Source: Sedimentisphaerales bacterium
Lineage (GTDB): Bacteria; Planctomycetota; Phycisphaerae; Sedimentisphaerales; Anaerobacaceae
Length of the DNA: 50,860 nucleotides
Assembly (NCBI GenBank): GCA_016933295.1
Contig: JAFGBG010000078.1
Coordinates: 1 to 50,860, forward strand
Reading direction: 5' to 3'
The translations under genes were made by a program, and so were the position numbers. The notes under the pieces are model-generated. The model saw only the letters and a program-made list of their open reading frames with translations, did not search any database and was not told the origin of the DNA. Of the stretch, positions 1-50,860 are shown piece by piece (positions within the stretch are counted from its first letter, which is position 1; every line of letters starts with the position of its first letter).

Positions 1-18
1 ATATCGACCGCGCGGAGG

Positions 19-1290
19 ATGAATATGAACACGATAACTGCAAAGTTATATCTGCTCTTTCTTGTACTCGTTTGCGGCTCATTTGTAACATCGATTTGTG
101 GGGAAGAGAACAATATAACCGCTTCAGGATCTGGCGAGTTCCTTTTCTTTCGTCAGGAAGGTGCTTTTTCACCTTTTAAATTTGTCGAATTGTCAATCAA
201 AGAGGATGGATATGTAGTAACCACATTTGACCGGGGTAATACGGACAAGGGAGAAATACGCTTTTATCTGAACGAATATGAGCTTGAAATGATTAAGACA
301 CTCGTACGTACAGTAGATTTCTTTGAACAAACAGATAAGGGCAATAAATCTGCCATAGATTTAGGACAATCAACACTTCGTGTTTCGTTGGAAGAGAAAA
401 AACGTGAATTAATTTTCGGCGCCAGACAAGAGCTTGAGCCGCTCACATCCTGTCTAAGGAAAATAATCCATCAAGGTGTTGTTCTGTCAGACCTTAAAAA
501 TAAAGGCGATGTTTACTCCGCTTTGGGATCTGTATCGAACTACCTTGCCTCGGCAAAAGTGCTTCAACCCGAAGTTTTACAGGAGCCTTTGGAAAAGTTC
601 GTAGAAAATTCGAATGACCGCCAAAAACTTCTCTGGGGTATCGAAACATTGTCCTGGATTATGACCCCGGAAGAATGGATGGGTTTTTTATCCAAAGAAT
701 TAAGCGATCCTAAAGAAACGAGAAAAGCATTGCTGTTGGAAGCATTATCTTCTCATCCATTTACAGGAAATATTCCACCGATACATCGTGATATGTTGTG
801 TCCGTTATTTCTTGCAAATCTTCGTTCTGAGTATCACGACTGGTCAAAATTTTCCAAAGAAAAACAGCAGGCCTATAGTCAAATAATAAAATTTCTTGGT
901 GAGAGGCGCTATACGGTGGCAATGCCCATTTTGCTTGAACTGTACATGGAGGAGATTGCCGGTAATGTTAAACCTATCTCATGGTTAGACCATGCGTTAC
1001 CTCAAATGGGAGAAAAAGTAATAAAGCCTTTGGAGACTCTTCTTGATAATCAAAATCCTATCGTCCGTGGTTCTGCTACTCGATTGTTGGGTGATATTTT
1101 GGCAATGAATCCTGATTTTCCGATATATAAGCCTATTTCAGAAAAAGAGCAAGAGAGTATATTGAAAACATTACGAACAACTGTTCGTCCTAAAATTCAG
1201 AAGCTGGCAGAAAACGACTCGTCTTCTTTGGTTCGTGATTTAGCACAGAGTTCATTGAAGCAGATTGATGAGGGATGGAGGAACAAGTGA
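19..1290 (+). CDS. Secreted hypothetical protein with HEAT-like C-terminal region
   Basis: Intact 423 aa ORF with N-terminal hydrophobic signal-like segment (YLLFLVLVCGSFVTSICG); C-terminal segment 'VIKPLETLLDNQNPIVRGSATRLLGDIL' is HEAT-like. Confidence 0.7.
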   Translation: MNMNTITAKLYLLFLVLVCGSFVTSICGEENNITASGSGEFLFFRQEGAFSPFKFVELSIKEDGYVVTTFDRGNTDKGEIRFYLNEYELEMIKTLVRTVDFFEQTDKGNKSAIDLGQSTLRVSLEEKKRELIFGARQELEPLTSCLRKIIHQGVVLSDLKNKGDVYSALGSVSNYLASAKVLQPEVLQEPLEKFVENSNDRQKLLWGIETLSWIMTPEEWMGFLSKELSDPKETRKALLLEALSSHPFTGNIPPIHRDMLCPLFLANLRSEYHDWSKFSKEKQQAYSQIIKFLGERRYTVAMPILLELYMEEIAGNVKPISWLDHALPQMGEKVIKPLETLLDNQNPIVRGSATRLLGDILAMNPDFPIYKPISEKEQESILKTLRTTVRPKIQKLAENDSSSLVRDLAQSSLKQIDEGWRNK

Positions 1291-1429
1291 TTTATGTTTG
1301 GGGATACTTTTTATCAATAAATAAAAGCGGGCCTATTTTTTATTCTCTGTTTTGAAGACTTAAATGAAAATAAGTTGCCGCATGTTTTATGCGAAATTAT
1401 GATCGAACTGTGAAAATGAAGGGAATCAA

Positions 1430-2326
1430 ATGAGTATATACCGCCGGAATGGAATCTGGCTCAGATTATTTTGCTTATTCCTGATTACTGCCGCAGGCTG
1501 TGCGGACGCGGCGTTGATGGATCCGGATAAAGAACCGAACACTTCCCAAAATCCGGAAGCACTGCAGAATTCGACGAATTCGAATCAAACCGAAGCGGCG
1601 GAAAAATCCACTGAGAAAAATGAGCCCCTCTGGATAAGGACCGCCAGGCAGGATTTGGCGCAATGGCCGGACAGATTAATCGAAGATGCGAAAGACAGTT
1701 TTCTTCAGCCCGACAATATGACCGCTCTAATTCTGGCCGGCGGTGCAAGTATCGTGATGCACAAGGATGCGGATGAAGATGTCGCCGATTATTTCTCCAG
1801 ACATCAGAAGCTTCGAAATTTCAGGGATGAGAGCCTGAATATCATCGGCCATCCGACAACACATTTCAGCGCCAGCGCCCTCTGGTATTTTCTGAGCTTA
1901 CACAATCAGGACGAAGTGAACAGAGAACGCGCCTGGACGATGAGAACCGCCCTGACGATAACATGGATCACAACGATGGGGCTTAAAGCCGCGAGAGATA
2001 ACGAAACTCCGAACGGCAAAGACTGGGCCTGGCCGAGCGGCCATACCTCCAGCTCGTTCACGGTCGCTTCCGTTCTGGACGAATTCTACGGCCCGAAGGT
2101 CGGAATACCCGCCTATGGTGTAGCGCTGCTGATCGCTTACAGGATGATGGACACAGGTGACCACTGGGGCAGTGATGTTGTCTTCGGAGCGACTCTCGGC
2201 TGGGTGGTCGGTCATACTGTGGCCGGAAAGCACAAAAAGCTTGAAGTTGCCGGCTTCAAAGTAGTGCCGTATATACCCATAACTGAAGAACCGGCTATCG
2301 GCATCGGCCTGATGAAGCGATTTTAA
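1430..2326 (+). CDS. PAP2-family phosphatase-like (lipo)protein
   Basis: Lipobox-like N-terminus (LFLITAAGCADA); PSGH motif in 'DWAWPSGHTSSSFTVASV' and downstream 'GDHWGSDVVFGATLGWVVGH' resemble PAP2 motifs. Confidence 0.8.
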   Translation: MSIYRRNGIWLRLFCLFLITAAGCADAALMDPDKEPNTSQNPEALQNSTNSNQTEAAEKSTEKNEPLWIRTARQDLAQWPDRLIEDAKDSFLQPDNMTALILAGGASIVMHKDADEDVADYFSRHQKLRNFRDESLNIIGHPTTHFSASALWYFLSLHNQDEVNRERAWTMRTALTITWITTMGLKAARDNETPNGKDWAWPSGHTSSSFTVASVLDEFYGPKVGIPAYGVALLIAYRMMDTGDHWGSDVVFGATLGWVVGHTVAGKHKKLEVAGFKVVPYIPITEEPAIGIGLMKRF

Positions 2327-2642
2327 GAAAAAACTCGATTTTTGCCCGTATAACATCAATTTCTGCCGCCGGCCCTGAGAAACAATTCCAGGTCGATCGG
2401 CGGGATATATGATATTTTTTCCTCATAAAATTTCACTTGATTAAAAAAGGATAATAAGGCATAATATATCGTAATAGCTTTTCAATAAATATCTTTCGAG
2501 GCCGATTGCATTTTTGTGTCGTTGGCGAAAAAAACTGGGTGGAATAAAGTCGGTTTAATAAAAAGACCTGTGGATAATCAATTCACATAATTTGAATATT
2601 TCGTTACAGGCTTCATGACTGTCTTCGTAAGGAGGTAATGAA

Positions 2643-3410
2643 ATGTCACACAAGCGAAATGCCTTTACACTGATCGAATTGTTAGTAGTGATAGCTATTA
2701 TCGCGCTTCTGATGGGGATTCTAATGCCGGCCCTTCAGCGGGTAAAAGAAGAGGCGAAAACTGTTTATTGCCTGAACAATCTCGGACAAATCGGTCTTGC
2801 CATGCAGTCTTATGCCATGGAAAACGATGATTTTGTCCCCCGTGCTCTGGACCATCAGGTGAAATGGATTATTGCATTCATTCCATATCTCGGCAATGAA
2901 TATAAGGATGTTCGCGATTATAGCGAAGTCGCCGTATATCAGTGCCCTTCCTTCCCCCGGACGGGGACGGGATTAAATAACTACAACAATGCCGAGCAGA
3001 CGATTGATTATGTCGTCAACGCATGGGATATGGATAATCCGGGATTGCAAAGCAGCGAAAAGGGAAACCAAATGGACGAGCCTACAAAGCTTTCCGATAT
3101 CAAATCTTCCGGACGGCGGATTTATATGGCCGACAACGAGGCCGGGCGATGGCGTCCTATCATTCGAGACAGGTATGAGCTGGATATTTTATCCAGATTC
3201 AACGTTCTGGACGTTTGGTCAACCACTCACTTGCCGGCATCGGACCAAACCAGCACGAGCAGCAATCTAATCCGAAGGGTAGCCGCCGACCGGCATCGAA
3301 ATGAAGGCTGTAATAATCTTTTCTTCGACGGCCACGCCGATTGGCTGCATAAGGACGAAAATACAGCCATATACTGGTGCGGCCAAAACGACCCCACTCT
3401 CAATAACTGA
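2643..3410 (+). CDS. Type II secretion/prepilin-like protein with N-terminal cleavage/methylation motif
   Basis: N-terminus '[27 protein letters not shown]'; C-terminal '[12 protein letters not shown]' typical of planctomycete prepilin-like families; AAGGAGG Shine-Dalgarno upstream. Confidence 0.85.
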
Positions 3411-3438
3411 CCTGTTCGACTAACGGCAATATATGCCG

Positions 3439-5289
3439 CTACTGAGCGGCGAACGCCAAATCGAGATTCTGGTTCCAGTTCTCGATCCAAACTGTGAGGT
3501 CGTCAAAGTCCACATCACAATCGCCGTCAAGGTCACCGACACAGCCCGGCTGGTTCGATTCGAGCCAGTGTGCGGCTAAAACACTGAAATCATCCTCGTC
3601 CAAATCGCCGTCCGGCTCGAAATCGCCGGGTATGACGTCAACGACAATTGATTGAATCAGCTCGATTCCTTCGCCCCTGCCGAGATTCCGGCTGTACTGT
3701 TTATCCGTCGAATTATTCCAGTGCTCATGCACGCCAAGGCTATCGAGCGGGATTCCATCGTTTTCAGGGTCGTATATCATTCCCGAAGGCGGATTGTCCG
3801 CCTGAGCAGCTTCGTGCAGATAGTTATCAGCAGTTCCGCTGGAGACGTCTCCTTCCGAGCGTAGGAAATCGACAAGGACCGAATCGATTGCCACCCCGTC
3901 CAGTGAAACGAACAGGCTTGACGACAAACCGCCGTTAAAAGGCGGAGCGGACCAGAACCTGTTCCTGAGGCATTCGACAAAAAACAGCAGCGTCTTGCCG
4001 CCGAGATGCTCGTGGCCCATCAGGTCCACGAGGGCGTTATACGAGCCCATAGGTCTTTCTGTAATACCGCCGGAGAAATCGTTGGCCGCGACGGCGGCGT
4101 GCATAATCGCAGGATTCCATCCGTGATAATAATCCCATTTGTTCGGATGCCAGACCGAGCCGAAATGGTTCTTCGCGCATAATGTCACGCCGGCAAGCTC
4201 ATGCGGCCGGGGTAATGCGATATTAATCAGATATTTAGCTTTGGTGACAACAGTCGGAAAACATACCTGACCGCTGTCCGGCACGAGGTCGGGCTCGCCG
4301 TAATAAACCCGCACGTTGGGATCGGGTACAACTTGTTCGCGCTGGCCCGGATTCGGGCCGGGGCCGCCGCCGTAACCGCTGCGGTCGGTCGCGTCCCCCT
4401 CGGCAAAACGCACACCGGGAAAATCGCTATGGCAGTAATCGTAAACCGGATCGCCGTGATAGAAAATACAGTCGTAAACCGTGATGTCCGAATCCGCAAC
4501 TCCGGCGACTTCCACTAATTGCCACAACAGGGCATACAGCATCTGGGGACACGGCCGGTTTGTTTGACTGGAAGACCAGCGGTATTCACGGGAAAAAATG
4601 TTATTGACTTTAATGGCGATTTTTTCTCCCGGCTCATAACCGGCATCTATGCCGTAGTGGCTCATATTGAAATCTCTGAAAATAGCGTCCCATGCCTCGG
4701 CCTGGTCTGCGATGCCGGTCAGGTTGCGAATCGCCCGTGACATCATGCTGTGGGCGACCGTTGGGTCCGTACGGTTGTCGTCCCACCAGTTTCCCGCTGA
4801 GCCGTGAGCATCGGTCAGGGCCGGGTCATATACCCATACGACACGGCCCGGATGGATTCCTTTTGCTACGCCTATCGGTGTGTTAGGCGGATCGGTTGGA
4901 ACAAAGGGGGCTGATTTTGCCGCTTTATCGGCGGTGATACAAAGCGGCCAGAACATCGCCGCAACGGCAACGACAATAGCTGCGGCACCAACTACGTATC
5001 GTGACTGATGGAACATTCGCCGGGCTTTGCGATACGCCGCCGCCGAGGCTACAAGACCCAGAAGCCAGACGACAAAACCCGAAGCTATCGGCTGGGCGAT
5101 TCTCTGGCATGGATATAAAGCCCTGCTCGGCTTGGGAATGACACGGATTAGAAACCAGATAAGAGCCAGCAGGCCGGTAATCGGAAACAGCCACCTGATC
5201 CAGCGATTGTTTCGCCTGTGTTGAATTGGTTTTCCTGTTTTGGAACAAATTTTCGGTGTATTATCTTTCGGATGTTGTGAATGCTTCAT
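3439..5289 (-). CDS. DUF362-like protein with N-terminal transmembrane segments and C-terminal dockerin type I repeat pair
   Basis: Several hydrophobic segments in the first ~110 aa; C-terminus 'GDFEPDGDLDEDDFSVLAAHWLESNQPGCVGDLDGDCDVDFDDLTVWIENW' has two dockerin-like Ca-binding repeats; central domain resembles DUF362. Confidence 0.75.
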   Translation of the reverse strand: MKHSQHPKDNTPKICSKTGKPIQHRRNNRWIRWLFPITGLLALIWFLIRVIPKPSRALYPCQRIAQPIASGFVVWLLGLVASAAAYRKARRMFHQSRYVVGAAAIVVAVAAMFWPLCITADKAAKSAPFVPTDPPNTPIGVAKGIHPGRVVWVYDPALTDAHGSAGNWWDDNRTDPTVAHSMMSRAIRNLTGIADQAEAWDAIFRDFNMSHYGIDAGYEPGEKIAIKVNNIFSREYRWSSSQTNRPCPQMLYALLWQLVEVAGVADSDITVYDCIFYHGDPVYDYCHSDFPGVRFAEGDATDRSGYGGGPGPNPGQREQVVPDPNVRVYYGEPDLVPDSGQVCFPTVVTKAKYLINIALPRPHELAGVTLCAKNHFGSVWHPNKWDYYHGWNPAIMHAAVAANDFSGGITERPMGSYNALVDLMGHEHLGGKTLLFFVECLRNRFWSAPPFNGGLSSSLFVSLDGVAIDSVLVDFLRSEGDVSSGTADNYLHEAAQADNPPSGMIYDPENDGIPLDSLGVHEHWNNSTDKQYSRNLGRGEGIELIQSIVVDVIPGDFEPDGDLDEDDFSVLAAHWLESNQPGCVGDLDGDCDVDFDDLTVWIENWNQNLDLAFAAQ

Positions 5290-5309
5290 TGATTGTCACC
5301 TTCTGTAGG

Positions 5310-8060
5310 TTAATTCTCATTTGGATCGTTTATGTCATCTTCGATCAGTTCCCACCATAGCCTCGGATAATCCTGCCCTTCATTAATCCACCAGATATCT
5401 TCCGTGCCGTTGGCCGCCTCTCCCACGAAATCCCATCCGGCATCCGTGAACGTACTTTCAGTCTGCATCTCGGCTGTGGTCTTGCCAAAAGAATCATCAC
5501 AGCCTGTAGTATTACCATAATCAATTCCACACATATTGAGCAGACCGCTGGTTTCTGCATCCCAGAAACTTGAAATAATGTCGGTGGAACTAAAGTTGCA
5601 ACCTACAAGGCCACCGACATTTTCATTTCCGCTGACCGAACCGATACTGTAGCTTGAAGTAATGTTACCCCAGTTGTCGCCCACAAGACCGCCGATATAT
5701 TTTTCTCCCGAGACGGCGCCGTTACTGTAGCTCAAGGTGATATTACCCCAATTTTCACCAACAAGACCGCCGACATCTTCATTTCCACTGACCGAACTGG
5801 TGCTGTAGCTTGAAGTAATGTTACCCCCGTTATCGCCCACGAGGCCACCAACCTCTTCATCTCCGCTGACTGAGCCTGTGCTGTAGGAGTCGGTAATTAT
5901 GCCCGAAGTATTCCAGTCGGCGTTTTTCCCCACAAGGCCACCGATGTAAGTAATTCCACTAACTTCAACATTGCTATGACTTGCAGTAATATTACCTTCG
6001 TTGCTGCCCACAAGACCGCCGACTTCTTGATATCCACTGACTGTACCGGAGTTGGAGCTTGCCGAAATACTACCTAAATTTAATCCTGCAAGTCCTCCGA
6101 TTTGGTAACCAGTTCCTTCGATTGAAACATCTTCAAGCCCCAAATTCATGACCTCTGCATGGTATCCAAGTATGCCAAACATGCCTAAATTATTTGTTCC
6201 CTGTATTTGTATGGATTGAATACAAAAATCGTTTCCATCGAAACTGCCGCCAAGCCATGGAACCACAGCAAGATTCCGGTGGATACCTGAGAAGTCAATA
6301 TCTGTGTCAAGTCGATAATGTGCCATGGGACGGTACCATATTGTTAATAATTCGTCTATGTTAGTTATTAGATACGGTTCCTCCGTTATGCCGGCACCAT
6401 TGGGCTCGATTGGAACAATGCCTGCAAAAACAGTTAGACCTGGATATGCGCCTTCCTGTAATTGCCAGAAATCGCAGGTTCCATTAGTCGTCTCGCCGAT
6501 AAAATCCCAACCTGCAGTTATGAATGTATTTGGATCCTGCATCTCTTCCGTAGTTAACCCTGTGCCACCGGCACTGGTATCCTGACCTGAGCTTTCTTTA
6601 TCCCAAAAACTATTTTTGACAATACCAATAGAATTATTACCGCTACGACCTCTGCCCACTACTACACTCAACCTACCTACGAGGCCACCGACATCCGAAA
6701 CGCCGCCGACTGTACCTGTGCTGTAGCTCGATAATATACTTCCACTGTTGTATCCCACCAATCCTCCTACATCATCATTTCCTAATATCATGACGGAACT
6801 GTAACAGACATTGATACTGCCCCTATTTAAACCAACCAGGCCGCCGACATAATCTTCTCCGCTAAGTGAACCGGTGCTGTAACACACAGTAATGAAACCT
6901 TCGTTGTAGCCTACAAGGCCGCCAACATCACTCATATTGCCATAATTATCTACAACTCCATCTGTTCTGCCGGTACTATAGCTTGACGAGATATAGCCGC
7001 AATTAGATCCCACCAGTCCTCCGACATAAGATCCTCCTTTAACTTTACTGGTGTTATAGCACAACGAGATACAGCCATAATTATTATATCCTACCAATCC
7101 TCCGACAATGTGTTCTCCGTTGATGACACCAGTAACATAGCTTGATGAGATGCTGGCGGAACTATCTCCCGCCAGGCCACCGACCCAGGTACCGAATCCA
7201 TTGACATCTACTGCTTCCAGACCAAGATTGGAAATCCTTGCATCCGAGTTTAAGGACCCGAACAAACCCAGGTAAGACCCACCCTGAATATTAAGGTTAC
7301 TGATGATATGACCCTGGCCGTCCAAGTATCCAGAGAAAGGTGTGTCATGAAATTCCTGCGGATAAATATATGTAATTTCCGGTGCGATGACAGCTTTGTC
7401 GAAGACCTTCCTGCCGGGTAGGTTGGGATCCAGGTCGATGTCGTCGGTCAGGATGAAGTGCTTGTCATAATCTTCCGTAGTCTCACCAAGCAATAACAAA
7501 TCCTCTGCCGTGGCGATCTGGTATGGGGTATTAGGCTCGCCGGTTCCGCCGGCGTATTTTCTTTGAGCGACGGCTTCGAGGCTGTAATAAAACATATCGG
7601 CGCTGTTTGGCGGCGGAGTTATCCGGCCCGACAGATAAGCCGAATCCTCGACGAAAGTCAGGCGGATGTTAATATCCGAATCGGAACCATCCGAAGTTTT
7701 GCCCTGAAAGTATATCGTCGAATCGTCAATAACTGCCCCGGCAAGCTCGGTCATGTTGAAAAGCTCGCCCAGCTTCTCCGGCGGCGAAGAGCTGACCGGG
7801 CTTAGCAGGAAGGCTTCCACCAGGTCAAAAGTTGCCGCAGAGGCGTTGGCATCGACCGTAAGCTCAAAAAAGCCCTGGATGGGATAGGTCTCATGCACAC
7901 CGGCAAAACCGCCCGTCTTGAGAACGCTGCTTTTATCGGTATCGAAGATATAAATACTCGTCTGAGCGTTGGAGGGCCGGCCGAATATACAAACCGCAAG
8001 CAGTATAAGTGCAGGTATCGTTAATTTGCCGCTCTTTCTCTTAATAGAATGTTTCATCAT
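5310..8060 (-). CDS. Large secreted GLUG-repeat protein
   Basis: Signal peptide; many tandem 'VGGLVGxNxGxIxxSYSTGxVSG' units (GLUG motif) in two blocks separated by 'WDFIGETTNGTCDFWQLQEGAYPGL'. Confidence 0.88.
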   Translation of the reverse strand: MMKHSIKRKSGKLTIPALILLAVCIFGRPSNAQTSIYIFDTDKSSVLKTGGFAGVHETYPIQGFFELTVDANASAATFDLVEAFLLSPVSSSPPEKLGELFNMTELAGAVIDDSTIYFQGKTSDGSDSDINIRLTFVEDSAYLSGRITPPPNSADMFYYSLEAVAQRKYAGGTGEPNTPYQIATAEDLLLLGETTEDYDKHFILTDDIDLDPNLPGRKVFDKAVIAPEITYIYPQEFHDTPFSGYLDGQGHIISNLNIQGGSYLGLFGSLNSDARISNLGLEAVDVNGFGTWVGGLAGDSSASISSSYVTGVINGEHIVGGLVGYNNYGCISLCYNTSKVKGGSYVGGLVGSNCGYISSSYSTGRTDGVVDNYGNMSDVGGLVGYNEGFITVCYSTGSLSGEDYVGGLVGLNRGSINVCYSSVMILGNDDVGGLVGYNSGSILSSYSTGTVGGVSDVGGLVGRLSVVVGRGRSGNNSIGIVKNSFWDKESSGQDTSAGGTGLTTEEMQDPNTFITAGWDFIGETTNGTCDFWQLQEGAYPGLTVFAGIVPIEPNGAGITEEPYLITNIDELLTIWYRPMAHYRLDTDIDFSGIHRNLAVVPWLGGSFDGNDFCIQSIQIQGTNNLGMFGILGYHAEVMNLGLEDVSIEGTGYQIGGLAGLNLGSISASSNSGTVSGYQEVGGLVGSNEGNITASHSNVEVSGITYIGGLVGKNADWNTSGIITDSYSTGSVSGDEEVGGLVGDNGGNITSSYSTSSVSGNEDVGGLVGENWGNITLSYSNGAVSGEKYIGGLVGDNWGNITSSYSIGSVSGNENVGGLVGCNFSSTDIISSFWDAETSGLLNMCGIDYGNTTGCDDSFGKTTAEMQTESTFTDAGWDFVGEAANGTEDIWWINEGQDYPRLWWELIEDDINDPNEN

Positions 8061-8276
8061 TCAACCTCTTTAAGAATATCATACTATATTAAAGGAGCTA
8101 AAGTCAAGAGGCTTCCCGGGAACGAAAATTTGAAACCGGATAAGAATTCGAGTACAAAATCTCTTGAAAATTAATCCATTTTCTATAGACTGTCCGATTC
8201 TATTGTAAGATAAGAAAAGTTTTTAATGACCGGCCTCGGCGTTTAATGATGCGTTTCGAGGCTACAAGGAAAGATT

Positions 8277-9518
8277 ATGCCAGATCCTTCGACTCCGCTC
8301 AGGACAAGTTTTAAGATAGAACCGGCACAGAGAATAACACGATTACCCCCGTATCTGTTCGGGCGGCTGAACGCGCTGAAACTTGCCAAACGCCAGCAGG
8401 GGGCCGATATTATAGATTTGGGAATGGGCAATCCCTCGGACGGTGCGCCACAGGTCGTTATCGATAAACTTTGCGAAGCGGCACGCGATCCCCGCAATCA
8501 CAGATACAGCGCCTCGAAAGGCATTACGAACCTGCGAAGGGAAATCGCCAAGAAATACGAGCGTAAATGGAACGTCCAGCTCGATCCGGAGACTGAAGTT
8601 TTGGCCTGTATCGGCTCGAAGGAAGGTTTCAGCCACATGTGCCTGGCGATGATGGGGCCGGGCGATACGGCTATTGTACCCGACCCGGCGTTTCCTATCC
8701 ACAATTACGGCGTGGCACTGGCAGGCGGCAACGTGGTATCCGTGCCGTTGGGCAACGACGAGGAATTTATCAAAAATGTCATAATGGTCATCGAGCATCT
8801 CTATCCGAAGCCCAAGCTGCTGATTCTCAATTACCCGCACAATCCCACGGCCATGACGGTTGACCAGGGATTCTTCGAGCCGGTCGTCGAAGCGGCGAAA
8901 AAATTCGGAGTCGCCGTAATCAACGACTTCGCTTACGGCGAGACCTGTTTCGACGGCTATGAAGCCCCGAGCTTCCTTTCGGTAAAAGGCGCCAAGGATA
9001 TCGGCGTCGAATTTATCACGCTGAGCAAGCCCTACAGCATGGCGGGTTTTCGTATAGGATTTGTCGCGGGTAACAAAGATATGATTAATTACCTCGCCAC
9101 AATCAAGGGTTACTACGATTATGGAATCTTTCAGCCGCTACAGATAGCCGGCATAATAGCGCTTCGCGGGTGCGAAGATTTTATAGTCGAGCAGAATCTC
9201 AGATATCAATCCCGGCGGGATGTCGTTTGCGACGGCCTTCGCAGAATCGGCTGGGAAGTGGAAAGACCACGCGCCACGATGTTCGTCTGGGCGAAAGTGC
9301 CGCAGGAACATTCACAGGGCAAAGGTAGTATCGACTTTGCGATGGACCTGATGGAACATGCCGAGGTCGCAATCTCCCCGGGCAGGGCGTTCGGCGAAAG
9401 AGGCGAAGATTATATGCGTATCGCGCTTGTTGAAAACGAGCAGAGGCTCCGACAGGCGGTTCGAAATATTAGCCGGTTCGTACGTAAAAACCAGCCGGAT
9501 ATGGAAACTAAAAGCTGA
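8277..9518 (+). CDS. Class I/II pyridoxal-phosphate aminotransferase (AlaC/LL-DAP aminotransferase-like)
   Basis: Motifs '[12 protein letters not shown]', '[10 protein letters not shown]', '[21 protein letters not shown]' (PLP lysine region). The first ~11 residues ([11 protein letters not shown]) derive from a dispersed repeat, so the N-terminus is uncertain. Confidence 0.9.
8284..8311 (+). repeat. Dispersed repeat ATCCTTCGACTCCGCTCAGGACAAGTTT
   Basis: Near-identical copies at 25307-25332 (reverse complement) and 25701-25727. Confidence 0.8.
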
Positions 9519-9605
9519 AAGCGGAAAATGTAAAACTAATGAAGTCATCCGTCAAAGGCGGATTCCGGATTTTTTAGTTTTTACTTTTAAAATTTTAGTT
9601 TTTTG
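9494..9605. repeat. CTAAAA-type word-repeat imperfect palindrome at the 3' end of the aminotransferase gene
   Basis: Left half 'AACTAAAAGCTGAAAGCGGAAAATGTAAAACT'; right half 'TTTTTTAGTTTTTACTTTTAAAATTTTAGTTTTTT' is an imperfect reverse complement. Confidence 0.5.
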
Positions 9606-9742
9606 TATATTTCTCCTGAAACGGGCCTTTTTTCCTGTTAATCGCCGGAATACGGTAGTCCTATAAAATTCTGCTCAAAAAGCTCTATATTCCGTAATTT
9701 CCCCTTTTTATCACTGTTGCCGACTGAAAAAACGGAAATATC

Positions 9743-9771
9743 TTGACTTTTGCGGCGGTTTTTGGTTTAAT
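9743..9771 (+). promoter_or_regulatory. Candidate sigma70-like promoter of the PEP-CTERM gene
   Basis: TTGACT (9743-9748), 17-nt spacer, TTTAAT (9766-9771). Confidence 0.4.
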
Positions 9772-9864
9772 AATAACATCATACTATGACACTGCGGGAT
9801 CCGTAATTACTCGAGTGAAAATTGTTTACATAGTTGATATTATCACAAAAGGGGAGGTAGAGTG

Positions 9865-10422
9865 ATGAATTTTGGTAATCCGACATACGTTGGATGGAGG
9901 AGTTTTTTAACCATAACGATAGTTTTGGTGTCTCTGAGTACATCGGCTTATTGCCAGGGTTCGGATATTACTCTCTTTGTTCAGCAAACTCCCGACGGCG
10001 GCGGCGCGACAAATCCGACCACCGGTATTTATCATTTCCAGCCGCAATCTGAGGTCACACTGACCGCTACTCCGAGTCCCGGTTACCAGTTCGTTTACTG
10101 GCTCGGTGATGTCAGCAATCGCGAAGCCAGCAGTACGGTCGTTCATCTCGATAAACCGAAAATCGTAATAGCAGTGTTCGAGCAGTCAGACTATAACTTT
10201 TCAGGTGTGGGAGCGCCCGGCGGCGGCAGCGGCCTTACCAGAACTGCCGGAAATCTCAGTATCCAATCCGGCATAAACGCTTCGGCAGGTTCACGCCCGC
10301 AGGTTTATTCGTTAAGCGGTGATACGGAAGTGCCTGAACCGGCTACCGGGGTATTGCTGATTCTGGGTGGATTGTTCGTCTTAACAAAGCGACGCAAAAA
10401 AATCAAACCTTCTCGAAGTTAA
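9865..10422 (+). CDS. PEP-CTERM sorting-domain protein with InlB B-repeat-like segment
   Basis: C-terminus 'VPEPATGVLLILGGLFVLTKRRKK' is PEP-CTERM-like; 'TPSPGYQFVYWLGDVSNREASSTVVHLDKPKIVIAVFE' resembles divergent InlB B-repeats; GGGGAGG upstream. Confidence 0.85.
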   Translation: MNFGNPTYVGWRSFLTITIVLVSLSTSAYCQGSDITLFVQQTPDGGGATNPTTGIYHFQPQSEVTLTATPSPGYQFVYWLGDVSNREASSTVVHLDKPKIVIAVFEQSDYNFSGVGAPGGGSGLTRTAGNLSIQSGINASAGSRPQVYSLSGDTEVPEPATGVLLILGGLFVLTKRRKKIKPSRS

Positions 10423-10675
10423 AACCGCAGGTCTGCTCCGTGATAAATTCAGACTCGGTTCGGGGATATTTCCTGCAATTCAAAGGGCGAATCGGGTAAA
10501 TCGAACAATATTCTTTGCCGTCTTCGGCACGTTTCAAAAAACGGCATAAATTCGGCAGTTTGCAGCACGCACCGCAATTGACACATTGACCTTTGCGGTT
10601 CTTCGAAACCGGCAGAAGGCACGTTAATGTTCTTTTCGCCTTGGCAGACCAGGTATTTTTATTCTCAACAGCCAT
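10403..10675 (-). CDS. YkgJ-family cysteine cluster protein
   Basis: Cys pattern 'CVNCGACCKLPNLCRF...YCSIYPIRPLNCRKYP'. Its 3' end overlaps the PEP-CTERM gene by 20 nt (convergent). Confidence 0.8.
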   Translation of the reverse strand: MAVENKNTWSAKAKRTLTCLLPVSKNRKGQCVNCGACCKLPNLCRFLKRAEDGKEYCSIYPIRPLNCRKYPRTESEFITEQTCGFNFEKV

Positions 10676-10699
10676 AATCCATTATTCTTTAAGTTGTAT

Positions 10700-10797
10700 A
10701 ACTAAAGCGTAAAAGAGCAAAAGTGCATAAGTCTTTTGCTCCTGTGCCCTTATGCCCTTGTGTTCCTTTGCTCTTGTGCTCTTCTGTACTTAAGACT
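10700..10797. repeat. Word-repeat element rich in AGAGCAAAAGTGCATAAG / CTTATGCCCTTGTG
   Basis: A-rich left half and T/C-rich right half are imperfect reverse complements (…AAGAGCAAAAGTGCATAAG… / …CTTATGCCCTTGTGTTCCTTTGCTCTT…). Confidence 0.6.
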
Positions 10798-10825
10798 ATA
10801 CAATATTATATACATACTGTGAAGA

Positions 10826-12421
10826 TTATTTTTCCGACTCCGGCAGATTCGGGTCGATGGCCAGGACGGCGGATGCCGCTCTATAATTGCGGGATTTCTC
10901 ATCTTCCGACAGTGTAATTATCTTTTTAGCTAATTCCTTTGCCTCGTTTAGCTGTTTATCTGCAAGATGCACATACATCCTAATCGTCAGGGCCTGAACA
11001 TTATAAGGTGAATCTTTGAGGATTTCCTCAGCGGCATCGCGGGCCTTGAGAGGTTTATTACAGTCGAGAGCATAAAAAATATATGCCTCCGAAGCGGCTA
11101 ATCTGCCGTTTTTAAAGCCGGGATTAGAGAAAAAACTAATGCAGTTTTCCATAATTTGATCGGCCTGCTTCTCATAACCCATCTCGAAAAGAAAAGTTGC
11201 TGAATATTTATAGTCGTACATAAGCTGCTCGACCTGCGAAGGAAGACGCAGCTCGTGCATACGAAAAATGTTAAATGCCATCTGCTCGTAATCTTTCTTT
11301 TTAGAAGCTTCATTGAAAGCAGTTGCATACTTTTCAATGCCCTGGCGGCTCTGCTCGAAGCTCTGGTAGGCCGCAAGCCGGGCATCCATATCTTCGCCGG
11401 TGACATTCTTTATTGTCTCCAAAAGATCGTTGCCTGTTCTCGACTGCTTCGCCGATATTTCGTCTATAATCACGCTAATGCAATTAATTCCATAATTATC
11501 TATAAGCCTTTGCACCTCATATGTGGCGAAAACATAGCGGGCGTAGTTATATCTCTGTCCGGTTTCAGTCGGCATATCGCCAACCAGAAGGCATAAATTG
11601 CCCGACAGCCAGTATCGAAGATTAAGCTCTTTGTGCAGATCACGGAAGTCATTTACATCATAATCTTTAATGAAGCCGTCGGCGTATTCGGACCCTGCAT
11701 GTTTTTTTAAAAGCTCGTAAGTTATGGCGTTTGCTGTGCCGTCGCTGAACCAGCGACAATAGGGATCGGTGGGCCTGACTTGTCGAAGAAGAGTCATTTC
11801 AACAATTTCATGAATCATAAGGTCCATACTGATATCACCAAATAAATTTTGCAATATCTGAAAATTTACATCAGTATCTTTTTCAAAGTTATCACTTGAT
11901 GAAATTAGAAAAACATACTCGAAATTTTTATTCTGTTTGTCTTTGCCCGAGATTTCTATCTGAGGATCGTATAGCGCCGTGTCACTGGCTTTATCGTAAG
12001 TAAAATTCGGCAGTTCACCGCCTGAACGCAGGAACTCTTTTGTCGTGCTCTGCTTAACCAGATAAAAAGTCATGTTTTCAAAAGAAGGAAATGCACCTAT
12101 TAATGCCTTCCGGAAATTTTCCTGCATCTCGACTGGAGGGTCCTCTATCCCGAGAATACTGTTTATATCAGCTAAAATCTGAGCCTTTTTTGAGATGAGA
12201 ACATGTTGTTTTTTCCTCCTATCAAGAAATTCCTTATATTTTTCTTCGAAGAATGGAAGGTTCGGCTCAAACGATTTTTCGTAATAAAACGTCGCTCCTT
12301 CGATGGTGGTTGAATTGAGATTCAGCTTCTCCCAGGCATTGGGATCAGTCTGCGCCCTGACACAAACAGAGCAGCAGCACAAAAGAACCGGCAAAATCCA
12401 AAAGTGACTTTTTGCTGCCAT
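10826..12421 (-). CDS. Secreted peptidase-MA-like protein with TPR-like C-terminus, atypical active site
   Basis: Signal peptide; 'MIHEIVEMTLLRQVRPTDPYCRWFSDGTANAITYELL' is laid out like HExxH...W-S-E/D-G gluzincins but reads HEIVE; helical repeats near the C-terminus. Confidence 0.55.
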   Translation of the reverse strand: MAAKSHFWILPVLLCCCSVCVRAQTDPNAWEKLNLNSTTIEGATFYYEKSFEPNLPFFEEKYKEFLDRRKKQHVLISKKAQILADINSILGIEDPPVEMQENFRKALIGAFPSFENMTFYLVKQSTTKEFLRSGGELPNFTYDKASDTALYDPQIEISGKDKQNKNFEYVFLISSSDNFEKDTDVNFQILQNLFGDISMDLMIHEIVEMTLLRQVRPTDPYCRWFSDGTANAITYELLKKHAGSEYADGFIKDYDVNDFRDLHKELNLRYWLSGNLCLLVGDMPTETGQRYNYARYVFATYEVQRLIDNYGINCISVIIDEISAKQSRTGNDLLETIKNVTGEDMDARLAAYQSFEQSRQGIEKYATAFNEASKKKDYEQMAFNIFRMHELRLPSQVEQLMYDYKYSATFLFEMGYEKQADQIMENCISFFSNPGFKNGRLAASEAYIFYALDCNKPLKARDAAEEILKDSPYNVQALTIRMYVHLADKQLNEAKELAKKIITLSEDEKSRNYRAASAVLAIDPNLPESEK

Positions 12422-12565
12422 TACAAATACCTCCGCATACAGTATTTATTTTTGACAAAAAGCTCTGTCAGAGTTCTTTGATAATTATAAGGATTTCCGC
12501 CGGAATGAAAAAGAAAAAAAGGACATGAAAAAAATATGCCGGCTCGGCGAAATCATAGATAAAAC

Positions 12566-12607
12566 AAAAGGGACCCATACTAAATTCGCTTAGTACAGGT
12601 CCCTTTA
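12566..12607 (-). terminator. Terminator downstream of the 12655-14853 gene
   Basis: AAAAGGGACC...TACTAA-ATTCGC-TTAGTA..GGTCCCTTT; T-rich on the minus strand after the stem. Confidence 0.7.
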
Positions 12608-12654
12608 TTAGCGAAATATTCTATGGCTAAATTATATTCTGCCGATACTACTTC

Positions 12655-14853
12655 TCAAAGAATGAAAAGGCAGATATTATCGAGGCCTATCCAGCCTTCG
12701 AGGGTATTATCGAATTCGATACCCAGCTTTTGACCTATTGCTTCGGGCACATCGTCTGCCGAGAAGGTTAAACTAAATTCCACCTTATCCTGCATGTTGT
12801 GACTCGAATCGTTATTGCCGTCGAGCAGATCGACTGTCTGGGCGGCAAGCTCGATGCGATTGCCGCTGCCGTCGTCATAATACATGCTCATTTTCAACTG
12901 TGTCGCACCGTAGTTATTCTCGGCATCGACCGTCAGAATATACTCCGCTGAGGCCTCGATAATATTACCCGTCAACTGCCATATCGACGGATCCGAGCCC
13001 ATCAAAAATGCCGACCAGTCTCCGTCCGACGGTGGAAATCTCGGTCCGGCACTTTCCACTCCGGAATCCGAAGGCGGCGTGTCGCTATTCCAGCCGGGAA
13101 CCGTATCCCAGCTTTTCAGCTTGCCCGTGCCTGGCTGCTCGAAGCTGTAATTTTCAACTTCCAGCGGCGTTGGTACGGCAGGCCGATACAATCGGATATC
13201 ATCGACGAGCACTCCGCCGGAACTACCGGTTGCGCCCGTACTTTCAAAGCCGATGGTCAGTGTCGTGACATTGCTCAGGTCCGCCCCGAGAGTGGCCAAA
13301 TCGATAGAAAGTTCCTGCCATTGGGCCAGGGTCAGATCTGGATCCAACGGCGCTTTAAGATCGTTAACCTTGATGTACATGCTCTCGGTCGCGGGATTAT
13401 TCGGATCACCGTACACCCACAGCGATAATCTCTCTGGCTCGAACGCGGCCCAGTTCCCGCCGATTAGAAGCTCCGCCGTGCTGATAGTGACCTCCGAGTA
13501 GCTCGCTGTCATGTTATTGAAGAAAATAGGCCCTGATTGAGCGCCTGAGCGGACAATTTCCGCCTCAACAAAATGTTCGTCATTGGCAAAGTCGGGATCG
13601 GGGTAACCCATTGTCGAGCCGTTTACTGTCGGATTATCATATCCATCTATCCATATCAGGAAAACTCTTCTGCTGCCTTCTTCATCTACATTGAGGTCGT
13701 TGTATGACTCGAAATCATCCACAACCAGATAATTCCTGACGGTGAAGCTCCAGAGATCGCCTTTCCACGGGCTTGCCGGGTCTGTTTCGCTATTTTCATC
13801 GATTTTCCAGTAGTAGGTTTGGCCGTATTCGAGAGGTTCGGCCGGAGTATAAGAAGAATCGGTCAGACCCTGTGCTATCAGCACATCCATCGGATTATCT
13901 CTATCGGCGTTATTGACGGCTTTGCGATCCTTCCCTAAGTAAACATCATGCGTATGTGCAAAAACGCCGGGCAGCCAGTTCAGGCCCGTCTCCGGCAGAA
14001 CTTCCTGCTGATTATCCGCCGGCTCAGGAAGGAAGGCCTCTGCCCGCGGCTCGATTCCGAGCATATAATCGATAGCTTTCAGGAAGACCTGCAAACCCTG
14101 CTCCGTGAGGTTATATGCCCCGCCGTAGCCATCGGTAACGGCCTGCGCCCCTGCGGCAAAATATAATCTTCTGTCCGCAGGAATCTGATTGGATCCCGGA
14201 TAGAACTCGACTCCTGCCTCCCACTCGGCAATATAAGCCCAGTCCTGGTCCGAAAGCGTGGCGATTAGCTTGCCGTTGCCGACATTGTCCGTAGCTATGA
14301 TCGAAATATTGCCGGAGTCCGCATTCGGGTCCATAATCTTCGCCCAGTTGTTCTCATCCAGTATCGTGCCGGAAAATATCGGATGTTCGAGATCCTCTAC
14401 TTCCACATCGACGGCGGGGTAATAAGTTGATAATTGTTGGGTTTCAAGACCGCCCATAGCCGTCGAATTAATCCAGCGCCAGCGGCTGCTCCTGACGAGA
14501 TAAGCATTCATCAGTATCATCGGCGAAGTAATGGAATTCCACTGTGTTACTTCATCCGTATTGCCGGCGTAGCCGCTGCTGTTGCTGTTGCGGCTGAAAA
14601 TAACCAAATCGGCGTTGTTCAAAAGCTCTATTTGATTGGGATCGAGCTCCGTCCATGTGCCCGGATTGGAATAGACGTTATGTCCGTAAGCAGTAATCAG
14701 GTCTATCCACGTCTGGTCATCGAGAATCCCGTCACCCTGTCCGTCAACAGGCTCGTCGCCGGCCTCGGAAACCCAGACGATATCCGCCGCATCGACCGAT
14801 GATATCAAACACATCGTCACTGCCAAAAAAATCAAAATTAATCTTCCACTCAT
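12655..14853 (-). CDS. Secreted multidomain surface protein
   Basis: Signal peptide; contains 'PADNQQEVLPETGLNWLPGVFAHTHDVYLGKD...YYWKIDEN...WKGDLWSFTV...VVDDFESYND' shared with the 15370-17619 protein; GGAGG upstream of ATG. Confidence 0.75.
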   Translation of the reverse strand: MSGRLILIFLAVTMCLISSVDAADIVWVSEAGDEPVDGQGDGILDDQTWIDLITAYGHNVYSNPGTWTELDPNQIELLNNADLVIFSRNSNSSGYAGNTDEVTQWNSITSPMILMNAYLVRSSRWRWINSTAMGGLETQQLSTYYPAVDVEVEDLEHPIFSGTILDENNWAKIMDPNADSGNISIIATDNVGNGKLIATLSDQDWAYIAEWEAGVEFYPGSNQIPADRRLYFAAGAQAVTDGYGGAYNLTEQGLQVFLKAIDYMLGIEPRAEAFLPEPADNQQEVLPETGLNWLPGVFAHTHDVYLGKDRKAVNNADRDNPMDVLIAQGLTDSSYTPAEPLEYGQTYYWKIDENSETDPASPWKGDLWSFTVRNYLVVDDFESYNDLNVDEEGSRRVFLIWIDGYDNPTVNGSTMGYPDPDFANDEHFVEAEIVRSGAQSGPIFFNNMTASYSEVTISTAELLIGGNWAAFEPERLSLWVYGDPNNPATESMYIKVNDLKAPLDPDLTLAQWQELSIDLATLGADLSNVTTLTIGFESTGATGSSGGVLVDDIRLYRPAVPTPLEVENYSFEQPGTGKLKSWDTVPGWNSDTPPSDSGVESAGPRFPPSDGDWSAFLMGSDPSIWQLTGNIIEASAEYILTVDAENNYGATQLKMSMYYDDGSGNRIELAAQTVDLLDGNNDSSHNMQDKVEFSLTFSADDVPEAIGQKLGIEFDNTLEGWIGLDNICLFIL

Positions 14854-15369
14854 AATTCACCTCCTTAAAGAACAATAATATTGGATACGTTTGGTTTTAT
14901 TTATATGTTAAATAAATGATGTTTCATATCTGCCCAGGATATTTTTTACTATTCTTTTTTGGATGAGTCCGATGAGCTTAGCCGTCAACGGCATACAGAA
15001 ACCGCCACTCCGACGAACCTCTCGCCAGGCTAAAAAAGCTAAAACCTCTCTCACGAAAAAGACAAGTACAATAAAAAAAAATTTCAACGTCTCCACAGGA
15101 TTTTCTTATCTATATACTACAGGATAAAATACCGCATAAGCAAGTGAATTTTATAGAATCACGGAGATTTCCCGGTAGTTTTTTCACGATTCTCTAAAAT
15201 CAAAATGCAAATTCGCCACATTCCAAACGCCGATTTTTCGCGTTGTTTCGGTTCCTTAAACAGAAGTACCACACTTACTCTTGACGCCCGGCCGTCACAA
15301 AGGGCCTTGCTCCGAGCGGTTCTATCTCTTAATTATCAAAAAGCTTCTTTATTACAAAAGTATTATCTC

Positions 15370-17619
15370 TTACTCGGGACTGTTTGGCTCCGCCGTTTCG
15401 CGGGGAATATACAGCCTGATGTCGTCGATATATAACATGCCTTCTCCGGCCGGCTCCTGACTGCCTATATCACCGACACCGATTCCCACAGAACTTACAT
15501 TGGTAAGGTCCGCACCTTTATCTGCGAATTTCTGCAGCGGGATATTCCACTCTGTCCATGAGCTTATCAACGATGCGTTGGGGTCGTCGTGATAAACCGC
15601 TGCGCCGGTATTGCCGTTGAGAACGGCATACACAGGTTGCGGGTCGTTGACCGGTATTCCGATATCCTGGGCGCTCCACGGCTTCTCGCCGCCCGTTCCA
15701 TCAATAGTGACATTGGAAAATACCGCTTCGCAGGTTTGGGCCGAATCGTGACTGGTTACCGCCAGGCCGATGTAAATAGGCGATGTCATGGTAACGACTT
15801 TCAGCGAAAAACTCTCCCAGTTTTCGCCGTCAACCGAGTATCCCGTTCTGATAATTCCGGCGGGCGCACGCTCTAATTTCAGCCAGTATGGCGCCATGGC
15901 ATTCGGGTCCATGTCGTTATCTCCTCTTGCCGTGCCGCCGTCGGTATTGACGCGGGTCTGGAATCGCAGACCTTTTTCAGGGTCGGGCGTAAGCAGCAAA
16001 GCGGCATTTCTCGCGCCCGGCTCGAGCGAGTCGCGAATCATAATACCCGCCTTCGAATCTTTATTAATCGGCTCAAGAGATTCGACCTTGGCGATTATCG
16101 TAACAGTCTGATTGGAGGCAAGCTCCTTATACGCAAAATGGAACTCGTCGGCGGTATTCCAGATATCCGCACCGGCGGCCGTAATGGTATATTTTCCCCC
16201 GGGCTCTTCGGCAAAGCTGCTGGAATATGCCGGATAGCCTTTGAGCCAGAGCGACAGGGATTCGAGTCCGTACTGCGTCCAGTCCTGAGTTTCCGGCAGT
16301 TGTCGTTCGGCCTGGGAGTAGAATAATGTTCCGCTTGTTTCGAGAGTCGTCTCCTCGTTAACGGTCCCGTCGTTGTCGTATTTCAAAGGCATGGATTTTT
16401 TGCCGCCGTGTACCTGCTCTCTTTCGATATAAGGAGGGTCGAAATATCCGACCGTCATGCCGGTATTATTGACATAGTAGTCTTCCCAGATTTCATATAT
16501 GATATTTTCCTCGTCGTAGCTCTCGAAATCGTCCAGCACGTCGTAGTCGGCCACGGTAAAGCTCCAGACGTCACCTCTCCACGGAGCGTTCGGATCCAGG
16601 TCGTTGATTTCATCTACGCGCCAGTAGTATGTCCGGTCGAATTCGAGAAGATTCGGCGGCTCGTAATTATTATCCGTCATGCCCTGCTGAATCAGTACAC
16701 CTCGCGGATCGTCGGGCGTAGCTTCGTTTACATCGTTAAAATCGGTCCCGAAATATAAATCATGCGTAACGGCGGTAAGTCCCGCCCTCCAGCCAAGGGC
16801 CGTATCTCGCGCAACTTCTTTCTGCTCGTTCTTGGGCTTGGGAGCGCGTGCGAGTCCGGCAGGCACACCGACATCGAACATCGCGTACGAAATGTCGTCC
16901 TGCGACAGCGCCTCGTTAAACAATCGAACTTCGTCAATTGTGCCCCAGAAAGCATTGGCGCCGCCGAGATTGTCACAGCCGATGGTTATCGTGGAATCGG
17001 TCTTAGGGCCGAACTGAAATTTCGCGCTCGGGTCCTCTATCCCGCCGACCTGAACAAAACTCTCGACTTGTTCGCCGTCAACGAAAAGAGCTATATCTGT
17101 TCCGTCGAACGAGACTCCAAGATGGCACCATTCGTTTTCCGGCGGTATCTGCCCGAACTGGGTATCGAGTATATCATCGCCTCTGCTGGAGAATTTCATA
17201 TCGCCGTTGGTACTGACCTCAAGATACCACATTGTCTGCGCTACGTTGTCCACTACGTCCCAGCCGTCTCGCTTGCCGACTATTCCCTGCCAGCTGCCGT
17301 TTATTCCGGCCCATTTTATCCAGCATGTCACGGACAATTCGCCGGTCTCCTCGGAGGGATTCCATCTGCCGCAGTTAATCCAGTAAGGCGTTGGATCGGC
17401 TCCGTCGAAATAAATTGCCTTGCCGAAGTTGGTCGCGCTATCGACCCAGTTGGGCTCGGTCTGCGCCTCGCCGTCGTGACCGAAGCCGGAGAAATCCTTG
17501 ATTAACGTGCCGGCTCCTTCGTCCATCGGATAGTATGCGACCATATCGGCGAATGCGCCGGTAACCGCGAAACTCAGCAGTAATACAACAGGAACAAAGT
17601 AAGCTGTTTTCTTGAACAT
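15370..17619 (-). CDS. LamG/concanavalin-like domain secreted protein
   Basis: 'AYYPMDEGAGTLIKDFSGFGHDGEAQ...IDEVRLFNEALSQDDI' is LamG-like; start placed at MFKKTAYF after GGAGGCAGAATC. Confidence 0.85.
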   Translation of the reverse strand: MFKKTAYFVPVVLLLSFAVTGAFADMVAYYPMDEGAGTLIKDFSGFGHDGEAQTEPNWVDSATNFGKAIYFDGADPTPYWINCGRWNPSEETGELSVTCWIKWAGINGSWQGIVGKRDGWDVVDNVAQTMWYLEVSTNGDMKFSSRGDDILDTQFGQIPPENEWCHLGVSFDGTDIALFVDGEQVESFVQVGGIEDPSAKFQFGPKTDSTITIGCDNLGGANAFWGTIDEVRLFNEALSQDDISYAMFDVGVPAGLARAPKPKNEQKEVARDTALGWRAGLTAVTHDLYFGTDFNDVNEATPDDPRGVLIQQGMTDNNYEPPNLLEFDRTYYWRVDEINDLDPNAPWRGDVWSFTVADYDVLDDFESYDEENIIYEIWEDYYVNNTGMTVGYFDPPYIEREQVHGGKKSMPLKYDNDGTVNEETTLETSGTLFYSQAERQLPETQDWTQYGLESLSLWLKGYPAYSSSFAEEPGGKYTITAAGADIWNTADEFHFAYKELASNQTVTIIAKVESLEPINKDSKAGIMIRDSLEPGARNAALLLTPDPEKGLRFQTRVNTDGGTARGDNDMDPNAMAPYWLKLERAPAGIIRTGYSVDGENWESFSLKVVTMTSPIYIGLAVTSHDSAQTCEAVFSNVTIDGTGGEKPWSAQDIGIPVNDPQPVYAVLNGNTGAAVYHDDPNASLISSWTEWNIPLQKFADKGADLTNVSSVGIGVGDIGSQEPAGEGMLYIDDIRLYIPRETAEPNSPE

Positions 17620-17871
17620 GATTCTGCCTCCTTCAAAAAGCATTGGATTGAAAAGCCGCTGTTTTTTCGTATGCCGGAATGAATTTGCCGAAAGCAGGAA
17701 TTACCGGCTCCACCTCCTAAACAGTTTTCCAACGTGGCTTTACAAAAAAAACTACACCTCACATACCAAATATAGTCCTATTATAATGCATTTGCGGCAA
17801 AAAAACCACCATTTTTTATAAATAATCGCCCTAAAGCCCTCAATCTCGCATACCCGGCAAGAAAACAGCCT

Positions 17872-17988
17872 TTATAAAATGCCCATATCTCCTCCGTCGG
17901 TATCGATTATTTTCGCCGCTTCTTCGATAGTCGCCGAATCTGTTTCCGGCCATTTTAGTTTGATAAATTTCGTTTCCCTCGACCGCAC
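17872..17988 (-). pseudogene. Possible remnant of a YrdC/Sua5-type N-terminus
   Basis: Minus-strand reading from GTG at 17988: V/M-RSRETKFIKLKWPETDSATIEEAAKIIDTDGGDMGIL*, resembling the start of YrdC/Sua5 proteins (…EAIEEAAxIIxxGGxVAFPTE…), then stops. Similarity judged from memory. Confidence 0.3.
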
Positions 17989-18199
17989 GATGCATCATAC
18001 GCAACACGATGGCAAGAACTTCCGGCAAAACTGAATAATAGCAGGGTAAATTTGTCTGGTGTAAGCGATAACGAAAACAATTTGAAAAAAAGGGGAAATG
18101 GCGGCTTTTTTGTTCAATTGTTGATCGATCCCTTAGGGCCGGCAACATCTGTCTATGACTCATTCTATCTAAAGCTATTCTCTTAACATGTCAAGACTT

Positions 18200-18228
18200 G
18201 CTTAATAACCACACTTTTGATATAATCA
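18200..18228 (+). promoter_or_regulatory. Candidate sigma70-like promoter for the ECF/kinase operon
   Basis: TTGCTT (18200-18205), 17-nt spacer, perfect TATAAT (18223-18228). Confidence 0.5.
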
Positions 18229-18345
18229 CGCTGGTTCCTTAAAGAAAATTCAAGCTTCTATGTATAAGGGTCCAGTTACACCTTACGAGTTTGCTATCAC
18301 TTGTCTTGGACCGAAGACGTAAGACATCCATTCTTGAGAAAAAGC

Positions 18346-18915
18346 ATGACCGATGTCACGCGAATTTTGAACGCGATTGAGCAAGGCGATCCACGGGCAA
18401 CAGAGGAGTTGTTACCTTTGGTATATGAAGAATTGAGACTCCTGGCTGCCCAAAAAATGTCGCAGGAATCGCCGGGCCAAACACTCCAGGCAACAGCATT
18501 GGTTCATGAAGCTTATATTAGGCTGTTAGAAGGAAAAGACCAAAACTGGAATAGCAGAGGACATTTCTTTAGGGCGGCGGCGGAGGCGATGAGGAGGATA
18601 CTTGTTGAAATTGCTAGGAGGAAGAAAACGCAAAGGCATGGCGATGAACAAGCTCATAGATCATATGATGGAATTGAGATACCTATAGATACTCTACCAG
18701 AAGATATCATTTCCCTTGATGAGGCGTTGACAAAGCTGGCGGCTCAGGAACCTGCATTGGCTGAGGTGGTGAAACTTCGTTATTTTGCCGGGCTTACGAT
18801 GGAGCAAATAGCGGGAATAATGTCTGTCTCACGTCGTACTGCCACAAGCTACTGGGCTTATGCTCGATCTTGGTTACGTCGGGAGATAACAGCAGGAGAT
18901 GAATCATACCAATGA
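18346..18915 (+). CDS. ECF-family RNA polymerase sigma factor
   Basis: 'DVTRILNAIEQGDPRATEELLPLVYEELRLLAAQKM' and 'LTMEQIAGIMSVSRRTATSYWAYARSWLRREI' (region 4 HTH). The ORF track's 18301 start uses TTG; the ATG at 18346 is more plausible. Confidence 0.92.
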   Translation: MTDVTRILNAIEQGDPRATEELLPLVYEELRLLAAQKMSQESPGQTLQATALVHEAYIRLLEGKDQNWNSRGHFFRAAAEAMRRILVEIARRKKTQRHGDEQAHRSYDGIEIPIDTLPEDIISLDEALTKLAAQEPALAEVVKLRYFAGLTMEQIAGIMSVSRRTATSYWAYARSWLRREITAGDESYQ

Positions 18916-19108
18916 CAGCAGTTATGCCTAATATTTAATGATCTTAGTTTCTCTCTGATTGGTCAGTACTGGAGTCTTTACAGTGCAAGGTCAATGAAGT
19001 AAGAAAAAATTTAATTTTTTTTGCAGATACTCAGATATTTCTCTTCTCATTTGCCGGAAAAATCTCGCACTATTATATAGAAGACATCATTGTTTAGGAA
19101 AAGAACCT

Positions 19109-22100
19109 ATGCCAAAACAACCCAAGGACATAAAATTGGCGTTTTTAGAGGCTCTTGAAAAGAATACCCCTGAGGAACGCAAGGATTACCTAGACAGGAT
19201 TTGCAGAGAAAATCCTGGTTGGAGAGTAGAATTGGAATCTCTACTCAAGACACATGATAAAGCTGGTGATTTTCTTGAATCACCTGTACTTGATTCTGGT
19301 GTGATTCTGGACGAGACTCCCATATCTGAAGGCCCCGGCACGGTCATTGGCCGGTATAAGCTATTGGAGAAAATCGGCGAAGGCGGCATGGCAGTAGTTT
19401 ATATGGCTGAGCAGGAAAAGCCTATCAGCCGCAAAGTCGCATTGAAAATCATCAAATTAGGGATGGATACAAAACAGGTTATTGCCCGCTTCGAGGCAGA
19501 ACGTCAGGCACTCGCCATGATGGATCATCCCAATATTGCAAAAGTCCTCGATGCCGGTGCTACCGAAACAGGCCGGCCGTATTTCGTAATGGAACTGGTC
19601 ACCGGTGTCTCGATTACTGAGTACTGCGATAAAAACAATCTTAGTACCAAAGAGCGACTGGCTTTGTTTATACAGGTCTGCAACGCCGTTCAGCATGCCC
19701 ACACCAAGGGCATTATTCATCGAGATATTAAACCTTCCAACATCATGGTAACCCACCATGATGGCAGACCCGTGCCCAAGGTGATCGATTTCGGCATTGC
19801 CAAGGCAATAAGCCAAAAACTTACAGAAAAAACGCTCTTCACCCGATATGCCCATATCATCGGCACCCCGGCCTACATGAGCCCCGAACAGGCGGAACTC
19901 AGCGACTTCGACATCGATACCCGCTCAGACATCTACTCACTCGGCGTGCTGCTATATGAACTGCTCACAGGCACAACGCCGTTCAGTGAAGAGCAGCTTC
20001 GCAAGGCTGGCTACATCGAGATGCAGCGGGTGATTCGGGAGCAGGAGCCTGCCAAGCCTTCCACGAAACTCAGCACTCTCGGCGAAACGCTAACTGACAT
20101 CGCCAAGCACCGCGGCTGCACTCCTGACCTGCTTTGCAAAGCAGTGCGTGGCGACCTCGACTGGATCGTGATGAAATCTCTGGAAAAAGACCGTGTCCGG
20201 CGATACGAGACAGCGAACGGCCTGGCCGAAGATATCCGGCGTCATCTCGATGATGAACCGGTAGCAGCGGGTCCGCCGAGCACACTACACCGGATGAACA
20301 AGTTCGTGCGACGGCACCGGGCGCTGGTTACAGGTGCAGCCACAGTGTTGATAGTACTTTCTGGTGGGATTATAGCCACGACTATCTTTGCCGTAAGGGC
20401 AGAGCGAGAGGCGAAGATCGCCAAAGCTGTAAGCGAGTTCCTAAACGAGAATCTCCTTCCTTCGGTCGATCCGGAAAAGGCTAAGGCTCCGGAAGTAACT
20501 GTCCTCTATCTTCTCGATGAAGCTTCTAAGAACCTCGAGGGCAAGTTCAAGGACATTCCCCTCGCTGAGGCAACTATTCGTCAGACATTGGGGAAAAGAT
20601 ACGCTAAACTCGGAGAGTACAAAGCAGCCGAGTCCCATCTGACCCGTGCGCTGCAAATCCGACAGGCACAGCTCGGAAAGGAGAATCCAGATACGCTGGC
20701 CTCCATGCACTACCTGGCCTCGGTGTATAGTGACGAGGGTCGTAACAATGAGGCCGAGCAGCTACAGACTAAGACGCTGGAGATTCAGCGCCGAGTGCTG
20801 GGTGAAGAGCATCCAGCGACGCTGGGCTCCATGAACAACCTGGCCGTGATGTATAGGGAGCAGGGCCGTTACGATGAGGCCGAGCAGATACATACCAAAA
20901 CACTGGAGATTCAGCGCCGTCTGCTGGGTGAGGAGGATCCCGATACGCTGGGCTACATGGACAACCTGGCCAATGTGTACCAAAGCCAAGGCCGTTACGA
21001 GGAGGGTGAACAGCTGCATGTCAAGGTGCTGGAGATTCGGCGCCGGGTTCTGGGTGAAGAGCATCCAGCGACGCTGGGCTCCATGGACAACCTGGCCGTG
21101 ATGTATAAGGCTCAGGGCCGTTACGATGAGGCCGAGCAGATACATACCAAAACACTGGAGGTTCGGCGCCGGGTGCTGGGTGAAGAGCATCCAGCGACGT
21201 TGGGCTCCATGCACAACCTGGCCAGCGTGTATTTTGATCTGGGCTGGCACGCCGAGGCCGAACAGCTACATATCAAGACACTGGAGGTTCGGCGTCGTGT
21301 CCTGGGTGAGGAGCATCCAGATACGCTGGGCTCCATGATCAGCCTGACCAATGTCTATAGTGCCCAGGGCCTTTGGGATGAGGCCGAGCAACTGCGCATT
21401 AAGACACTGGAGATTAGCCGCCGGGTGCTGGGTGAGGAGCATCCAGATACGCTGATCTGCATGAACAACCTGGCCGGTATGTACAAGGACCGAGGCCGTT
21501 GTGAGGAGGCCGAACAGATGTATATAAGGGTGCTGGAGATTCGGCGTCGTGTGCTGGGTGAAGAGCATCCACGTACGCTATGGTCCATGAAGAACCTGGC
21601 CGGTGTGTATACGCACCAGGACCGCTATGAGGAGGCCGAGCGGCTCCTTGTCAAGGTGCTGGAGACTCAGCTCCGGGTGCTGGGTGGAGAGCATCCAGAT
21701 ACACTGGCCTCCATGCACAGCTTGGCCTTGGTGTATGATTGCCAGAAGCGTCGCGATGAGGCAGAGCAGCTATATATGGAAACACTGGAGATGTATCGCC
21801 GTGTCCTGGGTGAGGAACATCCAGAGACGCTGAAATGCATGAACAACCTGGCCATGGTGTATCATGGCCAGGGCCGTTACTTAGAGGCCGGGCAGCTACA
21901 CACTAAGACACTGGAGATTAAGCTCCGTGTCCTTGGTGAGAAACATCCAGATACGTTGAACTCCATGAACAACCTGGCCTGGCTGAAGGCCACATGTCCA
22001 TTACCGGAAGTGCGTAACGGCATAGAAGCCGTCAAGTACGCCACCAGAGTATGCGAACTGACGGATTGGAAGAAAGCCGAGTACCTCAACACTCTTGCGG

Positions 22101-22306
22101 CTGCGTATGCCGAGGTCGGTGATTTCGATTCCGCCGTGAAGTGGCAGAGGAAAGCGATAGAATTACTGCCTGAGTCGCGGGCCGGTTATGAATCACGTCT
22201 GAAACGATACCAGGCCGGCGAATCCCTTGCAGCACGCCAGGAAACAGCGGGAAAAGCTGACGGGCAAACAGACGAAAAAAAGGTGGTACCTGAAGAGAAA
22301 AAGTAA
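19109..22306 (+). CDS. Ser/Thr protein kinase with C-terminal tandem TPR array
   Basis: Kinase motifs 'GEGGMAVVY', 'VALKII', '[11 protein letters not shown]', 'DFGIAKA', '[11 protein letters not shown]'; one transmembrane segment; about ten 42-aa TPR units '[41 protein letters not shown]'. Confidence 0.95.
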
Positions 22307-22375
22307 CGTGGGCTTTAGGCCATTAGAAGAATGTAGAGAAGCAGTTCTTACGAATTGATTGACAATATAGATAGT

Positions 22376-22456
22376 GGCCGGTGAGGCCAAACGGCAAAGT
22401 TGGAACTCACCGGCCGTATCCAACGCAGGCGCCTGATTTATGCGCCTGTGACGAGA
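22376..22456 (+). other. Two adjacent stem-loops in the intergenic leader
   Basis: GGCCGGTGAG (22376-22385) pairs with CTCACCGGCC (22406-22415), followed by CAGGCGC...GCGCCTG; neither is followed by a T tract. Confidence 0.45.
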
Positions 22457-22508
22457 TTTAATTCATGATAACGCAAACTGAAAAAAAGTAAAGGAAGGAG
22501 AAACAAAA

Positions 22509-24938
22509 ATGCAATTTACTTATTCTCTCAAGAGTCTTTTGGCAGGTGCGGTAGCAGCCGTCACGATTTTGTCTCTACTAATCTGCCAGTCCGTCTTTGC
22601 CGCCGGACCTATCATAGGCTGGGGGGAAATAGCTTTCGACAGCGGCGCATTGGAGGGCAACGACTTTGTGGACGTCGCCGCGGGCTGGGCGCACTCTCTT
22701 GCCTTAAAGCAGGATGGCTCTCTTGTCGGCTGGGGCTATAACCGTGATGGCCAGGCTACACCACCGCCGGGCAACGATTATAAGGCTATCGCTGCGGGCG
22801 ATTATCACTCTATTGCCTTAAAACAGGATGGTTCTATCGTCGGCTGGGGCACCGGGACAGAGGACTTGGGTGAGTTTCCCCATTATGGCCAGGCCGCACC
22901 TCCGCCAGGCAATGATTATGTGGCCATCGCCGCAGGCGAGAATCACTCTCTTGCCTTGAAGCAGGATGGCTCTATTGTCGGTTGGGGCGATAATGAGAAT
23001 GGTCGAGCAACACCCCCACCAGGCAATGATTACGTGGTCATCGCTGCATGCGGGGCACACTCCCTTGCCTTAAAACAGGATGGCTCTATTGTCGGCTGGG
23101 GCAGGAACGATGAGGGTGAGGCCACACCACCAGCAGGTAACGACTATGTAGCCATCGCCGCGGGCGGGGCGTACTCTCTTGCCTTAAAGCAGGACGGCTC
23201 GATTGTCGGCTGGGGCAGGAACTTTGATGGTGAGGCCACACCACCAGCAGGTAACGACTATGTGGCCATCGCTGCGGGCTGGGCCTACTCTCTTGCCTTG
23301 AAGCGGGATGGCTCTATCGTGGCCTGGGGCACGATTGATTTTGGTTGTACCTCAACTCCGTCGGGCAACGACTATGTGGCCATCGCCGCCGGCAGTCACC
23401 ACGGCCTGGCTCTGAAGCAGGATGGCTCTATCGTTGGCTGGGGCAGGGACGATTATTTCCAGTCGACGCACGCAGCGGGCAGCGACTATGTGGCTGTCGC
23501 CACAGGGTGGGTCGCCTTGAAGCAGGATGGCTCGATTGTCGGCTGGGACTGGAGCGCGAAGCCTAACTATCTGGAGGTTACACCCCCACCTGGTAACGAC
23601 TATGTGGCCGTCGACGCAGGTTATGACCACGGCGTGGCCCTCAAGCAGGATGGTTCTATAGTCGCCTGGGGGGGCTCGGACGTATACAATCAGGCCATTA
23701 ACATTCCGGCGGGCAACGACTATGTGGCCATCGCTGCAGGCTGGGCGCACTCTCTCGCCTTGAAGCAGGACGGTTCCATTGTCGGCTGGGGCAGGGGCAG
23801 TGACGGTGATAGTGAGGCTACACCCCCGCCTGGCAATGACTATGTGGCCATCGCCGCAGGTCACTTTTCCGCTGCTTTGAAGCAGGATGGCTCCATTGTC
23901 GCCTGGGGCGGGGATCGGTACGGTCAGGCCAGCAGACCGCCGCGGGGCAACGACTACGTGGCCATCGCGGCCGGCGGCCAACACGGCGTGGCCCTGAAGC
24001 AGGATGGCTCTCTTGTTGGCTGGGGTCGCTGGAATTATGACCAGGATCTTGCTCCGGCGGGCAATGACTACGTGGCCATCGCGGCCGGCGATGACCACTC
24101 TCTTGCCTTGAAGCAGGATGGCTCCATTGTTGGCTGGGGCAGGAACGATCGTGGCCAGGCCACACCTCCGGCGGGCAACAACTATGTGGCGATCGCTGCC
24201 GGCGGGAATTCCAGCTTGGCAATTGAAGGCATTGAAGGCAGCGATCCTAACCTGATGGCTTGGTGGAAGTTTGACGAGGGGGCCGGGAACATCGCTCACG
24301 ACTCAAGCGGCAATAGCTACCATGGTGTCATCTATGGCGACCCGCAGTGGCGGGACGGAGAGTTGGTGCTCGATGGAATTGATGACTATGTGGAACTGCC
24401 CATAGCGTCGCTGATCAGCTCGCTGAGCGAATGCACCATCACAGCACATGTTAACTGGTCCGCTCAGGGCGATATCTGGCAGCGCATCTTCGACTTCGGC
24501 ACAGATACCACGAACTGCATATACCTGACTCCCAACACCCCCGATATCGGGGTGATGATAGAGATACCGGACCTGCCGAGCGATGTGATGGTCCCCATTA
24601 GTTGGGACGGACCGACGCAGGTGTCAATTACAGTCGGCACAGAACTACGAACCGACTTGAATGCCAGCACAGCCACACTTGGTGGTTGGCAAGACGTGGT
24701 TGTGGTCTTAAAGCCGGATGCCTTGCAGCTCTACCGCTACGGCCGACTTGATGGCAGCGTTTTGCCATCGTGTGTTCTAAGCGATCTGGGCGAAACCACC
24801 AACAACTGGCTCGGCAGGTCTCAATACCCTGAACATCCATACTTCAACGGTGCTTTCGACGATGTCCGCATCTACGACCGGGCCTTATCGCAGGAAGAGA
24901 TAGTCGAGTTGCATGACGCCTTATGGCGCCGTTATTAG
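22509..24938 (+). CDS. Secreted RCC1-like repeat protein with C-terminal LamG domain
   Basis: Signal peptide; about 14 'GNDYVAIAAGxxHSLALKQDGSIVGWG' units; then 'LMAWWKFDEGAGNIAHDSSGNSYHGVIYGDPQW...FDDVRIYDRALSQEEIVELHDAL' (LamG). Confidence 0.9.
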   Translation: MQFTYSLKSLLAGAVAAVTILSLLICQSVFAAGPIIGWGEIAFDSGALEGNDFVDVAAGWAHSLALKQDGSLVGWGYNRDGQATPPPGNDYKAIAAGDYHSIALKQDGSIVGWGTGTEDLGEFPHYGQAAPPPGNDYVAIAAGENHSLALKQDGSIVGWGDNENGRATPPPGNDYVVIAACGAHSLALKQDGSIVGWGRNDEGEATPPAGNDYVAIAAGGAYSLALKQDGSIVGWGRNFDGEATPPAGNDYVAIAAGWAYSLALKRDGSIVAWGTIDFGCTSTPSGNDYVAIAAGSHHGLALKQDGSIVGWGRDDYFQSTHAAGSDYVAVATGWVALKQDGSIVGWDWSAKPNYLEVTPPPGNDYVAVDAGYDHGVALKQDGSIVAWGGSDVYNQAINIPAGNDYVAIAAGWAHSLALKQDGSIVGWGRGSDGDSEATPPPGNDYVAIAAGHFSAALKQDGSIVAWGGDRYGQASRPPRGNDYVAIAAGGQHGVALKQDGSLVGWGRWNYDQDLAPAGNDYVAIAAGDDHSLALKQDGSIVGWGRNDRGQATPPAGNNYVAIAAGGNSSLAIEGIEGSDPNLMAWWKFDEGAGNIAHDSSGNSYHGVIYGDPQWRDGELVLDGIDDYVELPIASLISSLSECTITAHVNWSAQGDIWQRIFDFGTDTTNCIYLTPNTPDIGVMIEIPDLPSDVMVPISWDGPTQVSITVGTELRTDLNASTATLGGWQDVVVVLKPDALQLYRYGRLDGSVLPSCVLSDLGETTNNWLGRSQYPEHPYFNGAFDDVRIYDRALSQEEIVELHDALWRRY

Positions 24939-25030
24939 GTAAACAGTATGTGGACATCAAGGACTTGAAAGTCTTTATGGAATACTGGGAAAAGGAAAAT
25001 ATGCCGGAAGATACAGAAGCTACTGAATAA
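24923..25030 (+). pseudogene. Out-of-frame dockerin-half remnant after the RCC1/LamG gene
   Basis: Frame overlapping the end of the upstream CDS translates MAPLLGKQYVDIKDLKVFMEYWEKENMPEDTEATE*; 'VDIKDLKVFMEYW' matches the second half of a dockerin repeat. Confidence 0.5.
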
Positions 25031-25063
25031 CACCATAAACCTCATATATTTGGATAAACGTGC

Positions 25064-25095
25064 AGGCTGTAGGTACATCGCTTACAGCCTTTTTT
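25064..25095 (+). terminator. Rho-independent terminator
   Basis: AGGCTGTA-loop-TACAGCCT followed by TTTTT. Confidence 0.75.
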
Positions 25096-25254
25096 ATCGA
25101 TGGAAGCTTTGCCCAACGCTATAAATGCGATGACAGCATTGCATTAAGGCTAATTCTGCCGGAAGATAAGGATTTTCCTTGCATTTTAGCAGGAACGAGA
25201 TAAAATATGATTCTACAATTTAATATAGCATACCATGTAGAAGTCAGAAGCCGG

Positions 25255-25727
25255 AAATCAGCAGAAAAATCAAATCCTAAGTCCTAAGCTCGAAATCCTA
25301 AAAAAGCTTGTCCTGAGCAAAGTCGAAGGATTCAAATTTTCAAAAACCTCAATTTTCAAAACAAAATGAGCGAAAAAACGTCAAAAACATGCAAAATTTA
25401 AGAAAAAAGCAATATGGGGGCACAAAGATCCAAAGTGTCAAAGGCACAAAGTAACTATGCACCTCTGTGCCTCTGTACCTTTGGACCTTCAAAACACCTC
25501 TGTGGCTCAAAAAAAATCGAAAACGAACCCAATTTTAGAAAGACCCAAGACGACAGACCTTATTTGAAAAAACGAACCCAATTTTACTTAGCGTATGGCG
25601 TTTAGCGGATAGCGATTAGTTTTGTAAATGTTTGATAATAAGTTGGTTATGTTAATGTTAATCAGGATATTACTATTTTGGGGATCAAAAAAACAAAGCC
25701 AATCCTTCGACAAGCTCAGGACAAGTT
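25255..25727. repeat. Mosaic of several short repeat/word-repeat elements
   Basis: Contains 'AATCCTAAGTCCTAAGCTCGAAATCCTAA', two CTTCGAC/CTCAGGACAAG elements, a CACAAAG imperfect palindrome, two copies of AAACGAACCCAATTTTA and 'TAGCGTATGGCGTTTAGCGGATAGCGATTAG'. Confidence 0.75.
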
Positions 25728-28618
25728 TATTTAGCTGTTGGGATATTAGTCAGGAAGGCGGCTAAAATTTTGATCGGATGGCGGACGGTGCAGTCGCTGA
25801 TGTGCTCGATTTGCATTTTGCAGGCGGCACATTCGGTCAGGACGTTCTTTACGGGCGATTTCTCCAATGCCTCTTTCAGGCCGGAAGCAATCTGAGAGGA
25901 AAGCTGGCGATTTTTCTTCTGCATTCCGAACGTCCCGGCCAGGCCGCAGCAGCCGGCCTTGAGGTCCGTGACTTTTACGCCGCAAAGCTCCTGCAGCAAC
26001 TTTGTACTTGCCGTCCCGTCACCGACGGCACATAAATGGCAGGGCAGGTGATAAACAAATTCGTCTCTCGTCTCTCGTGACACGTCGCTCGTCGGTTGTT
26101 TTAGCTTGCCTTGATTGTGAAGGTCGAGCAGATAGTTCATCAGCTCGAACGTATTTTCGCTGACGAGTTTGGCGTCTTCACCGGCAACGAAATGGCGAAG
26201 CTCGTCTCTCAAACACAGTGCGGCACTCGGCTCGGAGCAAACGATTTTGTAGCCGTCACGCACGGCGTTTGCCAGATGTTTTACGTTGAAAGATAAATCC
26301 CGCCGAGCCCGCTTGAGATTGCCGTAAACAATCGCCGGCAGTGGGGCGGGCAACTGCTTCGGCAGAATTACTTCGATACCGTTGGCTCTTAAGACATCGA
26401 GCACGGCGAAACCTAATTCGTGGTCGTTATAGTTAGCATATGTATCCACGAAATAGGTTACTTTATCGATGGGCTTTTCTATCGGGGCGCTTGACGCCAA
26501 ATATTTACGTCCGGCTTTGAGGAACGAGCCGCGTTTGAACTTCGGCATTTTCCTTTGCCTGTCGAGACCGGCGGATTTTTCGAGGAGCCAGGCAAAGAAA
26601 GGCAGCCGCATGAAAAGATTCGAGACCGGCGAAAAAATGCCGCCCAGCATGCTCAGGTATCGGTTGTTGCTCAGTGCGCGTTCGGGCAGGCGAAGACCTC
26701 GTCGCCTGACATAGCGTGTCCTTGCCGCGGCCATCAGTTTGGAAATATCGACACCCGAGGGACATTGCAGACTGCAAGCCTTGCAGTTCACGCATAAATC
26801 CAGGAACTTCCTGAACTGCGCAGAATCGAACTGGTTATCGTCAAGTTGACCGGTGGCCCAGAATTGGAGGATATTAGCTTTTGCACGCGAGCTTGCCAGT
26901 TCTTCTCCCATCGCTCGAAACACGGGGCACATCCGCAGGTCGGATTCCCTGCTCAGGCAGAGTCCGCATCCGTAGCATTGCTCGATTTCCAGCTCGAGCT
27001 CGTCCTTATCGAAGAACAAATCGCTTTTTGCCCGTTCCGGCAGAACTTTGTTTTGCCGCCGCAGGTTTTTCAGCATTATGTCCGGGTCATCGTTCAAGAT
27101 TTTGCCGGGATTGAGCAGATTTTTCGGATCGAATATTTTTTTGATTTTGCAAAGCAGCTCGTAATATTTATCGCCGTACTGGCGCCGGATAAATGCCGCT
27201 CTCGCGAGGCCGTCGGCGTGCTCGCCGCTGATTGAGCCGCCCAGTGACATGGCGAGCGAAAAAACATCTATGGCAATCGCCTGCATTTTTTGACGTTCGG
27301 CAGGCTCGCTTAAATCCAGGAAGGGACGCACGTGCAGCTCACTGTCACCGGCATGGCCGAAAAAGGACATCTTAAAATCGTAACGCCGGCCGATTTCCTG
27401 CAGGCCTTCGATGTACCTGCCGAGCTGCTTGTGATCGACGGAAATATCTTCCATAAATTCCGCCGGGTGTTGTCTGCGTTTTTTCCTGTACAGCAGCGGC
27501 CCTGCGTCCTTGCGTGACTTCCACAAACGCGCCTGTTTGGCCGGGTCGAAGAAGGTTGTCCGTCGGCTTGCCAATTTTCCGACGGCAAGGTCTGTTTTTT
27601 CTATCTTTTCTTTGACCTGTTGCGGCGATTGGCCGGTATGCTCGACAAGAAGAACCGCGGTGGCTCCGGACGGAAGGATGTCCCTGTATTCCGGCAAAGC
27701 TTCGAAGGCCAGGTCGATTAAGGTTTTATCCATCAGCTCGCACGCCGATGCGCCGCTTTCGACGATAACCGGCACTGCTTGTGCCATTTTGTCTAAAGAA
27801 TCGAATTCGAGTTGGAGCAGTGCTTTTGCCTCCGGGACCGGAACTGTCCTGAGTGTGAGCTGTGTGAAAATCGCCAGAGTCCCTTCGGAACCTGCCAGCA
27901 GCCGGGCAAGATCTATTTTGCCGTCGCGGCAAATTCCGGCTATTGAGTAGCCGCTGCGATTCCGGCGGGATTTCGGTTGTGCGCCGGCAATCACTTCCTG
28001 ATTGGCCGAAAGCACGGCGAGGCATTCTTCGGCAATATGTTTTACGGCGTCGTCGGGGGAGTGTTTCGTGTCGTAGTCGTTTTTGAATTCGCAGATGCTG
28101 CCGTCGGCGGTGACCGCCGTAATACTTTCCACATAGTCGCCGATGTAGCCGTACTGGAGCCAATGGGCGCCGGTTGAATTATTGGCGAGGCAGGCCCCGA
28201 CGACTGCACGGTTGGCGCTGGACGGGTCGGGTCCGATTTTTCTGCCGTAACCGGCGAGATACTTGTTCAAATCGTCCAGCACAACACCCGGCTCGCAAAC
28301 GACCGTTTGCCCCTCGTCCTGTGTGCCGAGAATCCTGTTCATGTAGCGTGTCATATCAAGAACTATGCCGCTGCCGAGCGACTCGCCCGCCAGGCCGCTT
28401 CCGGCGCCGCGCGCGACGACTGGTATATTCTTCGAGCCGGCGTAATTTACAACTGCGGCTATATCATTTGCGTCTCGCGGCATGACAACACATTGCGGCA
28501 CGATGCGATAAATACTCGCGTCGGTGCTGTAGGCGGCCCTGTGTAAAATATCTGCAAAGACATCGCCGCGGATTATTTGAGATAATTCTGAAGCAATTTG
28601 TTCGGCGGCATTATTCAT
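25727..28618 (-). CDS. FAD-binding / Fe-S (GlpC-like) oxidoreductase, D-lactate dehydrogenase-like fusion
   Basis: FAD_binding_4-type 'VVARGAGSGLAGESLGSGIVLDM', 'GSEGTLAIFTQLTL'; 4Fe-4S motifs 'CYGCGLCLSRESDLRMCP' and 'CVNCKACSLQCPSG'; C-terminal 'CCGLAGTFG' cysteine-rich motif. Confidence 0.93.
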   Translation of the reverse strand: MNNAAEQIASELSQIIRGDVFADILHRAAYSTDASIYRIVPQCVVMPRDANDIAAVVNYAGSKNIPVVARGAGSGLAGESLGSGIVLDMTRYMNRILGTQDEGQTVVCEPGVVLDDLNKYLAGYGRKIGPDPSSANRAVVGACLANNSTGAHWLQYGYIGDYVESITAVTADGSICEFKNDYDTKHSPDDAVKHIAEECLAVLSANQEVIAGAQPKSRRNRSGYSIAGICRDGKIDLARLLAGSEGTLAIFTQLTLRTVPVPEAKALLQLEFDSLDKMAQAVPVIVESGASACELMDKTLIDLAFEALPEYRDILPSGATAVLLVEHTGQSPQQVKEKIEKTDLAVGKLASRRTTFFDPAKQARLWKSRKDAGPLLYRKKRRQHPAEFMEDISVDHKQLGRYIEGLQEIGRRYDFKMSFFGHAGDSELHVRPFLDLSEPAERQKMQAIAIDVFSLAMSLGGSISGEHADGLARAAFIRRQYGDKYYELLCKIKKIFDPKNLLNPGKILNDDPDIMLKNLRRQNKVLPERAKSDLFFDKDELELEIEQCYGCGLCLSRESDLRMCPVFRAMGEELASSRAKANILQFWATGQLDDNQFDSAQFRKFLDLCVNCKACSLQCPSGVDISKLMAAARTRYVRRRGLRLPERALSNNRYLSMLGGIFSPVSNLFMRLPFFAWLLEKSAGLDRQRKMPKFKRGSFLKAGRKYLASSAPIEKPIDKVTYFVDTYANYNDHELGFAVLDVLRANGIEVILPKQLPAPLPAIVYGNLKRARRDLSFNVKHLANAVRDGYKIVCSEPSAALCLRDELRHFVAGEDAKLVSENTFELMNYLLDLHNQGKLKQPTSDVSRETRDEFVYHLPCHLCAVGDGTASTKLLQELCGVKVTDLKAGCCGLAGTFGMQKKNRQLSSQIASGLKEALEKSPVKNVLTECAACKMQIEHISDCTVRHPIKILAAFLTNIPTAK
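26059..26097. repeat. CTCGT word-repeat (half element) inside an oxidoreductase gene
   Basis: TTCGTCTCTCGTCTCTCGTGACACGTCGCTCGTCGG, same words as the left arm of the 46.3 kb element. Confidence 0.6.
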
Positions 28619-28685
28619 TGTTATATGGGCTTTTTATTATTTCACATCTACTCTAGTTTTACGGCGGGAATGAATTTTACATCTA

Positions 28686-29540
28686 TTACTCAAAATCGCG
28701 TGGCAGGAACTGGGCCTGAGCCATTGAACCGCTCATCCTCAGGACGGCAAGGTCGTCTTCGCTAACCTGTCCGTTGATGAACTGTTGAACAACCGGATGT
28801 GGGTGATTGCGAATATGTTCGGCGTTGCCGTCGGCGATAACTTTGCCGTTGTGCAGCATAATAATGCGGTCTCCGACCTTGTAGGCGCTGGCCATGTTAT
28901 GCGTAACAACAACTGAAGTGACGCTAAGCTCTCTTTGCAGCTTTAGAATAAGCTCGTTGATAATGTCCGAACGGATAGGGTCCAGGCCGGTTGTCGGCTC
29001 GTCATACAGAATGATCTCCGGATTCAGGGCGATGGCTCTTGCCAAAGCGACACGTTTACGCTGGCCGCCGGAAAGGTCCGCCGGGTAGTAGTTTTGGAAA
29101 CCGTCGAGACCGACCATGGCGAGTTTGGATTTGACAAGCTCTTCGACCTGTCTCCAGTCGGTTATCTTAAAGTGCTGCCGTATCGGAAATATTATGTTCT
29201 CGCTGACGCTGAGACTGTCAAAAAGCGCCCCGCCCTGGAAAAGGAAACCATAATGGGTGCGTATCTTATTCAAGTCGTTCTCTTCGAGATTATCGATTCT
29301 CTTATTGTCGTAATAAACCTCCCCGAAGGTGGGCCTTAACAACGCTATCAGGTGCTTGATGAATACTGTTTTGCCGCAGCCGCTCGGCCCTATCACGACC
29401 GTGGTTTTACCTTTTTCTATAGACAGGGAAATATTATCCAGCACAAGCTTGGGACCGAACTTTTTAGTAAGGCCCCTGACTTCGAGAGCTCCGTTATGGT
29501 TTGCTTGACTCGTTTTATTTTTGCCGTTTTGCTCTTTCAT
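28686..29540 (-). CDS. MlaF-type ABC transporter ATP-binding protein
   Basis: Walker A 'GPSGCGKT', signature 'LSGGQRKRVALARA', Walker B 'IILYDEPTTGLDPI'; upstream of it on the same strand is an MlaE-like permease. Start at MKEQ is a guess. Confidence 0.9.
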   Translation of the reverse strand: MKEQNGKNKTSQANHNGALEVRGLTKKFGPKLVLDNISLSIEKGKTTVVIGPSGCGKTVFIKHLIALLRPTFGEVYYDNKRIDNLEENDLNKIRTHYGFLFQGGALFDSLSVSENIIFPIRQHFKITDWRQVEELVKSKLAMVGLDGFQNYYPADLSGGQRKRVALARAIALNPEIILYDEPTTGLDPIRSDIINELILKLQRELSVTSVVVTHNMASAYKVGDRIIMLHNGKVIADGNAEHIRNHPHPVVQQFINGQVSEDDLAVLRMSGSMAQAQFLPRDFE

Positions 29541-29600
29541 TTTCCGTTCTAATCCGATGGACCTTACATGAAATATCAGCATCCGATTATCCAACCGGGT

Positions 29601-30410
29601 TCACACTAAGCTTCTGATCGGCCAGAATGTATTGTAAATCGATTTGAATGTAATCGCCAACGCAAAATCCAAAGCCAGGATTGAAATAAAACTTGCCACG
29701 AACGCTTCCGTGCACGCCTGTCCGACCCCTTGCGCTCCTTCTTTGCAGGTGAAACCTTTATAACAACTGATTGCCGCGATAGCTACACCGAAGAAAAATC
29801 CCTTAATGATTCCGATAGATACGTCCCACAATTCCACACCTGAAGCGCTAAAGCTCCAGTACGCCCGGCTGTTAATACCCAATTGGATAACGCTGACGAA
29901 ATACCCGCCGATGATTCCCATTAAGACCGCGAAAATAATCAGGAACGGCGTAAGCAGCAGGCAGGCGAGAATCCTCGGGGCGACCAGATAACGAATCGGG
30001 TCTGTTCCCATGCTCCTGACAGCATCGATTTGCTCGGTGACATTCATGGTTCCCAGTTCGGCGGTCAAAGCCCCTCCGACGCGGCCGGCCAGCATTACGG
30101 CGGCAAGCACCGGCCCTAATTCTTTTACAACCGAGATATTAATCAAAACCCCCAAATGCTCTTCCAGTCCCATACCGGCAAGCTGGTCGTATGCCTGGAC
30201 CGCCAGTGTCATTCCGACAAAGGCTCCTGTTATCATAACAACAGGAACACTTTGGACGCCGATGATGTACATTTGCGTCCATATTAAAGGATATGAGAGT
30301 CTGTTAAAGCAGCTTCTTAACGATACTTTTATCGATTGCCAGAGAAATCTGCCGTAACGTCCTATATTGTTTATCCCGTTTATTGTTTTGGCTCCCACCA
30401 AATCAATCAT
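29601..30410 (-). CDS. MlaE-type ABC transporter permease
   Basis: 'GAFVGMTLAVQAYDQLAGMGLEEHLGVLINISVVKELGPVLAAVMLAGRVGGALTAELGTM' typical of MlaE; start at MIDLVG preceded by TAGGAG. Confidence 0.92.
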   Translation of the reverse strand: MIDLVGAKTINGINNIGRYGRFLWQSIKVSLRSCFNRLSYPLIWTQMYIIGVQSVPVVMITGAFVGMTLAVQAYDQLAGMGLEEHLGVLINISVVKELGPVLAAVMLAGRVGGALTAELGTMNVTEQIDAVRSMGTDPIRYLVAPRILACLLLTPFLIIFAVLMGIIGGYFVSVIQLGINSRAYWSFSASGVELWDVSIGIIKGFFFGVAIAAISCYKGFTCKEGAQGVGQACTEAFVASFISILALDFALAITFKSIYNTFWPIRSLV

Positions 30411-30741
30411 GATTCCTGCTCCTAAAAGAATCCCAGGCTGCAATCTAATACGTAATATCAATAGTAAAAGGTTAATATCCAATAGTCAATGGTCAATAAT
30501 TTATCAAAACTCTCATTTACGGCAAAGGATTGAATATTCCCAAAAAGTAAAATTGCCTTAAAAAAAGCTATTTCTTATAAATCCCTCATCAGGACATGTC
30601 GATAATCTCGCTTGTTTGGATGCGACTTTGAATGTGTGTTTATAGGACATTGCGAATTGCGGATCAAAACATATTTGCAGATGATTGGTTTGTTCGCGAA
30701 TTTTGTGGGATATCCACAGAAACCCGGTAAAGGAGAATCGC

Positions 30742-30912
30742 ATGAGTGAATGGGTCCCTGTCGCGGTAATTGAGAAAGATACAAGGATAAAAAACATACC
30801 GATTTTTGTATTAGCCGGTAAAGGAATTACAGACGATTCGAGTCGGGCCTTTGAGGTAGAGACCGGAGGTTATATCGGAAGAGCTTCCGACCTTGGAAGT
30901 CAGGATAAATAA
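30742..30912 (+). CDS. Truncated receiver (CheY-like) domain remnant or micro-protein
   Basis: 56 aa after AAGGAG: 'TRIKNIPIFVLAGKGITDDSSRAFEVETGGYIGRASDLGSQ' resembles only the C-terminal half of a receiver domain. Confidence 0.45.
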   Translation: MSEWVPVAVIEKDTRIKNIPIFVLAGKGITDDSSRAFEVETGGYIGRASDLGSQDK

Positions 30913-31016
30913 TCAACGACAAATGGGAAAAATACGGAAACAATTTGAACATCTAATTGTGCCGGACTGCAAAAGAGCAGGAATAAAAAATTACCTAAAT
31001 ACAGAGAAAACAGAAA

Positions 31017-32966
31017 ATGGATATAAACAAAACAATTAAAAGATCCGCTTCGGCGGCGGTATTTGTTGTGGTAGTCATTGGAGTTTTCTGGATAACACAG
31101 GAAAAGTTCACAAATAACATAATGTACTGCACGCTTATATCGATCATAGTCGCAGTTGCTCTGACATATTTCCAAAGCAAATTTATTGCAGATGCATTGG
31201 CGCAATCGGAATACATAAAGAGCACAAAGCTCGAAGCCAAAGGGCTGCGCGCGCACCACAAACGACTTGAAGAAAAAGTCCAAAAGCTTACTGCGGAATT
31301 AGACAGGGCCAACGCAAAACTTAAAGCGGAAATTGCAGATAAACCCGTTGACCAGAGACATCTTCAGCAAAGGCTTAAGAATCTCAACTGCTTGTACGCA
31401 TTGTCCAAGATCGTCAATCGTCAGGAAATACCGCTGGAAAAGATATTTCAAGAGACGGTTTATTTGATTCGTGAGGCGTATCGGTATCCGGAAAATACGT
31501 GCGTGCGGCTGAATTTTGACGGCGTGCGTTACAAAACGGATGATTTTGAAAAAAGCGAGCTGAGTCAGCAGACGCAGATTAAAGCCCACGATGAAAATGT
31601 CGGTGTCATCGAGGTTTATTGTCTCGGGGACAAATTTGAAAATGAAGAAAATCCTTTCCTCGAGGAGGAAAATGACCTGTTGAGCGCGGTAGCCGAATGG
31701 CTCGGCAGTATCGCGGAGCGCAAGAAAGCCGAAGAAAAAATGCGGTTATTCAGAAACCTTATAGAGCGTTCTAACGACTGCATTTTTGCCGTAGAGCCTA
31801 AATGGGGCCGGTTTCTGGATGTAAACAACAGGGCATGTGACAGTCTCGGATACACACAGAAGGAATTTCTCGAGACAATCACAATGAAAAATATAGAAGA
31901 GTCCATACCTGACGATTCGGCCTGGAGGAAACAAATACAGGAACTCCGGGAAAAAGGCGATATTGTAAAAGAGGGATTGTACATACGCAGGAACGGCACG
32001 AAATTCTTCGTGGAAACAAGTCTGAAACTGGTGAATCAGGATAAGCAGGAATATATTATAGCGATTGCACGTGATATTACCGAGCGCAAGCGAGCGGAGG
32101 CCAAACTAAAAACCGCTCAGGAGAAGCTGCTTGAGACAGCTCGCCAGGTGGGTATGGCCGAGGTTGCTACGGGTGTGCTGCACAATGTCGGTAACGTGCT
32201 AAATAGTGTCAGTGTTACAGCCGAATCGATTCAGAAAAGGATAAGAGGTTCGAAAATTTCTTATCTCGGTGACGCGGTGAACCTGCTCGAAGAGCACTCG
32301 AATGATTTAGGTACCTTCATGGCAAATGAGGAGCGAGGTAAGAAACTGCCTGCTTTTCTTGCCAATCTCTCAAATGAGCTGATCGGCGAGCAGCAGCGGT
32401 GTCTCGAATCGCTGGAAGCTCTGACCAAACACGTCCAGCATATGGCCGACATAATCCAGCTTCAACAATCATACAGCAAAACCAAAGGTCTGATCGAGCC
32501 GACCTCCATAGCAGAACTTATCGAAGATGCGATCCAGATAAACGCCGAATCTCTGTCCAGAAATAAAGTTGAAGTCCGGCGTGAAATTGTGAAACTACCG
32601 GCCGTTTTACTCGATCGCCATAAGGTTCTCCAGATTCTGACAAACCTTATCAGCAATGCGATTTATGCGCTTTCCGTTAGTCAAAACGAAAAGAAAATCT
32701 TGACAATACGCGTAAAGGAACCAGATAAGGGTCGTATCGAAATCAACGTTTTGGATAACGGTATTGGTATTTCCAAAGAAAACATGACGCGAATATTCGA
32801 ACATGGATTCACAACAAAAAAGAAAGGACACGGATTCGGACTACACAGTACGGCCCTGTCGGTAAACGAACTGAACGGTTCAATAAAAGCATATAGTGAC
32901 GGAATCGGGCAGGGCGCGATGTTCGCAGTTATATTACCCTTTAAGACACAGGAGGCTATAGCATGA
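31017..32966 (+). CDS. Membrane PAS-domain sensor histidine kinase
   Basis: N-terminal hydrophobic segments; PAS 'AVEPKWGRFLDVNNRACDSLGYTQKEFLE'; H-box 'VATGVLHNVGNVLNSV'; N-box 'LTNLISNAIYAL'; 'DNGIGI', 'GHGFGLH'. Confidence 0.93.
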   Translation: MDINKTIKRSASAAVFVVVVIGVFWITQEKFTNNIMYCTLISIIVAVALTYFQSKFIADALAQSEYIKSTKLEAKGLRAHHKRLEEKVQKLTAELDRANAKLKAEIADKPVDQRHLQQRLKNLNCLYALSKIVNRQEIPLEKIFQETVYLIREAYRYPENTCVRLNFDGVRYKTDDFEKSELSQQTQIKAHDENVGVIEVYCLGDKFENEENPFLEEENDLLSAVAEWLGSIAERKKAEEKMRLFRNLIERSNDCIFAVEPKWGRFLDVNNRACDSLGYTQKEFLETITMKNIEESIPDDSAWRKQIQELREKGDIVKEGLYIRRNGTKFFVETSLKLVNQDKQEYIIAIARDITERKRAEAKLKTAQEKLLETARQVGMAEVATGVLHNVGNVLNSVSVTAESIQKRIRGSKISYLGDAVNLLEEHSNDLGTFMANEERGKKLPAFLANLSNELIGEQQRCLESLEALTKHVQHMADIIQLQQSYSKTKGLIEPTSIAELIEDAIQINAESLSRNKVEVRREIVKLPAVLLDRHKVLQILTNLISNAIYALSVSQNEKKILTIRVKEPDKGRIEINVLDNGIGISKENMTRIFEHGFTTKKKGHGFGLHSTALSVNELNGSIKAYSDGIGQGAMFAVILPFKTQEAIA

Positions 32967-34321
32967 GTGACCTCGAAAAAGAGATAGTTCACCGTATTTT
33001 AATTGTCGATGACAATCCTAATATTCACAAGGATTTCCAGACGATTCTTCTTGAAGAGCACGAGAGCGCGGCTCTTGATTCGCTTAGAGATGAAGTATTC
33101 GGCAATACAAAAACTGAAACACAACCTAAAAATGTCTTCGAGCTTGACTTTGCCTCTCAGGGAAAAGAAGGCTTTGAGAAAGTGCAGCAGGCGTGCTCTG
33201 AGAATCGTCCCTATGAGCTGGCTTTTGTTGATATGCGTATGCCGCCCGGCTGGGATGGTCTTAAAACAATCGAGCATATTTGGCAGGCTGACCCGAAGAT
33301 ACAGGTAGTAATCTGTACGGCGTATTCGGATTATTCCTGGGGAGATATAACCGAAAGACTTGGAAAATCAGATAATCTTCTGATTCTGAAAAAACCGTTC
33401 GACAGCGCCGAAGTGGCACAATTCGCCGCCGCCTTGACGGAAAAGTGGAACTTGGCCAGACAGGCCGCAATTAAAATGGAACAACTGGAGCAGATGGTAA
33501 AAGAGCGAACCGACGAGCTTGCAGAAGTTAATAATCAGCTCAAGCAGGAGATTGCGGAACGGGAACAGGCCGAGATAAGAATGGCCGAATTGCTTAAGAA
33601 AGTGGATAACATTAATACGGAACTGACGGATTTCGCTTCTATTATTTCACATGATTTGAAAGCGCCGCTCCGGGGGATCAAAACTTTGGCCAACTGGATA
33701 TTGGAGGATTGCAGAGACAAGTTCGACGATAAAGCAAATGAGCAGATGAACCTGCTTTTAGGCCGTGTGGATAGGATGTATGGCCTTATTGACGGTGTCC
33801 TTCAGTATTCGAAAGTCGGCCGCGTCGAAGAGGGGCAGGTTGGAGTTGATCTTAATAAGTTTATCCCTGAAATTATTGATATGCTCACTCTGCCGGAACA
33901 CATTGAGGTGACTATCGAAGATGAGCTTCCGGTTATTCAATCTCAGGAGACACACATGATGCAACTGTTCCAGAATCTGTTGGGCAATGCCATAAAATAT
34001 ATGGATAAGCCTCAGGGTCATATCAGAATCGGTTGTATCGAAGAGGACGGCTTCTGGAAATTTAGTGTCACCGATAACGGTCCCGGGATTGAAGAGAAAC
34101 ATTTCGAGAGAATATTCAAGATGTTCCATGTTCTCTCGGTGAAAGAGGACTTCGAAGGTACCGGAGTCGGGCTGACGGTGGCTAAAAAGATTGTGGAATT
34201 GTACGGCGGCAAAATCTGGATCGAATCACAAGTCGGCCAGGGAAGCACGTTCTTTTTTACTTTACCCAAACAGGAACAGGAGATAACAAATGATAAACTC
34301 GAAGTCAATACTGCTTGTTGA
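32963..34321 (+). CDS. Receiver-histidine kinase (N-terminal REC, C-terminal HisKA/HATPase)
   Basis: REC 'RILIVDDNPNIHKDF...FVDMRMPPGWDG...KKPFD'; HisKA 'IISHDLKAPLRGI'; 'NLLGNAIKYM', 'DNGPGI', 'GTGVGLTVAKKIVE'. ATG overlaps the upstream stop by 4 nt. Confidence 0.93.
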   Translation: MSDLEKEIVHRILIVDDNPNIHKDFQTILLEEHESAALDSLRDEVFGNTKTETQPKNVFELDFASQGKEGFEKVQQACSENRPYELAFVDMRMPPGWDGLKTIEHIWQADPKIQVVICTAYSDYSWGDITERLGKSDNLLILKKPFDSAEVAQFAAALTEKWNLARQAAIKMEQLEQMVKERTDELAEVNNQLKQEIAEREQAEIRMAELLKKVDNINTELTDFASIISHDLKAPLRGIKTLANWILEDCRDKFDDKANEQMNLLLGRVDRMYGLIDGVLQYSKVGRVEEGQVGVDLNKFIPEIIDMLTLPEHIEVTIEDELPVIQSQETHMMQLFQNLLGNAIKYMDKPQGHIRIGCIEEDGFWKFSVTDNGPGIEEKHFERIFKMFHVLSVKEDFEGTGVGLTVAKKIVELYGGKIWIESQVGQGSTFFFTLPKQEQEITNDKLEVNTAC

Positions 34322-34712
34322 AGATGATGAAATTGACCAGATGACGGTGGAACGGGCACTTACCGACCTGAGTGTAAAGACGCAGCTTGTTCCGACGCGT
34401 AACGGCTCCGAAGCGCTTGAATATCTTCAAAACAGGAACAATAAAAGGCCTTGTCTTATTCTATTGGACTGGAATATGCCGAGAATGAACGGCCAGGAAT
34501 TTCTGACAATAATCAAGTCGGACGAGCAACTGAAAAAAATTCCCGTAGTCATCCATTCCACATCCGGCGCGAGGGAAGATATAAACAAGGGCTTCGAGCT
34601 GGGAGCCGCCGGTTATATGGTCAAATCCAATGATTATGAGAAGTCCAAAAACACAATCAGAGCAATCGGAAGGTATTGGACTCTGTGTGAGCAACCCCCA
34701 AATGGAGAATAA
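34290..34712 (+). CDS. Stand-alone response regulator (Rcp1-like receiver)
   Basis: 'ILLVEDDEIDQ', 'LILLDWNMPRMNGQEFL', 'VVIHSTSG', 'GYMVKS'; overlaps the 3' end of the upstream kinase by 32 nt. Confidence 0.9.
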   Translation: MINSKSILLVEDDEIDQMTVERALTDLSVKTQLVPTRNGSEALEYLQNRNNKRPCLILLDWNMPRMNGQEFLTIIKSDEQLKKIPVVIHSTSGAREDINKGFELGAAGYMVKSNDYEKSKNTIRAIGRYWTLCEQPPNGE

Positions 34713-34716
34713 TTAT

Positions 34717-36165
34717 ATGGCAAATACAAGATACAAAGTTCTCCTTATCGAGGACAACCAGATCGAGCAACGAATGTTTCAGCGGTTTGTGGAAAACAAT
34801 GCTATTCCTTACGACTGTACCATTGTTGGATCTGTTTCGGAAGCTCGAAAGGTGTGGAATTCCGAAAAATATGACATTGTCATTTCCGATCACGACCTGG
34901 GTGACGGGACAGCCTTCGATATCCTTGATTTGGGTAAGGATAAGGATACGCCTATAATTGTGGTAACCGGTGCCGGCGACGAGGAAACGGCGGTCAAAGC
35001 GTGGAAAGCGGGGGCTTATGATTATCTGGTTAAAGATGTGGACCAAAACTATCTCAAGGCTATCCCGATTACCGTGGAAAATGCCATCAATCATAGAATG
35101 ATTGAGAAGAAACTCCGGCTGCTTTCCGGCGCCGTGATGAGCACCGAGGACAGTGTCTATATTACCGATATGAAAGGGACAATTATTTTCGTGAACAGGG
35201 CTTTCTGCAAAACCTACGGATACACCGAGCAGGAGATAATCGGCGAAAACAGCAGCGTTCTCTGGATACAAAAGAAACAGGGAGAAAATACAAGAAGTGT
35301 CTTTCAAACCCGCTCTTTTGGGAGCGGCTGGGAAGTCGGATTCTATCATAGACGTAAAGATGACAGCATTTTTCCGGTATCTCTTTCCAGATCCACAATC
35401 AAAGACGCCAATAAAAATGATGTTGCCATAGTTGGTGTGGCGCACGATATTTCCGAACGGATGCTCATAGAAGACGAGCTGAGAACAACAAGTCTTAAGT
35501 TCAAGAAGAGAAATCATCTGCATAACGAAATTGCCATTATGGTGGCTGAGACTCTGAAAAAACTATTAGCCGACGGCAACATCGATCATGCGGCAAAGAT
35601 TATCTGCGATTATCTCGAAATTTCAAAAATCAATGCGGATAAAATTGAGCTCGAACGCACCAGCTTTAATTTTCCGGTTTTGTTGTCTCAGGTTGCAGAA
35701 GTCTTATCGCCTAATGCGGCCCGAAAAAACATAGAACTTAACATTTCCAAGTCGGATTCCGAACTTGTCGTTTATGCCGACTATGACAGAATGGCACAAA
35801 TTCTGGGCGGTCTTCTTCATAGAGCAATAATGCTTTCTGCCGCAAACAGCAGTATCAACGTACAGATTAAAAACGGCGAAAACGAGATTGTCGTAGAGAT
35901 ACACGATAGCGGGCCTCCTAACGGTTCTAATGAAATACATATGCTTGTTAATAATTCTGAATGGATCAAAGAGCAGTTTCATTCCGGACGGGAAGATATA
36001 GCTCTCGGACTTAGGATAGCAAAGGAACTGGTAGAGATGCATGGCGGACGGATATGGACCGAACATGCGAGAAAAGGAAGAGGAAGCATTTTCTGTTTTA
36101 CCGTTCCGAAGACGGGCGTTCCAAAGAAAATAAATATGGTGATGAACTCAACAAGCATAAACTAA
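34717..36165 (+). CDS. Receiver-PAS-HATPase-like signalling protein, degenerate kinase core
   Basis: REC 'VLLIEDNQIEQ...VISDHDLGDGTAFDIL...VVTGAG...YLVKD'; PAS 'MKGTIIFVNRAFCKTYGYTEQEIIGENS'; HATPase-like tail lacks canonical N and G1 boxes. Start reset from 34630 to the ATG at 34717. Confidence 0.88.
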   Translation: MANTRYKVLLIEDNQIEQRMFQRFVENNAIPYDCTIVGSVSEARKVWNSEKYDIVISDHDLGDGTAFDILDLGKDKDTPIIVVTGAGDEETAVKAWKAGAYDYLVKDVDQNYLKAIPITVENAINHRMIEKKLRLLSGAVMSTEDSVYITDMKGTIIFVNRAFCKTYGYTEQEIIGENSSVLWIQKKQGENTRSVFQTRSFGSGWEVGFYHRRKDDSIFPVSLSRSTIKDANKNDVAIVGVAHDISERMLIEDELRTTSLKFKKRNHLHNEIAIMVAETLKKLLADGNIDHAAKIICDYLEISKINADKIELERTSFNFPVLLSQVAEVLSPNAARKNIELNISKSDSELVVYADYDRMAQILGGLLHRAIMLSAANSSINVQIKNGENEIVVEIHDSGPPNGSNEIHMLVNNSEWIKEQFHSGREDIALGLRIAKELVEMHGGRIWTEHARKGRGSIFCFTVPKTGVPKKINMVMNSTSIN

Positions 36166-36714
36166 AATTTTAGAATTGTGACTCGCAAAACCGGACTGTC
36201 GCGGCTAAAACTGTGTCGGTTCAGGGAAACGAAAAAAACCGGCGGAAACCGGTGTTGGCGACTCGCAAGAGCAAATGGCGCCGTAACAATCTACACCATT
36301 GATTTACTTTTACATTCCTTCACAACAGCTAAAATTAGGTATCATTCGAGTCTGAGGGATAATGTGTCACGTATTTTAAAGTAAGGTGACAAAAGACGAT
36401 ACCGAAGCTCTTTTCGATGCAAGGCAGGAAAGGGAGTTGAAATTTTCAGGCATATCTGCTATTATATTACGGTTAACAAGGATTCTCCATAAGGGGGCCT
36501 TAGGAAGCACAATGACTAAACGATATTGTGATTTGCCAAAAGATAGCCGGCCTATTCGGCGAAAAGCCAATGCCTTTTAGCGAGATTTTTTGTTATTGTA
36601 GGTTTGCCGAGATACCGAAGAATGGTGTAAATGAATTGGGTAAAAACTTGATTTTTGGAGTAAAATCGCAGATTTAGAGCAAGAATTTTGAGTCGAAAGC
36701 GGTAGAAATAAACT

Positions 36715-38478
36715 ATGAATCTTGATCCAACAAAAATGAAAGACTGGCAGATTGCAGAAGCTGCCGAAGAGGTGATGAAACCCATTGTTCAGTTAGGCCA
36801 GGAGCTTGGTCTTCAGGATGGTGAGTTGCTGCCGATGGGCCGGAATCTGGCCAAGGTAGATAATAAAAAAGTTCTTTCCCGACTTTCGGATGGCCCGACG
36901 GCAAAATATATTGACGTAACCGCCATAACACCGACACCGCTGGGAGAAGGCAAGACCACCACAACTATTGGTTTGATTGAAGGACTTGGCAAGCTCAAAA
37001 AACGAGTTATCGGTGCGATTCGCCAGCCGAGCAGCGGCCCGACTTTCAATATAAAAGGTTCCGCCGCCGGAGGGGGCCTGGCCCAGTGTATTCCACTGAC
37101 GCCGCTGTCCATCCGCCTGACCGGGGATATCGATTTTATAACGAACGCTCATAATCTTGCGATGATTGCATTGACCTCTCGCATGCAGCATGAAAGAAAC
37201 TATGACGATGCCAGACTGGCTAAAAGCAATCTTACACGCATCGACATCGATCCCGAACGGATAGATATGAGATGGGCCATGGATTTCTGCGCACAATCAT
37301 TGCGGAATATCAGGATCGGCCGGGGCGGAAAAATGGACGGCTACGAGATGGACTCGGGCTTTCAGATGACCTCTTCGAGCGAAGTGATGGCGATACTCGC
37401 CGTTTCAAAGAATCTGAAGGACCTGCGCCGTCGAATAGCTAAAATCGTTGTTGCCTACGACAAGAAAGGCAACGAGGTGACAACCGCCGACCTTGAGGTC
37501 GATGGCGCTATGACGGCCTGGCTGGTCGATGTCGTCCACCCGAATTTGCTTCAGACCATCGAGGGCCAGCCGGTTTTTGTTCATGCCGGTCCTTTCGCGA
37601 ATATCGCCATAGGGCAGAGTTCCATCATCGCCGATATGCTGGGCACAAAATTGGGCGAATACCATGTCACCGAGAGCGGCTTCGGCGCCGATATAGGTTT
37701 CGAGAAATTCTGGAATCTCAAGTGCCGCATTTCCGGCCTTGTCCCGGACGCCGTTGTTATCGTTGCCACCGTTCGCGCTTTGAAAATGCACGGCGGCGGC
37801 CCCGTAGTCAAGCCCGGCATACCTCTGAGCGAGGAATATACTTCCGAGAATCTCGAACTTCTCGAGAAAGGCTGCGAGAACCTCATTGCTCATATCGAAA
37901 CAGTTAAAAAGAGCGGGGTCCAGCCGGTCGTCTGCGTCAACCACTTCGAAACCGACACGAACAAGGAAACCGAGCTTGTGTGTAAAATATCCGAGCAATG
38001 CGGTGCTCATGCCGCCGTGTCGAGGCATTGGCTCAGGGGCGGTGAGGGAGCGATAGATCTGGCCGAGGCGGTCATGGATGCCTGTAACACAAAAAACAAT
38101 TTTCAGTTCCTTTACGATCTGGATACGCCGCTTGTAAAGCGCATCGAGTTAATCGCCAGGGAAGTTTATGGGGCAAGTGGCGTCACATATACGGACAGGG
38201 CAATGAAAAAAGTCAAAGAGCTGGAAGCTGACCCGACTGCGCGACATTTAGGGACCTGTATGGTAAAGACACATTTGAGCCTGTCACATGATCCGGACCT
38301 TAAGGGGAGGCCGACCGGCTGGGAGCTTCCTATTAGTGACATTCTGATTTACAAGGGAGCCGGTTTTATCGTGCCTGTGGCCGGCGCAATCAAGCTTATG
38401 CCGGGAACGGCTTCCAATCCGGCGTTTCGTCGTATCGATGTGGACGTTGAGACCGGCAAAGTGCAGGGACTATTTTAA
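36715..38478 (+). CDS. fhs: Formate--tetrahydrofolate ligase
   Basis: 'ITPTPLGEGKTTTTIGLIEGL', 'RQPSSGPTFNIKGSAAGGGLAQCIPL', 'GDIDFITNAHNLAMIAL', C-terminal 'MPGTASNPAFRRIDVD'. Confidence 0.96.
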   Translation: MNLDPTKMKDWQIAEAAEEVMKPIVQLGQELGLQDGELLPMGRNLAKVDNKKVLSRLSDGPTAKYIDVTAITPTPLGEGKTTTTIGLIEGLGKLKKRVIGAIRQPSSGPTFNIKGSAAGGGLAQCIPLTPLSIRLTGDIDFITNAHNLAMIALTSRMQHERNYDDARLAKSNLTRIDIDPERIDMRWAMDFCAQSLRNIRIGRGGKMDGYEMDSGFQMTSSSEVMAILAVSKNLKDLRRRIAKIVVAYDKKGNEVTTADLEVDGAMTAWLVDVVHPNLLQTIEGQPVFVHAGPFANIAIGQSSIIADMLGTKLGEYHVTESGFGADIGFEKFWNLKCRISGLVPDAVVIVATVRALKMHGGGPVVKPGIPLSEEYTSENLELLEKGCENLIAHIETVKKSGVQPVVCVNHFETDTNKETELVCKISEQCGAHAAVSRHWLRGGEGAIDLAEAVMDACNTKNNFQFLYDLDTPLVKRIELIAREVYGASGVTYTDRAMKKVKELEADPTARHLGTCMVKTHLSLSHDPDLKGRPTGWELPISDILIYKGAGFIVPVAGAIKLMPGTASNPAFRRIDVDVETGKVQGLF

Positions 38479-38523
38479 TCTTTTTGTTTTTGATTGGTTT
38501 TGGCAATATGGGAGTGTTAACTG

Positions 38524-39417
38524 ATGACAGCGAAAATTATTGACGGCAAACAAATCGCCGCTGATATGAGAGCCGAATTAAAGCAGGAGGTTGCCGGACT
38601 GAAAAAACAGGGTATCGTTCCAGGACTGGGGGTTATCCTGGTCGGCGATGATCCGGCGTCACAATCTTATGTAACGGCCAAGGAGCGCGACTGCGAGGAA
38701 ATAGGGATTTATTCCGACGACAACCGCCTGCCCGATTCGATCTCCCGGAAGGAACTGATGGCTCTTGTGGAGAAAATGAACGACGATCCCAAAATCAACG
38801 GCATTCTGGTTCAATTGCCTCTGCCCCGGGGTTTTGACGAGTCGGAAGTCCTTTTTGCCATCAATCCGGCAAAAGATGTCGACGGCTTTCATCCTGTAAA
38901 TGTCGGCAGGATGGTAATCGGCGAAAAGGCGTTTTTGCCCTGCACGCCCCACGGCGTCGTTAAATTATTGATTCGAAGCGGCGTAACTATCGAGGGAGCC
39001 AATGTTGTCGTTGTCGGGCGGAGCAACCTCGTCGGTAAGCCTCTGGCGAATATGCTGGTTCAGAAAAAGCCGAACGCCAACGCAACAGTGACAATCTGCC
39101 ATACCCGAACCAAAGACCTTGCAGCGCACACGAAACGGGCCGATATAATTGTCGCCGCTGCGGGTCGACCCAATACCGTCACGGCGGAAATGGTCAAAGA
39201 AGGAGCGGTTGTAATCGATGTCGGTGTCAATCGACTCGAAGATGCGACAAAGAAAAAAGGTTATCGTTTGGTCGGGGATGTCGATTTCGAGGCGGTTAAA
39301 GAAAAAGCTTCTCTGATTACTCCCGTGCCCGGCGGCGTTGGACCGATGACCAGAACCATGCTGCTTTATAATACGATCGAATCGGCAAAAATTGCCGCAG
39401 GACTTGAGATTGAATGA
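38524..39417 (+). CDS. folD: Bifunctional methylenetetrahydrofolate dehydrogenase/cyclohydrolase
   Basis: 'GLGVILVGDDPASQSYVTAKERDCEEIGI', 'INGILVQLPLP', 'KDVDGFHPVNVG', 'VVVGRSNLVGKPLANML', 'TPVPGGVGPMTRTML'. Confidence 0.97.
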   Translation: MTAKIIDGKQIAADMRAELKQEVAGLKKQGIVPGLGVILVGDDPASQSYVTAKERDCEEIGIYSDDNRLPDSISRKELMALVEKMNDDPKINGILVQLPLPRGFDESEVLFAINPAKDVDGFHPVNVGRMVIGEKAFLPCTPHGVVKLLIRSGVTIEGANVVVVGRSNLVGKPLANMLVQKKPNANATVTICHTRTKDLAAHTKRADIIVAAAGRPNTVTAEMVKEGAVVIDVGVNRLEDATKKKGYRLVGDVDFEAVKEKASLITPVPGGVGPMTRTMLLYNTIESAKIAAGLEIE

Positions 39418-39997
39418 GCGGCGATTGCTTTTTCAACGGGCACTTTTTGATTGAAAGATTATAAAGAATTCTTCCCGGCGTATGAAATCATGGGTCTCGG
39501 TTTGTTCCTCTCCGGTACCGGTCCATTTCTACCCGGCGGCCATATTAATACTGATATATGTGTTTTTAAGATATTTTGTGAAAATTTCAGGTTTTGCTCC
39601 TAACATCATACAATTTCAGGAATAAGCAACATTTTTTTACTATAGCCCAAAATCGAGATTAGTTGCTTTGAAAAAGCTTATTAATGTTATATTCCTGTTT
39701 GTAGTATTTTTTTGCCGCATTTTATAGGACCGCATGTTTTTGTCGACAATTGTTGTAAGCCCGTTATCAATATAAATATCAATCATATCGGCAGAGTTTC
39801 TTGACGTTTTATAAAGGCGGGGATATATTATCACGCTTTGCACTCTATTTAGGCTGTTTGTTTTTATAGCTATCAGAGGGCAGTAGAACATAAATCGTTT
39901 GGTAACGGCAATAGAATTGTAAGAAAATGTTGGTCTATGATGAGCAGTAAGTCAAATGCTCAAAGCAAATGCAAATTGTAAGAAAAAGGAGTTAAAA

Positions 39998-41305
39998 ATG
40001 AGAAAAACAATGTACCTACTCAGTATTGTTCTGATGCTGGTCTCGGCAGGATTTTCCAGCGCGGCAGGTGCCGGTGGTTCAACCGATGAAAATGCCGAGC
40101 TTCGGCAGAAAATCGACAAACTTGACAAAGAGCTCGAAAGCCTCAGGCAAACCTTCGCGCAACAGAGCGGCACCTCGGTGGATGTGCTGCCGAAACCTGT
40201 TTGGTCGAATCTGGATATCCAGTTATATGGTTATCTGAAGCTCGATTCGGCCTATGATACATCACGTATCGAGAACGGCAATTATGCCAAATGGGTCACT
40301 TCAGAAAGCACTAACGATGACGATGACCAGTTCAATATGACCGCCAACGAGACTCGGCTGGGAATGTTAATTAACGGCCCGGACAACGGTGGTGTGATAA
40401 CAAGCGGCAGAGTGGAAGTTGATTTTTATGGTGGTGGAGACGAGAACAAGTCGCATTTGATGATGCGCCATGCCTATCTCAAATTAGACTGGCCGCAGAG
40501 CAGATTCAGTATTCTCGCCGGTCAGACATCAGATGTAATCAGTCCTTTGTTTCCTTCAACAATAAATTACAGCGTCGGCTGGTGGACGGGAAATATCGGA
40601 TATCGGCGTCCGCAAGTTCGATTCACCAAGGAAATTAGTATCAAGGATGATCTCGATTTGAAGCTGGAAGGTGCTTTTGCCAGGACGATAGGCAGAGCCG
40701 ATGCGGTGGCATCGCCCAACGGCACCGAATCAGGCGAAGATGCAGGCTCGCCCTCCGTACAGGGAAGAGCCAGCATGAAAATTCCGTTGTTCTGGAAAAA
40801 GGTTGCTACTATAGGTATTTCCGGGCATTATGGAAAAGAAGAGTATGATCTGACTACGACGGGCCGAAATACGGAATTCAAGACCTGGTCGCTTAATATG
40901 GATTTGGAACAGCCCGTCAACGATAAACTGGCGATCAAGGCTGAAATATTTACCGGCAAAAATCTGGATGCCTACCTGGGAGGAATCGGTCAGGGCGTGA
41001 TTACAGATACGACACAAGCGGTGTATTATGAAGAAATTGCGAGCAGAGGCGGCTGGATTGCGGCAAGTATCGGGCCCTGGAAGAACAAAAAATTCAATTT
41101 AGGGCTTGCCATGGATGATGTGGACGGCGGCGATATTAATACAGGCGACCGAACACTGAACCGTTCGGTGTTTGGAAACGTGGTTTGTTCCCTGAATAAG
41201 CAAACTGATGTCGGTTTCGAGCTTTCCCACTGGCGGACCGAATACAAAGGCCCCGGCGACGGAGACAGCCTGCGTGCCCAATTGGCCCTGATCTATAAAT
41301 TCTGA
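39998..41305 (+). CDS. Outer-membrane porin-like protein with N-terminal coiled coil
   Basis: Signal peptide; 'ENAELRQKIDKLDKELESLRQTF' coiled coil; beta-rich body ending 'LRAQLALIYKF' with C-terminal aromatic residue. Start set to ATG 39998. Confidence 0.75.
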   Translation: MRKTMYLLSIVLMLVSAGFSSAAGAGGSTDENAELRQKIDKLDKELESLRQTFAQQSGTSVDVLPKPVWSNLDIQLYGYLKLDSAYDTSRIENGNYAKWVTSESTNDDDDQFNMTANETRLGMLINGPDNGGVITSGRVEVDFYGGGDENKSHLMMRHAYLKLDWPQSRFSILAGQTSDVISPLFPSTINYSVGWWTGNIGYRRPQVRFTKEISIKDDLDLKLEGAFARTIGRADAVASPNGTESGEDAGSPSVQGRASMKIPLFWKKVATIGISGHYGKEEYDLTTTGRNTEFKTWSLNMDLEQPVNDKLAIKAEIFTGKNLDAYLGGIGQGVITDTTQAVYYEEIASRGGWIAASIGPWKNKKFNLGLAMDDVDGGDINTGDRTLNRSVFGNVVCSLNKQTDVGFELSHWRTEYKGPGDGDSLRAQLALIYKF

Positions 41306-41323
41306 CAAAACGGTTTTTTTCGG

Positions 41324-41350
41324 TTGACATTTTAGGATCCTTTGTATAGA
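41324..41350 (+). promoter_or_regulatory. Candidate promoter upstream of acs
   Basis: Perfect TTGACA (41324-41329) followed by TATAGA at a short 15-nt spacing (or a weaker hexamer at 17 nt). Confidence 0.35.
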
Positions 41351-41501
41351 AATACGAGTCCAACGTATTTATGTCGGTAGGGGTATGTAATTACATAAAA
41401 CCTCAAATAAAGGGTTCTAAAAGAACTCATATAACTGGCTGAAGGGCATAAATAGAACAGAAATTGATGTGATTTGACGATTGATCTACAAGGAGAACGT
41501 T

Positions 41502-43481
41502 ATGGAACAAAAAAAAGGTATTGATTCTCTCATGACCGAAGAACGCACCTTTCCACCTCCAGAGGCTCTCAGGGCTAATGCTTATATCAATAGCCCTGAA
41601 CAATACCAGAAGATGTGGGAAGCCTCGATTAACGAGCCGGACAGCTTCTGGCTGGAGCAGGCAAAGAGCCTGCATTGGTTCAAGGAACCGACGAAGTCTC
41701 TGGAATACACATGGGATACAAAAGGCCGGAAAATCGAGCATACATGGTTTGCCGACGGCAAAATGAACGTATCATACAATTGTCTTGACCGCCATCTCGG
41801 TACGCCCATTGCGAAAAAAGTCGCCCTGCTCTGGCAGGGAGAAGCCGAAGACGCCGTAAAGAAATATACCTACGAACAACTGTATAAAGAAGTCTGCAAA
41901 TTCGCTAACGTTCTCAAATCGAAGGGTATTGTAAAAGGCGACCGTGTTGCTATTTATATGCCGATGGTTCCCGAGCTTCCGATAGTTATGCTGGCATGTG
42001 CCCGTATCGGCGCGATTCATTCGGTAATTTTCGGCGGATTCAGTGCCGATGCTATTGAAGGTCGTATCAACGATTCGGACTGCAAAATGCTTATAACTTC
42101 CAACGTTTCTCTTCGTGCCGGAAAGCACATCAGGCTCAAGGATATTGCCGATGTCGCGCTGGAAAAAACACCTACCATTGAAAGCGTTGTAGTTGTCAAA
42201 GTCAACGAAGAGCCTTGCAGTATGAAGGACGGCAGAGACTTCTGGTATCACGAAGAGATGTCAAATGCTTCCGAGCAGTGCGAAGCAGAGCCTTTGGATG
42301 CCGAGGACCCGCTGTTTATCCTCTATACCTCCGGTTCTACGGGAAAACCCAAGGGCGTAGTTCATACGACCGCCGGATACCTTATGCATATTACTCTTAC
42401 TCACAAAATCGTTTTCAATGTTCACGACGACGATATTTACTGGTGCACCGCCGATATCGGCTGGGTTACCGGACACAGCTATATTGTTTACGGTCCGCTG
42501 GCGAACGGCAGTACCTCTCTTATGTTCGAGGGTGTGCCCACTTATCCGGATGCCGGCAGATTCTGGCAGATATGCGACAAATTCGGCGTAACGGTATTCT
42601 ATACCGCTCCTACGGCCATCAGAGCATTGATGCGCCAGGGCGACGAATGGCCGGCAAAATACAAGCTGGATACCATGCGTATTCTTGGCACGGTAGGTGA
42701 GCCGATTAATCCGGAGGCATGGATGTGGTATTATGATAAAATCGGCCGCAATCGTTGCCCCATCGTAGATACCTGGTGGCAGACCGAAACCGGCGGTTTT
42801 ATGATTTCGCCTCTGCCCGGCGCTCATACTTTGAAACCCGGCAGTGCAAGCCGGCCCATTTTCGGTGTCGATCCTGTAGTGTTGCGCGACGATGGTACGC
42901 AATGCGACCCGAACGAAGGAGGCAAGCTCTGCATCCGCAAACCCTGGCCGGGCATGATGCGCACCATGTGGGGTGACCATGACAGGTTCATTGATACTTA
43001 CTTCACGATGTATGACAACATTTACTTTGCCGGCGACGGCTGCCGCGTTGACAAAGACGGCGATTACTGGCTGATGGGCAGAATCGACGACGTGGTCAAC
43101 GTTTCCGGTCACCGCATCGGTACGGCGGAAGTCGAAAGCGCACTGGTCAGCCATGAAAAGGTCGCCGAAGCCGCCGTTACACCTGTGCCGCACGAGATTA
43201 AAGGCCAGGGGCTTTATGCCTTTGTGACTCTTGTCGGCGGAGTTGAGGAAAGCGACGAGCTTAAGAAGGAGCTTATCATGCACGTGCGAAAGGAGATTGG
43301 TCCTATCGCGGCTCCGGAAGCGATTCAGTTCGCTCCGGCACTTCCCAAGACACGCTCCGGCAAAATTATGCGACGAATACTGCGTAAAATCGCCGAAAAG
43401 GACACAAGCAATCTTGGCGATATAACCACTCTTGCCGATCCGCATGTGGTCGAAGAGCTCGTTAAAGGTCGAGGTATATAA
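41502..43481 (+). CDS. acs: Acetyl-CoA synthetase (AMP-forming)
   Basis: 'LFILYTSGSTGKPKGVVHTTAGYL', 'DTWWQTETGGFMISP', 'GRIDDVVNVSGHRIGTAEVESAL', 'LPKTRSGKIMRRILRKIA' (regulatory lysine motif). Start at ATG 41502 after AAGGAG. Confidence 0.97.
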   Translation: MEQKKGIDSLMTEERTFPPPEALRANAYINSPEQYQKMWEASINEPDSFWLEQAKSLHWFKEPTKSLEYTWDTKGRKIEHTWFADGKMNVSYNCLDRHLGTPIAKKVALLWQGEAEDAVKKYTYEQLYKEVCKFANVLKSKGIVKGDRVAIYMPMVPELPIVMLACARIGAIHSVIFGGFSADAIEGRINDSDCKMLITSNVSLRAGKHIRLKDIADVALEKTPTIESVVVVKVNEEPCSMKDGRDFWYHEEMSNASEQCEAEPLDAEDPLFILYTSGSTGKPKGVVHTTAGYLMHITLTHKIVFNVHDDDIYWCTADIGWVTGHSYIVYGPLANGSTSLMFEGVPTYPDAGRFWQICDKFGVTVFYTAPTAIRALMRQGDEWPAKYKLDTMRILGTVGEPINPEAWMWYYDKIGRNRCPIVDTWWQTETGGFMISPLPGAHTLKPGSASRPIFGVDPVVLRDDGTQCDPNEGGKLCIRKPWPGMMRTMWGDHDRFIDTYFTMYDNIYFAGDGCRVDKDGDYWLMGRIDDVVNVSGHRIGTAEVESALVSHEKVAEAAVTPVPHEIKGQGLYAFVTLVGGVEESDELKKELIMHVRKEIGPIAAPEAIQFAPALPKTRSGKIMRRILRKIAEKDTSNLGDITTLADPHVVEELVKGRGI

Positions 43482-43502
43482 AAACCTTGTTTTAAAAATA
43501 GA

Positions 43503-43540
43503 GCCGGATGCGTTTGAAACGCATCCGGCCTGTTTTATTT
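43503..43540 (+). terminator. Strong hairpin terminator between acs and the MFS gene
   Basis: GCCGGATGCG-TTTGAAA-CGCATCCGGC followed by CTGTTTTATTT. Confidence 0.8.
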
Positions 43541-43553
43541 GAAAGGGAATTTC

Positions 43554-45035
43554 ATGTCCGAGCAAAAAGTAATGAATCGGTGGCTGGTGGTGGTCGGGGC
43601 ATTGCTGATACAGCTTTGCCTTGGTGCGATCTATGCATGGGGAGCCTTTACCGGCGCTCTGCAGAGTAAACCTGCGATTGTTGCGATGAGCCTGGATCCG
43701 GAATTACTTGGTGTGACAGACAAAGCCGGATATGAAGCTGCCAAACAAACATTCACCGGTTTGTCAAATGCGTTGGCAAAAGCACAGAGCGGCACGGATA
43801 AAGCGGCTATCGACGCGGCAAAAGCGGCACGCGATGAATATCTCGGCAGCCTTGACGATAACTGGATAAGCTCCGTTTTTGACCGTGCGAAGTTCGATAA
43901 GCAGGTCTTTAGTTTTTCCGAGACACAGACATCCTGGATATTTTCGGCGGGACTGGCATCTTTTGCTATTGTTATGATTCTTGCCGGAAGACTGCAGGAT
44001 AAGTACGGCCCGCGAATAATAGCGATTATCGGCGGGGCCGTGCTTGGAGCAGGTTATATTATTGCCGCTTTTACGGGGACGGCATTTATTCCGATGCTGG
44101 TTTTTATCGGGATTGTCGGAGGTGCCGGTATTGGTATGGGCTACGTCTGTCCGATTGCCGCCTGTGTTAAGTGGTTTCCCGACCTGAAAGGTTTGATAAC
44201 AGGTCTTGCCGTGGCGGGTTTCGGAGCCGGAGCATTTATCTTCGTGAAATTAGCCGGGGCATGGGGAGACCTTATCGCGACGCAGGGTGTTAACGGCACT
44301 TTCCTGGTGTTCGGAATAATTTTCGCGGTTTCTGTTATTATTGGTTCGTTTTTGTTGTCGAATCCTCCGGCGGGCTTCAAACCCAGCGGCTGGGAGCCAC
44401 CGGCGCCTAAAGAAGGTGCGGCCAAAATCGAAGTTAAAAACCTCACGCAAGGCCAGACTATCAAAACAATACAGTTTTGGATGATATGGCTGGCGTTCGT
44501 TTTCAGTGCAGGTTGCGGATTGATGGTGATTAAGTGCCTGAAGAACTTCGGTCAGTTCGAGGGGGGGCTTTCCGCCGCGGCGGCAGGTTCCGCTCTTGGA
44601 CTTCTGGCGCTGTTTAACGGCCTTGGCAGAGTCGTTTGGGGAACGATTTCCCAGAAAATTACGGCACGAAATTCGGTCATTCTAATGTGCATATTGCAGG
44701 CGCTTATGATGTTCATCCTTATAAAAATGGGCTCTTCCGCGACTACCCTCGCGATAGCCGCCTGCTGGATCGGATTTAATTTCGGCGGTAATTTCGCCCT
44801 GTTCCCTCTGCTTACACTGGAAAACTTCGGCCCGAAAAACCTGGGTGCTAATTACGGCGTGGTTTTCACTTCCTACGGCGTAGGCGGAATCCTCGGGCCG
44901 GTTATGGCCGGGAAGGTTTGGGACGCAATGGGAACATTCAAAACGGCGTTTATAATCGCGGCGATAGCATGCCTTGTGTCATCCGCTCTTGCGTTTGCGC
45001 TCAGGCAGTTCGAGAGAAAAACTGCCGCCGCATAA
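43554..45035 (+). CDS. OFA/OxlT-type MFS transporter
   Basis: Multiple TM helices; 'RWLVVVGALLIQLCLGAIYAWGAFTGAL', 'GRLQDKYGPRIIAIIGGAVLGAGYIIAAF' typical of OFA-family MFS. Confidence 0.9.
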   Translation: MSEQKVMNRWLVVVGALLIQLCLGAIYAWGAFTGALQSKPAIVAMSLDPELLGVTDKAGYEAAKQTFTGLSNALAKAQSGTDKAAIDAAKAARDEYLGSLDDNWISSVFDRAKFDKQVFSFSETQTSWIFSAGLASFAIVMILAGRLQDKYGPRIIAIIGGAVLGAGYIIAAFTGTAFIPMLVFIGIVGGAGIGMGYVCPIAACVKWFPDLKGLITGLAVAGFGAGAFIFVKLAGAWGDLIATQGVNGTFLVFGIIFAVSVIIGSFLLSNPPAGFKPSGWEPPAPKEGAAKIEVKNLTQGQTIKTIQFWMIWLAFVFSAGCGLMVIKCLKNFGQFEGGLSAAAAGSALGLLALFNGLGRVVWGTISQKITARNSVILMCILQALMMFILIKMGSSATTLAIAACWIGFNFGGNFALFPLLTLENFGPKNLGANYGVVFTSYGVGGILGPVMAGKVWDAMGTFKTAFIIAAIACLVSSALAFALRQFERKTAAA

Positions 45036-45062
45036 ATAAATATTTACTGAAATATCAGTCTT

Positions 45063-45098
45063 AAAAGGCCCGGACATATCAATATCCGGGCCTTTTTT
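45063..45098. terminator. Bidirectional terminator between convergent MFS and acuC-like genes
   Basis: AAAAGGCCCGGA-CATATCAATA-TCCGGGCCTTTTTT. Confidence 0.85.
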
Positions 45099-45107
45099 GA
45101 TTAGCTC

Positions 45108-46238
45108 TCAAAGTCCGTGGATCGGGAAGATGGTCTCTTTCAGTTTTTTTATTGTTTCATCTATTACCGGTATGACAGCTTCGGTCTGTGACTTGCTTAC
45201 GGCGATTCTTCTGTCACGAAAACCTCCCTGCCATTCGGTGCTTTCGAGCAGCACGCCTCCGATTGCGGCATCAATATCCTCGCCTGTATCGGCGCCGCAA
45301 AAGACACTCCATGCCAGGGCCCAGGCCCTTACGGTATTGCCGACGTGATAGCCCCCGCCTCCTGTTACAAGAATGGGCTTATTGAAACTCATAAGATGAT
45401 TAATTACATCCGCGAAAGCATTATTGGTTAATTGCAAATTCCCAAGAGGGTCACCAGCAAGGGCGTCGGCGCCAAGCTCGAAAACAATTACATCGGGGTC
45501 ATAAGCACCTGTCAAAGGCAGAACAATCGCTTTGAACGCTTTCATATACATCTGGTCGTAAGTTCCGACCGGCAGAGGGACGTTGACGCAGTAACCTTTG
45601 CCGGGGCCTGAGCCGATCTCGTCGACGAATCCCGTGCCGGGGAAAAGCGTTTTGGGATTCTGGTGTAAAGAGATTGTCATCACATCGCTGCGCTCGTAGA
45701 AGAACTCGGCAACGCCGTCGCCGTTATGGACGTCAACATCGATATAAAGAACTTTCTTTTTCTGCTCGGCGAGTACGATGCAGGCGAGCGCCACATCGTT
45801 AATATAACAAAATCCCGCCGCTTTTTCGGGGCCGGCGTGGTGGTATCCGCCGGATGGATTGAAAGCTATGTCCGCCTTGCCTTTGATAAGCATATCGGCG
45901 CCGACGAGTGTCGCACCTGTGGCCAGAGTTGCATATTCGTATAATCCTTTGAATACGGGACAATCCTGCGAGCCGATTCCCATATTCAGAGCTTCGATAT
46001 CCCACTTTCCGCGGGAAGCCTCTTTCAAAGCGTGAAGATACCGCGCGGAGTGGAATTTTTTCAGAACAAGTCTCTCGGCGGGCACGGGCGCGACCAAACT
46101 TCTGCCGGGCCCGCTTAACAGCCCCATTGATTGAATCACCTTCAGCACTCGCTGAGCTCGAACGGTATCGAACGGGTGTTCCGGCGGATATTGATATTTT
46201 TCAAGCTCCGCCGAATATATGAAAACGACATTTTTCAT
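45108..46238 (-). CDS. acuC: Histone deacetylase-superfamily / AcuC-like deacetylase
   Basis: 'SGGYHHAGPEKAAGFCYINDVALACIVL', 'VLYIDVDVHNGDGVAEFFY', 'MTISLHQ', 'FELGADALAGDPLG', 'TGGGGYH'. Confidence 0.92.
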   Translation of the reverse strand: MKNVVFIYSAELEKYQYPPEHPFDTVRAQRVLKVIQSMGLLSGPGRSLVAPVPAERLVLKKFHSARYLHALKEASRGKWDIEALNMGIGSQDCPVFKGLYEYATLATGATLVGADMLIKGKADIAFNPSGGYHHAGPEKAAGFCYINDVALACIVLAEQKKKVLYIDVDVHNGDGVAEFFYERSDVMTISLHQNPKTLFPGTGFVDEIGSGPGKGYCVNVPLPVGTYDQMYMKAFKAIVLPLTGAYDPDVIVFELGADALAGDPLGNLQLTNNAFADVINHLMSFNKPILVTGGGGYHVGNTVRAWALAWSVFCGADTGEDIDAAIGGVLLESTEWQGGFRDRRIAVSKSQTEAVIPVIDETIKKLKETIFPIHGL

Positions 46239-47524
46239 GTTAAAAAACTTCTTTCGATTCGGTTTATTGTTTTTGTGCTACTACCCGAAATAAATACGTT
46301 ACTCGTAACTCGTCGCTCGTGACTCGGGACCCGAGAGACGAGAGGCGAGGGACGAGACAGGTTGCCGAGAAAATTCGCCGCGATGATAAACATTGCGTGC
46401 GACCATGCGAGCGGGCTGACCGACAATTTCTTTTTAACTTCGAATATCTGTTCGGGAATATATTTATCGATTTTTCCCAGGGGCCAATTGAAGTACTTTT
46501 CTGCTTTCTTTTTATCGCCCCGCATGGAAAAGTAAATCGCCATCCAGAAGTTCAGCAGGGGCCATGCACCGGCGCCGGTCAACGTGACCCGGCCGTTTTT
46601 TACGCCGCCGCAATATTTATCGTTCGGGTATCGCATCAGGCCGCCGTTAGCTGTCGTATTTTGTTTGATAATTTCATCGACGGTTGTTTCCATCTTCGGA
46701 TCGGAGGCCTCCAAAATTGCCGCCGGATAGACCAGACCCAGCAGCGATGTGTCCGGCAGAAAATCCTCTTTCTTAAATTTGCCGCCGTATGTTCCTGGAA
46801 TCGAATTTTTGCCGGACGCATACAATGTGGCAAAAACTTCCGACATTTCCTTTTCCGTTCGCAGCCAGTCCTTCTTTTTACCAGAAAGAGAGATTGCTAT
46901 TCTCAAGCCGGCTATGCACATCGCCAAAGAATATGTATGAATCCGTTTTTGTTTGGGCGGGAGGCATCTTTCCTCCCACAAATCGAAGCAGGGCAAAATA
47001 AATCGCCTGTCCTTCCACGAGCTGCAAATACCCGAAGCCGCATGTTGTATTATTTTTTTATACCTGGTTATGTTCCGAGTACCGAAACGCTTAATATGAT
47101 GTCCTATCGCAACTAACAATGAGCCGTTCTGGTCCGGCTGAAACTGTGTGCCGTGATGTATTAAATGACCGTAGATATCGCCGACTTTTCGGGGGATTTT
47201 CAAATCCGCCGGGGCGACCAGTGTGCCGTGGATTGTCCCGTTGATATTATAGGCATTGGAAAAAAGCCCCGTTTCCCGAAAGCCTTCGGCGCGATAAAGG
47301 CACCAGTCAAAGAATTTTTCAGGGATGTCCTTCAGCCCGAGTAAATCGGCGGCGATACAAATATAAGATGCGTCACGGACCCAGACATACCGGTAGTCCT
47401 GAACGGCGGACGGATAGGCGGATTTGCCGGAATCAGCGGCGACAATCGCTCCGTTTTCCAGCGAGCAGTCTTCGATAACATTTTTGCTGATTCGAATAAG
47501 CTTGTTTATTTCCGGCTTTTTCAT
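46235..47524 (-). CDS. GH15-type glycoside hydrolase (glucoamylase-like)
   Basis: 'YRYVWVRDASYICIAADLLGL', 'GHLIHHGTQFQPDQNGSLLVAIGHHI', 'LTGAGAWPLLNFWMAIYF'; the last ~40 aa come from a repeat element plus readthrough. Confidence 0.82.
   Translation of the reverse strand: MKKPEINKLIRISKNVIEDCSLENGAIVAADSGKSAYPSAVQDYRYVWVRDASYICIAADLLGLKDIPEKFFDWCLYRAEGFRETGLFSNAYNINGTIHGTLVAPADLKIPRKVGDIYGHLIHHGTQFQPDQNGSLLVAIGHHIKRFGTRNITRYKKIIQHAASGICSSWKDRRFILPCFDLWEERCLPPKQKRIHTYSLAMCIAGLRIAISLSGKKKDWLRTEKEMSEVFATLYASGKNSIPGTYGGKFKKEDFLPDTSLLGLVYPAAILEASDPKMETTVDEIIKQNTTANGGLMRYPNDKYCGGVKNGRVTLTGAGAWPLLNFWMAIYFSMRGDKKKAEKYFNWPLGKIDKYIPEQIFEVKKKLSVSPLAWSHAMFIIAANFLGNLSRPSPLVSRVPSHERRVTSNVFISGSSTKTINRIERSFLT
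46297..46357. repeat. CTCGT word-repeat imperfect palindrome overlapping the 3' end of the GH15 gene
   Basis: ACTCGTAACTCGTCGCTCGTGACTCGG - GAC - CCGAGAGACGAGAGGCGAGGGACGAG; arms pair over ~26 nt with a few mismatches. Confidence 0.75.
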
Positions 47525-47549
47525 CCGTTCATTCGGGTATGAAGCTGAC

Positions 47550-49418
47550 TTACGTTTCTTTTGTTAAATCGTAGGAGATGTTATAAACTTCGCCGTCGAA
47601 GACGGTATTGACCCTGTAGCCGGAGTTGTGGAAAACCGCCAGCATCGGCTTGTTGTTCGGCAGAACCTTCGCATAGAATTTTTTGACGCCGCGAAGCTTG
47701 GCGATTTGAGTGATATAGTCCAGCAGAAACGTCCCCATCCCTTTGCTTTGCCATTCGTCCTGAACGAGAAACGCCACCTCGGCGGATTGGCCGTCCGGAT
47801 CGAGGAAATACTGGGCGATTGCAACAATTTCCTCCTCTGAAACACCGGGCACGACGCCGATAATCGCTATGTCTTTCCTGAAGTCTATATTGGCCAGTTG
47901 CTGAACGTCACTGTGAGGAAAAACCATCGTTCCCGCCATATAGCGTGTCTGTACCGATTTCTCGCTCAGCGAATAAAGCATTTCCGACAGGGCCGACTCG
48001 TCGGAAGGCTTGACAGGCCTGAAAAATATTTCCGTTCCATCCCGCAGCGTGTTGTAATGTTCCAGATCCTGAGGATAGTCCACCTGGTCCCAGGCCAGCT
48101 CGATCTGGTCCTGGTAAATATATTTCTGAGCTTTTGCCGCTTGTATGAGTTCGTTTCTGAATTTCGGGTGGGCTATATTAATCAGGGCAAGCACTCTCTC
48201 GCGGATGGTTTTGCCGTGCAGATAGGCTATGCCGTGCTCGGTGACGACATAATGCACGTCGCCCCGCGTTGTCACGACACCGGCGCCTTCGGTCAAATGA
48301 GATACAATCCTGCTGACCTTTCCGCCTTTTGCCGTCGAGGGCATAGCGATGATGGCCTTGCCGCCCCGGCTTCTTGCCGCACCACGGATAAAATCGACCT
48401 GGCCGCCGATACCGCTGTAGAACCTGTAACCCAGCGAATCGGCGCAAACCTGCCCTGTCAAATCGACCTCCAGGCCCACGTTAATCGCGACCATCTTTTC
48501 CTGCTGGCTTATAATGCTGACATCGTTTACATATTCCGTCGGATGAAACTCGAAGAAAGGATTGTCGTTGATATAATCGTACAGCCGCTGAGAGCCCATA
48601 CAGAAACTGGCGACGATTTTCCCCCGGTCGAAGGATTTTTTGGCGCAGGTAATCGCCCCGCACTCGACCAGGTCGATAATCCAGTCGCTGAACATCTCCG
48701 TATGAATGCCGAGGTCTTTCTTGTACGCAAGGTACTCGACAAGGGCCTGAGGCACATTTCCTATGCCGCATTCGATTGTGCTGCCGTCTTCGACGAGCCG
48801 TGAGACATTCTGGCCTATCAGGCGCAGCACTTCATCCGGCTCCGGCACGGGAATCTCGATAATATTTTCATCGCACGGGACAAGAACATCGATATTGTTT
48901 ATGTGCAGAAAGCTGCTGCCGTATGTTCGCGGCATATTGCTGTTTATCTGTGCGATTACATACCTGGCGTTGGCTGCGGCGGATTTTACGATATCCACAG
49001 ATACTCCCAGACTGCACAGGCCGTTTGCGTCGGGCGGTGATACGGATATCAAGGCGAAATCGATCGGTATCCGCCCGGATTCGAATTCCATCGGAATCTC
49101 GGAAAGAAATATCGGCGTATAATCTCCGATTCCCCTCTCGAAGGCATCGCGAACGTTGTCGGCTATAAACAGGCTGTTCATCTTGAATTTGTCACGATAT
49201 TTTTCAGCCGCGTATGGGGCTTTGCCCATCGTCAGCAGGTGAACAACGTGAACATCGCGAATACCGCCGGTATTGGCAACCAGGGCATCGACGAGATGCT
49301 GCGGCTGGCCGCAGCCGGTCCCGATAAATACGCTGTTGCCGGACTTGATTAGTTTCATTGCCGCAGAGGCGGTTTTTATTTTATCTTTGTATTTTTCTTT
49401 CCAGTCGAAACTCTGCAT
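47550..49418 (-). CDS. Acetyl-CoA hydrolase/CoA-transferase fused to C-terminal GNAT acetyltransferase domain
   Basis: CoA-transferase 'FIGTGCGQPQHLVDAL', 'GIGNVPQAL', 'YSGIGGQVDFIRGAARSRGGKAIIAMPSTAKGG', 'VVTEHGIAYLHGKTIRER'; GNAT 'TEIFFRPVKPSDESALSEMLYSLSEKSVQTRYM...EVAFLVQDEWQSKGMGTFLLDYI'. Confidence 0.92.
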   Translation of the reverse strand: MQSFDWKEKYKDKIKTASAAMKLIKSGNSVFIGTGCGQPQHLVDALVANTGGIRDVHVVHLLTMGKAPYAAEKYRDKFKMNSLFIADNVRDAFERGIGDYTPIFLSEIPMEFESGRIPIDFALISVSPPDANGLCSLGVSVDIVKSAAANARYVIAQINSNMPRTYGSSFLHINNIDVLVPCDENIIEIPVPEPDEVLRLIGQNVSRLVEDGSTIECGIGNVPQALVEYLAYKKDLGIHTEMFSDWIIDLVECGAITCAKKSFDRGKIVASFCMGSQRLYDYINDNPFFEFHPTEYVNDVSIISQQEKMVAINVGLEVDLTGQVCADSLGYRFYSGIGGQVDFIRGAARSRGGKAIIAMPSTAKGGKVSRIVSHLTEGAGVVTTRGDVHYVVTEHGIAYLHGKTIRERVLALINIAHPKFRNELIQAAKAQKYIYQDQIELAWDQVDYPQDLEHYNTLRDGTEIFFRPVKPSDESALSEMLYSLSEKSVQTRYMAGTMVFPHSDVQQLANIDFRKDIAIIGVVPGVSEEEIVAIAQYFLDPDGQSAEVAFLVQDEWQSKGMGTFLLDYITQIAKLRGVKKFYAKVLPNNKPMLAVFHNSGYRVNTVFDGEVYNISYDLTKET

Positions 49419-49421
49419 TTT

Positions 49422-50860
49422 TTACGCTTCCAAACTCATTCTTGCATCAACTGCAATTGGAGTCGTCCCTTCGGGGCCGACAACATAAGGATTAATATCC
49501 ATTTCCTGAATCTGAGGGAATTCCGTCACCAATTGCGAAAGTCTTTGCAGCCCCTCAGCTATTTTATCTATGTCCACGCCTTCCTGGCCGCGAACTCCCT
49601 TGAGCATCTTATACGTCCTGGTGTTGACCAGCATTTGCTTTGCCTCGTCGGCGGTAAGCGGCGCCAGATAAAAAGAGACGTCTTTTAGGACTTCCACCAT
49701 AATTCCGCCCATGCCGAACATCATCAAAGGCCCGAAATGCGGATCGCGATTCATACCGAGTATCACTTCTTTGCCGCTTTTGCACATCTCCTGAACGAGA
49801 ACACCGAGGATATGCGCTTCGGGCTGTTTTTTAGGTACCCTGTACATCATCAAATCGAAGGCGTCTTTAACTTCCTGCTCGCTTTTTAAGCCGATTTTAA
49901 CGCCGCCGACGTCGGATTTGTGCAGAATATCCGGCGACCAGATTTTCAGCACAACCGGAAATCCCAATTGCTGGGCGATACTCGCCGCCTGATCGGCGGT
50001 GGTAGCAATCGAACCTTTTGGTGTGACGAAGCCGTATGCTTCGAGAATTTCTTTCGATTCGGTCTCACCGACTTCCCGAATTCCCTGCCGCAGATGCCTC
50101 TCGACTATATTCTCAACCTTGCGGCGGTTTACCGGGAAAAGTTTCACGACGCGTTTCGGTCTCGAACGCCATCTAACGTAATCGCATAAAACCTTGATGG
50201 TTGATACGGCATTATCCGTAGCATCATATTGGGGAATTCTGCCTTCTCGCAGAATCTTCACACCATCTGCAACCTTGCTTGCGCCGAGAAAACAGGTAAG
50301 AATCGGTTTTTTTGGCTTTTGGCGTGATATTTTTACGATTGTCTCGGCGGTAGCCGCCGCTTCCGTCATCGCCTGCGGCGTAAGCAGGACAAGCACTATA
50401 TCCACATTTGGATCATCAAGAGCGACACTCAATGCAAAGCTGTATCTCTCGGCGAGCGCATCTCCTAAAACATCGATGGGATTATTAACATTTGCCGCCG
50501 GAGGCAGTTCCGCGGTTAATTTTTTTACCGTCTGTTCATCCAGTTTGGCAAAAGTCAATCCTCTACGCTCGATGGAATCTGCGGCCATAATTCCCGGACC
50601 GCCGGCGTTTGTAATAACAGCGACTCTCGGGCCCGCCGGAAGTGGCTGATTTGCAAAGGCCTGGGCATAGTCGAACTGCTGCTTTATGGAATCACAGCGA
50701 ATAATACCGGCCCTCTCGAACGCTGATTCATAAGCTGTTTCGCTGCCGGCAAGACTACCGGTGTGGGATGATGCCGCTTTGGCGCCGGCCGATGTTCCGC
50801 CGGATTTGATAAGAAGGATTGGTTTGATATGAGAAATCTGCTCGGCCTGACGAACGAAAA
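49422..50860 (-). CDS. ADP-forming acyl-CoA synthetase / acetate-CoA ligase (partial, runs off the window)
   Basis: The ORF-track start at 50588 is internal: the frame stays open to the window edge and encodes 'ILLIKSGGTSAGAKAASSHTGSLAGSETAYESAFERAGIIRCDSIKQQFDYAQAFANQPLPAGPRVAVITNAGGPGIMAADSIE'; ATP-grasp part 'FPVVLKIWSPDILHKSDVGGVKIGL'. Confidence 0.93.
   Translation of the reverse strand, partial: FVRQAEQISHIKPILLIKSGGTSAGAKAASSHTGSLAGSETAYESAFERAGIIRCDSIKQQFDYAQAFANQPLPAGPRVAVITNAGGPGIMAADSIERRGLTFAKLDEQTVKKLTAELPPAANVNNPIDVLGDALAERYSFALSVALDDPNVDIVLVLLTPQAMTEAAATAETIVKISRQKPKKPILTCFLGASKVADGVKILREGRIPQYDATDNAVSTIKVLCDYVRWRSRPKRVVKLFPVNRRKVENIVERHLRQGIREVGETESKEILEAYGFVTPKGSIATTADQAASIAQQLGFPVVLKIWSPDILHKSDVGGVKIGLKSEQEVKDAFDLMMYRVPKKQPEAHILGVLVQEMCKSGKEVILGMNRDPHFGPLMMFGMGGIMVEVLKDVSFYLAPLTADEAKQMLVNTRTYKMLKGVRGQEGVDIDKIAEGLQRLSQLVTEFPQIQEMDINPYVVGPEGTTPIAVDARMSLEA

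Follow-up and report, generated by a model that had tools for sequence, protein, structure and literature searches.

Ordered intergenic arrays of linker-closed modules behind a promoter-like leader in an uncultivated Sedimentisphaerales bacterium

BIMEs and REPs with their RAYTs (PMC2817692, PMC3116915) are intergenic mosaics of short motifs that show lineage-specific bursts, contain REP-like palindromes and have neighbouring RAYT genes; one third of RAYT genes are reported to adjoin BIMEs directly (PMC2817692). Pneumococcal BOX (PMC3049150) is a modular (boxA-boxB-boxC), expandable intergenic repeat with incidental open reading frames, and the heptanucleotide repeats of cyanobacteria and Beggiatoaceae (STRR, TAACTGA, GGGGAYT; PMC4679880, PMC4692102) are intergenic tandem heptads, patchy over phyla. 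In integron cassette arrays, a promoter leader is followed by boundary-defined modules in one orientation. The planctomycete arrays described here resemble each of these systems, the RAYT adjacency being seen in their own genome and the likeness to BOX being one of build. Unlike BIMEs and REPs, they have their own promoter leader, a fixed single orientation, a 13-bp linker between modules and heptad or octad words; they are devoid of GTAG-tagged alternating REPs and carry only scattered CTTCGAC palindromes (19 in the genome), with none in many arrays. Far more module types, the promoter leader and, in the copy studied here, the lack of a strong RNA fold set them apart from BOX, whereas the difference from the cyanobacterial and Beggiatoaceae repeats lies in many different degenerate heptads and octads that are parts of larger modules. 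Compared with integron cassettes, the modules are non-coding, the linker is unlike attC (judged by eye) and no integron integrase is associated. The arrays are a real, ordered family of BIME/BOX-type modular repeats built from STRR-like heptads, with a promoter leader and a boundary-marking linker. A literature search found no named planctomycete family of such arrays.

Extent and parts of the window array

The window, the whole 50,860-nucleotide stretch of DNA that was analysed (contig C142), contains an array at about 25140-25729. It belongs to a dispersed composite family that numbers about 50 arrays genome-wide. A leader with a sigma-70-like promoter is followed by degenerate tandem heptads and octads and then by modules, each closed by the linker AAACGAASCCAAT. 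The parts are as follows.

25139-25250, + strand: leader, common to about 40 other arrays
25179-25184 and 25201-25206, + strand: promoter-like hexamers TTGCAT and TAAAAT of the leader; the 16-bp spacer holds the conserved GCNGGAACG
25272-25302, + strand: degenerate heptads AATCCTAA/AGTCCTAA/AGCTCGAA (TCCTAA heptads); nearest relative L098, 90% over 31 nt
25307-25332 (CTTCGAC element 25311-25328), - strand: CTTCGAC...CTCAGGA imperfect palindrome, REP-like; 19 exact pattern matches genome-wide
25333-25422, + strand: A-rich module with the CTCAATTTTCAAAACAAAATGAG palindrome and GCAATATGGGGG; 97-98% over about 60 nt to L008 and L003, 90-95% to L002
25423-25496, + strand: octads, CAAAGNNN units followed by inverted CTCTGTGC/CTTTGGAC units (lag 8, 19/24)
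25521-25533, + strand: linker 1, AAACGAACCCAAT
25534-25569, + strand: short module with GACCCAAGACGACAGACC words
25570-25582, + strand: linker 2, AAACGAACCCAAT
25520-25537 and 25569-25586: the two copies of AAAACGAACCCAATTTTA
25583-25690, + strand: module type M6, heptads AGCGNNY (TAGCG heptads, 25588-25621) and TTGTAAATGTTTGATAATAAGTTGGTTATGTTAATG; 25 genome copies, 98-100% to L008/L009 over 44-58 nt
25691-25703, + strand: linker 3, AAACAAAGCCAAT
25704-25729, + strand: terminal CTTCGACAAGCTCAGGACAAG element (CTTCGAC element 25705-25721), which reaches into the convergent oxidoreductase gene at its stop codon (25727-25729)

The original prediction had described this DNA as a patchwork of at least five unrelated short repeat families beginning at 25255. 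Every element that it listed is present, at the coordinates given there or at most a few bases away, and repetition is far above chance; several repeat families do occur together and are dispersed in the genome and, as it had said, the locus shows neither a transposase nor a target duplication. The start was placed too late, the common leader beginning near 25140-25170, and the families are not unrelated: most are of one kind, degenerate tandem heptads (TTAGCGT ATGGCGT TTAGCGG ATAGCGA; AAATCCT AAGTCCT) or octads (CACAAAGG / CTTTGTGC).

In a 420-kb sample picked for arrays, 47 lag-7 windows (at least 19/28 matches) were counted against 0 in a Markov control, with a smaller excess at lag 8. Array-poor sequence of the same genome gave 0 lag-7 windows per 100 kb; relatives gave 6 (G013), 10 (G027) and 9 (G053). 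Tandem 7-bp units are therefore enriched in intergenic DNA, as in STRR-type repeats. Mismatches were concentrated in particular phases in 33/111 heptad arrays, compared with 30/200 simulated under uniform decay. Alignment of 17 M6 copies showed heptad phases 5 and 6 to be hypervariable (1.20 and 1.22 bits) and phases 3 and 4, neither of them used in row selection, to be stable (0.57 and 0.32 bits). The CTTCGAC pattern CTTCGACN{3-8}CTCAGGA matched 19 times in the genome, against 0. Similar words are found elsewhere in the window: a third CTTCGAC...CTCAGGACAAG copy at 8284-8312 overlaps the start of ORF 8277-9518. At 10700-10795 a long imperfect hairpin is made up of octads GCAAAAG/GCATAAG and, after them, inverted CTTTTGC/CTTATGC units, and an array of ACTCGTN/ACGAGAN heptads at 46293-46363 makes up the C-terminal tail of an ORF resembling glycosyl hydrolase family 15.

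Leader, linker and modules across the genome

The genome (G000) is a MAG of 4.24 Mb in 270 contigs, 88% complete and 3.7% contaminated; counts were drawn from searches and about 520 kb of its sequence stretches. BLAST of 25180-25740 against it gave 78 matches, in clusters, and BLAST of the 120-nt leader gave 35, compared with 0 leader matches in two same-genus genomes. The linker AAAACGAASCCAATYT has 103 exact genome copies, as opposed to 0 for the reversed pattern. About 50 linker clusters remained after duplicate removal, an interspersed intergenic mosaic of short repeated motifs of the BIME/REP kind. Arrays were also found at contig ends of the MAG.

Linker clusters that were examined have a TTGAAATTTNGCCGGAACGNNNTATAAT-like leader upstream of them in matching orientation, except where a contig end truncates the array. 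In about 520 kb, 13 of 18 occurrences of the leader motif had a linker in the next 800 bp. Spacing between the hexamers was 16 bp in all 40 leaders compared, and 36 of these had TATAAT (19), TAAGAT (10) or TAAAAT (7) as the -10 hexamer. Conservation across the 40 leaders was highest at both hexamers and the spacer GCNGG, a result that is partly circular because the retrieval pattern held those letters; the spacing and the relative conservation are still informative. These features suggest that the arrays may be transcribed from a conserved promoter. The window copy has TTGCAT as its -35 hexamer, a poor consensus match, and its promoter was not called in a strict promoter scan.

Modules are about 50-250 bp long with the linker at the end of each, and they recur in differing orders among arrays, in one orientation throughout. 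The window copy is chimeric, its nearest relative switching every 50-100 bp (up to 98-100% identity). In sliding 60-nt windows, the nearest arrays were L293 for the leader, followed by L098, L014/L008, L002/L003, L017/L009, L043/L008, L008/L009 (98-100%), L004/L006 and L049/L313, making the copy a mosaic of at least eight partly different donor arrays. When similarity blocks between arrays (at least 85% over at least 40 nt) were mapped, 247 of 655 stopped in the 6-base bin at the linker 3' edge, with about 10 expected at random; a shared linker by itself produces some such ends, which alone are no proof of recombination there. Two adjacent M6 modules in L305 differ only by 2 SNPs, one linker base and a 9-nt octad deletion, which indicates a recent duplication of module plus linker together with a slippage event. 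REP-like CCTGTCCCGAGC..AGTCGAGGGAA segments (a ~26-bp insert) are found in some M7 modules and are missing from others at the same point; these segments thus behave as insertions. Among the arrays, neither a target duplication nor a transposition event with both of its boundaries was observed. Two module types may, judged by eye, contain a dif/Xer-like core (CATAA-N6-TTATG).

Genomic placement and the RAYT genes

A right neighbour was called for 48 arrays, of which 28 are convergent with it and 20 codirectional. The stop lies within 27 bp in 11 of the 28 convergent cases, the window copy included, and 19 of the 20 codirectional arrays leave at least 85 bp to the neighbour. This placement is what selection against promoter disruption gives. 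At the 3' flank of the orthologous oxidoreductase, the array is absent in G001, G002, G014, G005 and others, both same-genus genomes among them, and in G009 this flank holds two inverted AAAACAAAGCCAAT-type linkers. Where the orthologous 3' flank is array-free, the opposite flank is not syntenic, which bears on target-site duplication. MITE-like terminal inverted repeats were not found: the sole inverted pair consists of the two CTTCGAC elements, the left one is about 130 bp inside the leader, and many other arrays are without the pair. The oxidoreductase ORF itself (25727-28618, - strand) contains GACGAGA-type heptads at 26058-26099, in frame, in a variable loop (residues ~840-854); the same loop has similar heptads in G002 and other palindromic repeats (GVAGILPANRGRDA, RLLRCYAPRND) in G001 and G014.

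Two Y1-transposase genes, both RAYT-like, are present in the genome, with NF047646 scores of 105.8 bits (above the cut-off of 80) and 67.7 bits (below it). Both are directly upstream of, divergent from and at most 0.5 kb from an array leader (L004 and L018 / L351 and L362). In nine other linker-bearing genomes, a linker was found within 1.5 kb at 2 of 28 Y1 loci examined. RAYT copy number shows no trend with linker number across genomes and was ruled out as its predictor; G003 has 9 linkers and no Y1 match. Given the rare adjacency elsewhere and the uncorrelated copy numbers, RAYTs are possibly involved, as a lead and not a result.

Origin and distribution of the arrays

On balance, we consider the arrays probably to be dispersed intergenic elements of one family, modular, headed by a promoter and apparently non-coding: a BIME/BOX-like mobile repeat shuffled at its linkers and possibly RAYT-linked. 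Such arrays would have spread to intergenic sites and would grow, shrink and reshuffle as copies recombine, in part by unequal exchange, at the 13-16 bp linker, while heptads and octads may diversify by replication slippage and the REP-like CTTCGAC pieces would be separate insertions into arrays. More tentatively, mobilisation could occur in trans by RAYT-type HUH transposases, whose genes in this genome (G000) lie only next to arrays. Selfish or BIME-like maintenance is taken as the default. The original prediction had instead proposed a preferred site for insertion or accumulation, at which unrelated non-autonomous sequences built up independently. The resemblance of the REP-like CTTCGAC pieces to separate insertions inside modules, as in M7 with and without the ~26-bp insert, fits that idea, but about 50 places in the genome carry the same modules together, equally oriented and preceded by the same leader. 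Because ~50 loci have order, orientation, leader and linker in common, independent accumulation is largely refuted, and we regard it as very improbable; judged from these comparisons, the whole stretch is best described as one modular element rather than as independent arrivals at one site. The words are not single-copy, recurring genome-wide, and the block is not kept as one unit in distant relatives.

The order behind the leader also resembles that of an integron: the linker could be a true site-specific recombination site and the arrays integron-like non-coding cassettes driven by an unidentified recombinase, as the promoter leader followed by (module+linker)n in a single orientation, the discreteness of modules at linker edges and the tandem module duplication would all allow. 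However, an integron integrase (TIGR02249 above cut-off) occurs in 9 family genomes, none of them linker-rich except G023 (7 linkers), so that an association with the arrays was rejected, there being no correlation with linker counts; inspection of the linker by eye identified no attC-like structure, and homologous recombination at short repeats accounts for the same data. We hold this reading to be unlikely. A similarly low probability is given to an undescribed cassette system. In it, a recombinase other than an integron integrase would both capture and exchange non-coding modules at a short, dedicated linker site behind the conserved promoter, and the system would have passed between Planctomycetota and Alphaproteobacteria. 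That the arrays are a structured regulatory non-coding RNA family kept for host function seems more doubtful still: the promoter is conserved and some modules form hairpins, but the window transcript folds with a z-score of 0.15, nothing exceeds shuffled sequences, no Rfam 15 covariance model matches and the modules are freely reordered. The fold score and the Rfam result led us to reject this candidate. Least probable of all are decayed or active small protein genes. A module of relatives reads QNEPNF..QMNV..DYE..WTLGENEPKTNPI without stops, and open frames reading QMNVNKVLTKDYE..WTLGENEPKTNPI occur in several relatives, but codon-position entropy is flat (0.65/0.71/0.65), the putative frame has the lowest synonymous share (0.11) and most G000 arrays examined have no open frame of at least 80 codons inside the unit. 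Peptide-coding modules were rejected for this lack of codon-position constraint; relatives have arrays whose open reading frames resemble proteins without coding constraint.

Under the favoured reading, a BIME/BOX-like modular repeat, the seemingly random intergenic repeat clutter of uncultivated planctomycetes would be a family of ordered elements that recombine and that have a promoter and set module boundaries. How degenerate heptad and octad words arise and are exchanged becomes testable in one system; the cited literature offers no demonstrated mechanism for this, and the point of interest is what exchanges the modules.

The linker was found in 34 of 89 family genomes, with counts of 78 (G053), 52 (G095), 35 (G081) and 28 (G048), and same-genus genomes had 1 and 0 copies. 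In a phylum sample of 392 genomes, one genome besides the own held a single linker copy. A longer, 19-nt linker form is present in many copies in planctomycete MAGs and on several contigs of Alphaproteobacteria MAGs. This patchiness, with linker-poor genomes in the same genus and linkers in distant ones, suggests horizontal movement or repeated bursts as possible sources. BLAST gave no match on known phages or plasmids; viral-contig carriage was also considered, where 71 stretches had one 16-mer match each, which reads as chance. A Stellaceae contig carries tandem linkers after the first one, with a promoter-like TTGAAA...TATA upstream, seen by eye. In two Alphaproteobacteria MAGs (L132, L176), a ~50-bp TTGCAAAACGAACCCAATTTCNCATAACNCATTG element follows what by eye seems to be the same rpoD gene.
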